A stretch of 64,000 bases of DNA from Pagrus major (taxonomy: Eukaryota > Chordata > Actinopteri > Spariformes > Sparidae). Positions 1-64,000 of this stretch are shown here, piece after piece (position 1 is the first letter of the stretch; every line of letters begins with the position of its first letter). Under the pieces are notes generated by a model. That model was not told the origin of the DNA and did not search any database. It saw only the letters and a list, made by a program, of their open reading frames with translations. The stretch spans positions 20,157,306 through 20,221,305 of the forward strand of contig NC_133215.1 of NCBI RefSeq assembly GCF_040436345.1. Reading direction: 5' to 3'. The position numbers were made by a program, and so were the translations under genes.

Positions 1-303
1 GTATGATTTCAGAACAATAGCATCACTTGTAATACACAACAAGCTGCTCTGAAGTCTCATGTAAGGAAAACAAAATTTGTGGTACAGCCACAGAGAAAGC
101 AAAAATCTTTAAAGGCTATCTGATCAGCTTCACAATGCTTCCCACACTCCATTAGCCTGAGCATATAATCAGATATTTACAAGCTTGATCAGCATCAGAA
201 TCTAAAAGTCAAGTTAATCATTTCAGGTCTTCAGCCCCATACAATGTCTACAAAATGTTAATAAAAATGAAGAGAAGGCTTCACATCAGATAAAAGCACT
301 TAC

Positions 304-1550
304 TTACTCTGCAATGCCCTTTTCAACTTGACTGTAGTGAAACACTTCACACGCTATCTGTTCAGTTTCTTTCTGGGCCCCACACTCCATAAGACATGCA
401 AACCAACCATCTTCAATGTAAGCCAGGTCTGAGTAACCACTGGGTCCACTGTTGATGATCCAGGGTTTGCTCCATGCATTTGGATCCTGTGGGGATTTAT
501 TCAGATACACTCCTAAATTGATCCTGTTGGACAGATCACTTGGGTGGGTGTACAGCAGCCACTTGTTCTGGCTTGAGTCAGCCATGGCACCTTCGCTTGG
601 AGCTGGAAAGGAGACCACACTTCCCTGACAGCCTCCACCTGTTTCAACAAGCTTTCCAGCAGGGAGGGTTTCAAAACCAGCCCCCCTATCAATAGCTTCC
701 ACTCGATAGCCTCCCTTACTACGGGCATTGCAGTAGATGTAGTTGTGGCCCTCATCATCAGACACCTCTGCCATTTCACATTCAAGTGATTCTGTTTCAA
801 GCAGCTTGCTAAAATGCCAACTACTGCCTTCATTATCACGATACAGAGTGAGAGCATGTGGGACAGAGCACTTACATGATATGCAACAGTATGAGGTGGA
901 GCAAGAAGCATATGCATAAGTTGGAATAATCAATCTTCCACTCTCTGTTTGAAGACCATGACCTGGACCAACAGCAAATGTGGCCCATCTTTTGATATCA
1001 GGAAGATGTGACAAATCAGTCACCCCACTCCAAGTCTGGCCACCATCTTTTGTTGTAATGTAGCAGGGGCGAGCCTTGTTACAGCCCCAGAATCTCTGCC
1101 AGCACTCTGAGATGACGCCCTTAACACAGATGAAGAACAGGAAAAGTGTTCTGCTGGTTTTCTCGTACACTGGACAGGGGTTCATCGTACGATGTCCATC
1201 AAGATGTGCCTCCTCCACCACTTTGAGCTCCGACCACTAGAGAGAACATTAATCAGAGATGTGTGAATGAAACAAAGCAGATTCACAAGTAATTTAGCAA
1301 TGAAACAATTGTTTGGGATGATTACCTCAATTGTTCTCACACCAGGGCTCTCCTCCTTCAGCGTTCCTGTTTTCAAAACCAGGTGTTTTGTACTGCTATC
1401 ATGTACAGTACTCCTCTGCTCTGCAAAGGCCATGAAGATCTTTTTGTCACTGTCGTAGAAAAGAGAAGGAATCCTGTACACCCGTTTCCTATCAGATTTA
1501 AAGAGAGTTTGTTTCTGCAGTTGATGACCCTTTAAAGTTATGTCATCCAT
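304..1550 (-). CDS. neu3: Sialidase (neu3-like), tandem copy 1
   Basis: Exo-alpha-sialidase that would remove terminal sialic acid from gangliosides or glycoproteins. Two exons are visible: 1326-1550 (75 codons, phase 0) and 304-1236, separated by an 89-nt GT-AG intron; the product is 385 residues, close to human NEU2 (380). The ATG at 1550 (MDDITLKG) is preferred; an upstream in-frame TTG at 1574 is not a credible eukaryotic start. Family landmarks are the YRIP motif (Arg26), AEQR (Arg46) with Asp51, an Asp box TTKDGGQTW, a degenerate second box (DNEGSSW), LECEMAEV, CNARS, the THPSD..NR segment and the YSDL tyrosine. By alignment with NEU2 these match Arg21, Arg41, Asp46, Glu218, Arg237, Arg304 and Tyr334, so the copy looks active. 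There is no signal peptide. Teleosts are known to have several neu3 genes; which ortholog this is cannot be decided here. Confidence 0.88.
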
Positions 1551-2905
1551 GGTTGGTGTAAAATGATCGTACAATGGTTAAGAAGGAATGAAATGCAGAG
1601 TATACTGCCACAATCATTAGAGATTGCCTGCTGACGGTTCCAGGGTGGTGCCGTTTTTGAATGAGGGAGGAGTCTCTTATCACAGACTAAACATTACTGG
1701 TCACTTCTCAAGAAGTGACATGAAAAACAGGAAAATATGGAAGTTGAATCAAATCCTTTTCTAGGAGGAGCATTAGGGGCACATGTAACAAAGTGTTTGA
1801 ATGCTGATTTTGAACTCAGGAGTCTGCCTTTTTTACTAAGAATTCAGAGATTAAATTTGTAAGAAATTAAAGTTCTTAGAATTCAAATAAATGTTTCACA
1901 TGTGGCACAAATCCTCTTCAGCACTTTTCAGTTGATTAACACAGAAAATAAAGGCCACTTCCTCATTTGAGCAGAACCAAAACAGGTTTGGTTATTTATT
2001 TACCAAGAGGAAGGTCAGCAAAGCAAGTTTAGGTCAGACTGTGATCACATCATCACTGACTGCACCTGTTATTGCCACTTTACATAATTGCAAACATTTT
2101 CCACAATTAGGGTTATACATGCCAAAAAAACACAATGAGTTTATTTTTAACAGATTACTTAGTGATGTTGATGAATGACATCTGGCCTGTGCTAAGTGCC
2201 AGTTTAATAGGAGTCACTGTTGTATGTCCATTTAACAGCAGGAAGTAGTTTTCTGTTTAATCATAAAAGTAAAAAAGTATACCCTTTGAAGGTCATGCAT
2301 GAATACAAGTGTGAAAAATGTATATATTATTCAGAAAAACAATAAAAAGAGCTATTTCAATGCCATTGTCAAAAATCGTGTTTAATTCTTTGAATTATAA
2401 CAAAAAACAAAAACTTGGTGTCAATACAGCATCTTTTGAATTGCACTTTACAGTATTGAATGTTAGTACATATCATACATCATTAATATGGTTGTTACAG
2501 CTGAAATAAAACAAAATCAGTAATTTTAAAGGACAATGTAAGTCATTATAACTTTGTTTGTAAATCATGTCAATCCAATACCTTTATGTTGAGTCGTTAT
2601 AAGTATGATTTCAGAACAATAGTGTCACTTGTAATACACAACAAGCTGCTCTGAAGTCTCATGTAAGGAAAACGAAATTTGTGGTACAGCCACAGAGAAA
2701 GCAAAAACCTTTAAAGGCTCTCTGATCAACTTCACAATGCTTCCCACACTCCATTAGCCTGAGCATATAATCAGATATTTACAAGCTTGATCAGCATCAG
2801 AATCTAAAAGTCAAGTTAATCATTTCAGGTTTTCAGCCCCATACAATGTCTACAAAATGTTAATAAAAATGAAGAGAAGGCTTCACATCAGATAAAAGCA
2901 CTTAC
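1551..2905. other. Spacer between sialidase copies 1 and 2
   Basis: This spacer holds the 5' flank of copy 1 and the 3' flank of copy 2, with no gene. About 1551-2600 is repeated almost base for base at 9024-10060 (5' flank of copy 3), and 2600-2905 is repeated at 1-303 and about 7470-7762. A 20-bp near-palindrome (GTCACTTCT, 2-bp centre, AGAAGTGAC) lies at 1700-1719 and recurs in the other copies. Compared with the flank of copy 2, copies 1 and 3 carry about 175 extra bp (roughly 1740-1912). Open frames here are short and not coding. Confidence 0.7.
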
Positions 2906-4146
2906 TTACTCTGCAATGCCCTTTTCAACTTGACTGTAGTGAAACACTTCACACGCTATCTGCTCAGTTTCTTTCTGCACCCCACACTCCATAAGACATG
3001 CAAACCAACCATCTTCAATGTAAGCCAGGTCTGAGTAACCACTGGGTCCACTGTTGATGATCCAGGGTTTGCTCCATGCATTTGGATCCTGGGGGGATTT
3101 ATTCAGATACACTCCTAAATTGATCCTGTTGGACTGATCACTTGGGTGGGTGTACAGCAGCCACTTGTTCTGGCTTGAGTCAGCCATGGCACCTTCGCTT
3201 AGAGCTGGAAAGGAGACCACACTTCCCTGACAGCCTCCACCTGTTTCAACAAGCTTTTTAGCAGACGGGAGGGTTTTAAAACCAGCCCCCGTATCAATGG
3301 CTTCCACTCGATAGCCTCCCTTACTACGGGCATTGCAGTAGACATGATCATCAGACACCTCTGCCATTTCACATTCAACTGATTTTGTTTCAATCAGCTT
3401 GCTAAAATGCCAACTACTGCCCTTATCGTTACTACACAGAGTGAGAGCATGTGGGACGGCGCGAAAACATGATATGCAACAGTATGAGGTGGAGCGAGAA
3501 GCATATGCATAAGTTGGAATAATCAATTTACCACTCTCTGTTTGAAGACCATGACCTGGACCAACAGCAAATGTGGCCCATCTTTTGATATCAGGAAGAT
3601 GTGACAAATCAGTCACCCCGCTCCAAGTCAGGCCACCATCTTTTGTTGTAATGTAGCAGGGGCGAGCCTCGTTATGGCCCGTGAATCTCTGCCAGCTCTC
3701 TGTGACGCAGTTCGGAACACAGATGAAGAACAGGAAAAGTGTTTTGCTGGTTTTCTCGTACACTGGACAGGGGTTCATCGGACGATATCCATCAAGATGT
3801 GCCTCCTTCACCACTTTGAGCTCCGACCACTAGAGAGAACATTAATCAGAGGTGTGTGAATGAAACAAAGCAGATTCACAAGTAATTTAGCAATGAAACA
3901 ATTGTTTAGGACGATTACCTCAATTGTTCTCACACCAGTGCTCTCCTCCTTCTTCAGCGTTCCTGTTTTCAAAACCAGGTGTTTTGTACTGGCGTCATCT
4001 GTAGTACTCCTCTGCTCTGCAAAGGCCATGAAGATCTTTTTGTCACTGTCGTAGAAAAGAGAAGGAATCCTGTACACCTCGTTCACCTTGGAAAGAAAGA
4101 CAATTCTTTCTTCTTGGATTTTTTGATGTGAGGGTTTGTTGCCCAT
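2906..4146 (-). CDS. neu3: Sialidase (neu3-like), tandem copy 2
   Basis: Second sialidase of the array, with exons 3919-4146 (76 codons) and 2906-3829 and an 89-nt intron; 383 residues. The start ATG at 4146 gives MGNKPSHQ, an N-terminus shared with copy 4 but different from copies 1 and 3. YRIP, AEQR, the following Asp, the Asp box TTKDGGLTW, CNARS, the THPSD..NR stretch and YSDL are all present. Exon 2 has a 12-nt in-frame deletion just before CNARS (DDHVYCNAR against DDEGHNYIYCNAR in copy 1), shared only with copy 3. The loop after LFLFFICV reads PNCVTESWQRFTGH, the most distinctive version in the array. The promoter contains a long inverted repeat (separate entry). Confidence 0.88.
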
Positions 4147-4191
4147 GGTTGCTGTCCAATGCGTATCAGCATATACCGTTTAAGCTTATGA

Positions 4192-4287
4192 GTAAAGACT
4201 CCTCCGTCGTTCACACAGGGCAGCACCAAGCCGTATAAAACAATAAGGCTTGGTGCTGCCCTATGTGAATGACCGAGAAGTCTTTTA
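4192..4287. repeat. Imperfect inverted repeat in the copy 2 promoter
   Basis: Two arms of about 41 bp (4192-4232 and 4247-4287) flank a 14-nt spacer at 4233-4246. The inner 22 bp differ at one base (core GGGCAGCACCAAGCC against GGCTTGGTGCTGCCC). The spacer holds TATAAAA on the plus strand, read as TTTTATA on the gene strand. Copy 4 has only one arm here, next to a plain TTATAAA box, so the structure arose by an inverted duplication 45-100 bp upstream of the ATG. Confidence 0.85.
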
Positions 4288-4479
4288 TTACAGACTCAAC
4301 GTCATTGTTCACTTTTCAAGAAGTGACTTGAAAAAGCAGGAAAATCCCCTTCAGCACTTTTCGGTTGATTGGAAGAAAACCAAAGTCCACTTCCTTTTCA
4401 GCAGTAACACACAAATGACTACGAGCAAACGCCAGGACTGCTACAGGCTCAGTGACCTTTGATGCATGGAGGTTTGGTT

Positions 4480-6300
4480 TCAGTTAATCTTTTATTTCTT
4501 TACTCTCCTACAACGTGACCCTGCATCTGTGCTGCTTTCTCTCTTGGCATCTTTCTCACCATGGACCTCCTGAACTCTTAGCATGAGCTAAAGGATAATT
4601 TCACCCAAGTTACGAAAGATATTTGTATTTGGTGCATGGCCATCAGAGGTGTCGATATATCATATCCATATTTTCACTACATGATTATGGTGGCCGAAAG
4701 AGAACATGATAACGATAATATCTAATATATAGAAGATTTGAAGAGAAAAATGCAGTCAGTCAAATTACTCTTGAACTTCATTCATTGTGTGTTTTGCCAC
4801 TTTTATTGCTGAAGAATTACAAAAAATTTAATAGGTGAATATCAATATTTAATTTTTAAATGTCATGATTACAATAAGTACAGGGATACCGGGACACCCC
4901 CTAGTGGCTATACAAAAAAAAAAAAAAAATTCTGTAGACAGATATCAACAAGTCTACAGCCATGCTGATGCCCTGTGAGGCCAAGAGTTATTGTCGTGTT
5001 TCCATCCCATCCTGTTAACAGGAGACAGACGTTTCCTTCTTCGTCTTAATCAATTTAACAACATTTTACCTGGACTGATAGGTAAACCAACTGTGAGGAG
5101 AATTTTAACGTCATGTTAGCAATCCCCTTCATTTGCTATGAACTGACATCCTGGAAGCACGCTCATTATTTTTTTCCCCAAGAGTTGGATGATGAGATCA
5201 TTACCACTTTCATTCTGCATGAAGTATGGGGCTAAAGCCAGGTTACAGTTAGCTTAGCTTAGCATTAATACTAAATCAGTGCATCAGCTAGCCAATGTTC
5301 AAATATCTACCTACCAACACCACTAAATCTCACTAAATAACACTTTGCCTCACCTGTACACAGCGACAGAAATTTTAAACCACGAGTCATGGTTTTACTG
5401 GGAGTTACATGCTGTAACCATAGACTGTATAAAGATGGACGACGCTCTACCACCTCCTCCCAATGTACAAAAATGAAGCCAAATATCCTGGATACAGGCG
5501 TGGCCATCTTGAACTGGTGATGTCATTTGGAGCCAGAGTCTGCGCAGTACTGATTGGGCGGTCGAGTACCGAGTTCCCGCCCATACACCTGCCCAATTCA
5601 ACTGCAAGCAGGGCTCAGTTGTCAGTCATTATGTCACACCCTCTTTTTCTAGCATCATAACTAATTAAAACCAAACTTATCAGGAAAATGACTATTTGAA
5701 CTTACATCAGCAAGATAAGAGCTACCTAAAATAACAGAAACCATCTTTGTGAAGAATTTATTTGACTTGTACTCTGAGTTTTTATTTTGGCTCATGTCCC
5801 ATCTGCTAACATTTTTGGGGGCGGGACTTATGACCTACACTGCAGACAGCCATCCAGACCAAAATCCATTTTTAAAAATGTATCACTAATTACATTGCAG
5901 ACTTGTGCATTTATTAATTAGTTACCAACTTGAATTGTTGGCAAATGAGAAACCTTTTACCAGCGGCTTTATTAACATTTCCAACTGCAGAATTGAAAGT
6001 TAGAAAGATTAGAGAAAGTTGGGCCAGTTACCTTTCAATGAATTTAATAATGGATTAATATTGGATTAATAACAAGTTTATTAATCCTTCCTAATTAGAG
6101 TTGGTGCTGTATTTCTTTTGAAAACAGGAAGAAGAATTTTTCTGCTCCCTTCCTTTTTGGCAAAACAGCAGCTTCCTGTGAGAGAAAGTAACCGGTGATA
6201 CTGTACAACTATTATATAGTCCCATTAGATTTCTCAAGAACAAGCTTTTATTTCTCAAGCTAAGCAACATTAAGATCCCCCTTGACATACACATCAGATG
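4480..6300. other. Spacer with old interspersed repeats
   Basis: No gene is seen. The segment around 4860-5010 has a short A-run and wording typical of dispersed fish repeats. Near 5230-5270 it contains the TTAGCTTAGCTTAGCAT wording common in teleost repeats. About 5415-5640 (starting CATAGACTGTATAAAGATGG) also resembles a dispersed teleost repeat. Family names and exact ends cannot be assigned by eye. The short open frames at 5307-5660 lie inside this repeat and are not genes. Confidence 0.4.
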
Positions 6301-7000
6301 TATCAATACAATCTCTGCATATAATCATACATTTACATTGTTGGTTTAAAAACTAAGTTAGCATCTTAAAGGCATATTTGTAAAGACCTGTATCATTTTA
6401 GGTGATGAGTCCCATTCAAGGAAAACTTCACACACTATCTGCTCAGTTTTTTTCTGCTCCCCACACTCCACAAGACCATAAGGTCTGAGTAACCACTGGG
6501 TCCACTACTAATTTTCACCTTTCACAGCAGCATTTCTGTACACGAACAAACAAATAATAGTGCAAAAACAATGTTAAGACAGTTCTGATAATCAAAGTTA
6601 AAAATGCGCCCCTTTGAGGACGTGCATGCTTACAAGTGTGCAAAATGGATTCACTCTGCAGAAAACCAATAAAGAAAGCGCTTATAACTCAATTTATTTG
6701 TCAAAAAATCTTGTTTTTCTGTTTACATTTAATAAAAAAAAACATTACATCTGTGCCAGTACAGCATTGCTTGAGTTACACCACATAAGTATGAAATGTT
6801 AAAACAGTATCATAATGAATATGGTTGTTACAGCTGAAATCAAGCTAAAAACAAAATCAATCATATCAATCAATACATGTAAATAATTATACATTTGCAA
6901 ATCCAACACTTTTAATATGTCTAATAGTTGTTAATACGATTTTCAGTAGATTCTCTTATAACATACAACACGTTAGATTAAAGTCCATTCTTCATTGCTC
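6300..7000 (-). pseudogene. Relic of a fifth sialidase unit
   Basis: About 6418-6515 aligns with the 3' end of sialidase exon 2 of the intact copies: the stretch corresponding to HYSQVE..CEVFHY, the cysteine-rich MECG region and the GPSGYSDL region is recognisable but has lost internal bases. About 6604-6900 aligns, with many differences, to the spacer sequence at 2290-2600. The rest of the gene is gone. This is the remnant of an older tandem unit between copies 2 and 3, much more diverged than the others. Confidence 0.7.
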
Positions 7001-7762
7001 GCTCCTGATCTTGGCTGTCTCACCCCAACACTGTAACTTGTTCTCTCCACATGGTGTCAATGCTTTTCACTGTTCTCTAAAGTTAATGAAGTTTACATTA
7101 GCTGATCATGTAGTTGATAAGTTCATGGGAGTAAGAAGTCGGCACAGTTCACTGAGGGAAAACTGACTTTCAGCCCTGAAACACCTGGTTGGAAACACCA
7201 TGGCACTTTGTTTGATCTTTCACTTAATCTTATCTTTTTTACATGAATGAGAGTAAACGCTGATTCAAACACGTTAAAAACTTTAACTCTATACATGAAA
7301 ATAATAAACTTGTATGTAGGCAAGAACAAACATTAGCAAAATATCTCCCACACATACATCATTAATATGGTTGTTACAGCTGATATAAAAACAAAATCAG
7401 TCATTTTCATGGACAGTGTAAGTCATCATAACTTTGTTTCTCAATCATATCAATCCAACACCTTTATATTGAGTAGTTATAAGTATGATTTCAGAACAAT
7501 AGCATCACTTGTAATACACAACAAGCTGCTCTGAAGTCTCATGTAAGGAAAACAAAATTTGTGGTACAGCCACAGAGAAAGCAAAAACCTTTAAAGGCTC
7601 TCTGATCAACTTCACAATGCTTCCCACACTCCATTAGCCTGAGCATATAATCAGATATTTACAAGCTTGATCAGCATCAGAATCTAAAAGTCAAGTTAAT
7701 CATTTCAGGTCTTCAGCCCCATACAATGTCTACAAAATGTTAATAAAAATGAAGAGAAGGCT

Positions 7763-9023
7763 TCACATCAGATAACAGCACTTACTTACTCTGCAAACCT
7801 TTTCAACTTGACTGTAGTGAAACACTTCACACGCTATCTGCTCAGTATATTTCTGGGCCCCACACTCCATAAGACATGCAAACCAACCATCTTCAATGTA
7901 AGCCAGGTCCGAGTAACCACTGGGTCCACTGTTGATGATCCAGGGTTTGCTCCATGCATTTGGATCCTGTGGGGATTTATTCAGATACACTCCTAAATTG
8001 ATCCTGTTGGACTGATCACTTGGGTGGGTGTACAGCAGCCACTTGTTCTGGCTTGAGTCAGCCGTGGCACCTTCGCTTAGAGCTGGAAAGGAGACCACAC
8101 TTCCCTGACAGCCTCCACCTGTTTCAACAAGCTTTTTAGCAGACGGGAGGGTTTTAAAACCAGCCCCCGTATCAATAGCTTCCACTCGATAGCCTCCCTC
8201 ACTACGGGCATTGCAGTAGACATGATCATCAGACACCTCTGCCATTTCACATTCAAGTGATTTTGTTTCAATCAGCTTGCTAAAATGCCAACTACTGCCC
8301 TTATCATTACTACACAGAGCGAGAGCATGTGGGACGGCGCAAAAACATGATATGCAACAGATTGAGGTGAAGGGAGAAGCATATGCATAAGTTGGAATAA
8401 TCAATCTTCCACTCTCTGTTTGAAGACCATGACCTGGACCAACAGCAAATGTGGCCCATCTTTTGATATCAGGAAGATCTGACAAATCAGTCACCCCGCT
8501 CCAAGTCTGGCCACCATCTTCTGTTGTAATGTAGCAGAGACGGGCCTTGTTACAGCCTGAACTTATCTGGTCACTCTCCGAGACGCCGTCCTCAACACAG
8601 ATGAAGAACAGGAAAAGTGTTTTGCTGGTTTTCTCGTACACTGGACAGGGGTTCATCGGACGATGTCCATCAAGATGTGCCTCCTCCACCACTTTGAGCT
8701 CCGACCACTAGAGAGAACATTAACAACAGAGATGTGTGAATGAAACAAAGCAGATTCACAAGTAATTTAGCAATGAAACAATTGTTTGGGATGATTACCT
8801 CAATTGTTCTCACACCAGTGCTCTCCCCCTTCAGCGTTCCTGTTTTCAAAACCAGGTGTTTTGTACTGCTATCATCGACAGTCTCCCTCTGCTCTGCAAA
8901 GGCCATGAAGATCTTTTTGTCACTGTCGTAGAAAAGAGAAGGAATCCTGTACACCCATTCCCTATCAGATTTAAAGAGAGTTCGTTTCTGCGGTTGATGA
9001 CCCTTTAAAGTTATGTCATCCAT
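7763..9023 (-). CDS. neu3: Sialidase (neu3-like), tandem copy 3
   Basis: Third sialidase, with exons 8799-9023 (75 codons, ATG at 9023, MDDITLKG) and 7763-8707 and a 91-nt intron; 389 residues. YRIP, AEQR, the following Asp (ETVDD), the Asp box TTEDGGQTW, CNARS, THPSD..NR and YSDL are present. A 2-bp deletion near 7795 relative to the other copies shifts the last codons, replacing the usual GIAE end by VCRVSKCCYLM; the catalytic propeller should be unaffected. Exon 1 and about 1 kb of 5' flank match copy 1, while the DDHVYCNAR deletion in exon 2 matches copy 2. Its pocket loop reads EDGVSESDQISSGC. An in-frame TTG at 9047 is not a likely start. Confidence 0.87.
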
Positions 9024-10438
9024 GGTTGGTGTAAAATGATCGTACAATGGTTAAGAAAGAATGAAATGCAGAGTATACTGCTGCAATCATTAGAGATTGC
9101 CTGCTGACGGTTCCAGGGTGGTGCAGTTTTTGAATGAGGGAGGAGTCTCTTATCACAGACTAAACATTATTGGTCACTTCTCAGGAAGTGACATGAAAAA
9201 CAGGAAAATATGGAAGTTGACTCAAATCCTTTTCTAGGAGGAGCATTAGGGGCACATGTAACAAAGTGTTTGAATGCTGATTTTGAACTCAGGAGTCTGC
9301 CTTTTTTACTAAGAATTCAGAGATTAAATTTGTAAGAAATTAAAGTTCTTAGAATTCAAATAAATGTTTCACATGTGGCACAAATCCTCTTCAGCACTTT
9401 TCAGTTGATTAACACAGAAAATAAAAGTCCACTTCCTCATTTAAGCAGAACCAAAACAGGTTTGGTTATTTATTTACCAAGAGGAAGGTCAGCAAAGCAA
9501 GTTTAGGTCAGACTGTGATCACATCATTACTGACTGCACCTGTTATTGCCACTTTACATAATTGCAAACATTTTCCACAATTAGGGTTATACATGCCGAA
9601 AAAACACAATGAGTTTATTTTTAACAGATTACTTAGTGATGTTGATGAATGACATCTGGCCTGTGCTAAGTGCCAGTTTAATAGGAGTCACTGTTGTATG
9701 TCCATTTAACAGCAGGAAGTAGTTTTCTGTTTAATCATAAAAGTAAAAAAGTATACCCTTTGAAGGTCATGCATGAATACAAGTGTGAAAAATGTATATA
9801 TTATTCAGAAAAACAATAAAAAGAGCTATTTCAATGCCATTGTCAAAAATCGTGTTTAATTCTTTGAATTATAACAAAAAACAAAAACTTGGTGTCAATA
9901 CAGCATCTTTTGAATTGCACTTTACAGTATTGAATGTTAGTACATATCATACATCATTAATATGGTTGTTACAGCTGAAATAAACAAAATCAGTAATTTT
10001 AAAGGACAATGTAAGTCATTATAACTTTGTTTGTAAATCATGTCAATCCAATACCTTTATATTAAGTAGTTTACCATTTAATTTCAGCACAATAGTGTCA
10101 CTTGTAATACACAACAGGCTACTTTGAAGTCTCAAGTATGGAAAACAACAGGTCATTTTGTGGTATAGCCTCAGTGAAAGATGGACAATTAAACACCTCT
10201 GATTTTTACTCTCTAGTGTCAGCTTGACTTCATTGTAGCAAAAAACCTTAAAGAGCCGATCAGCTTCACAATGCCTCCCACACTTCATTAGCATATCATC
10301 ATACATACATACAGCGTCAGCATCTTGAAGTCAGACATATTTGTAGATCTCTTTATCATTCAAGGGCTTCAGCCCCATACAAGGAATCCAAAAAATATAA
10401 AAGGCTTCACACCTGATAAAGGCATTGATTTTATTCAT
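9024..10438. other. Spacer between sialidase copies 3 and 4
   Basis: About 9024-10060 is a near-identical duplicate of 1551-2600. From about 10060 to 10438 the sequence is related to, but clearly diverged from, the 3' flanks of copies 1-3, so copy 4 keeps an older 3' flank. No gene is seen. Confidence 0.7.
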
Positions 10439-11691
10439 TTACTCCTCAATACTCTTCTTGACTTGACTGTAGTGAAACACTTCATACGCTATCTGCTCAG
10501 TATATTTCTGCACCCCGCACTCCATAAGACATGCAAACCAACCATCTTCAATGTAAGCCAGGTCTGAGTAACCACTGGGTCCACTGTTGATGATCCAGGG
10601 TTTGCTCCATGCATTTGGATCCTGTGGGGATTTATTCAGATACACTCCTAAATTGATCCTGTTGGACTGATCACTTGGGTGGGTGTACAGCAGCCACTTG
10701 TTCTGGCTTGAGTCAGCCGTGGCACCTTCGCTTAGAGCTGGAAAGGAGACCACACTTCCCTGACAGCCTCCACCTGTTTCAACAAGCTTTCCAGCAGACG
10801 GGAGGGTTTTAAAACCAGCCCCCGTATCAATAGCTTCCACTCGATAGCCTCCCTCACTACGGGCATTGCAGTAGATGTAGTTGTGGCCTGCATTATCAGA
10901 CACCTCTGCCATTTCACATTCAACTGATTTTGTTTCAAGCATCCTGCCAAATAGCCAACTACTGCCTTTATCATCACTATACAGAGCAAGGCCATATGGG
11001 ATGGCGCAATAACATGATATGCAACAGTATGAGGTGGAGCAAGAAGCATATGCATAAGTTGGAATAATCAATCTTCCACTCTCTGTTTGAAGACCATGAC
11101 CTGGACCAACAGCAAATGTGGCCCATTCATTGATATCAGGAAGATCTGACAAATCAGTCACCCCACTCCAAGTCTGGCCACCATCTTTTGTTGTAATGTA
11201 GCAGAGACGGGCCTCGTTACGGCCCCAGAATCTCTGCCAGCACTCTGAGACGACGCCCTTAACACAGATGAAGAACAGGAAAAGTGTTTTGCTGGTTTTC
11301 TCGTACACTGGACAGGGGTTCATCGGACGGTATCCATCAAGATGTGCCTCCTTCACCACTTTGAGCTCCGACCACTAGAGAGAACATTAATCAGAGATGT
11401 GTGAATGAAACAAAGCAGATTCACAAGTAATTTAGCAATGAAACAATTGTTTGGGATGATTACCTCAATTGTTCTCACACCAGTGCTCTCCTCCTTCTTC
11501 AGCGTTCCTGTTTTCAAAACCAGGTGTTTTGTACTGGCGTCATCTGTAGTACTCCTCTGCTCTGCAAAGGCCATGAAGATCTTTCTGTCTCTGTCGTAGA
11601 AAAGAGAAGGAATCCTGTACACCTCGTTCACCTTGGAAAGAAAGACAGTTCTTTCTTCTTGGATTTTTTGATGTGAGGGTTTGTTACCCAT
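10439..11691 (-). CDS. neu3: Sialidase (neu3-like), tandem copy 4
   Basis: Most upstream sialidase of the array, with exons 11464-11691 (76 codons, ATG at 11691, MGNKPSHQ) and 10439-11374 and an 89-nt intron; 387 residues. All catalytic landmarks seen in copy 1 are present. The CNARS region has the long form (AGHNYIYCNAR) as in copy 1, the N-terminus matches copy 2, and the C-terminus (KKSIEE) and 3' flank are its own. A TATA box stands 54-60 nt upstream of the ATG, which suggests a very short 5' leader if used. Variable loop residues are KGVVSECWQRFWGR. Confidence 0.88.
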
Positions 11692-11744
11692 GGTTGCTGT
11701 CCAATGCGTATCAGCATATACCGTTTAAGCTAATGAGAAAGGTG

Positions 11745-11751
11745 TTTATAA
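11745..11751 (-). promoter_or_regulatory. TATA box of sialidase copy 4
   Basis: TTATAAA on the gene strand, 54 nt before the ATG. It is flanked upstream by CAGCACCAAGCC and, further up, by an AGACTCCTCCCTCAT element that also occurs upstream of copies 1 and 3. Copy 2 has lost this exact box through the inverted duplication. Confidence 0.55.
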
Positions 11752-11799
11752 GGCTTGGTGCTGCCCTGTGTGGATGAGGGAGGAGTCTTTTATTACAGA

Positions 11800-14700
11800 A
11801 AATGACTCATTCACAAAACACTAATAAATCAACTAATTAAGTAATAAAGATAACAGTCTGGGGGTTGATGTCCTTATTCCCTCTACATCTTGATAAAACT
11901 ACAGAAAGGCAAAGAATAACAGGACAAGTTTTCACACCATGGTTGGAATATGTTTAATGCAAGGTGGATATTATTACATATTGCTAGTTATTCAAGGAAG
12001 TAAATTTAATAGCAGAACAGAGGCAGGATTGAAGACACAAATCATAGAACAAACTGTTTGACAAATGATCAGTCTGACACATGTGAGTTTCATCAAGGGA
12101 AACATACAGCTCAGAGAAAATTAATTAGATGGAGTTCTTTCTTGTAAAAGGGACAATGAATACGATTTCGAGCAATAACATATTACATGATATTATGCCA
12201 AAGTGGGAACAATCAATCCGTGTACCACTAGACACTTTGGCTGGACCAGAGGTAAAAAGGCTGTAGTCCTTGTCAACATTACCAAGGACTGGACTGTAAC
12301 AAATACACTTATTTACTAAATAAACCACTTATAGATGGTGTACCACTTGTTATAACCTTCATTAAATCAAGTTAAAATCCACCAAGAGATTCCCAAATTT
12401 CAGATTGGATTTCTGATTTGGATTGGTGTTATTGATCCCATTCAGCCACTTAATGTGCCATTCTATCTCCCCCCACCATTGAATTCATGTTACAACACCG
12501 CTGTTGTTCGAATCATCTGCCCCTACAAGTGGTTCCCAGTTTGTTGCACTAGCAACTGTTGGAAACACTACAAATGTTTTAAAATTATTAGTTCACAATT
12601 ATAATAATGTTTTTAAGGAAAAGAGATACTTTTCTTCTGCACCTTTCTACAAGCTCTGCAGATGTATTATGTTATCAATATGACATTTAACATTTAACGT
12701 GTGAATATGTGTTTACATTGGAGACACTGGGGACATGTTTTTTATAAGTATTATTTGTTAAAAGTGTTCTGAAAAATAGCTTGGACCAAGAAATGTAAAT
12801 TAACAAATGAAAAAGGCTGACAGACATCCACTGGTGCTTTCTACAATAAATGTGATATTGGCACTGTTTGATTGACATGGTGTTGAAGTTGTGGGTGTGA
12901 TACATACGGATGACGGTTACTAGGTTGGTCAATGTTATTGTGACCCAAATACAGATAAAGCAAGAAGACGGGGAAAGTTCAGAGATTTATTGACCAGATA
13001 AAGAAACATTAAGTAGGCAAAGGTCAAAACCTGGGAAAGCAGCCCAAATAGAAAAACAATTCCAAAGGGCCAGGCGGAAAAACCAAAATCCAATGATAAT
13101 GCAGAGCTTCAAAACAGGCATTAACAGGTCTCAGTGTCCTGGTTTCAGGTAGCAGATTACAGACGCTAAATGCAAAGGAGGGAGTGGCTGGATGTTGGAT
13201 CGAGGTGACTGTTGCAAGAGAACAGGGGACATCTCATGAACAGAGAACTGGAACAAATGGGTTTGGGGAAGTGGGAATGTGGCTGGAGGGAGGAATACAG
13301 AAGTCGAATGTAACAAGAATTTTAAAAGAAAGACACTGTCAGCAAAAAAATTCCAAGTATTTCAAAGGGGAGATAGAAACAGAAAACAATTTTCAATGAA
13401 AAGTTACAATGTGCCAGTTATAGAAGAGCATGTTCCTTTTTCATGAGAACAACTTTTACTTTGTGTTGTCAGCATTTAGCACTGCTCAGTTCATACTGCT
13501 GACACTGAGTCGTATCAAATGCTACCTGCAGCTAAACGTGTACCACATTAATTCAAGGGTCTGAACAATACATGGTTGCATCATCTGCATAACATGTAAG
13601 AAAACCTTTGACACACCATGGCTGTGAAGCACTTACAAATATATGGTATATCAGACAAAATCCAAAATCTAACCCAGGTTTCCATCCTCTCTCTCTCTCT
13701 CCCGACACTGCACAACAAATCTACCTACGGGTACTAATAAAAGTGAACTGAACTGAACTGAACTGAACAATGTATCACAAGTCTTAACCAAACTTCAAGA
13801 AAGTTGGCTGAGGAAAATGCAAATGAAAGCTTGTTTTCATACACTACGAACATGCAATCATTAAGAGTTGGTTGATCGGAGGCCAGTTGGAAAATAATTT
13901 TACCATTGCAAAAGAAAAGGGCGCAAGAAGATGATGTAATTAAACCTAGGGCTGGTAAGTTACTTTAAAAAAAATATTTAAGTTATATTTGTAGAAAATC
14001 TCTTCCCTACATCCCGGCAGCAATCAATAAATCAAATGCTCTGAGAAAAAACGAAAGAAGATCCTGTGCCTGTCGTTGTCACAGGCTTAAACAATGATAC
14101 GCTTCTGGGGTAAGCTGGGTAACCCTTTTCAGACATAGGTACATTCCTGGTGGCTATTTTGCTTGTGTTTATCTGATTGTGGCATTTAACAGAGTAGTGA
14201 ATGTATATATTAATTAGACTAAAAAAGCTAAGAGAGCTTGTTGAAACTAGTGAACCAGCCAGCTCTGGAGGAAGGCCTGTGAGGAGGGAGTGGGATTCTT
14301 TCGCTGGATACTTTCAAAATTTAGCTTGCTCTTGCTGGATTCTACAATCTTACCAACCCCACTTTTCAAAAATGACTAATTACACCTCTGAAGGTGAAAA
14401 ACATTGTAGCAAACACAAAGGAAATATGACTTTTCTGTTTGTTTGATGTATTAATGTGAGAAGGTTTAGATCAGATCTGTCTGGAGTGATGATCTGTCAT
14501 GTAAGTTCAATGTTTGCTAAGTCAGATGCTTCCAGTTTCCATTAACTACGTGAAGTGTGTATTGAAAAGGGGAAGGTTGTTTTTTTGGGTTTTTTTTGCA
14601 GAACTTTGCAGTTTCACCCAAATGCTGAACTATTAAATGAGGTCAACAGAGAGGCTTAATTCATGGAAAAGCTTGTTTTTCATTTTCACTTGTCCACTGC

Positions 14701-15060
14701 TCATCATAGGCAGACATTTCTCCTGTCTAGGAAAAAAAGAGATCTGTCACCCTCAATGACCTTTATCAGTGGAAACATATCATTTGAAAGTATATAATAA
14801 TATGCAATGAAAACTCTTTAAAGATGCGGACCGATGTGCTTTTAAATTTCTAAAGACTGAAAAAACAAATTTGTTTTTCTCAGCATTTAAGGACAGCAGG
14901 TAAATCGTCAACCTGCAAATCAGTAGCACACATAAAACAATTAACATTTATTACTGAGCTGTATAACCTTGCAAGGTCTGTCTCAAATACCATTGCAGTC
15001 ACATGCATTGGCACAATGTTGGCATGAAAATTCAACCCTTTTGTTTTGGCTCCCATTTTT
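11800..15060. other. Gene-free stretch with retroposon fragments
   Basis: No gene is supported. About 12950-13330 has the character of a dispersed element (tttattgacc.. caaaggtcaaaacctggg wording) that I cannot name. At about 13715-13770 a LINE-like 3' tail ends in a short (TGAAC)n repeat, resembling fish L2-type tails. The remainder shows only short AT-rich frames. Confidence 0.4.
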
Positions 15061-17320
15061 TACGAGTGAAGTAAAAGATTTAAGACTTTTTTTTATGCAT
15101 ATTTATCCATCCACCTGACAGGTGTGGCTTATCAAGATGTTGATTAGACAACCTGATTAGTGCAAAGGTGTTCTTTGGACTAATCACAATTAAAGGCATG
15201 TCACACAACACAGATGTCACAATTTCAGTCCCATAAGCCGTCTCCAATGTGGTTTGATGTGGTGTGTGACCAACATCACGGAGAACTGGTGAACATCCCT
15301 GCAGCCAACACTTGCTCAAAAATTGAGACATCTGTGGCATTGTGTTGTGTGATAAAACTGCACAGTGGCGTTTTATTGGATTAGTCCAAAGTACAACTGT
15401 GCACTAATCATGTTGTTTAATCAACTTCTTGATAAGCCACACCTTTCAGGTCAATGGATTGTTTTGACAAAGGATATGGGGATAGAATACTGACATTAAC
15501 CGCGCGCGAGCAATGAGACTTGCGCGCGCGCAAATCAAACATCCGCGCGCACATTTTTTTTCCGAGCACTTTCAAAGCACTCGCGAGCTATTTTGTATCC
15601 TGCATCTCTGCCCCCTCGAGCAATATTGTAGCCTGCGAGGAGAAAAACAGCTCGAGCGTGCGCAGAGTCCGCCCTACATTTTTTATTTTCGTAAAACGGT
15701 TTTGTTCATATTCTAGATCTACTTCTTTCTCCCTGAAAATTATAAACGTAATATTAAAAAATTATTTGAAAAAAAAAGATAGAAGGCCTATAGTTAATAA
15801 TATCTCGATATGAGAGCAGCACATAAGCCTATGTCCTGATGCAGATGTGTGTCAATATAGTAGGCTATTTCTCCAGCTGCTAGCCTATATTTGAGACAGG
15901 CTATATATATATATATATATATCTATATGGGAGAGGCTTTTATTTAATTCTGAACAAATCTTATGCTCAGCAAAGATGGAAAAAATACAATATAATCAAC
16001 TCATTCTTACTGTTTAAAAGAGTAATAGAGGGAAAGAGCCGGATCTGGAGCACACATTCATTTTAAGTTAACTAGTGATTAAACTTCTAAATAAATGTGT
16101 TGCTCCGGCCACAGACTGTAGCCATACAGGCTCCAGCTCTTTCCTTGGGTCAGTCCGAGCTCTCAATGGTCAGGCTCGAACAACACTGTCCGGACGTGCT
16201 GGGTTCGGATCGAAAACATTAATAACCTCGGGTCAGGTCGGACCACGGGCTTCTTCTTCTTCTTCTTTTTTTTTTTTTTGCCGCAGTCCTTATGCACAGC
16301 TCCACTACTTCCTCAACTTAAGCCAGCTCCTTTATTTCCTGTCTTACATTATTGGACAAATTGACTAATCCAGGTGTGTCTGACCATTGTGACTACTGAA
16401 GTCAGACACACAGGTCCAGGCTTCAACACCTGCGGATTGGATCGGGTCAGGTCTCTGAGAAGGAATGAAGCAAACTGCTCAGATGGGCGATCGTGGGCTT
16501 TGAGAGGTTTGTAAATTCACAAGAACTTGCAGAAAATAATTTTTTAATATTACGTTTATAATTTTCAGGGAGAAAGAAGTAGATCTAGAATATGAACAAA
16601 ACCGTTTTACCAAAATAAAAAATGTACAGTCTGTGTGCAACAGGACCCAAGTTCCAAAAAATGATTAGTGTTTTATCAGATTAATGTCAACGATGGAGGA
16701 AAGAAAAGACAGCACTCAGACAAACATATTGAAGTTCATTGCTCTGTGTGACATTTTGCAAACATTCAAGTCAAGACACCAAATCACAATACATGTCATT
16801 CAGGCATTCAGGGCTGTGTGGTTTGTCCCGTTTGTCCTAGTGGTGTTGCCTTACCTTGCTGTCCACTTGGTGAATTCGCTCAACCAATTATTTTGGGGAT
16901 ACAATGGTGATTGGCATGCCCCCCAGGCCCGCCCCCTTGCTGACAAAAACCGCCCACTAAAAAAAATCACTCGCGCGCGAGCAGGGGAAAGTTTTTCGAG
17001 CGAGGAGAGGAGAGATTCGCGAGCGCGCAGTCTGCGCATGCGCGAGCAAGGGAAAGTATTGCGAGCGGACTCTGCGCACGCTCGAGCTGTTTTTCTCCTC
17101 GCAGGCTACAATATTGCTCGAGGGGGCAGAGATGCAGGATACAAAATAGCTCGCGAGTGCTTTGAAAGCGCTTGGAAAAAAAAAATGCGCACGCGGATAT
17201 TTGATTTGCGCGCGCGCGGTTTATGTCAGTATTCTATCCCCATTAAAGGAGCTCACTAACAAGGAGATTAACGAATATGTGTTCAAAATCTGAGAGAAAT
17301 AATTATTGTCCGCTATTGAA
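15061..17320. mobile_element. Tc1/mariner remnant split by a foldback insertion
   Basis: 15106-15146 and 15418-15458 form an inverted repeat (CACCTGACAGGTGTGGC against GCCACACCTTTCAGGT). Between them lie fragments resembling the transposase-coding part of a Tc1/mariner element widespread in fish (CATAAGCCGTCTCCAATGT), with most of the gene deleted. The element's outer part stops at about 15474 and resumes at about 17245 (AGCTCACTAAC, then GAGAGAAATAA), so the sequence between is a later insertion. The family assignment is from memory of the consensus. Confidence 0.65.
15475..17244. mobile_element. 1.77-kb foldback element
   Basis: The ends are inverted copies (GGGGATAGAATACTGACAT at about 15478; its complement ends at 17241). 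The left arm 15475-15768 matches two blocks on the right, read in reverse: about 17063-17244 (CpG- and GCGCGC-rich) and about 16539-16628 (AT-rich, AGATCTAGAATATGAAC). About 430 bp at 16629-17062 interrupt the right arm. AAAGGA flanks both sides (15469-15474 and 17245-17250), a possible target duplication. The centre has an (AT)n run at 15901-15922 and a CTT-rich tract near 16250. No transposase is seen, so it is non-autonomous. The arginine-rich open frames inside it are by-products of GCGCGC. Confidence 0.75.
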
Positions 17321-17384
17321 ATGGAGTCCACTAACATAAACAACTGGCTTCCAGCACATCACAGAAGCTCTACAGAGCCCCTTT

Positions 17385-17735
17385 AAAGGTCCGATACTGT
17401 AGAAAGTGAGATTCCTCATGTCTGTTCTGATTATAAAGCAGGTCTAGGTGCTATATTAATACTTTGAAAGTATCAAAATGCTCAATTCAGGTAGAAATAC
17501 ACACGGCTCGTATTCAGAAACAGTTTCTTTAAACGAGCCATCAGGACTTCTGTATGGTTGTGATGTCACAACTATATAGTCACCGATCCCCAAGCACGGC
17601 CGTGGGTGCAAAAACGCCAGGAGAGCTGATGCTGAGACACGGTGGGCGGTGCCTGCTCAGGCCTGTGAGAGCTAACCAATCAGAGCAGACTTAGGAGGAT
17701 GGGCCTTAAAAAGACAGGCGCTAAAATGGATTGCT
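17385..17735. mobile_element. Dispersed teleost repeat
   Basis: The wording from TACTGTAGAAAGTGAGATT through TGTGATGTCACAAC to CCAATCAGAGCAGACTT is a recurrent interspersed repeat in fish genomes as I remember them, probably a non-autonomous DNA transposon. No coding capacity is seen. Family and exact ends are not determined. Confidence 0.5.
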
Positions 17736-20700
17736 CAGACAGAGGGTGAATAAAGGTGCTGCAGTAATAGACAGTTTAGGAAAAGTAATGGGGTTTATGA
17801 AAATTAAAGCATTTAAACATTTCTGGTAGACACCCAAGCATTAAAAAAAAGAACCTAAACATTAGCTTAATATGGGGCCTCTCAAGGAAAGTGATGAATG
17901 GAGTCATAGTCCAAGCTGCACTGAAGTCTTTATGATCAATAATTGATGAATCGATAGATAAAAGATATCGAGAACAAAACAGCCTCAAGGGCAGTTGTGG
18001 TGGTTTCATACACAAGGAGAGAAAAGGTTTTGTAAGAGCTGCTCCCTACAACACCGTGCTGAGTGCTGCACTGTGCCACCCTGCAGCCCATAAATATCAC
18101 AAATATCCCCCTTTCCTCTCCTCCTCCCACTCCTCTGCTTCTCCTCCCTCCAAACTGCTCTACCCTGCTGCTCTGTATCCACTCTTTCCTCCAGTGCTCA
18201 TAAAAAAGCAGAGCTGACAGGTGCTGGAGACCCAAGCCAGGAATACAAGAGTTGCTGGGATCATTAATGAGCTCTGGGCCTGATAACTTGAATATTTTTG
18301 GATCAAATAAATCTGTACTTTATATTCTTTCCAAATATATAGACATCAACAGCTGCCTCTAAATTCAAATGGACTTGTTTGAACTGGTTTTTAAAACGGG
18401 GAGACCTGAATCAGCAAAAACAAACAGCTGCAAAGTGTTGAATACACCGACGGGCCAATCCTGACACGAGGTCTGGTTAACTGGAAGGGGAAGTAAGACG
18501 AAGACAGACACAAGGTCAGTGTCAAAAGCAGCTTTGTTATTTTAGTAGAGGACTCAAATCTCCTTCCTCCTCCTCCATCTCCTCCACCCACCACCGACTT
18601 GGCCAGCCCTGGATGTCTCTGCCGCAGTTGGGAGAAGTTAGGAAGAGTCGGATGACTTGATGTTTTCTGCTGTTGTGTTGACAAGCCTCCCATCTGAGCA
18701 CGCAGCCAAGGACCACCCTGGTTGACTCTTGTAAAAGCTCACTCCCCTTCGCCCTCGCTCGCTCTTTCCTCCGCTCACATGTGAGCTTGTGAACTCTGGT
18801 TTTCTTCTTTGGCTGCCTTGTTCTCTTTGTTCATTTTGTCTGTGTGCATCATGCTTGTGTTTGCAAGTTGTTGATATAGAATCAGAAATCAGATCTTCAG
18901 CTCCTCGCCATCAAAATAACAATCACAGACATTAGTTCAGGAGTGAAAGAGTGAGAGTGCTGACATCTTACACGCATGAATAAAGGGTGCATGTTGCATT
19001 GAGAACAGGCCATTTGTGTATGCTGCTTGAACTAGCTTGTAGGCTACACTTAATTTGTTAGTATTCTGAACATCAACGAAATATATTTTGTGTGTCACAT
19101 CACGTCAGTTTGTCGTGTTCTGTTACATCATATTAAACCAGATTAATGTAGTCTTTGGGAACGACAGCTAATTAAATACCAAACAAATCAATGTGTATCA
19201 CGTCACATTCACATTCACATTCACATTATCCATTAGGACACACTGACTTGCAACATTAGCCACAATGGCAAAATACAGATGATACTACTTCCCTGGACAA
19301 TATTTTTGCACATACATCAACATCCTTAATTCTGATAGTCACATTGTACATAATTCTTTATTGTATTGATTGGATACTGATGATATTGTACATGCAAATT
19401 TCTATAAACCTAAAAAAGTTACTTTAAATAATCACATGTTTCTGTTACTATTATAATTATTTTCATACTTTATTTTTTAGTCTTATTTTTCTATAAATGC
19501 TCCCTGACTTAAAGAAAAAAACTATATAAAACTTTAAAAACAAACAAGAAAAACTATACTATACTATACTATACTATACCAAACTATACTATGCTATGGG
19601 TCACAGGCCAAAACTAAGCTTTAGGCAACTATTGACTTGTGTTTGTTTCTTCCACTCTCAGTGTTTTGTGTATTAGCAATCAATTTTTGGTAACTTGATT
19701 TATAACAAATCTCTGTTATTAAGCGCAATAAAAGCACAATATAAACTTCAATAAAAAAGGCCTTAAAAACTAGAATTAACTCAGTGACGCTCTACAAGAA
19801 AGCACCTCAAATGTATTTAAGACCCTGAAAACGTATTTTCCCAATCAGCCTCTTGCTTTCAGTAATATGGTCCTCAGAACAGTTTTTTCACAGGAGACAT
19901 TTCTGTATTTGGGTTTTTTTTTCTGTCTCCTCCAATGGTTTGAATTGGGCGGGACTCCAATGGACACGGATCAGGATTCATTCTTTCAAATCACATTTTG
20001 ATGGCAGCTGATTGGTTGTTTGGTCACCATCAATCAAATCTAATCAAGCCACACCTGCACAGTCCACATAACCTTATGAACACATATTGGTTGTTGAATA
20101 TTTAATCATGCATTATTAATGTTAAAGAGAAATACTTAGGATTTGAAGTCACATTTTTAGGAGCTCCTATCAGCTTCAGCCCAGTCGCCAGATTAAAATG
20201 TTGGCCTTGTATGTTTCTACAAACCACAGATGAGTAAATTTGCACCATCGAAAAGTCACATGATGAACCTGGAGCCTTCAGGGCCCCTGAGGGTCTGAGC
20301 CCCAGAGTTGTTGCCCACTGATGATTCAGCACTGGTTGCCACGGTGTAAATGATACAGCCAAATTTCTGCTGGTTCACAGAGTTATATCATCTCACAATA
20401 AATCACTCACCCCCACCCCGATTCCACCGCCATCCTTGAATGTTGAATGTAATATATATATAACATACATATATATATATAAGTTATCTATCTATCTATC
20501 TGTCTATATTAACTCTGTGCTCATATTTGCACTTTATCTGCCCTTAACTGTATGTCTCATAAACTGACTGTGTTGTATCTGTTTTCTGTGCTCTTCAAAG
20601 TAATTGGTGATCCAACCAAAGGTCAACCTAAGATTAACGTCAGAACCAGGGAACAGCAACATGAACCCAATCTGCAATACATTTCCCAATTATTGACAAC

Positions 20701-23700
20701 CTGTAACAGAAGAAAAGTGCATCTGCAGGCCTGAGTCGTCTGTATAAGCTCAGCACGGCCCCTTTGAACCGTAATCCCCCAAATGTTCACTCACACAGCA
20801 GAAGGCCTCGCTAAGTGGAGCACTGTCACACAATACAAGGATTCACTTCAAAAACAATACGAATACGAAACAAGGGAGATGCACATGTGCGGGGAAGCAG
20901 ACTCCTTCATAAAACAAAAAAAAAATCACCAAGTTGAAAGACATGAAAGCTGAATATGTCTCAGCATATGGTCGCCAGATTTGTGGCAGATTTCCGATCA
21001 TAGAGATACAAGCTTTCCTGGTTTTTGAGAAAGGAAGGATGGGAGGGGGAGGGAGTCTGTTTCATTTTAGACTACTATAGTGGTCAGTGTTTCATGTATG
21101 TGCAAAAGCTGACAGGCAGCTCCATTCACAGCCATACATGCTTTGAATCTGATGCTGCAGTTGCAAGGAAAGATCGAGTCTTTCAGGCTTTGAGCTTCAA
21201 TGAAATGCTTAGTATTTTTTAATGTTAGCCACAGTCATGATTCATGAGGAATGAAACCAAAATGACAGATAAAAAACAAAGTCTATTAGCAAGTGATCAA
21301 CGCTTCAATGAGAATTACTTTTTTTATTCTGATTTGTCAGCCAAAAAAATCAGATCATAAAACTGCAAGAGCTGCTCACAGATTGCATTTACATAAAAAT
21401 AAAATATCTGACGTGTGATACATTTTTGAGGGAGACTACACAGGGAGAAAGCATATGGCATGCAATATTTTTCCCTTGAGTGGAAAGCAGTGAAAATAGA
21501 AAACTTGTGTTAGATGTCTGCTTTACAAAAATGATGAGTAGCACTGTTTGCATGCAGATCGTGAATGGTGGCATCATGTTTGACAAATGTATGTTGTCCA
21601 AAAAGGGATCTAGCAATGCTCTTGCATGGGTTCTACCTATCATGTCTGTTTTGAATCATGAAACATTAACAAAAAATTAAAAGGAGAAACTGACCTCATG
21701 TTGCAAAAGATGTCAAAAGGGCCCAAGATTTTTAGCCTGATTATCAGACTGAATTGCATTTTTTAATCAAACATTGTGCACGTTTGCCCTGTTTTGGAGG
21801 GGTTTTAGTGTTTAGCTGCTAAAGGGCCAGGTATTTCCTTCAGGAGTTTGTGGAGACCAAAACCAGAGCTAAAAGAGAGATAAGAGTCACATTCACAAGG
21901 TGGCCAGAAATATGACCTCAAATAAATGATAATGTTGCTCCATCACTGCTCCATCCATATCAACTTAAAAGGTGATGATATGTCAGTGCTGATTCAGCTT
22001 ATTCTAAGTCATGTTTAAAGTTATTTCTGCATTTACACTCAAAACAATCTCATCTGCACTTTTCTGTTTGCTTTTGCATTTTTTTTTGTCTCTTTACAGA
22101 AAAATTATGTCTTCACTCTTAAAGATATGGTATAACATTTCTGTAAAAAAAAAAAAAGTAAAAAAACTACTAGAACTTTATAACATTTTATTTACATATT
22201 TTTATTGACATTACCCCAAATGTATCCAAGGATGTACACACTAGAGAAATCCACAAGTTTACTCAAGGTGAGTTTTATTTGGTCGCCTGTGACTACCTGG
22301 AGAGAGTCAGAGAGTGAGGAAGAAAGTCTGCAAACCAGACTAAACATAATGTGAACATAACTTTGAAACATAACCTCATACTTGGTACTCATCGGTGGTT
22401 GTTATTCATTGTTTTTTCACCCCAAATAGTCAGATTTCTTTACTGTGCATTAGCCGTAAGCTAGTGGGCAACAGCATGCAACCTCTCACTAAACTCAGCA
22501 CTCATCAGTATCAAAGTACATTTCCCCTCCAGCCCCTGTCAGCAGTCACCATTACAGTACATAAACACTCTACCAGTTCTCCTCCCATCAGGCTCCGGAT
22601 CAGAAGAAAAAGTCAGACGTGACTCTGGGTGTTTATTCCTCCAGACGGTTTGGCTCTGCACCAAACACCTTATGCTTTGTTTTGATAGAGAGACCCCTCG
22701 CAGCAGAAATGACATTTTGTGCTTTTAAACCACATATAAAACATCGATTGGCTCAGTTGTCTTGAGGAAACAGAGCACAACACCATATGTATGTGAATTG
22801 CTGCATAACTGTAGATGTAAATCAATATGTATTGATATATCACTGCGAGACATTTAGTCAAGGTTCGAGGTTCACACCACCTTTAAGTGTTCACAGTATA
22901 CAAGCACTGTAAATATGTATAGCCATACGCATGCCCTAAACACCCACACAGGCCCACACACACTTCTCATATCAGCGAGCTTCTCCACATTCAGAATCCA
23001 AGTAATTACATGAGATAACACTGAGTTTTTAAAGATATCAGGATACTTCATTTATTGCTCTATAACCTGCGAGAAAGGAACAGCTCTGAAAGAACAACAA
23101 CTACTAAAGTGCCAAGTGGGATAAAACCTAATAGCCCCAATAACCAGAGCATCAACCAAAATAAGTTTTAACAGTTCCAGGTAACACACCTCGCCATCGT
23201 AGCTGAGCCGCAGTGAACGTGGATTGAGGCCTTGTTTATCCCTGTGTGTGTTTGCTTTTCCATGCTCGCTGGTTTAATTTAATATCTCGTTATGAGAGCG
23301 AGCTCTGAGGTCATCTGAGCCAACGGGGCGAAAATATGAAGGATCAAGGAAAGACCCTGTATGGAGAGGGCAAAATAGTAAATGCAAACAGGACGTATAC
23401 AAACACAAACTGGTCTGCTTTATATGATGTTCTATGTCCAGGAAGTCTTAAATACAGATTGTTTTCTGTCATTTAGGAGGGCGAGTTTAATATCATGCTG
23501 TGTAACAAGCCACATCTTTATCCTGTTAAACTTTATTAATTTGGCCTCAGCTTTCATCCAGACTTTATAGGCCTTCGAAATGCCTGAATCCCAGAGGTGG
23601 GGCTTGTCGAACAGGGCTCACCCACTGTTAGCTATGTAAACAGCTGTAACCCACACACAGACAACACACACACATACACACATGCTGCGGAGGAAAGAAA

Positions 23701-26172
23701 CAGTAAATCAAACCAAAAGAAGGAACCAAAAAAAAAAAGATGCAAGGCTGAAGTTTGAAGGGTTATGATAGATTTTCTGTGCAAGCCGCACGCAGTAATC
23801 TCACAGTGCAAATATTCAGAGGTGAGGACAGTAAATGTGACATATTCATACAGAATGTTTTAGAGGGCAAGGTGGACAAAAGATACGACATCACTGTATT
23901 TTACAGAAACTAAAAACAAGCTAAGTTAAAGATGAATTCTTAGAAACTGTAGTTGACAAAAACAGTTTCAGCAGCTGTTCTGGAGCTTTCAATCAAAACT
24001 CAACACCTTCCTCAGCAGATGAGGTTTGCCCAGTTGTCATTACATTTAATTCTTTTTTCTAAAGCACTTAAAGGACACTTCATGTCCATGATAGCTTAGA
24101 AGTTGAGAACATTTGACAAAAGCTTTCAGATGAAAAGCTCCAGAAATCCTACTGAGTGAACCTAGTGATGCTGTTATACATTTTTGACGGTACACCGTTT
24201 TATGTTTCTTATGTACAAACACATATATATTGTACATATGTACCTTATTCCGACTGTTCCATACCTATTCCCTTTAATCATTTTTATTGCTTTATACTTC
24301 ATTGATTAATTTTACCGCTATTATACTCCGACTTATTTCTTTATACATTATATTACTACTATTATTTATTATTTCTGTAGTGGAGTCTCTTGAAAGTACT
24401 TGTACAAATGAAGTGATAATAAACATCTTGAATCTTGAAAAGTCAGAAAATGATCTGCTGAACACAAACTGTAATATTATTTTTTTTGTATCCAGCAAAA
24501 CCACATTTTTGTTCTGACTGTTGGTTGTGAGAGCATGTTGAGGGAAAATGTTTGTTTCCTTTTCATTTATTACTATTTTTCAAGTGTAGTCATTTTCATT
24601 TACACAGTATTTTTTTTAATAACAACATGTACACTGTATGGACAGTTTATCCATGTTGATCCAGTGTGTGTGTGTATTTGTATATGTATATCACACTAAG
24701 CCATCTAAAGTGTGTGTGGTCAGGAAGCGCCGCGAGCAGCAGAACAACTGTCTTCAAAGGTAGTTTACTGTAAATAGGCTTAATGATGGTTTGAATGTTT
24801 AACTGTTCTGCTCCTTGTTATTCATGACTACATGATATTTACTTACAGAGCATACAGTTAAATAAAGACAACAAGTTTAACTGTGGTCTCAGGTGGTTTC
24901 TGAGTTACAGTAATATTAATTGAACTTGATGGAAGTTTATTATTTCCCTTGGAAACAGTGTTAATACAAGTTGTCTGTGTGTCAGCATTATGAACATACC
25001 TATAATGCGCCTACAGCACCTTGTTATTCAAGATAAAAGCACTCATGAATCCTGATTCTTTATAACAATAATGCATTGCATCAATGTCTATAATGCATTA
25101 TAAACATTAGTACATATAAACATTAGTTTTTTATTTTACTTAATGAAAACAGTGACCACCTATAGTGACTTGTGATGTATTACGTCTGCCTATAACACTG
25201 AGATGCCGTTACTTTACTTAAAGAACCCAATGACTACTTACGATCCCCTTATAATGCACTATAATAGTGATTATAACGTGCTATGAAATGATTATAATAA
25301 ACTGCAACTATGAGAATTTTAATGCAAAAATAGAGTGAGCATGTTTATGAAGTATTGATACTTGACCTTAAAAGTCATATTAAAATGCTTTAAAGCACTC
25401 TGAATATTCCAACTTATAGGAGCACCATATACTATCGGTGCCTTTAAACACATTATAAGTATGTTCAAAACATGTAAGAATACATTATAGACCTGGGCTA
25501 AAAAGATACAAGTACGTACTTGTGATTTTTTGAAGGTTTGTAGTAATCGTAGATGGAAAAGTTTACTAGGTTAAGTGCTTTACTTTATTCTTATTATGTT
25601 TAACGTTAAAAATCAGTCTTTTGTTCCTCAGTAAGTTCAACCTGTCTGATTCCCTCTCATCAACACCTTCCTCAAACACACACACACACAAACAGTAACT
25701 GGACATGTTTTGACAGGTGGTCATCTCTGGTTTATACTGTATAATAGCAGCCTGCAGAAGTTCCTCCGGGAACGGAAGAAGAGATGGAAAGAGAGCCAGT
25801 GCGTGTGTGTGTGTGTGTAACCAAATGACAGACAACCAGAGCAAACACACACGCACACACAGGGAAGAAAAAGAGAGAGCGATTGAGCAAGAAGGAGAGG
25901 GAGTCTGAGTGTTATTTCAGTCACAATACATCCAGTTGTCACTGAGCCCCGTGACCAAAAGCTTTTTCATTCCCTCCTCTCTGTTTCATAAAGCACCTCC
26001 GTATGCAGAGCAGCACATCTGGTGGACAGATGTCTATCTCTCCGTCTCTTGTTTTCTCTCCCTCTGTACTTCTTTTTCCTTTAGGCAGGCCTGGTGCTAA
26101 TCCCTTTCTCCTCCACCTGGCCCGGACCACCCACACACTGAGCGGGGCTGCGGCAGCCCACCAGCAGAGAGT

Positions 26173-26174
<2 letters not shown>

Positions 26175-26207
<33 letters not shown>
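26175..26207. repeat. (TG)n microsatellite
   Basis: Uninterrupted GT dinucleotide run of about 33 bp. Open frames across it encode Cys-Val or Val-Cys runs and are not genes. Confidence 0.95.
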
Positions 26208-26208
<1 letters not shown>

Positions 26209-26779
26209 TACATATGTGGACAAAAGGAGAACTGTACTGATGTTTACACAGAGGTAATAATATAAGACAAACAACAATTAAATATTATTAATGTTTAAAA
26301 TATAATTAATTCTCTTTATGCTTCTGGTGTCACCTTAAGCATGATAATCAAACTTTTGCCACTTTATAATTGTACACTTGTCATTGCTGTGAGAACCATT
26401 CACCACTTAAACTGTACGTCTGATGATACATTTATAGATTTTTAACTTTTTTTTTCATTTTTTTTTCGAGTCAAGTCCTCTCTTTCTCATACAGATGGAT
26501 GAAAGACGTGCAGAAAAGGTTGACTATATATAGTCAACCTTGGATGTTGCACAAGTTTAGCACTTAGCTTTTGTCGCCATCTTGTGGTAAAGTGACCAAA
26601 ACACTAAACAGTAAAATGACATGGCTGTACACACAGTACAATGTGTGAGACATCAGTCAAAGGGTTTATTTGCAAAAGACTAAATTTTCTTTTATTCCCC
26701 TACATCATGTTATATGTGTGTGCTTGAACAATATTAAGTCAAACTGGTGTTGGGTTGTTGTGATAAGACATCTATTTAA

Positions 26780-26814
<35 letters not shown>
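26780..26814. repeat. (TAA)n microsatellite
   Basis: Uninterrupted AAT/TAA triplet run of about 35 bp in AT-rich intergenic sequence. Confidence 0.95.
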
Positions 26815-26815
<1 letters not shown>

Positions 26816-27845
26816 TAATATTTTTGAATATTTATCAAATTGGTGATGGTATATTCATTTTAAGAACGATGTGTAGCTGTTTCTGCATATGAACTCTTCA
26901 CTTGCACCTTGCTATGCACTCAGTTGCCTGTTCATTAGCTACACTTCCCTGATACTAATTCAGCCTAATATGTTTCAGAGAGGAGCTAATGATCATTTTG
27001 GATGATATAGTTTAAGCATGCTTTGAACAGTATTGTATTATACAGAGAGGTGTTTCTGATCTGCTTCTTGTTATTCTGCCCTTGTTGATAGAAAAGGGGC
27101 TGACAAAATAGAATAATGATAGAGACACTTGTCCTTTTCTGAGGGTGAGGGTTAGAAATCGGTCAGTTTGCTACACCATCATAGATTTTGAAATATAGGC
27201 CTATGCCACAGCAAAACCCCTTTCACACTGGACAAAAAACCCACTAACACCTGGCTTTTTCCTCAAGTTGAATGTGTATAATCTGCATTTAGTCCCCATC
27301 AGCTGTGATGAAAACACAACTCTTGGGTGAACACGTTATTTTTTTGCCCCTTGTCATTGTAAGATGATATGACGTGTGTTGGAGTTAAGGATGCTGGCTT
27401 GTTATTACTTTTGAATCCATCTCTGTCAAGTCTGATCCTGTGGTGGAGAATCTAAGGAAACAGAGCAGGACAACTGTCTTTTGTTATCGTGGAAACAAAT
27501 TGGTTACATATGTCAGACTGTATGTCCTTAATATACGATATATGAACAAAATCAAACTACATGCAGTGTTTCTCCAAAACAAACAATCAAATCCAGAGCG
27601 AGTGAGCGCCAAACAGGAACTCATATATTTTGAATTAGTGAGGGAGAAAGTGGAAAAGTGATGCTGAGTTTCCTATTATTGCAGGATGGGGGGCTGACAA
27701 CAGGGCCGAGTCCGCCCACCACGCTGTGAGCACGCCAGTGGAATTTGGACGGCGACAGTGCTGATGATGAGAAATATGAGAGAGGAAGACACAATACTGT
27801 GTTGTTCCACACAGGTTCATCACAACCCGAGGGCACAACCACCAG

Positions 27846-27849
<4 letters not shown>

Positions 27850-27928
<79 letters not shown>
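27850..27928. repeat. (CA)n microsatellite
   Basis: A nearly perfect CA run of about 78 bp, the longest simple repeat in the window. Overlapping His-Thr and Cys-Val frames on both strands are artefacts of it. A second short CA run follows at 28016-28030. Confidence 0.95.
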
Positions 27929-29867
27929 AGAGTTGTTTCCATTTATGCTCAGAGACACAAACACCGTTGTACTCATATTCACAATTAGAAACTTTGAGTA
28001 CACGTCCACAGTGAAACACACACACACACAGAGGCTATTGTCAGTGCTCATCTCATGTGGAAATATTTGTAGTTTCGTTGCCAACACTGGAAGTGGATGC
28101 GAGTGGTGCTGTTTGAAAAGCCGCAGTGCGCTCGTAAAGTTCTGCACGTAATCCAGTGCAGGTGACGACGCTTAAGAGTCAAAGGCCAGACTGAGGCGTC
28201 GGGGTCAAATGAGTCAGACCAGTCCTCCCAGTGAGAGTTACTGGGCTGCCTGTGTTTTCCTGCTCATCGTTTCTTCCTTTCTCCACTGATGAAGAATCGA
28301 CTACAGCTATAAACTGTTATCCTGAATAACGATTAAATGCAGACAAATGGAAATGTATGTAGAAAATATCATTAATTCTGTTCATATGTTTCTGGTAGCA
28401 TATAGGTTTAAAATTCAAGCAAATCTCATATTACTCAATGCTGTTCATTGTTCGAGCATTTTGTATGTTATGCAACTCCAATGGACAGTTCTTTCAATCT
28501 ACAATGCATATTTTTATTATTGGGTACATTATATTATTATTATTAGCAGCAAATGTAAAATCAGTGAATGGATAAGTGGTGAAACTTGTGCTAAGAGCAA
28601 AAAGTTATCAAACGAGACAGAAGGTAAAATAGAAGAATAAGTAAAGTTTTGATTTATTATATCACTTCATTAGACATGAAGGAAAAGCAGCTTTATGTTT
28701 CCTTTCAGAGTCTATTTTAATTATTTAACAAAGTGTTTTGTTGATTGATGTATTGCATTGAGTCTACTGAGGCTTTGGGTTGGTGGCTCAGAGCCAAACT
28801 TTTCACTAATACTAATTAAACCAAATCAATCTACTCATGTGTCAAAGAGGCCAATATTCACCACATTATCTGCAGTAACAGTCAATATTTTAAAAAAATT
28901 TAAATTAATGTAAGATGTTTAATGTTCTGGTAGCCATAAAAACATTTTTTATTATTGAGGCGTTTGTACTGAGAGGTTTTTATATTTCACACTCCTGATT
29001 TAAGTACCTCGTGAAAACAGCCTCTTTTCTGGCTCCTGTTCAGCTGTTCAGGCTGAATGTACAGTATATGTGTGCAATCAAGGAAACGATTGATTGAACC
29101 CATTATGCTCTGATTAGCCTGCAGGCCGCTCTCTCCCTCCCAGCTGAGTGAGTCTATTCTGAGACAGGAGACAATAAAGGAGTGCTTTCTCTTCGCTCCC
29201 TCTGTGAGTCTGTCTGTCTGTCTGTCTGTCTGTTCCACTTTCCTTCCTTTTTCCTCTATATACTTCTCTTCTTATCCCTCCATTTCCCACAACCAATCCT
29301 CGCCCTTCGCATCAGGAAAGTCTTTGATTTATTTTCTAAAAATGCAAATATTAGCTTGAGGAGCGTTGGTCCCTCACACCTGTGGCAGATATATCCTGTT
29401 TGGAAAAGGCCTCACTAAACACCCTAATCCACCCCTACTTCTACCCCGCCCCTCTCCCCTACTAAACCCCCCCCCCCCCCTCCTTCACCACCCTCCTCTG
29501 CGCTGCCAAACCAGGAAGTGTGCGCAGGAAACAGCTGTCCCCCACATCCGCCCTCTAGCCCCTGGCCAGGTGCATCCTGGGAACGGAGCAATGTGTGACC
29601 GTCGACATGTGGCTGACACTGTACGAGGTGCCGTTACAGTAATCAGGATTGCTATGAACTCTAAACAGCGACAAGATAAAAATAAAGCACCTTGTTATCT
29701 ATTAGGCCTTTTCAAATAACCTTTCTGAGATTTATTTTTGTTGGAAACACGCTACAATGTTTGGGCCTTGATGTCACAGGGAGGCAGTGATGGTGAACAA
29801 AACAAGTTATCTTTGATCTGAAGCTGATACACTTGACTCACAAGCGATCGCTTCTCCTCAACTCAAA

Positions 29868-30290
29868 GGGGAACTCCACTGATTTCACACATCAAAGTGT
29901 GATTACAAGTGTTGAGGAGTGTTACTGCATATGTGAAAAAAGTTGTATAAAGCCTCCAGAGGGCGCTGTCCGGAATCAGATAAATTGCCATTAGTGATGT
30001 CACTTGAGTCAGCTGCAGTTGTGGCTGAAGACGTTTAATGAAATGAAAAAAATCTGGGGGGTAGGAGTTTGCAAGAAGTGTGTTTACCAGACTCGTGGGT
30101 AATGGAGGCAGCAGGTTTTGAAAAGAAAGAAGAACGTGTGGAGTAAAATAGATGATATCTCTGATTCTACTGACCCCTTTTGTAAATGCAAAAAGCAATT
30201 CAGCACCAGTCTTTGAAGCCACTTTGGCATAGTGGCCAGAATGTGTAATGACAATGTCACATGATGCATAATGACCCATAAAGACATTTC
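29868..30290. mobile_element. Dispersed teleost repeat
   Basis: Begins GGGGAACTCCACTGATTT and continues with AAAGTTGTATAAAGCCTC and AGTGATGTCACTTGAGTCAG, wording I recognise as recurring in many fish genomes. No intact open frame with a known domain is present. Probably a non-autonomous DNA transposon or old repeat; the ends are approximate. Confidence 0.5.
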
Positions 30291-31238
30291 AGCAGAGTCT
30301 CATGATTAAACTAGCTTATTTTATTCACCATAAGACATAAATTGATGACGTTGTGATGTAGCGTGGGATCATGGGAGTTGACGTCATCATTGTTAGCCCA
30401 CTTACATCACAGATGAAATGCTATCTGATGTGTTCACAATGTTTAATAATGTGTTTATAATATTACAACATGCTTCTTCTGTGTAAGGTCAGATTCTAGG
30501 ATGGCAGTACACTAACATCCTCCTGTTTTGTCCTTAATCTCCAACAGAAACTGACACTCTTCTTGTTGTCGTTTTCAGCAGTTGGATGGCCCGTCTCCAG
30601 GACAATCAGGAAAAATAAACAGAGTCGACATCTGTCGCGGCAGAGGAGGAGAGAGAGCGTCTGTCCCGGCCAACGCTCGCAGCATTGTTTGTCACTTTCT
30701 CCATGAAATACACTGCGAATATTGCCTCAAACAATTAGGTTCCAGTGATCCCTATCGCCCGGCACACAATAGTGTTTACATGGCGTGGAGGAAACGTGGC
30801 CATGGAGCCCACTTTGGGGAGTGTGTGTGTGTGTGTTTTCTTGGGCATGTGCATGCGTCTGTGTATATCCACTATATGAATTTTAGGAGTCTATACCCTC
30901 ACACTATTCTGAGAGGGTGAAACATATTGGTTTACCATAAGATTATTGCTTTAATTGCTTTCTCATTTTCACCCTCCAGTTCTCCCAAACTGTTGAAACT
31001 TGAAGGTTCATTTTGACACTTTTAGGGGTTTTGTTGCTCCTGCATTACTTGGCCTTGTAAAACTTCAAAAACTGTATTAGTATCATCATCTCATAACTGT
31101 CTGCTTAACATGTCTCTTTTGTCACGTAGTTACAACAACAGAAGGGGTAAATAATAGTCAACGGTGCAACACAGCTAATTAGCTATGACAGTTTCCTTCA
31201 TTTTGGACTCTTCGGCTCTCTGTTTGCCACAAAGATCA

Positions 31239-31722
31239 GGGGCTTCACTTATAAAACAGACTTACGATTAAGTTTGGTCCTAAGCTTGACTTAAGCAGAA
31301 AACCTTGTAGAAGATGTCCCTAAAAAAACATTACTTTGCCTTGAAAATTATCTTGTCACTAAGCAAAGTCTAGACTAGACTTCAAGCTGGTTATGTAAAG
31401 GTGTTGCAGTTTGGGACGCGTATGCATCCAAATCTGTGGTGAACTTTACATGAGCTTTATAAACGATGTGCAGCGTCGACATGCTTGTCAACCCACTGTT
31501 CAGTCGCTCTACTCATCTCTACCATCGCTGAGTCCGTCTTCCGACTTTCATTTTCTTGTTTAGTCCATGGCTATTTCTGAATAAACTGTTTTGTGCAGGA
31601 ATTTTATAGCAAGGCATTTTTTACTCAGTATCTTTTTATGAATTGAATGTAAGCACGTCGACCATTATCTTCAGACAAAGTTCAAGTATAAATCTCTAAA
31701 TACTTTTCGTAAATGAGGCCCC
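31239..31722. mobile_element. MITE-like element with imperfect terminal inverted repeats
   Basis: The left end GGGGCTTCACTTATAAAA and the complement of the right end GGGGCCTCATTTACGAAAA are imperfect inverted copies about 484 bp apart. There is no coding capacity. Clear target duplications were not found, so the superfamily stays open. Confidence 0.6.
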
Positions 31723-34700
31723 AGCTCTGTCAAAGCTTGTTTTTTTCCCAGTTATGTGAATGTCCATGTGTGGTCTTCACAGACGACCTCTTGACATAAG
31801 GGCTTCAACTGATTGCAGCAATTCCATTGTGATCAATTTATTCTGCCGCACAATTTTACAGTTGTAAATACTGGTGACCAGTAGCCTTAATTCTGCTACC
31901 TGTGTTAGAAACACAAGTTATGTTAATGTTACATTAAGTTTGGTCCCTGGACTCCAATTATCAGCTGATATTTTCTTTAGGCCACAAATAAGCCTCAGAG
32001 TTTTCATTTTCCACGCCTCACCCACACATGCTTACTGGCCCAGCAAGAGATCAATGCTGTTTCTGCAGGTGCGCACAGTGAGACAACCTTTACATATAGC
32101 TTTATTTTTACTTTATTCTCTAGGGTATTTGGCAAACAGCCTGACCCTGCCTTATGTACAAACACACATGCACGCATGCACACACACAAGCACACACACA
32201 CACGCGCGCGCGCGCTCGTGCACAAAGGCACTCACATCAATACTCTATTTATTGAGCTGGGTATTTTGAGGTAGTCAGGGGAGGGCGTGACAGCTCGCCT
32301 CTGAGATTAAAACAATCCTCTCTTGATTTCTTCCTCACTCAAGGGAAAAGCGGAAGCTGTCTGTTATCGTTTGTTTCTATAATTATTCCCCATTTACAGT
32401 TTGGGTGTTCACACGGGGCCTTAAATGAGAAAGTCAACGATTTCTCTTCTGCCCAGAAAACTGTGACCGTGTGAGATGCTACAGTAAGATTGGGGAAACC
32501 CAAAATGCACAGTGATTTGTTGTCTGCTGGCTAAGGGTTTCATCTGACTTAATCGACAATTCACACAACTGTGGCACCATACTGGGAGCAACAGCTTCTT
32601 TGTGTTAAAGCAATTAAGATGATTTGGCAACTAAACTACTGCATTTTCAAACCATTTGGAGTCCAGATTCTCTTTCTGATTTTTCTGCGAATTTATAACA
32701 TGTCTTTGACCTAATTAACCACCTTTACCTCACATTCATGGTATCCTGTTTTCCAGCACGAACTCAGCTATAAGTCAGACCTTAAAATAAGACCTTAAAA
32801 TACACAAATAAAATGACATGGCGCCTATAAAAATGCACAAATATGTAGTGATTAAAAATTTGACATAAAAACTCTTCAAAGTAGTATTTTTCAGTGTGCT
32901 TTTAAACAAAGAAAAGGAAAGTAGAACTATAAATATTACAATCTATTTACATATAAATTGCTTTTCATCCCAACTTGTTTTTGTCCCCTTTTCCTTGTTA
33001 AAAATGGCATCTAACAGTGAAAATCACAGATATTAGGACCACAACGGTTAAGGGCCCATTCTTGGCTGTATTTGCTTTTCTCTATTAAGATTCCAGCACA
33101 TATAGCCACAAACACTAAGTGAACAAAGCTGAAGGCATTTAAAGACATTTTCCATTTAAATCATATTTTTAAACAAACAATTAAAGAACTAAAACTGTTC
33201 TGAAAATACAACACTGTGATGCTATTAAATAACATTACTTTTAACAGGAGCGTACAAAGCACAGGAAAAGTTAATCCCTTAAGGATTTCTCTCTGTCCCT
33301 TGTGTAGCTTTTTATATGTTACAGGCAAATTCAGGCAGCATCTGCAGCGACAGCAGAGCCACTGCGACGTTATTCTGGCTCACAGAGGGCGATCAACTGG
33401 AACCACAGCTGCCAGACGCAGAACAGTGTGACACTCCAATAGAAGACACTCTGCACTCTGATTGTACTTACACTATTGTTATTTCAGCATATTCAGACCT
33501 CCAGGGCAGTTATCCCTTATAATAATGATGATGTTGATGATAGTGATGGCCACAATGAAGAAAAAAAAAAGATAACAATGATGATGGTGAGGATGATGAA
33601 GGCGATGACAGATTTGTTGAGTAGTTGCTCAGCAAGCTGCTTTCTTTCCCAGGACCTTGAAGGTCACGTAACTGTAAAGCCTTTATAATGTTTGTGTTTG
33701 AGTCTGTCTAAGAAGGAAATGACTGAGGGAATGTAAAAGAGGCGTTGACCCTGAGGTTGAAGGAGGGAACAGGAATGGGTGAGCACAGAGGAGGACGGGT
33801 GAGGGATAGATTCAGGAAGGAAGTTCAGGAGCTCTCTGAGAGGAAAGTTACCACGATGATGACGACTCGTGTGTTGGTCATCAGCGACACAGGTGCGCTC
33901 TGATGTCATAAATCCCCAAAGCTGTCTCGTGCCCAATAAATAGAGACCGTCTGTGTTTGTACAGTGCTGTCACACATACAGTATATAGTGGGAATCAGGG
34001 CAGAAACTAATGATTATTTTTAATGTAGATTAATAACTGTATTGTAAACATGACTGTATTTTTGTTTTACTTTCAACCATTTTAATTTATTTTAAGTTGT
34101 AGGGGTTTTACGCAACTGAATGTTATTTTATAGTTTTTAAAATTTTTATCAATAAGCCCACGATTTTTAATGGCTGTGGCTTTTTTTATTTTATTTACAA
34201 GCCTGTTGTGGGACTGCTTTTACTTTGTCAGTAATTTCTCTTTTTATTGTTCCTCCTGTTCTTTGTTTTGTTTGACTCAATGTCATTGTCAGTGAGAGCT
34301 ACCCCTCAGTGATCTCTCAGGTATAAATAAAGCTTGATGGATTGAATGAATTATGGTGTTGTTTTGTCCAACCTTGAAAATTATAACTTGCCAGAACCCT
34401 GGGTAACATATTCAAATCTCTTGTTTTATACAGTCAACAAAACCTAATATATATATTTAGTTATCTCTTATTAGGTAATGAAGACATCTAATCCTCATAT
34501 TTTAAAGCGGAAACCAACACATTTTTAAAATAGTTGAGTATGAATTTAGTTTATCAAAGCAGCTGACGGTTAATCAAAGAGAAGCTCTATTCGGGGACCC
34601 ACAGTTGCTCCTCTTTTCTCCTTCTCACCTACTTTATTGCATCAATTTGTCTCAAATCAACAATAAAAGAACATAATATTTGTTTTTTTATAATGCTGCT

Positions 34701-35036
34701 TCATATTCATATTAAAAGTGATTCACTGCTTGTCATCAAGCTGTAAAAATGACCTTTAACAGCAGACATTTGATAAGAAGACAAAGATTTTAGGTGATTC
34801 CCTGTCTACGCATGTCTGTGTATGACCGTTCACTCTATGTGTGTGTTAATAAGCGTGTATGTGTGTGTACAGTACACCTTGGTCTGTTTATTACATTGTG
34901 ATTTAAGTGCAGTTGCGGATATTTTCTTGGAAACAGTCCAGGTCCCTTCAAAGTCTGACCAGTCTGGTGTGATGTGTGTGTGCGTATGTGCACGTAGGCG
35001 TGAACCTGCCAATTGCGTGTGTGTGTGTGTTATGAA
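31723..35036. other. Gene-free upstream region of lyl1
   Basis: No gene is supported. It includes a short ACACGCGCGCGCGC run at about 32190-32215, a retroposon-like tail (ataaataaagcttgatgg) at about 34322-34345 and AT-rich sequence. Open frames are short and of unremarkable composition. Confidence 0.45.

Positions 35037-35072
<36 letters not shown>
35037..35072. repeat. (TG)n microsatellite upstream of lyl1
   Basis: GT run of about 35 bp, with a shorter GT run just before it at about 35015-35030. Confidence 0.95.
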
Positions 35073-35074
<2 letters not shown>

Positions 35075-35228
35075 GTATTGGTGGTGGAGGGGGGAGGAGG
35101 GGTAGTGGAGGTTTCTTATCTACAGGCCACAGGCAGCTTTTGAGGCTCTTATCAGCAGCCACCATATTGTACTCGCACATCCTCTTGTCCAGCAGGGAGC
35201 GGAAAACTCTCCTTGCAACATGGTCCCC

Positions 35229-35318
35229 CCCCCCCTCCCTCTCTCTCTCTCTCTTTCTCTCTCTCCCTCTCTCTCTCTTTCTCTCTCTCTCTGTCTCTCT
35301 CTCCCTCTCTCTCTCCCA
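35229..35318. repeat. Polypyrimidine (C then CT) tract
   Basis: A C-run followed by about 80 bp of CT-rich repeat. The opposite strand reads GA, so long Ser/Leu and Arg/Glu frames appear on both strands but are not coding. It lies about 600 bp before the probable first lyl1 exon. Confidence 0.95.
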
Positions 35319-35779
35319 CCTCACATTTGCCAGAGTACCAGAGCTCTCCGACTGGCAACCAACTGGAGCATTGTGTCTTCTTGGCGAAGAGAGCGAGAGA
35401 AGGAGGGGATAGACAGGACAGTGAGAGAGAGAGACAGACAGAGGTGAGAGAGGTGAGACTGACATACGGACAGAGACACACACCATCCACCTCCACCCTT
35501 TGTCGTGAACAACTTTGCGACAAAAACACAAATAAGTGCGTCTAGGCTGTCCTTCGCTTTCATTCTGACTTCATCTCTTTGTGAATATTTCGAAGTTTTA
35601 TTTATTTTTCATTTTAAAATGATTTTTAAGGAGATTGAACTGGGTGTGAGGAGGTGTCCTGAGGGGTGTCAGACAGTTTGGCTTCAATTCTGATCTCAGA
35701 TTGACAGACAGACGCTGACAGGCTGCAGTGGAGTGTGAGTGACCCGAGGAGGAGGAGGAGGAGGAGGAGGAGGAGGAGA

Positions 35780-35891
35780 GGGAGGACGTTAAACACTGAG
35801 GAGATACACCATGTGCGTTCACAGATTACTTGAACTCTGACGGATTTTGCATGACAGACAGACGTGGCACACTGGATATCATAATGTATCT
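35780..35891 (+). promoter_or_regulatory. lyl1: Candidate first (untranslated) exon of lyl1
   Basis: A consensus-like donor (ATCT|GTGAGTAC) follows base 35891 and is preceded by purine-rich sequence with a (GAG)n run at 35746-35778. A strong polypyrimidine acceptor (TTTTGTTCAGCAG) stands at about 36865-36878, before the coding exon. A GATA-type motif (CTTATCAG) lies at about 35149. The start of the exon is not visible and no TATA box is evident. This is an inference from splice signals only. Confidence 0.35.
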
Positions 35892-37421
35892 GTGAGTACT
35901 TATTTAATATCTTTTTTTGATGCAGCCTGTAGTATATGAGTGTTTTTAACCTCTGACTTTAATTTTAAATATTTTAAAAACTTTAGTGAGAAAGTCTTTG
36001 CTTATTAAAATAGTTGACGATAGAAATTTTATATCAAGTCATGTCAGATGGCTTGATGGATGGCTATTTACTGTATTAACTAATTACATTTATGTGACAG
36101 TCTACTGGTTACACGTAATACACAATATATTGTTCATTTGGCTTAAACATTAATCTGATACATGTTTTAGACAAATATAAAATGTAGTGCAATGAAATTA
36201 AACCACTGTTATTAAAATTATTTTAATGAAATATTAATTGCATAAAGGTTTATCACAAGTATCAGAGATATTTTATTGGAGGAGATGATTTAAACTATTA
36301 GAAAGGTCGTTGTGTAAGTAATTGTGCAAGAATATATTGGTTTGACTAATAATCAAATGCTGTAATCGATACTATATTTATGCGGAGCCATACTGGCTTT
36401 GTTTCTCAACCAAAGCAAAATTGTTTTATAAAATTGTGCAGAAATTCAGCAACCTAAAAAACACTGCTGCAAAATTAGATGGTAAAAAGTCTCGTCCGTA
36501 CACGATTGTGAAAGAAGGAACTGTCCAGTATAAAGTCATGACCACCATAAAAGACTAAAAACAGGAACAGTTGCGATTGCAAAACCTGAGAAATCATAAG
36601 AGTGTTACGCCTTTGTGCAGGGCAGAGTAACAACAACCATCTCCCTCATCGTAGAGAAGAACTCACTTGATATCCAGCATGAGAAAAATCTGTGAATTTC
36701 CATGAAATAAATTCAGATTTTAAAACCAAGAAATGAGAAGCAACAGCTACTCATTACATCGCACATAAAAGCTCTTTTGGTTGACCTGTGTACACATTTT
36801 CTCATCGTCTCCCTTTTGCTAAATATACACCAAATATATATCCTGAGTGCATGTTTTTCTTTTTCTTTTGTTCAGCAGACTCTTTGATATCAATCCAATC
36901 TTCAGTGATGTGGGACGTTTTCAATGCTTAAAAGGATTTTGACTCATATCCTCAAAATACACACAGACAGACAGACAGACGGACAGAATCATTAAGAGCG
37001 GCCACTGGAGACTGGTTCAGAAACCTCGAGTCTGCTGCTCAGGATGTACTGTGAGAAAAACCCCCGCCAAATCAGACCGCAACCACCACCCCGGCTCCAC
37101 GCTGCACCCAGAGACGATACCACAGAGATAGTCGTCCATTAAAGACTGTGGCACCTGAATGAAGACAGGCTCACGTTTTCTCAATTACCGAGGAGGAGCT
37201 GATGGATTTCAGGTTAGACAGAGGAATTTTTAGTGAGGTAGGAAAGTAGAGCAAAGAAAGAGGAACTCAGGAGTTTAAAGAGGTTTAAAGGTCTCTGCAT
37301 GCACATGTTAGTTACTCTCACACATATTTAAAGACTCCACTGGGACAAGACACACTGACACACACACTGAGAGGAACAGGAGCTTGGCACCGACAGGGAT
37401 CCCTCTAGAGACTTCACCACC

Positions 37422-40400
37422 ATGATGGAGAAGCTGAACTCTACCGGCATACCTGCCTCACCCCCTGACCTCCCTCGCCCCTCCTCGTCCTCGTCCTCCT
37501 CCCCATCCTGTGCCTCCGTAGAGCAGCACAGTCCCCTTCAGAACAAGACACTCTTGGATCCTATCACCAGCCCTCATCCTGCTAACAAGACGGGCCATAA
37601 AGGACACACGGATGTCCCGATCAGGTCCCCAATTGCCACGACGACAGCGTTGACCAGTCACCATGCAGACAAAGCAGCTGCACCTGAGCCCATTGTCATG
37701 GAGACCGAGGAGGAAGAGGAGGAGGAGGAGGACAAGAGGCCAGGAGGGACAACATCCACCACAGCACAAGCTGCTTCTGGGTCCCCAACTCTTTCCTCTC
37801 CACCTCCACTTCTCCCAGCACCAGCCAAGACGTCCCCATGTGCTCTACCGCCTCCCACCTCCACCGCGTCCTTCACTTCGTCCTCATCGTCCTCTCCTCT
37901 TCCTCCACACATTCCAGTCATCAGCCTCGGCCACAGCAAACCCCCTCTCCCACTCACCAACACCCCTCTGACTGCACTCCATCCAATTCCCAACCTCCTG
38001 CACGGGCCCCACGGGGAGCTTCGCCGCAGTCAGCTGACCTGCTTGCCTGTGACGAGCCCTGGAGCTTCAGCATCTTCTGTAGGCTCTGGAGGGCCTTCAG
38101 CTGCCTCACCAGGGCCCCTGCTGCCTCAGCAGTACCTGTCTGCACACCCTTTCTTCACCAGGTGAGACCTTGCGTATAAGCACTATGGTCCCAACCTTTT
38201 GCCCTCATGACCTCTTAATTTTATTCAGTTTATACGTGCAACCCCGTCATCATCAGTGAGTGGTGAGTGATTTTCACTTCTCAGATTGTTGCATTTGATT
38301 AATATTTTGGGGACTAATGAGTTAAACTTTCTATTCAACAAGAAAAAGCAGTGTTGTAAAAACATACAGTCCTACATTGATTTCTGTGTTTATTTTGAAA
38401 TACCTCAAAGAGGAGCCCACATATCTCCACTCATTCCAAAAATCTGGAAGGTGGAGTTGGAGCTGAGGGACATGAGGTGCCCACCATTTATTTATCTTTC
38501 ATTTATGCAGGAGGATCTTATGATTTATGATTACCTTATTTCAGATTGTTTTAAATCATTAAGAAATCTGTGATGCAATACAAATATTTGTTTCGTAACA
38601 AAATTAAATATAAAGTGATTCCAGTTTGTTTTGGTGCCATTTTAACAGTTTTAAGCATGTTTTGATCGGGATAATATCGTGAGTTGAGTGAGTGAGTTGC
38701 AATTATTTGGGCCAGGATACCATTACATGACATTCATATCGTCTCATGCCTCGTATCAAGAGTAAAAGTAAATAAATTATACATATAGTATATTTACACA
38801 GTATTGTAAAAAGTACCCAAAATTCCTACTTAAGTAAAAGTAAAGATGTCGTGTTAAGATATTACTTCGGTAAAAGTGAAAGTCACCCATAAAAATAGTA
38901 CTTGAGTAAAAGTCTTAAAGTATCTGATATTAAATGTACGTATCAAGAGTACAAGTAAATAAAAGACATTAAAATGCCACATTCTCAATCGCCAGCTCCT
39001 TTCCACCAGGCATGCAAACAGATGTGGAACTCTAAACTATAAAAACCACAATACACTTTCCTGAGATGTTACTGCATCATTAATGACAATGCTGCTTCGT
39101 TGGTAACTATGGCAAGTTTATGTTTCAGAGGAAACCTCAACTGCTGGGATTTCATGACTTCCCATAGTGATTTATAGTCGCTGCGCTGCACGGTTATGTG
39201 AAATTGACAGCAGGATGTGTGCTGTTATGAAGGCACCTCACATTTCTCACGCTAAATTTACTCATCAGAACGTTTGGCTGCTGAACACAAGTTGCATCAT
39301 GGATTTTCTTTTGTGCACATTTAGTACCAAAATCCTCAAGAGACATTACTTTTGAAACTATACATTCAGTTTTAATTGCGGCTAAATTTAGTCGTTGAAC
39401 TGACAAAAGGCGACAGAACTCTTGAAGCACTTTCTGGGCTGGTACAGTTGGCAACTCTTAGCTTACACTTATGAAGAAAGGCATTCATTTGCAGACCTTA
39501 TCAAAGCCCTCCTACTGTTCATCTATTCTCTACTCCAAAAAGGATTTTCCACACAGTTTCTTTCTGTAACAGAGGAGCATCAGCGATGTAAAAAGCAGGA
39601 CTTTTTTCACAGTGACTACATCTATGGTTGCACCATCTGTCATGGAGGTCTGGGAATAAGGTTCCCTCCTCACTTCTCTCTGGTCTGTTTGTAGCAGGAG
39701 GCATTGATCCCCCCGCGGTAGAATCAGCTAGTAACCAGACTTAATGAGACTGGGCTGCAACTCTGCATGCACACTCAATCAATGCCACCAACATAATCCC
39801 TTCGTAGTTAATGGCTTCCACCAACCTCTTGATTTCTCCAGCCGCTTTCCAAGATATTTAAGAGGAGAGGTGCTGGAACGACCTAACATGTTCAATAACT
39901 GTTTTTTTTATTTAGATGCATTTCATTTTGTGAACACTGCTGAAACTCAAAATCTTACTATGCATATTTTTCTAATTTCGTGTTCGAAATATCTCATTAC
40001 ACTTAATATAAGACCCAATCACCAAGAAAGTAGCATTTCAGTGAGATAATGGGAGTTGATTCTAGATAATTTTACTTGTTCCATTTGCAGATTTCTTTTA
40101 CTTATTACAAGCAAGAAATGTATTGTGTTAATTGTCTTCTATGTCATTTTGAAGTGGCTTTTTTCAGTGAATGCACTTCCATACATGTCACATTTTCACC
40201 CGCATTACTGTTTTTATTTCTAGTTCTTACCTCAGTCCCTCAGGAGGAAACTATGGTGTCATCAACAACAGCCGGATCAAGAGAAGACCCTCGTCACACT
40301 TTGAGATGGAGATCACTGAATGTGAGTTTCTGTGTGACCAAATAAATAACCAGACATTAAAATTAATATGGCCATAGTTACTGTATGTGAACTGATGATA

Positions 40401-41887
40401 TACTGTATATCTAAAGTGTCATGTAAAGGATAAGTTTAAGTTTGCAGATATTCTATATTTCTTATTGTCAACATCATTAATGTGTTAGTTTGTCTCTCAA
40501 TACTTTCCTGCCACAGCCCAGTTGTTCTTACTGAGGATATAAATATCTACACACCTATAAATATAATAATGGGTCATAGATACATATTTATATCTTTATT
40601 AAAAAAATCCCTTAAACAGCTGAGCACTGTAGTTTTTAACAAGCATAACTCAAACAGGAGTCAAAAGTCGATTCGTCAGGGAACTATTTTCAGCGGTGGA
40701 TTAATACAGAATTTGTGCTCTAGTATTTACAGCAGCGAGACAAAACATGTAGGTTTGACTCACAACAAACTGAAGTGCCCATGTTTACCTTAATAAACAT
40801 GTCCCAGTGCAACAATGCCGCTCAGTGTCTGTGTTTTTCATAGTTTTAATGGGGCCCTTTTCCACCAACTAGCTTCAAGATTCTTGGAAACTTGTTGTGC
40901 TATCCTGCAAACCAGCTCACATTTCCACCAGTTTTGAGCAGAAATATTTTAATCAAGGATGTGTCATCAACGGAGGATGTTGCATAACACATAACAACCT
41001 GTAAAATATGACACAGCCACTTTGGTTCGCACTTTAGGGCAAGGAAAATCTTTTTTGATGTTGATCTAGCTGGGAACCAACTTTTCGGGTTCTGAACCAA
41101 TTTATTTTTGGTTGAAATGCTCTGGCTCACAATAAGGTGTGTGAACTGGAAAAGAACCAGTTCCATGTTGGTGGAAAAGGGGTAGGAGTAAGCTATATCA
41201 TGGTATGGCTACACAATGCGTGTTAGTAGAAACATTTCATAGTAAAGTTTATTTTATGGGATTTGTTGACAATAGGGAGAGTATATATCAACTCCTTACA
41301 TCCTTTATGGCCCTGCACACTCACAGTATTTGTGTCTTACAGGCCCTCCTCAGAAAATTGCCCGGCGTGTCTTCACAAACAGCCGTGAGCGCTGGCGACA
41401 GCAGAACGTGAACGGGGCTTTCTCTGAGCTGAGAAAACTCATTCCCACACACCCGCCTGACAAGAAGCTCAGCAAGAATGAAATCCTGCGTCTGGCTGTC
41501 AAGTACATCAACTTCCTGGTCACTCTGCTCAATGACCAGGCACAGGACAAGAGCAGGGACTCAGCTGAGGAAGAGGCCGAGGATGACAGCACCACAGCTG
41601 GGTTGGACAGAAACAAACTGAACCCTCTTTTCCAGTGCGACACCCCTCCTCTGTCCCACGCTGCCCTGCCATCCTCAGCCCATCCCGCCTTGGCGACAGC
41701 CCACAGAGACAGAGACTCAACTGACTCAGTCATCGCTCTGGCTAACTCCCCAGCGACATCCAGTTGTTACGGTGACACGGACAGCGAGGAGAGCTTTGGG
41801 GCTAAGACCTCTTTGGTGACCCATGGCATTCTGGGAAAGGTCAAGGGTCAGATAAGTATGGTGGCGGCCACAAATGATGAGCGGTGA
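37422..41887 (+). CDS. lyl1: LYL1, basic helix-loop-helix transcription factor
   Basis: Nuclear bHLH factor of the TAL/SCL family. As an E-protein partner it binds E-boxes and regulates blood and endothelial genes. Coding exons are 37422-38161, 40224-40321 and 41343-41887 with matching phases, giving 460 residues; the ATG has a good context (CCACCATGATGG). The N-terminal exon is low-complexity (Ser, Pro, a Glu run at about residues 95-103) but contains [11 protein letters not shown], matching the human LYL1 segment [11 protein letters not shown]. The middle exon has [14 protein letters not shown]. The last exon has the b[23 protein letters not shown], then [19 protein letters not shown] and [17 protein letters not shown] and the GHS motif favour LYL1 over TAL1. 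The acidic C-terminal tail is longer than the human one. Confidence 0.92.
38760..38985. mobile_element. Dispersed hAT-like repeat fragment in lyl1 intron
   Basis: AGTACTTGAGTAAAAGTC and CCTACTTAAGTAAAAGTAAA wording is typical of a short non-autonomous repeat abundant in teleosts. Neither end is clear, so this is probably a fragment. There is no coding capacity. Confidence 0.45.
40855..41181. mobile_element. MITE in the second lyl1 coding intron
   Basis: Perfect 15-bp terminal inverted repeats (CCCTTTTCCACCAAC at 40855-40869; GTTGGTGGAAAAGGG at 41167-41181) bound a 327-bp non-coding element. It ends about 160 bp before the bHLH exon. The CCCTTTTCCACC end resembles hAT-type ends; no convincing target duplication was found. 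Confidence 0.7.
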
Positions 41888-42490
41888 CATGAAAAGACAG
41901 CAGACAAAGAGGTGTGCAGACAGACTGAGTTTAAATGCCACACTGACGGACAGGACAGTAGTGTGAATAAGAAAGACAGATTTTGAGCAACATTTGGTGC
42001 TTTGAACTGTCTTTATGTTTTTTCCTGTAATGTGCAAACATTGAGTGTGAAGCTCTTGTTTTAGGAAAATAGTGAACTCTTCTCTGGCGCAAGTTGAAAC
42101 ATCACAGAACCTTCCAACAGACCCCAAATTAAGTCACAATGTTTCTTTGTTTAAATAGTATATCCCAAAGAATCCAAAAAATATGGATCCATAACATGGA
42201 TAAATTATGCAAGACAGGATCATGAAATCTAATTAGATCAGCTCAGACTGGATCTTCCATAGAACACCACAGAATAATAAAAATGTTCATTCTCTCTAAA
42301 TTTACATGTAAATAAGCAGCATTGCTCCAGTAAAGTTATGGTGGCTTAGACAGCCTCAGACTCTATGTTGTGCCTGCAGAGAAGCGAATGACATGCATTT
42401 ATGGATTTAAGCTGCAGTTTGGTCCCACCCTGACATTGTGACACACTTGTACCAGACAGAAATAAAGTGTGTTTTAGTTTGCTGTTCCGT
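41888..42490 (+). other. lyl1: lyl1 3' untranslated region and poly(A) signal
   Basis: Follows the TGA at 41885-41887. AATAAA at 42461-42466 is followed by a GT-rich stretch (GTGTGTTTTAGTTTGCTG), as expected for a cleavage site near 42480. An earlier AATAAT/AATAAA-like site is near 42275. Prediction from motifs only. Confidence 0.5.
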
Positions 42491-43016
42491 ATTTGACATC
42501 CTCTTACTGCGCACCAAAGACTGCTCTTTGTCAGCACAATTTCTCAACACATGCCATGTTTGGCAAATGTTGAGGAAACATTTGTGTGTCCTCAGAGTGG
42601 TCAGTAAATGGTAATCTCAGTCTGACATGAATCAGATGTTAAATGTATAAATGCAGTGCTGTTGGATTGGAGTTATGAATGAACCAATTGAAATGTGAAT
42701 GCTTATTTTAAGCTATGTCGCACATTATACAGTATGGGCCAAGGCCAAACTGCATGTTGTTTATTTGTGCTGTTTGACCAGAGCGACAGATTAATAATGG
42801 TACTTTTAACACGGGAGCCATAAAGAACACCGGTTAAAAAATAATGAAAAAAGTGAGTGATGTGACTCCCTGAAGACCAGTATGACTGTTCGCTGACGTT
42901 ACTGTGACAATCACAGCCCTGGAAAAAAGAAAAAAAAACCCTGTTGACCTAATTGCTGTTGAAGTACCGAGGTTTTACCAGGCTGCAGATTTTGGGAGGA
43001 GTGTTGTACATGTTTT

Positions 43017-43920
43017 CAGTGGAGGAATATGTACTCAGATCTTTTACTTTATTAAAAGTAGCAGTATCGTGGTGTAATAATACTCTGTTACAAATAAAAG
43101 TCTTGCATTTAAAATCTAGCATCTAGTGATGGTGTTAGCATCGAAATATTTACAAGTACCCAAAGTAAAAGTACTCTTCATGCAGAATGGCCCATTTCAG
43201 AATAATAAATATTATACTACTGGATCATAATTATCTCCACCAAGAAGGCTATGTTTTCATCTGTGTCTGTTTGTTGGTTGGTTGGTTTGTCAGCAGGTTT
43301 ACACAAAAACTAAAGAACGGATTTCCACGAAATTTGAATGGAGGATGGTTGTCGACCCCATTGAGGATCCAGATAAAGGGAAGGATCCAAGATCTGTTTT
43401 TTCTGTTAACTTCTCAGGGAATAGTGCATGGACTTAAACAAAACTTAAAAAAATCATCCACAGGCTTGTATAGGCAACTGAGAGAGACGGGAATGTCTCA
43501 TTTTCACGTCACGTTGCAAAAAAAGGCCAATAAAAAAGTGATTACTATATGTAGATTACTACAAATGTTACATAGAGCCCCTTTAATGAAAAAAATCAGA
43601 TCTTTTGAGGTTGAAAAAACATCGGAAATTTTGCAGCTGATGAAGCTGGAGCTAACTTCCATACGCTGCCAGATAGCTCTATAATCTATAATAATAAATC
43701 ATCATTTAATATCTGGTTTATATTTTATGTTGATAATCTGAAAGTAAAAAGTAAAAGATGTCAATGTCAATAAATGTTGTGGACAATGTTTGCTTCTAAA
43801 ATGTAATGGAGTAGAAGAGTGTAAAGTAGCAAGAAATAGCCTATAGTAAACTACAAGCACCTCAGAATTTAACTTAAGTAAAGTACGTTGCGTAAATGTA
43901 CTTGGTTACATTTCACCATG
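43017..43920. mobile_element. Complete non-autonomous hAT-type element
   Basis: Ends are CAGTGGAGGAA and the complement CATGGTGAAA, and an identical 8-bp direct repeat CATGTTTT flanks it (43009-43016 and 43921-43928), the hallmark of hAT insertion. The outer parts have the AAGTACATTTAC-type wording of a common fish family. The middle (about 43232-43700) looks like a second repeat, with the motif CAGCAGGTTTACACAAAAAC and GGATTTCCACGAAATTTG seen dispersed in many animal genomes. The 165-residue open frame at 43187-43684 lies in this repeat and is not a gene. Confidence 0.82.
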
Positions 43921-43946
43921 CATGTTTTTGATGTGTTTGTGCATAC

Positions 43947-43949
<3 letters not shown>

Positions 43950-43996
<47 letters not shown>
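43950..43996. repeat. (TG)n microsatellite
   Basis: Run of about 46 bp starting shortly after the right target duplication of the hAT-type element. Confidence 0.95.
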
Positions 43997-43997
<1 letters not shown>

Positions 43998-46392
43998 AAG
44001 CAATCAAGTGGATGTGTGACTAGTTAAACAATTATGCAACAGAAACATTTGTAGGTGTGCGGTTGTGTGTCAGGAAGGTTGGGGTGGATGTGGGAATGCG
44101 GTTAGAGATGGGGTTGAGCCTGGTGGTGTAAGTAGGGGGGTGTAAAAGTGAGAAGTTTGGGGGTAAGGTGCAGCTGTGCAGTGGTGCTGGTGTCTCTCTG
44201 CCTGCGTGCTCGGCTCTATCAAGTGGCCAGGAAATGCCTACAGTTAGTGCTGTCTCATTGATGGCCAACAAGTTTCCTGGAGGAGGGGTGGTGGCAGTGT
44301 ACTGTATGTGTGTGTGCGTGTGTGTTTTGATGGGTGTTTGATGGGTGTTTGGACATGTGGGGTGGCAACTGCCACATGGAAGAAAGGGAGAGGGGAAAAA
44401 CAAAAAAAAGTACAGCCACCAGGATGCTCTGGGAACCCCTACACACCCGGTTTCAGGGCCACACAACAGGAAGAGCTGCTTTCACAACGCTGCTACGGCT
44501 GCCTCTGCCCGCTCTGCTGGGCCAGGCTGCTCTGTCGCTCTCTGCTGCGCTCTGAAACCACAGAGAGGATTACACACCGAGGCAGGGGTCACACACATTA
44601 AAGGGGTACTGCAGTATTCTCAAAGAAGTTTTTATTTTTTGCAGCAACACAAGTGATTTGCTGTATTGTTGCAAGTTATTTAACAATAATTTGTTGCAGT
44701 ACACTCTTGCAAAAGGCCTCCCGGTGTCATTGTGTAATGCATTGGAAAATAAACTTCATCACAGCACACATTTGGCTTGTCATAACACAGAAAGCACAGG
44801 TGTGATTGATTATATTAGAAGGACTGCATCCCATTTAGGTTCATTTAATTGTGCCTTTTCTAAAATTTGCTCCATGTTCTGCTAACACCTTCAAACTTAT
44901 CAGCTTTATTTAAGATCACCCAACTTTTGACCTGATAACTTTGTAGCTATCCATTGGATGTGAAAATATTGGAAGCTTTCTTACTTTTGAATGGATTCTT
45001 GTTATTCACAGTCCCTGTTTAACCCATATTGTTATCTCTACTCCATCCCCTGAGAGGATGACTTTACTGAACTAAATAACAAAGCTGTTGCCTGAATTTT
45101 CCCAGAGTGGGAAGGACAAGCTGTTCTAAAACGTGTGGGGGTTTTTGTGATCTGCAGAACTTTAATTTAAATAATGTGAAGACGCATATAGGTGAAGGAA
45201 ATGAAACCTTATAACTGGGTGTTACCTTCTCCCCTTCTCCTGATACAGGAGGCCAAGCAGGGTAATGCTGGCCAGCCTGGGACTTAGAGATAATGTCCCT
45301 GCCTCCACCCCTCCGTTGTGCCCCTCTTGCCACCAGAGTCACACCCACTTGCACACAGAAATACCAGTACCTCTATTTCACCAGTCATGCACAGTCTAAA
45401 CCTGCACGCTGCATGTGAACAGTAGACATGCTGGAAGACTCTTGGTCCTAAAGCAGCTTTACTGCAGCTCACCGATAATGACGAAATGGTTGTTTAATGC
45501 AGCCATTTCTGTTTAATGCAGCCATTTGTGTAGCCAGTGTGACAGTGAAATTGTGAAAAAATGTTTAAAAATGTTGTGATAAAACATCATATTTGCATCA
45601 AAACACGTGTTGATAATCTAACACTGAGCATAATGTACAAAGTAAGAACACTCAAGATAAAGACTCAGTAATTTAACATAAATGTTTTTTAATTGAGTGC
45701 TGAAGAAGATTACAGTATTAACGAGAGATACTTGCTAAATGATCTGTATACTGTTTATGTATAACTTGCTTTAAAGATTAACAGGAAATAATATCACCAA
45801 AAAATCATCAGTTAAAGATTTTGCAAAAATAATTGCATTTTTATTTTCTTACAGAATTGGACACATCTTGCACACAGCATATAAGACAAGTACCTAAATA
45901 CATTTTATCAAAATCTGGGAACATATTTTCATGCATATTGCATATCGAACATATTGAGGGGGGATGAGAACCAAGTGACATTTGATCAACTTGTGGATGA
46001 CAATATACTTAATCAACAATATTTTGACATTTATAAAAAAAAATGTTTGTAGGTCATTCTGGTTCTTACCTCAACATTATTTAGGGACATTTGTCTTGTC
46101 AAAGGAAGTCACACACATCCTCATTCATGAACTGCCAGGATACAAGTAATGGAATAATGTTGAAGTTGGGTATCAACTCAAGGCATTTCTTTACAAAAGA
46201 AGAAATTAAACCTTTAACTTGCATCATAGTTGTGTAAAAAGAACATGAAACAAACATGAATAGGGTCAAGATCACTTGTCAAAATAAAAATGAAAAAATA
46301 TTCTCCACTGTTTTTCAATTATACACTCTGATGTTACTAATTCTTAACCTTTTTTTAAAAATGTGTTACACATTTAATGTACATTCAGCCCG
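43997..46392. other. Gene-free stretch 3' of the GIMAP-like gene
   Basis: No coding exon is supported. TTTATT at 45840-45845 is AATAAA on the minus strand and could be a poly(A) signal for the GIMAP-like gene about 550 bp after its stop, but this is weak. Frames at 44032-44656 overlap on both strands and have low-complexity composition. Confidence 0.4.
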
Positions 46393-49300
46393 TCATTCAG
46401 TTTTCAATACTTTCTCGCCTTGTTTTACCAGTGAATCCATGCCGTCATTCACTTTTCTCTCCACATTTTTTGCAGCCTCATTCGTCTTTTCTAATGTGTT
46501 TTTCTTGCTGAATTTTCGTCTGCCCACCTCAGATACTGCAGATCCAGCTGCTGCTCCGACAGCTCCGCCGAGCACACCCCCCAAAAACACGCCAAGCACC
46601 AGACCCAGCAATGCTCCCCCTATGACTACCTTTGGCACCTGTTTAGCAGTGGTCCCAATTTTCTCCCACACTGAGCTCTCAGCCACCATTTTGGCCCCTG
46701 CTTTGGCCCCAGAGCCCACCTTCCCCCACACCGGACTCTGTGCCACCTTCTTTGCACCGGAACTAATTCCAGCTCCAACACGCATAGAATTTTCAGCCAT
46801 CAGTTTAGCTCCAGTTTTGGCCCCAGATCCGACTTTTCCCCACATAGGACTCTTTGCCAAATTCTTTGCCCCGGTTCCAATCCCAGCTCCGACACGCATG
46901 GAACCATCTGCCATCAGTTTGGCCCCTGATTTTGCCCCTGAACCAACTTTTCCCCACATGGGATTTGCTGCTGCTGCCTTTGCTCCAGATCCCACCCATG
47001 CAGAACCATCCACCACTACCTTGGGAACTCTATCTCCTACTAGTTTGGACACATGTCCGGCACTAGTTCCAACCTTCCCCCACACAGAACTGTCAGCCAC
47101 CATCTTCTGAACATTTTGTGCTCCGCTGCCGACCTTTCCCCACATTGGACTACTTTTCACCTTCTTTGCTCCCTCGCTGACCCACACAGAGCTATCTGCC
47201 AACAGCTTGGGTAAATTCTTTGCACCAGACTCCATTTTCTCCCTAATGGAACTGAGAAGTGAAGGGTTAATGGTGGAAAGCGTAACAGGAGGAAGGCTCT
47301 CGATGTTCATGGTTCTTACACTCATCTCTGCCTCATCCCTTGTTTTCTCAATCTCATCCTCTCTCACTTCCTCTTCTGCCTCAACCACAGGCTGCATGTA
47401 GGAATAAAGTGCCCGCCTTTCAGAACTGAGCTGTCTAACGTCTCCTTGTCTTTCTTCCTCTGGTTTTTTCCCCTTTCTCTCCCTTGCTATCTCCACTTGT
47501 CTCTGTCTCACTCTGTTCTCTGCCTCCTGAAAAGCAGGACAAGAGTAACACTGTCCTCCAGCCTCCTTCACTGTCTGCTCCACCTTCTCTAGCAGCTCGA
47601 CCAAATTCTTACTCTTCCTCCAACCTCCTGCCGTCTCCATCACATGAAACCTGTCCCCGCATTTCTCCACCAGCTTTAACAAATCCCCCCGCTGACCAGC
47701 GATGTAAGCCTCCACGCTGTTGTCTCCAGCCTTCCCACTTTCCCTCAGTCGATCTGCGTAAGTAAAGAGGACCATCGCGTGTCTTTGGACTGACTCCGGG
47801 CCAAAAACGGATTCAAGAGCCCTGAGAGCCTGCAGCTCGGTCTTTGCTGGCTGGTCTAAAGGGACGCACAGCAGGAAGGCGTGGGGACCGGGACTGGCCA
47901 AAGCAACACAGGAGGAGATCTGAGCTCGCACCTCATTTGGAGTTTGCTCTGAATTGAACCAGTCTGGGGTATCCACCAACGCCACCTGCAGGTGAGAGAG
48001 GAGAGAAGAAGAGTTGAGTCATGGGAAATTAGCCAGATTGTATTGTTTCATGCCATGAAACAGAGGAGCGTGTCAAAGATTAGATGTTTAGATGTTTTGG
48101 CAATGGCACATGGTGCAAAAGGAAAATTCAACTACGCAAGCAAACAAAATCTTCATAACTTACCTGTCTTCCTTCAACCAGAGCTTTCTTTTTCTCACAC
48201 TCCTGAGTGATCGCTGTGAGGCTTTCTGGATGTGACTCAAACTCCTCCCGCCCCAATATGTAGTTGGCAGCTGCGCTCTTTCCTGCTCCAGATCGCCCAA
48301 GCATCACCAGACGTAGCTCCTGAGACGATGAGGAGGAGGAAGAGGAGGATAAAGGGAATGAGTAGGCGGAGGAGGGAGATGAGGGAGCTGGGGCAAAGGT
48401 CGGCGATGAGGGGGGAGAGCCGAAGACAGGTGAATCAGAAGAGGAGGTCGGAGACATGTCAGGGGATCTGTCTTCAAAACTGTTGATTCTGTGGTGCACT
48501 GAAAAAAAAAAATCAGGGGAAATCTGGGATTTAATATGGAAAATTGAAAATGAAAATTATTTTTAAACATCATAGAACTGAACTTTAAGGGACATAGCAC
48601 TAGATAGTCAGGTCCTGTGACTTACAAGTAGTGACCAATTTTGGCGATGATTTAACCTCAGACATTTGTGAGAGTAGAGCTCCATCTATGGAGGAAAAAC
48701 AGAAAATATGAGTCTGGTTCATTTTCAGCTCCTATTTATTTTTCTTCTTTTTTTGCATAGAAATGTAGAACATTAGGTAAAATAATTGGATCCAGAACTT
48801 TTTTCTAATAGCGATTACCTGCATTTAGTCTGAAACTGGGCGTCCTCTTCACCTGTGTGTCATCATGCGACTCTGAATATGACTGTCGCTCTGGTGCTGG
48901 AGTTGAATGAAGCCCGTTAGATGCTTGGCTTACACCCACACTTCCGTCCATCACATCCCTCTCTTCTCTTCTCCTCCTATACAAGGTGGTGCTGTACTCC
49001 TCTCCACTATCAATACTCCTCTGTGTTTCTGTGTTTGGGATGTGTGTTGAAGCTGTCCTCTCTGTTCTCTCCTCCTTTTGAGCTCTGTAACTTTCCATAA
49101 GTTCTTGCTTTCTGTCTTTCACTCGTTTGTCCAGGTCTCTCTCCTGAGCTGATTTCTTGTTGTATACCCCGTTTTTCTTCACCATGTTGTCCACCTGTTA
49201 ATGAATAGATAAACAAATGATGCATTAAGGAAATGTCACTTAACTCAAATTTACAATTACAGAGTCACTTTTTATAACAAGGGAAGACATTTCTGAAGGA

Positions 49301-52039
49301 AGTGCGGTGTGAATGCTAGATGTTAAAAAAGCTGACACTAAACTGCATTGCTGGTTTGAAAAGTTGAATAATGGCCATAATGTTTAAAAGATTTGGAAAA
49401 TTGGGTTTGAAAAGATTTTTTTGCTAATAGTATGAAAGAGAATGCATGAAAAAAGTGTAAGAAGGAATATGAATAGTTGGAAAAGTGTAAACAAGCTGTA
49501 CAGTCATTTTGGTTTTCACACTACGTGACTGATCACAGGGGGTCAGACACTACAAGATCACGCGCACAAGACGTGACACAGGAATGAAACGATCCAAACA
49601 GTCCAGGTTGATTGTGCGCTGATTTGCAGTCAAAAACAAAACAAAACAAAAACTTATTGTGGTTCAGCAAGGAGGATGGGGGGACAAAGCATGCGCCCAC
49701 CTGAACTTGGCAGTACTTGACTAATGGCTACGGACTAAACTGCATTGCTTGAATAATTCCTGGACGCTAAACTGCATTGCTTCACTAATGAATGGGAGTG
49801 CATTGCTGGCATCACTTTGTATGAAGAGGCAGCTGGAGGAGAAGTTAAAAAAAGTGTCTAGTTCTCCTTCCCTCTGGAAATTTCAGAGTTTATGCACAGT
49901 TGCTTAGCACTCCTGTCACAGACTCACAGTGCCAAATGTGTCATTTCAATTGATTCCATGGTACAAGTGCAGAACCAGCACAATTTCCAAGCATAATGCA
50001 TGAAAAGAGAAATGTGTGGAAATAAGAGAAAGTTTAAGACAATGTTTTAAAGATTTTACAGCTCATCTCCACTCTAATGATGATGTCGCACACTCTAGCT
50101 CTGAAAATTCTACCCATAAACACCAACGTAAAATGTAATGTAAAATATGAGAAGGGTTGAAAATTGCATGCAACCTAAAACTATGATAATGTCAAAAGTA
50201 TGAATGTGAGAAAGTCTCAAGTGTTGTGAACATGTGAAACAACTGAATGGGGTTTCAGGCTGAAAGTATAAATGAGTAGATGAAAGTTGAAAAACCTTGA
50301 GAAAGTGTAAAATGTGGGAATTCTGACAAATCCATCCATCCATTTGAATAAGGGAAATTTTCCCAACAATGTGGAATATTTACATATTATATAAAAGCTA
50401 TTAATGATATAATCAATTAATTGATTCATAATTATAATCAATAATGGAGCTGAATGTTGAATGTTTATTTAAATGAAAAATGGTGGGAGTTAAGTGCCAA
50501 AAAACAAACAAACAAAAAAAGCCCTTAGACAGACGAATAACAATACAAAAATGTTGATACTGGAAGAACATATGTTGTGAATGCTTCCTGCATTCTCATC
50601 AGTTCCTGGAGTGAGTCTCCACTAAGGAATGAATTCCATGTCAGTCAGGGTAACAACGTAATAAGCCAAATCATTAAGACCTAAACTGGTCCTGACTACG
50701 ACTGGGCGTGATTGTATGAGTGTGGAACAGGGCGTTGCTGGGAAAAAAAAACTACCACAGACAAAACAATGAAACTAAATCAGGATTTCACTTGTTATAA
50801 AAGTCCTTGAGAAACATCACTAAATCCACTGCATTTATTTTTTTTTTTACATATACATCAGAACTAATTGAATTGTGAGATAACCACAATAATCAGTATG
50901 AAACAAAGCTGTTGACAATACACAGTGCAAAATGTGTGTAAAAACTTTTGTCTTGACACTTTCTGTTAACTCCGTCCTGTGCAGACATCTCACCTTCTCC
51001 AGCAGCTCACAGACCTGCTCCCTTTCGCCTGGCTTACGATTATTGATGACATGGTACCTCCCCCCACAGAGCTCAATTATCTGCCTCAGGCCTGGGTGTT
51101 CTTTCTGCAGGTATTCCTGTGGGGAACAAATTTAGATTTGCTATGTGATGCCATTTCCTGCTCTTACAAACAGCAGCTGATCAGTCCAAAGTGTTTACAG
51201 TGAATGTTAAGAAATACTGCAGGGATGTCTGAAGGAAACACAGTTTACACAAAATGATGCCTTGATCGAGGCTGTCATGATAGAGTATGCTTTTGAACTC
51301 CAAAAGGTCAAATTCTGCACTTCTTTTTCAAAGTGTGCTTGGACTTTTAAAATACTAAAATCAAGAGGACTTGAAATTTTATCTGAGCACCCCACAGAGA
51401 CTGTACACCTCTAATACCTCCACTGTTTTCCCCATCAAGTAGTCCCCACAAGTCAGCAGGACCAGGGTGTGATCCAGCACCTTCTCCCCAAACACCAATT
51501 CCAGCTCTGCAGGCACACGACCCTCCATCTGGGAACACCATGGAAAGAAAAGGAAAGAATAGGAACAACAATTAGGAAAACACAGAAATGTAAAAAAAAA
51601 AGCTTTTACTTTTAAACTACTAAAAAGATGTCCTTAATGATTGCATGAGCGAATGAGACCATGCCAAAACACAAGTCGAAGTGCAAACAGGGACTACAAC
51701 CTACCTCTGTAAACTGGCAAACAGGTACCAGCAGTAAAAAAGCATGTGGGCCTGATGATAGCAGTGTCAATGCTTGCCCAGTCTCCTTCCTGACGCTGTC
51801 CTCCATCTTGCCACCGACCCAGAACCACCTCGGCGCCTCCACCAGGGTCACACTCCTGCCATCAGAGACACCCTGCCGCAGCTGGCAGCTCCTGGAGGCA
51901 CTGGGAGTTATTGGAGATAGCTGGCCCAGGATAGTGTCTGCTGATGACGTCTTTCCACATCCAATGTTTCCCAAAAGAACAATTCTGAGCTCTGGGGGCG
52001 AGGACCCATAGTAGCTCCCTCTCAAGTGTTCACTCATAG
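46393..52039 (-). CDS. GIMAP/AIG1-family protein with two GTPase domains and repeat tail
   Basis: Exons with matching phases: 51705-52039 (ATG at 52037), 51418-51528, 50994-51116, 48819-49194, 48626-48685, 48164-48498 and 46393-47985; 976 residues. GTPase 1 has P-loop GNIGCGKT (23-30), a degenerate G3 (VEAPRWF) and LTCGDYL. GTPase 2 has GRSGAGKS (402-409), DTPDW (451-455) and FTYADRL. A charged coiled-coil-like, Ser/Pro-rich linker (about 190-396) joins them. After GTPase 2 comes an acidic linker, then repeats with SPMWGKVGSGAK (about 696-900), a Gly-rich hydrophobic segment (about 901-930) and a basic helical end. GIMAPs are lymphocyte GTPases that assemble on membranes or lipid droplets; human GIMAP8 also has several AIG1 domains. 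GTPase 1 may bind nucleotide poorly. Membrane attachment is inferred from the hydrophobic segment. Confidence 0.85.
46534..47238 (-). repeat. 38-residue tandem protein repeats plus glycine-rich membrane segment
   Basis: Within the last GIMAP exon, the units begin (S/N)P(M/V)WGKVGSGA at exon residues 279, 341, 379 and 417, so the last three are spaced 38 residues (114 bp) apart. Each contains GAK..GAK.(M/V)A steps and a second GAK near its end. The hydrophobic stretch (GGALLGLVLGVFLGG onward, exon residues 455-484) follows at 46534-46623. The repeats are still similar in DNA, indicating fairly recent internal duplication. Confidence 0.85.
49195..50993. other. Large intron of the GIMAP-like gene
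   Basis: AT-rich, no coding exon seen. CTAAACTGCATTGCT-type wording occurs three times (near 49338, 49735 and 49770). No full mobile element is recognised. Confidence 0.4.
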
Positions 52040-52915
52040 CTGGAAAGTGAACAAAAGCAAAAGGTGTGTTGTGAGAATACATGTGGCTTTAAACCAATAA
52101 CAGACTGAGATGAACGTGCAAATGAAATGGGAAAAACTGAAGACTGGATAGGTTAAGTACCATCTGTTATGTGAAGAGTATTACTTCCAAAAATAAACAT
52201 GAAAGTTGTGATGTCTGTCTTGTTATTATGTCTAATCTGTGACATGTGTATGGTTGCCTCTCTTCTCTGGCTGTTTGTGTCCAATAGATAAAAGTCTTTT
52301 TATTTCCTTTGAACATCACACGTCTTTCCTACAAATTCACTCCAACCTCTCACACATTTTGCATGAGTCAACAGGAACTATGCTAATTGATAATAGCTGT
52401 GGTCTTAGATGAAGCTTTTATTTCACCGATATCTTTTTTTCTTTTGTTACTGCGTCCCTTTTTTCTCAGTGTGCCTCATACACCACACCACAACTCACCA
52501 GTCCAGTCCAACTACATTCTACCTGGACTTTTATACTTGGACTGATATGCAAACATGCACAAAACACATCCACCTACAAAAGTACACAAAAATAACAACC
52601 GAACATATGGCACCACACAACAGAGGAGTATCCTGTAAAAATGGTGCACGTTTAGCACTAAGGTGAAACTTAAACTTGGCATTAAACTAATACTGAAAGT
52701 AAAGATTTTATGTAAACGAGACACCAGGTGTCATGACAATTCAAAGCTTGCGTAACACTGACAACCATTTCCTCAGAATGACACACAGCTGGTATTCAAA
52801 ACTACAGTGCTTGTGACATAGAAATATGGCCAAGAAACTATGTAGGTTTACTCATACTGAAAACACCTTAGTTTAGTAAACAGATGTATTATTAAATAAT
52901 AAAAATCATACTTAC

Positions 52916-52983
52916 TCAACAGTTTGAGTTCTTCGAAGCTGTGTTCATGTACGGTCTTCTCTCTGTGCTCTGTTCCGTTGGCA
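52916..52983 (-). other. Candidate 5' exon of the GIMAP-like gene
   Basis: On the minus strand an acceptor (GTAATTCAG) precedes 52983 and a donor (GTAAGTATG) follows 52916. In the frame that joins the next exon it reads EHREKTVHEHSFEELKLL, open throughout. Alternatively it is untranslated: an ATG inside starts a 10-codon upstream frame (MNTASKNSNC) whose TGA ends exactly at the exon's last base. Which reading is right needs transcript data. Confidence 0.4.
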
Positions 52984-54543
52984 CTGAATTACGTCTCTTA
53001 TCCAGACGACTTCAGTACATGTCAACTACTAAAAGCTGACTACACAGGTGAGGTTCATCTCACGGAGCAACCCGTCTCACCACTCCCAATTTTGAACACA
53101 TGCACACACAAACGCACTTGTGAATATCTTTTTGCGTGCGCAACAGGTTTCTTTGTCTGTGGGCTGCTAAGCATTCCACGATGGGGCGGAGGAGGTGTAT
53201 CCCGGGGCACACGTGAATCATTCTACCTTCAAGATTTATCTACCACACCCTTTCAGTGTCAAAACTTGTGGATGAGCTTCAGGGTTTGCAGTTGTTTAGT
53301 TTGGTAACTGGTAAAATGTGCAAATATTAGTGTAAATATTTTGATATGATGCAGTTGTCATCCCTAATCAGGAATGAGGGCATGCCACAGAAAGACCTGA
53401 CGGGTTCACAGGAGTGATGTGTGTCATATGGACAGACCTTCACTAAATAGTACTTTGAAGTTTCACCCTCCACAGTTTATGACTTCCTTACAGCCTGTGA
53501 CTTATGTCCAGTATTATCTGTAAACAAATTCACAGGTGTTGAATTTCAGAGCAATTAGACACATAATAGACCTCAATATAAAACTCTCTTACAAGTATCA
53601 GATCAACTTAAGTAATGACTTAAGTGCTCACCCGTGGTTAATTAGTAACTTATTTAATTAATCATTATTTTATAAGGACTGAAATAACCCTCTTCACATA
53701 CACTTGGTTTGACAGAAGTTAATTGTTATGTTACAGAATTGCAGTTTTGATTGTGCATATCCCATAAACTCATACATGGCCACTCTTAGCTCATGGGATG
53801 GAGTTTTCAGATAATTGAAATAGTGGCTTTATTCTCTAAAATTTCCCAGCTTTTATTTTTGAATTAAATTAAAGAACACGGAGCACTTCTAAAAAAGGTG
53901 TAATATGTAACATTTTCACATAAAAATGTCTGAAACAGGCTAGACCTTTGTAGTATTATCTGAAAACCTGAAGTTCAAACCCTAAAAAATCTGTAATTTA
54001 ATTCAAGCTAACTGTTCTTTCCATTTGGCCGACTATCGCTATATTCAGGGGAAACACAAGATGATAGGTCAAAGAGTGACAAAGGAAGTCAGCAAGCGTG
54101 ACATTTCCTTGTCCATGAACATTTCTGCCTGAGCCACGTCACCGATCATGGGACAACAACTCCCATGATCCCAAGCTTCTTCACATCGTCAAACTACGTC
54201 TTTTGTATTGTTTGTTTTGATTGACAGACACCTCCTGGCAGAAATACATACTGTGTTTAATGTGCCCAGTGACACAGACAGAAGGTATCTGGTCAGCAAA
54301 AGAAAGTTACATGTTTCAGTCTTCACACACATCTTTTGACTGCACAACCAAGAAAAAAACTTGACATATTTAAGTAAACTTGTCTATTTGCAATATTTTT
54401 TTAGTGCAGAGAAACATAATTTTAGAACAAAATAGATTAAAAAAGTAAGTATTTATATATCTTTTCTAAGTGTAAACTAACCTATAGTGTCTTTCAGCAT
54501 ATGAGAACGTGCTTGGTACTGCTAGTACAGTCTTCATCACCAC
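52984..54543. other. Spacer between GIMAP-like gene and hmgxb4-like gene
   Basis: No gene is seen. About 53893-54300 (AAGGTGTAATATGTAACAT wording, CCCATGATCCCAAGC) looks like a dispersed teleost repeat. The remainder is AT-rich and featureless. Confidence 0.4.
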
Positions 54544-57500
54544 TCACATCCCGGGCATCACATAGGCAATGTTTTCCAGAGTGGAGGCCTTAAAAACAAT
54601 GATTAAAAAAGACAGTTGTTCCCTCCTTCCTGATGACATAACATATTGAAAGAACAATCATTTCACTCATGTGCATGTCTGTGCAGGCTGTCAGATACGT
54701 GGTGTGAATGTTCTGTTAAGTGGCTGCATCTCTCACCAGTGTCTGTTGTGTGCAGCTACTCAACTCTGGTATCTCTGCCGTGAGGCAGAGTAGAGGAGCC
54801 AAGGCGCACAGCAGAGAATCCAAAAGCAGAGACAAGCTACTTGACATACTCACCATTTTCTGCAGAGACACAAAGAAGGGCAATTATCATCCCTCACTGC
54901 AGTGAAAATGAGTAATGTTCTCCTGCGGTTAAACCAAACCTGCCCTTCTTGATCTCGTCGTCAGTTGTAGTCATGTAGAGACACATGTTTGTGTCAAAAC
55001 TGGAGTAAACAAAGTGTTTTGTCTTATAGGACTGCAATATTTCACAGCTTTATTTCCTTTGACTTTTCCCCAAAGCAATTTTGTCCGTACGAATTAGTGT
55101 TTTTTAGTTCCGTAAGACAAAATGTACCGTATGAGATTCAATTTTTCCCTGCGGCTTCGTACTGTTTGTAAATAACATCTTTTCTATTGCACATTTGGTA
55201 GACTGCTGCAAAAGACAATCAAAACATGCAATAAAACAAGTTGAAATCAGCAACAAGTTTTTTCTTTCAATGTACATGTCATGTACATTTTTCAGCTCTA
55301 GGATGCATTTTAGCATATTTTTCTATCACTAAATATTGTGCATATTGTGTATTATTTAACCTTATCACATTTATATTGTTTGTTTGTACAGCCAACTTCA
55401 TTGGCCTTTTTAGTGGTTATTTGGTCTGAGTGCCTGGAAAAGTGATCTATTTCCATGAATCTCCATTTGTTGTATTTGCTCTCAAATATGTAGCCCAACA
55501 GGCATAACAGCCCTCACATGTCAGTTAAAAAGGTAAATATAACGATGACAAACTGAGTTCATAAAGCAACACTGTAACAAAGGATTGGATCGTGATTTTA
55601 AAGATTAAAAATAAAGATATCCAATTATGAAGGCACAGCCCATCCATTATCTATGTAATATGCTACAATATCAATGAAAACATCCGAGACCAGCATCATT
55701 ATAGATCAAAAAGAAAATTCTTCACTTTCTTCATTGAATCTACTCACATTTGTCTCCTGAAGATGGTGTCCAATCAGGAACAAGGATTCCCCCAGCAGGT
55801 GTAGGTGAGCTGCAGCACTGACAGGATCCCGGTCAGAGCAACCAGGATTCCTGGATGTGGATCTGAGTGTGTCCCAGGCTGAACCAGGGGGACTGCACAT
55901 AGAGCTTACAGGACTGCAGGTGTCCTTCATGGGGCTAGATACCATTGAATTACCTGCAGAGCTCATTTTAAAAGATGTCACTGAACCAGGAACAGGTATG
56001 AACGGACGAGTCCTGTGGGTTACCGAAGTGGCAGGAGGGGCAATAATTCTGGTGACGGGACAGTCTGCCATGTTGTGCTGGTTATCTAGATACACCCAGT
56101 ACTCTAACGTGGAGCTTTGACTTTTCTGTGAGAAACAGAAAGGTAGAAAAATCACACAAAGTCGAGGTGAAAGTAGAAATAAAGTCTGAGCAACATACAG
56201 CATAATTACCTGATCAATGCTGCCCTCTGCTGGGCAACATGAATGCAACAACTTGTCTTGGATATTCTGGAAGACAGAGTTTACATATCAACATGAGTTA
56301 GTATGGATATTATATTTATTAACTGATTTTACCACATACAGACAAACTTAACTTTACATTTAATCCCATGTTCTTTTTACATCCCTGCTGTTCTCTCACC
56401 TCTTGCCCTCCTCTTATTCCCCATCTGCCTTGTGGATAATCAGGGAGGAAACTGGAGGACTCTGCTCCATAAAGGTCAGGGTCAGCTTCACTATTACCTG
56501 CAATGTGCCATTTAATCAGATTAAACATCTGAAGATTATCCTGTTAACCATCTCTTTGTCCTTTATGCTTCTTTAGATCGCACTGTGGTCATATGATTAG
56601 TCATGGTGGTTTTAGCTGACATTTGCTCACCACTTACCACTGACATACTGTGTTACACAATGATGGATTTTTTTAAAGGTACAATATCAGCTCCCTGCAC
56701 AGCTAATGCATTGTAAACACACAGTAACATTAAAAGCACCTTACCAGAGTGTTGCCTTTTCTTGTTGAGCAAGCCTTCTGGTTCCTGAAAAAATGTAAAT
56801 AAAAAACTATCAGAAGTGGCTCTAAGAATTAAAGGTTCAATTTACCCAAAGCTGAAATTTGTCATTATCTGCTTACCCTCATGCTGATGAAAAGTCAGGT
56901 AAAGTAGCATAGTCCATAAAACATTACTGGATCTTAACAGCAAAACAGTGTGGAGGCATTCTCCGCCGAGCCGAATCTTTAATGTAGCTGCTAAAATAAA
57001 AGCAGTAGCACACAGCCTGTCTGAAGTGGGTGCAGCGAGCTTAATCACGCACCTAGCAATCTCTGCGCTTCCGGAGACTTGGATTATGCTGGACGAGCTG
57101 TAAGGAGCCATTTTATTTATTTATTTTTATACGTTTCAAAACAAGACCTTATCTGCTTCAGTTGTTGAGGAGAATGCTACAACGCTGTTTTGCTGTGAAG
57201 CTCCATAAATGTTTTGTGAACTACAAAACATTATCAGCATGGGGTTAGGGTATATAATGACTACATTAAAATTTTTGTGTGAACTTATCCTTTAAAGTAC
57301 AAGATCCAAAATGAAGAGATAAAAGCAAGAAAGTTAAATGTAACTGGCAACGATAACTCTGCAACCACTTAGGAAAACATATACATAATTTTAGGGATCG
57401 ATATTCAATCAAAAATACACTGTTTTATTTACTGAATTACATAAGCTATATATGTCAGAGTTTTATAGAGGGCTTATACAAGACAGTGTGTACAGTGTGA

Positions 57501-57885
57501 ACAGTGCATATCTCAGCTCAAACTGCCACAGATCAGAACAGTTCGAAGTTCAATTATCTGCAGTAAGATATACCTTTGACATTGCCACAGAGCACAACAC
57601 TGATGCAAATGTATAGATAACATGTGCCAAGGCACTACATCATAATATATTACATCTATTGTTTACACGCCTAATCACTACTGTTGATGGTCTTAAAACT
57701 TCATAGTCAACAATTTCCCCAACATTCATCTAACCACCAGTGCAGTCCACCTTGTAAAGCCTCTCGGTGCAGCATTCCTCAAAATCTAAATCTGGATCCT
57801 CCTGCTCCTCCTCATCCATCATGATGTCTTTGAAGGACCTTTTCGACCCTCTCTGGTTGCTCAGTAGGCCAGCTTCATCGCCCAT
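54544..57885 (-). CDS. hmgxb4: HMGXB4-related protein lacking an HMG box
   Basis: Exons 57751-57885 (ATG at 57885), 56745-56784, 56400-56497, 56210-56266, 55748-56125, 54737-54859 and 54544-54588, all with matching phases; 291 residues against about 600 in human HMGXB4. N-terminal [19 protein letters not shown] matches human SQREKKRSYKDFLREEEE, and [18 protein letters not shown] matches the following KKKRKHSS..YYYGD. The C-terminal domain [20 protein letters not shown], then [16 protein letters not shown] and the end NIAYVMPGM match human AAHLQLLGESLSLIGHRLQE and NIAYIMPGL. The long basic middle and the HMG box of the human protein are not found in any exon here. HMGXB4 is a nuclear regulator; without the box, direct DNA binding is doubtful. 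It may be a second teleost paralog. Confidence 0.8.
56830..57310. mobile_element. Dispersed MITE-like repeat in hmgxb4-like intron
   Basis: Runs from TTCAATTTACCCAAAGCTG to GTGTGAACTTATCCTTTAAA. It contains TGCTTACCCTCATGCTGATG and CGCCGAGCCGAATC, wording I recall from an abundant teleost repeat. The 89-residue frame at 56842-57111 belongs to it. It occupies much of the intron where an HMG-box exon might have stood. Confidence 0.55.
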
Positions 57886-58156
57886 CTACAGGAATGAGAG
57901 GGAAAGTGATTCAGCAGCAGTAATGATACTGAAGTATGAGCTCCACTTGTGATTGAAAGGTTTATTTCTTATAAAATGTACTTTATTGTGAAAACTATGT
58001 ATGCCCTATTTGAATTTGTTGTTGAGATTTATGTCAGACCAAGATGGAGGGTGAACTAAACATATTCTTGTAATTCAAAATGTGAGTATAGCAGTCTGCA
58101 AGCAAATTAATGACAAACCTTTATTTCAAGTGACAGGACAATGGTAATGCCATAGT

Positions 58157-58637
58157 CAGTGGTGGAAGTACATTTAACATTCAAGTACTGTATTTCAGTA
58201 CTAATTCTTGAGTATTTTCATTTTGATGCAACTCCACTTCATCTCAGAGATAAATGTTGTACTTTGTACTCTCCTGCATTTGTCTGACAGCTTTAGTTAC
58301 TAGTTACTCTTCAGATTACATTTTTTATACCCTTTTTTGTGCAGTGAAAACCGTGCATCTCCACATTTGGTGACATTTTTCTAATACATTGAAGGGTTAA
58401 GTGTTCCTATAAGTGTTTAGAAAATCCTGCAACTAATAAACTACTTAAAAACTCTCTTTGATTAGCTGGAAAATGCATTGTCACAAAGAAGGGCTGCACA
58501 TTTATTCGGAATATAATCGGAAACGCAATACGGCTAAGTGAAATAGGTCTTTTAAATTGTACTTAATAATTTTCAGCGTGGTTATTGTACTTTAAATTAA
58601 GTAAAGGGTCCTACTCTGAATACTTATTCCACCATTA
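58157..58637. mobile_element. Non-autonomous hAT-type element
   Basis: Begins CAGTGGTGGAAGTACATTTA and ends TATTCCACCATTA (complement TAATGGTGGAATA). Flanking 8-mers GCCATAGT (58149-58156) and GCCATAGC (58638-58645) match at 7 of 8 bases, as expected for an older hAT target duplication. Same broad family as the element at 43 kb. Lies in the first intron of the hmgxb4-like gene. Confidence 0.75.
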
Positions 58638-59152
58638 GCCATAGCTAGTGCTAGGCTAACCCGGACGGACATGTTAGCTTAGCGTAACATCTAAGACCAC
58701 TATGCAGAAAACGAGCAGTAAGGTTTCAGGGTTTACCTAGAGAGATACATGAGAGTCTGGCTTTGATACAGCTGAAAAAACGAAAGAAAACTTGGGGCTG
58801 TTTGCTCCAAATGTTAGGCTTTCCAAATGTCCCGATTTTAACACAAACAAATGAGCAGATAATTAAGACTGAAACCGTCAGTTACGTTCAACTTCTCCCA
58901 GACGTTGCCAGGTTACAGTCATGGTTAAAGTTAGCTTATGCCTTCAACTAGCTAAGGCTAAAAGCTAGCTTTGATTTCATATATTTCAGCGGCCGTGTCG
59001 ACCGAACAACACGCTAACACGTAGCCCAGCTCAAGTTCAAATAAAGACCTCTAATTCGGGTCATGTTTTTCACCAGTAGCCTTGAGTAAACGTCTCTCAT
59101 GTCGGTCACTGGGTCTGTCTGGACCGTGTGAAGGAAAAAGCTGCTGACTCAC

Positions 59153-59210
59153 GTTTAGCACCTCTGTGTGCCTCTCCCTCCCTCTCCGTCTGTGTGCTGA
59201 TTCACGGTAA
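59153..59210 (-). promoter_or_regulatory. hmgxb4: Candidate untranslated first exon of the hmgxb4-like gene
   Basis: A good donor (GTGAGTCAGC) on the minus strand follows 59153, after purine-rich GGAGAGGGAGGGAGAGGC. The first coding exon starts with the ATG as its very first bases after an acceptor (CATTCCTGTAG), so an upstream untranslated exon is required. The exon's 5' limit is unknown. Confidence 0.45.
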
Positions 59211-59639
59211 GCTTCAGGAGAGTTAACTTATTTAATAGGTGACCGATTATTATGTCTGCCTGTGCAGATTAGCTCTGTAACACGTCTATCACGTAAAATT
59301 ACATAATGGGAGTTTTTTATGACACTCCTGTTCATATACTTCTGTGGAGGCGATTTTTGTTCTGTTTTTTTTGTGGTTTTGAGCTTGGTCCCTTGTTTCC
59401 AGTTCATAAAACTTAACATCACAGAATCCAGTGGTAAAAAAAAACAAAACAAACCAATTCAGAAATAATAAATAGACAGACACCCCTGTATCGTTTGTTT
59501 CCAACTTCTTCTCAGTCAGCAGTTAGGAGAAGTCAATGATTTGCACCTGCACTCACTGATGTGGCTGAATGAGAACAAATCCCTGCAGAAAGTCTTGTGC
59601 AAAGCCTTCACATAAGAGTGGAAACAGTATGAGATGCTC

Positions 59640-60200
59640 GACAGTTACAAGTGGGCATACATGTGATTCAAGTCATTTAGGCCAAGTCTCAAGCAAGTCA
59701 CAAGTAATTTTATCTATGGCAAGTCTAGTCAAATTAAAGGTACAGAAGGCAGTTCTGGAGAAAGATAGTTGATTGTTGAGTCTCACTGCCAGATCGTCAA
59801 TGTTTTGGGTCGGCTTTTCCCCATCTAACATACTGCAGTCTTACCTGCAGTGTCAGGTCTTTATAAAGAGAAAAGGCAAGGTATTAGTACCTGTCTCATA
59901 ATGAGATCATTGGCAAATTTACCTAACCTATTAAAATAACTATAAATTCTTAATTTCTTCTAAATCAAAAAGAAAGTCAAGACAACAGTGACCTGAGTCC
60001 AAGTCACAATGAGTCGCCCACGTCTCTGCAGTGGATGTGCTGTTCAGGTGCCCACATACCTTTTGTAGTGTTGTTCTTTCAGCAGTATTAGTATCACTTA
60101 CGCAAGTCATTCCTGAGCCGTTTGTCACCAGCCAGACGGTCAAGTATGATGTGACTTGAGTGCCATTTAAAAAAGATATTAATCTGGCCATGTTGATCTA
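59640..60200. mobile_element. Dispersed repeat with CAAGTCTCAAGTCA motifs
   Basis: Both the left part (CCAAGTCTCAAGCAAGTCAC) and the right part (GTCCAAGTCACAATGAGTCG) resemble a common teleost repeat built of AAGTC words. The middle is unclear and the ends are approximate. No gene is present. Confidence 0.4.
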
Positions 60201-60569
60201 TTTACAAAATGAATGAACATTGCACAAATAGTTATCATTTTAAAAGCTGAACTTTTGGTTTGTTTGTTTTATGGAAAAATAGTATGAATTCAAATTGTTG
60301 GCCCAAAGTTCCAACTCAAATCCTTGGACAAAATCATAGAAAGTTTCACCATATTTCTACCAATCAGTTATATATTATATGCCCATATCTGATCTATTTT
60401 CTCTTGTCCTACTGAAACTTAACAGTTGTCACGCACCAACGTGGTTGAACTTGTTCATGTTTCTCATGAACTGATAACTGCTGGTGCATTGTGCTGATAC
60501 AATCATGTGATTGTTTTATTTTCCGTACCATTAGTCACTGTTGCACCACTTCCTCCCTCATCACAAACT

Positions 60570-60830
60570 CCCACAGTCATGTTTAGCGTCAGCTCCTCCT
60601 CCTCCTGTCTGTTCAACTTTGGAATACCAAAGCTGCACGGTCATGCTTAGCGTTCGGCCCTCCTCCCTCCTGTTTACCAGGGCAGGACTAAAACTTCCTT
60701 ACTCATGCTAAGTCCTGTAGTCCCTCCCTTAGGACTTTTCCAAGCTGCCCTCATAGTTGCTGCATCATGTTAACTCTCAGTCCCTCCTACTATTTTTTTT
60801 ATAGCTGAAGTTGCCAGGTCATGTTTAGCT
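60570..60830 (+). promoter_or_regulatory. hmox1: Tandem antioxidant-response-type sites upstream of hmox1
   Basis: Five degenerate repeats, spaced about 53-63 bp, each carry a TCATG(Y)TTAGC-like word (near 60577, 60641, 60703, 60765 and 60819) beside CCTCC-rich sequence. On the minus strand two of them read TAAGCATGACCGTGCA (60634-60649) and TAAACATGACCTGGCA (60812-60827), both fitting the extended ARE consensus TMANNRTGAYNNNGCR; a third (60570-60585) fits except at one base. Nrf2-Maf and Bach1-Maf control HMOX1 through such sites in mammals, so stress and heme induction is expected here. Confidence 0.7.
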
Positions 60831-60890
60831 GAGGTTTTGTTCCTGTTTTCATTCAGCTGCTGCCGGAGGGTGGAGACAGAGGAGGATCGT

Positions 60891-60897
60891 ATATAAA
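60891..60897 (+). promoter_or_regulatory. hmox1: TATA box of hmox1
   Basis: ATATAAAAGG, a strong TATA box; transcription should start near 60920-60930. The first exon is untranslated and ends at 61004 (AACTG|GTGAGTG). The nearest ARE-type site is about 65 bp upstream. Confidence 0.75.
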
Positions 60898-61165
60898 AGG
60901 GGAGAAGACTGTTGGGACTCAGAGCACAAACTGTCCTGGACATCCAGAGAAAACAGTGAACGGCTGTGGATATAGACCAAACCTGCAGAACTTCATCCTA
61001 ACTGGTGAGTGAAACACAATATTTACATCACTGTTTTTGTCATACTTTGAATTTTTATCACCTCTTTCTGACATTTTATACCTCTTCAATCTCAGTACTA
61101 TGTTGGAAGATGGTTTATGTCATGCAGAAGCTCATCCCTTACATCTTAATTTTTTCAGGGCCACT

Positions 61166-62288
61166 ATGGAGACAGAGACGAAGACTCAGATGGCAACAGA
61201 GCAGATGACTGACATGTAAGAATAAGCTGCTTAGATTTATTGTATCTGTAAAAAAGTAGGTTTGTCGGACAGTACGTGCTGACTTTCTGCTTGTGCTTGT
61301 AAAAGTCGATCAGCTGTTCGTCGCTAAGATAAACATCTATAGGTGAAGCAATTTACATAATGTATCTTCTGTACTTTGGAGTCCCAAATTTCTTCTTACG
61401 TTTATGTCACTGGCTGTGCTGAAATCGACTAGGATGCAGTGATTATAATGTATTTTTTCTTCTTTTTTTTGCAGGGATCTGTCAGAACAAATCAAAAAGG
61501 TGACAAAGGAGAGCCACATCAGGGCAGAAAACACAGAGCTGATGATGAGCTTCCAAAAGGCACAAGTCACTCTGCAACAGTACAAGGTAATACAGTACAG
61601 CACAACATATTTTAAATCTATTTTTATCAGATAATCTCCCTTTTTTTATTCCATTTTGTATGCTACTGTGATCTTTTTGTCTGACATCTCCTCTCGTTTT
61701 CCCTCCCCCTTCAGCTCCTCCTGTGCTCGCTGTATGAGATCTACCAGGCCTTGGAGGAAGAGCTGGACAGGAACTCCAACCACCCTGGTGTCGCACCTAT
61801 TTACTTCCCAGCTGAGCTGGCCAGGCTGGAGGCCATCGAGAAAGACCTGGAATACTTCTACGGCCAGGACTGGAGAGAGAAGATAGTTGTCCCTGCAGCA
61901 ACTAAAAGATACTGCCACAGACTCAGACAAGTATGTTTCGTTGGATCATACATATATTACACACAGTTTTACAGCTGTTAGATACTGAAGTAAAACTCTT
62001 CATCCTTTTTTTCAGATTGGTAAAGAAAACCCTGAATTTCTGCTGGCCCACGCTTACACCCGGTACCTGGGTGACCTGTCTGGAGGGCAGGTCCTGGGCC
62101 GAATCGCCCAGAAGTCCATGGGGCTTAAGAGCAGCGAGGGTCTGTCGTTCTTCGCCTTCCCAGGTGTGACCAGCCCCAACCTGTTCAAACAGCTGTACCG
62201 CAGCCGCATGAACAGCGTGGAGCTGACGGAGGAGGAGAGGAATGGCGTGCTGGAGGAGGCTGTCAGAGCGTTCGAGTTCAACATTCAG
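61166..62288 (+). CDS. hmox1: Heme oxygenase 1 (partial; last exon outside window)
   Basis: Splits heme into biliverdin, carbon monoxide and Fe2+ at the endoplasmic reticulum membrane, using electrons from cytochrome P450 reductase. An untranslated exon ends at 61004; exon 2 is 61159-61215 with the ATG at 61166; coding continues in 61475-61586, 61715-61930 and 62016-62288, giving 217 residues so far with all phases matching. [13 protein letters not shown] carries the proximal heme-ligand histidine (His25 in human HO-1). [17 protein letters not shown] is the distal-helix glycine-rich signature, and [11 protein letters not shown] follows. The exon ends at FEFNIQ, where human HO-1 continues with about 65 residues including the C-terminal membrane anchor; that exon must lie to the right of the LTR element. 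Confidence 0.95.
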
Positions 62289-62330
62289 GTAAAGAGCGTG
62301 TTGAAGGAGCTCAGTCCATTACTAAGCTAC

Positions 62331-64000
62331 TGAGGCATTTATCGCGGAGTAACTTGGTTGACGCGCCACTCGCTATTGTTCGTTTGTTGTGTTGAATAAG
62401 AGTCCAGATGAGAGTCCCTTGATTGAATAATTGTGAATAGTTTTATTCCAATTCCAAAGTATATAACAAATTCTCCTTAGCGCCATAGCGGTCAAAAACC
62501 ATATGCCCTTCCGGGTCAAAACACCTGCCAACAATAGTGACGTTGCTTCCTATATACACCTGTGCCCCTAAGTGACAGCACAGCGACACCACACCCACAC
62601 AGTGTGAACTACAAAGACACCCATACAACATATTTGGCTCCTATACACCGGCCCCTAATTGTTAATGGCAAATAGACATAACAATTCAAATATAACAAAA
62701 AACAAAACAAAAAACAAAACAGAAAATGAGCCAAATGTTATGACAATCCAATTTACAATTCAGCATAGACACATTTATATTTCATGTACCAAACAGAGTT
62801 TTGTCACAGGCCTTTCAATAATGTTGGTCTTTGTCTGCAACCTCACAGAACGCACAAGTCCTTGTTTGTCTGGAAAAACCTCCAGAACCTTGCCAAGTGG
62901 CCAGGAACCACGTGGAGCTGAAGAATCCATTATAACCACAATATCTCCAGCTGTCAAACTTCTTTTCTTCTTGTTCCACTTTTGCCTCTCTTGGAGCAAG
63001 GGCAGGTACTCCTGTATCCATCTCTTCCAGAAAAGATCTGAGAGGTACTGTACTTGTCTCCAGCGCCTTTTCACATACAGGTCATGAGGTTCGAACACTC
63101 CAGGTGGCAATGCTGGTTTACCCTTTAAGAGAAGTATGTGGTTCGGCGTGAGAGGTTCCAGGTCGTTGATATCGTCTGAAAGCTTGGTGATTGGACGATC
63201 ATTCAAAATGGCCTCCACTTCACAGAACACTGTATGAAGTCCATCATCATCCAGCTTCTGCTGATGTAGAACAGAACTGAGAACTCTTCTTACCAGGCGG
63301 ATCATCCTTTCCCATACACCACCATGGTGTGAGCCTGCTGGTGGATTGAAACTCCAATGGATTCCAACCTGTGAGAGAACTCCTCGAATCCTGTCCTGAT
63401 TCAAAGCAGTTAGAGCCTGCTTCAGTCCTCTGTCTGCCCCAACGAAGTTAGTGCCATTGTCTGACGTGAGGTGTGCCACCTGTCCTCTTCTGCTGATAAA
63501 ACGCCGCAGAGCATTGATACATGCATCTGTGTCCAGTGAATTAGCCACTTCAAGGTGTACGGCCCTGCTTGCCATGCAAGTGAATATCACTCCGTACCGC
63601 TTGCAGGTTGACCTTCCTCTCCTAACTTCAACTGGTCCAAAGTAATCTACTCCTGTGTTGGTAAAAGGTGGTAGATCAGGAAGGATTCTCATCTTCGGCA
63701 GATCCGCCATTTTTTGTTCCACGGCTCTTCCATTGTAACGTCTACAAAAGATGCATTCCCCAATGATCTTCCTGACAGCTGAGTTGGCCTTTGTGATCCA
63801 AAACTTCTTCCTAACCTTTGACAATGTGTGAGTCCGTCCACTATGGCCCAGACTCTGATGTACATGCCTAAGAATGAGCATAGAGACGTGTTGATCTTTG
63901 GAGAGAATGAGTGGATGCTTAGCTTCCTCCGGCATGGCTCCTCTACTCAATCTTCCTCCGACTCTCAAGTGTCCATTCTCCAAAACTGGATCCAGTCTGT
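62331..64000 (-). mobile_element. BEL/Pao LTR retrotransposon (fossil copy, partly in window)
   Basis: Inserted antisense in the hmox1 intron. The 3' LTR is 62331-62647 (317 bp, TG..CA ends) and is preceded by a purine-rich tract next to 62648. The C-terminal part of pol occupies 62775-63983 and continues off the window. It shows an integrase zinc-binding region, the DDE integrase core and the C-terminal domain typical of BEL/Pao. No break is evident in the visible part, so the copy looks relatively young. The other LTR and the rest of the element are outside, so completeness and age cannot be judged. Confidence 0.85.

Follow-up and report, generated by a model that had tools for sequence, protein, structure and literature searches.

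Mosaic, near-identical sialidase genes of a probable NEU3-type tandem array in a teleost differ in loops at the active-site mouth

In the window, by which we mean the whole 64,000-nt stretch of DNA analyzed, four intact sialidase genes, probably of NEU3 type, stand in a tandem array with the relic of a fifth, and the host is a vertebrate, most likely a teleost. All of these features lie on the minus strand. Copy A consists of exon 1 at 1326..1550, which holds the equivalents of the catalytic Arg21 and Asp46, and exon 2 at 304..1236, an ORF that ends in VEKGIAE and a stop codon and matches both NEU2 (E 1e-59) and Pfam BNR_2 (E 2.9e-27). Copy B has exon 1 at 3919..4146 and exon 2 at 2906..3829, an ORF matching Pfam BNR_2, and its spliced protein matches the NEU2 chain 9nqx_A with E 8.1e-71. 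Exons 1 and 2 are found at 8799..9023 and 7763..8707 in copy C and at 11464..11691 and 10439..11374 in copy D, exon 2 being an ORF in both, and copy D has a 3' flank of its own. The relic of a fifth copy, the 3' part of an exon 2 (6422..6506), was detected by blastn and tblastn as two blocks with a gap inside, matching copies A-D in blastn at 85-91% over 6422-6476 and at 96-100% over 6481-6506. All four genes carry GT after exon 1 and AG preceding exon 2, and the spliced frames are open in every copy, encoding 383-389 aa with the stop not counted; the coordinates and frames given in the original prediction are right. The C-terminal residues of copy C are in a different frame from those of copies A and B, and Asp-box 3 of copy A is degraded.

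The genes have two kinds of upstream DNA and N-terminus, one starting with MDDITLKGHQ (copies A and C) and the other with MGNKPSHQ (copies B and D). The latter start fits the PROSITE N-myristoylation consensus, with Gly2 as what we take to be a putative acceptor. The N-termini would decide location, with B and D predicted to be membrane-anchored and A and C soluble.

The spliced proteins match NEU2 chains with E-values of 1e-68 to 1e-71 as well as Pfam BNR_2, share 41-43% identity with human NEU2 (PDB 1snt, 9nqx), and retain in all four copies the six aligned catalytic residues R21, R237, R304, D46, Y334 and E218, the set that marks GH33-type vertebrate sialidases of the NEU2/3/4 clade. By sequence match, the copies are probably six-bladed NEU2-like enzymes. 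Structure prediction of exon 2 from a four-row alignment gave a mean pLDDT of 31.1 and the model was discarded; the pocket geometry described below is therefore based on NEU2 homology at the above identity. Table 3 of Giacopuzzi et al. lists 17 NEU2-specific positions, two of which fall beyond the alignment; of the 15 that could be compared, only one has the NEU2 residue in every copy. The provisional NEU3-type assignment was made by exclusion of NEU2 and from the tandem NEU3 genes reported in teleosts. Among the viral contigs, 45 pattern matches were obtained, with no relative among them. Roughly 115 substitutions separate the copies without producing one stop codon, whereas blind substitution would be expected to give 4.7 (P=0.010, on the assumption of independence). 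All copies also agree with NEU2 at 12 of 16 ligand-site positions; on these grounds, all four genes are probably in use.

Apart from the N-terminus and a handful of short segments, of which two sit at the active-site mouth, the four copies are almost identical. The first is a 51-nt island encoding the lid loop with Glu111 (Loop 3; A 1072..1122, B 3665-3715, C 8543-8593, D 11210-11260), and the second comprises Loop 4, the next strand and the start of Asp-box 3 (A 826..912, with equivalents near B 3421-3504, C 8299-8382 and D 10966-11046). Changes had been claimed to pile up in these two segments, and they do so more than chance allows: 27 of 46 gap-free codon columns are non-synonymously variable there versus 40 of 307 elsewhere (Fisher p=7e-11, gapped columns left out), and the densest 17-codon window contains 12 variable columns (permutation p=0.0014). 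These counts cover alignment columns 30-388, the N-terminus and the C-terminal tail having been dropped beforehand. The claim that the copies differ mainly in two loops was too strong, since 46 of the 73 variable columns in this range lie outside both segments. The most divergent part is the N-terminus (25 variable columns among the first 29 of the alignment), and a turn of blade 4 with a 4-codon indel, probably located on the far face, varies in all seven of its columns. The loop after LFLFFICV reads KGVISECWQRFWG, PNCVTESWQRFTG, EDGVSESDQISSG and KGVVSECWQRFWG in the four copies. All of them retain the Glu that corresponds to NEU2 Glu111, as had been stated; the lid charge is +2, -1, -3 and +1 and the number of lid aromatics 3, 2, 0 and 3 in A, B, C and D, respectively.

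According to the available sections of Giacopuzzi et al. 2012 (PMC3431349), pocket-side Loop 3 of NEU2 spans aa 107-122, including E111, and Loop 4 spans aa 183-190. In the NEU2 alignment, both segments contain these loops. Eleven of 16 positions are variable in Loop 3 and 6 of 14 in Loop 4; together, 17 of 30 positions vary, and in the part that belongs to no pocket loop 45 of 270 do so (p=4e-6). A third pocket loop, Loop 2 around Asp46, varies at 4 of 8 positions. The second segment was placed correctly for its Loop 4 part, and about half of it, the strand and Asp-box 3, belongs to the far face instead. Within the pocket itself, 13 of the 16 ligand-site positions checked are invariant, including R21, R41, D46, E111, Y179, Y181, E218, R237, R304 and Y334. 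The exceptions are Lys44, Gln112 and Leu217, a DANA contact that alternates between L and V. Modeling reported in the accessible part of PMC4164519 has K44 and Q112 contacting Gal and GlcNAc, the sugars beyond sialic acid. Because the sialic-acid contacts hardly vary and K44 and Q112 do, preference for different sialic-acid forms, proposed in the original prediction, ranks second as an axis of specificity, and we found no evidence here in support of a link to pathogen glycans.

Synonymous changes are also concentrated in the segments, which is largely the outcome that the original prediction had named as its refutation. They occur in 6 of 46 columns there versus 13 of 307 elsewhere (p=0.026); among codon pairs that encode the same residue, 13 of 166 differ synonymously in the segments versus 38 of 1639 elsewhere. 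The maximum-likelihood (ML) ratio of synonymous rates to the rest was 3.7-4.1 for the segments (p 0.0004-0.0016) and 2.5-3.2 for the strict loops (p 0.016-0.067). Non-synonymous rates in the loops were 5.2-6.8 times those of the rest, and the N:S ratio did not differ from the rest for the segments (p=0.60) or the strict loops (p=0.38). On fixed trees, an assumption that the mosaic structure described below violates, ML omega was 1.5-1.7 in the segments (p 0.10-0.26 against 1), 1.95-2.65 in the strict loops (p 0.017-0.10) and about 1 outside the loops (0.99-1.14; 0.77 by NG86), so that omega exceeds 1 only in the strict loops, and marginally. With NG86, omega was 0.85 (0.61-1.25) over all codons and 1.01 (0.54-2.28) in the segments; since this method is blind to transition bias (kappa ~3.5), the ML fit is reported alongside. 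Among the four copies, the pocket loops do not show omega above 1 with quiet synonymous sites. The interpretation first proposed is supported in part, for the mapping to pocket loops and the non-synonymous excess, and not for the signature of selection.

The copies are mosaics. Of the two-against-two sites in the gene body, all three possible groupings occur (16, 12 and 9), and the 37 sites fall in 16 runs versus 25.0 expected (p=0.002). Non-coding divergence is low: introns differ by 0-4.5%, the upstream DNA of A and C at 7 of 397 positions, and the 3' flanks by 2.3% (A-B) and 1.3% (A-C). Conflicting groupings in runs together with low non-coding divergence indicate concerted evolution, through conversion or crossing-over alike. 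Against this background, the Loop 3 island shows 12-20 differences in 51 nt between copies, except for A and D (4/51), while flanks 6 nt away show 0-2 in 51. Copies A and D have a common Loop 3 version despite their differing N-termini and 3' flanks. In copy C, two Loop 3 codons have three differences each. A search of the window for donors of the Loop 3 versions gave no sequence reaching 31/51 apart from the four known copies, and no donor for the divergent version of copy C.

We favor, with moderate confidence, a NEU3-type array homogenized by gene conversion, in which the loop islands escaped or were exchanged and were probably retained by selection. Conversion among copies would keep most of the gene alike. 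Older or imported differences, left unerased or moved as a block, as the version common to A and D suggests, would remain in short islands, chiefly in the Loop 3 lid. Since synonymous and non-synonymous sites are both raised in the loops, the age or import of a block explains the density of changes, and selection for different lids would be why the Loop 3 block escaped homogenization. All four copies are predicted to hydrolyze sialosides, and the changes in the lid and in Loops 2 and 4 would tune the sugars or lipids accepted beyond sialic acid. Two observations weigh against this interpretation: omega near 1 outside the loops is also expected under relaxed constraint, and the window holds no donor for Loop 3 of copy C. 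A more ambitious version, which we consider possible but less likely, is a modular repertoire in which conversion shuffles cassettes among copies, recombining catalytic core, location and aglycone preference, and selection keeps the lids different; the cassettes would be the promoter together with an N-terminus of either the soluble or the membrane-anchor kind, the lid carrying Glu111, and the block from Loop 4 to blade 4.

Copying of DNA between genes with some variety kept looks more like what we see than adaptive mutation one by one. Positive selection on point mutations in the pocket loops, for sialic-acid forms or pathogen glycans as originally predicted, would account for the pocket-side position of the variable loops, for their non-synonymous rates and for the strict-loop omega. 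We nevertheless regard it as unlikely, as synonymous changes are concentrated in the same places with an N:S ratio like that of the rest, the far face also has clustered changes, the sialic-acid contacts are nearly all invariant, and the omega tests are inflated by mosaic trees. Equally doubtful is relaxed constraint, whereby extra copies drift and the least constrained surface loops diverge most. Omega near 1 across the gene, the altered C-terminal frame of C, the degraded Asp-box 3 of A and the relic copy are in its favor, and connecting loops without essential residues are described as variable under low pressure in the available text of Giacopuzzi et al. 2012 (PMC3431349). Drift of this kind is, however, at odds with the absence of stop codons and the intact catalytic set in every copy, and alone it cannot produce a block 25-40% divergent between flanks at 0-4%, because the non-coding intron differs by only 0-4.5%. 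Neutral import, in which a more divergent paralogue not seen here passed foreign loop blocks to the copies by conversion and without selection, fits the sharp island borders, the multi-base codon changes in C and the raised synonymous rate, and is very improbable given that chance does not favor at least three lid versions imported at the same place and that no donor was found in the window.

If the lids are deliberately kept different, the array provides naturally occurring loop variants of a nearly constant sialidase scaffold, and the question of what sets aglycone choice in vertebrate NEU enzymes becomes directly testable. Gene conversion can also mislead dN/dS read from young tandem copies. 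In a single open-access literature collection, we found no publication on gene conversion among fish neu3 sialidase paralogues and, judged by title, no study of positive selection in sialidase evolution. A comparable process is described in PMC11291592 for the lws opsin paralogues of teleosts, in which gene conversion goes with Ks near zero in some coding parts and old divergence in others; the analogy is one of process only, the protein being unrelated to sialidase. Human NEU2 (PDB 1snt, 9nqx) has in common with the copies the Arg triad, Asp46, Glu218, Tyr334, Glu111, Tyr179 and Tyr181, whereas Loop 4 here is six aligned residues longer and Cys-rich. Giacopuzzi et al. 2011 concerns a loop facing away from the crevice. 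In Giacopuzzi et al. 2012 (PMC3431349), substrate range is considered likely to be modulated by Loops 3 and 4, which lie close to the glycerol side; the latter comparison is between subfamilies and largely of loop length, in contrast to the near-identical neighbors compared here. The zebrafish cluster of five genes, neu3.1-neu3.5 on chromosome 21, likewise consists of NEU3-type tandem genes with membrane-bound beside soluble members, as given in the available parts of PMC10487903 and PMC3431349, but the copies described here are far more alike over most of exon 2 and have mosaic sharing.

The window contains four tandem two-exon sialidase genes on the minus strand, A to D (exon 2 at 304–1236, 2906–3829, 7763–8707 and 10439–11374), which encode proteins of 383–389 aa according to the ORFs and splicing in the window. 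The exon-2 proteins of all four matched Pfam BNR_2, the spliced B protein matched human NEU2 chains (9nqx, E 8.1e-71; 1snt, E 2.8e-68), and the copies are 41–43% identical to NEU2. A relic of a fifth copy, the 3' part of exon 2 only (6422–6506), lies in the wider space that separates B from C. The window neighbours by Pfam are a bHLH protein, AIG1 GTPases and heme oxygenase, which we take to resemble fish lyl1, gimap and hmox1. One AIG1/GIMAP-type GTPase (46396–48018) has a repeat tail at its C-terminus, with a DNA period of 114 at 46679–46963, and part of a retroelement, presumably Pao/BEL-like and recognised by its integrase core and DUF5641 domains (62778–63998), adjoins the heme oxygenase gene.

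The original prediction was that the copies differ mainly in two segments, one after LFLFFICV (1075–1122 in A) and one after PTYAYAS (about 826–912 in A). Over the gap-free alignment columns 30–388, non-synonymous variation affects 27/46 codons inside the segments and 40/307 elsewhere (p=7e-11, odds ratio 9.5). The windows richest in variable columns coincide with the two segments (permutation p=0.0014). The clustering stands. It is not the whole picture: among the first 29 alignment columns 25 vary, because A and C differ from B and D in start and upstream DNA. Exon 1 begins with MGNKPSHQ in B (3919–4146) and D (11464–11691) and with MDDITLKGHQ in A (1326–1550) and C (8799–9023). Each start type has its own upstream DNA (192/384 sites differ between A and B, 7/397 between A and C), and the changeover to common sequence falls within exon 1. 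The MGNKPSHQ start presumably fits the N-myristoylation consensus, and B and D may be membrane-type and A and C soluble. Such a split would have precedent in zebrafish, for which passages of PMC10487903 describe Neu3.1 and Neu3.3 as associated with membranes and Neu3.2 as soluble.

Passages of Giacopuzzi et al. 2012 (PMC3431349) number the NEU2 crevice loops with Loop 3 at 107–122 and Loop 4 at 183–190, both close to the glycerol side and perhaps modulators of substrate range, and place the Asp-boxes on the face opposite the crevice. The two segments do contain these loops, but the second runs on past the pocket, so the pocket assignment holds for about half of it. As far as the loops are aligned (Loop 1 is outside the counted range), variable columns number 4/8 in Loop 2, 11/16 in Loop 3, 6/14 in Loop 4 with its insert, 3/32 in Loops 5–9 and 45/270 outside Loops 2–9. 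Loops 3 and 4 are enriched relative to the rest (p=4e-6), and the other pocket loops as a group show no enrichment (7/40, p=0.82). Past Loop 4, variable columns make up 5/8 of NEU2 191–198, 4/8 of Asp-box 3 (199–206), 7/11 of 207–217, 0/9 of the next stretch, 7/7 of a turn at 227–232 holding a 4-codon indel, and just 8/120 of 233–357. Loop 4 (850–920 and equivalents) is also Cys-rich, with 5, 3, 4 and 5 Cys per 16 residues in A, B, C and D, which is unusual for a cytosolic enzyme; these residues could serve acylation or disulfides.

The residue aligned to Glu111, carried by Loop 3 (the lid), is Glu in all four copies, as predicted. At 16 ligand-site positions the copies were compared with NEU2: 12 are identical to it throughout (R21, R41, D46, M85, N86, E111, Y179, Y181, E218, R237, R304, Y334), position 270 is Gly in every copy and Gln in NEU2, and three vary: K44 (V/T), Q112 (C/S) and L217 (L/V). 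N86 and Q270 were added to the set as positions we assume to belong to the ligand site. Passages of Giacopuzzi et al. (PMC3431349) give five DANA contacts, namely M85, E111, Y179, Y181 and L217. In docked NEU2 models, as described in parts of PMC4164519, Q112 and the K44 backbone contact GlcNAc and Gal; Y359, which that paper names as well, falls outside the aligned range and is not among the 16. The variation at Q112 and K44 suggests that the proposed diversification in substrate preference concerns the sugars beyond sialic acid, not the form of the sialic acid itself. The lids of A, B, C and D carry charges of +2, -1, -3 and +1 and have 3, 2, 0 and 3 aromatic residues.

Equal concentration of synonymous changes had been set beforehand as the refuting outcome; they are concentrated in the segments, but somewhat less strongly. 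Synonymously variable columns number 6/46 in the segments versus 13/307 outside (p=0.026), synonymous differences occur in 13/166 versus 38/1639 same-residue codon pairs, and the N:S ratio does not differ between segments and rest (p=0.60). For Loops 3 and 4 alone (strict loops), the synonymous excess by column count is not significant (3/31 vs 16/322, p=0.23). A codon model with separate rates, fitted on each of three trees, gave a synonymous rate ratio of 3.7–4.1 (p 0.0004–0.0016) and omega of 1.5–1.7 (p 0.10–0.26 vs 1) for the segments, 2.5–3.2 (p 0.016–0.067) and 1.95–2.65 (p 0.017–0.10) for the strict loops, and omega of 0.99–1.14 for the remainder; NG86 put omega at 0.85 over all codons and at 1.01 within the segments. 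From these figures, the strict loops may have been under some selection.

The gene bodies are mosaic. Two-against-two sites support AD|BC at 16, AC|BD at 12 and AB|CD at 9, and form 16 runs versus 25.0 under shuffling (p=0.002). Across the 51-nt Loop 3 island (1072–1122 in A), differences per 51 bases are 14 (AB), 17 (AC), 20 (BC), 12 (BD), 17 (CD) and 4 (AD), and the 51-base flanks, taken 6 bases off the island, show 0–2, the skipped 6 bases on its 3' side containing two more variable codons; introns diverge by 0–4.5%. A block spared or moved by conversion can account for such an island. Crossing-over between copies may have acted in place of conversion, and an assembly fault may lie behind the mosaic pattern. 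The island amid near-identical flanks and introns cannot have arisen by point mutation after the copies were last homogenised.

The genes carry ~115 substitutions and no stops (4.7 expected, P=0.010, independence assumed), which, with the intact catalytic set, argues for genes in use. Against use stand omega of ~1 throughout, the shifted C-terminal frame of C, whose tail differs from those of A and B (7763–7800), and the change of Asp-box 3 in A to RDNEGSSW.

The pattern is real, and its original interpretation is partly right. We found no description of such a mosaic-lid array in open-access papers. Tandem NEU3-type genes with fast loops are an already known kind in fish; what makes this array interesting is that its lids are mosaic while the scaffold is nearly constant.
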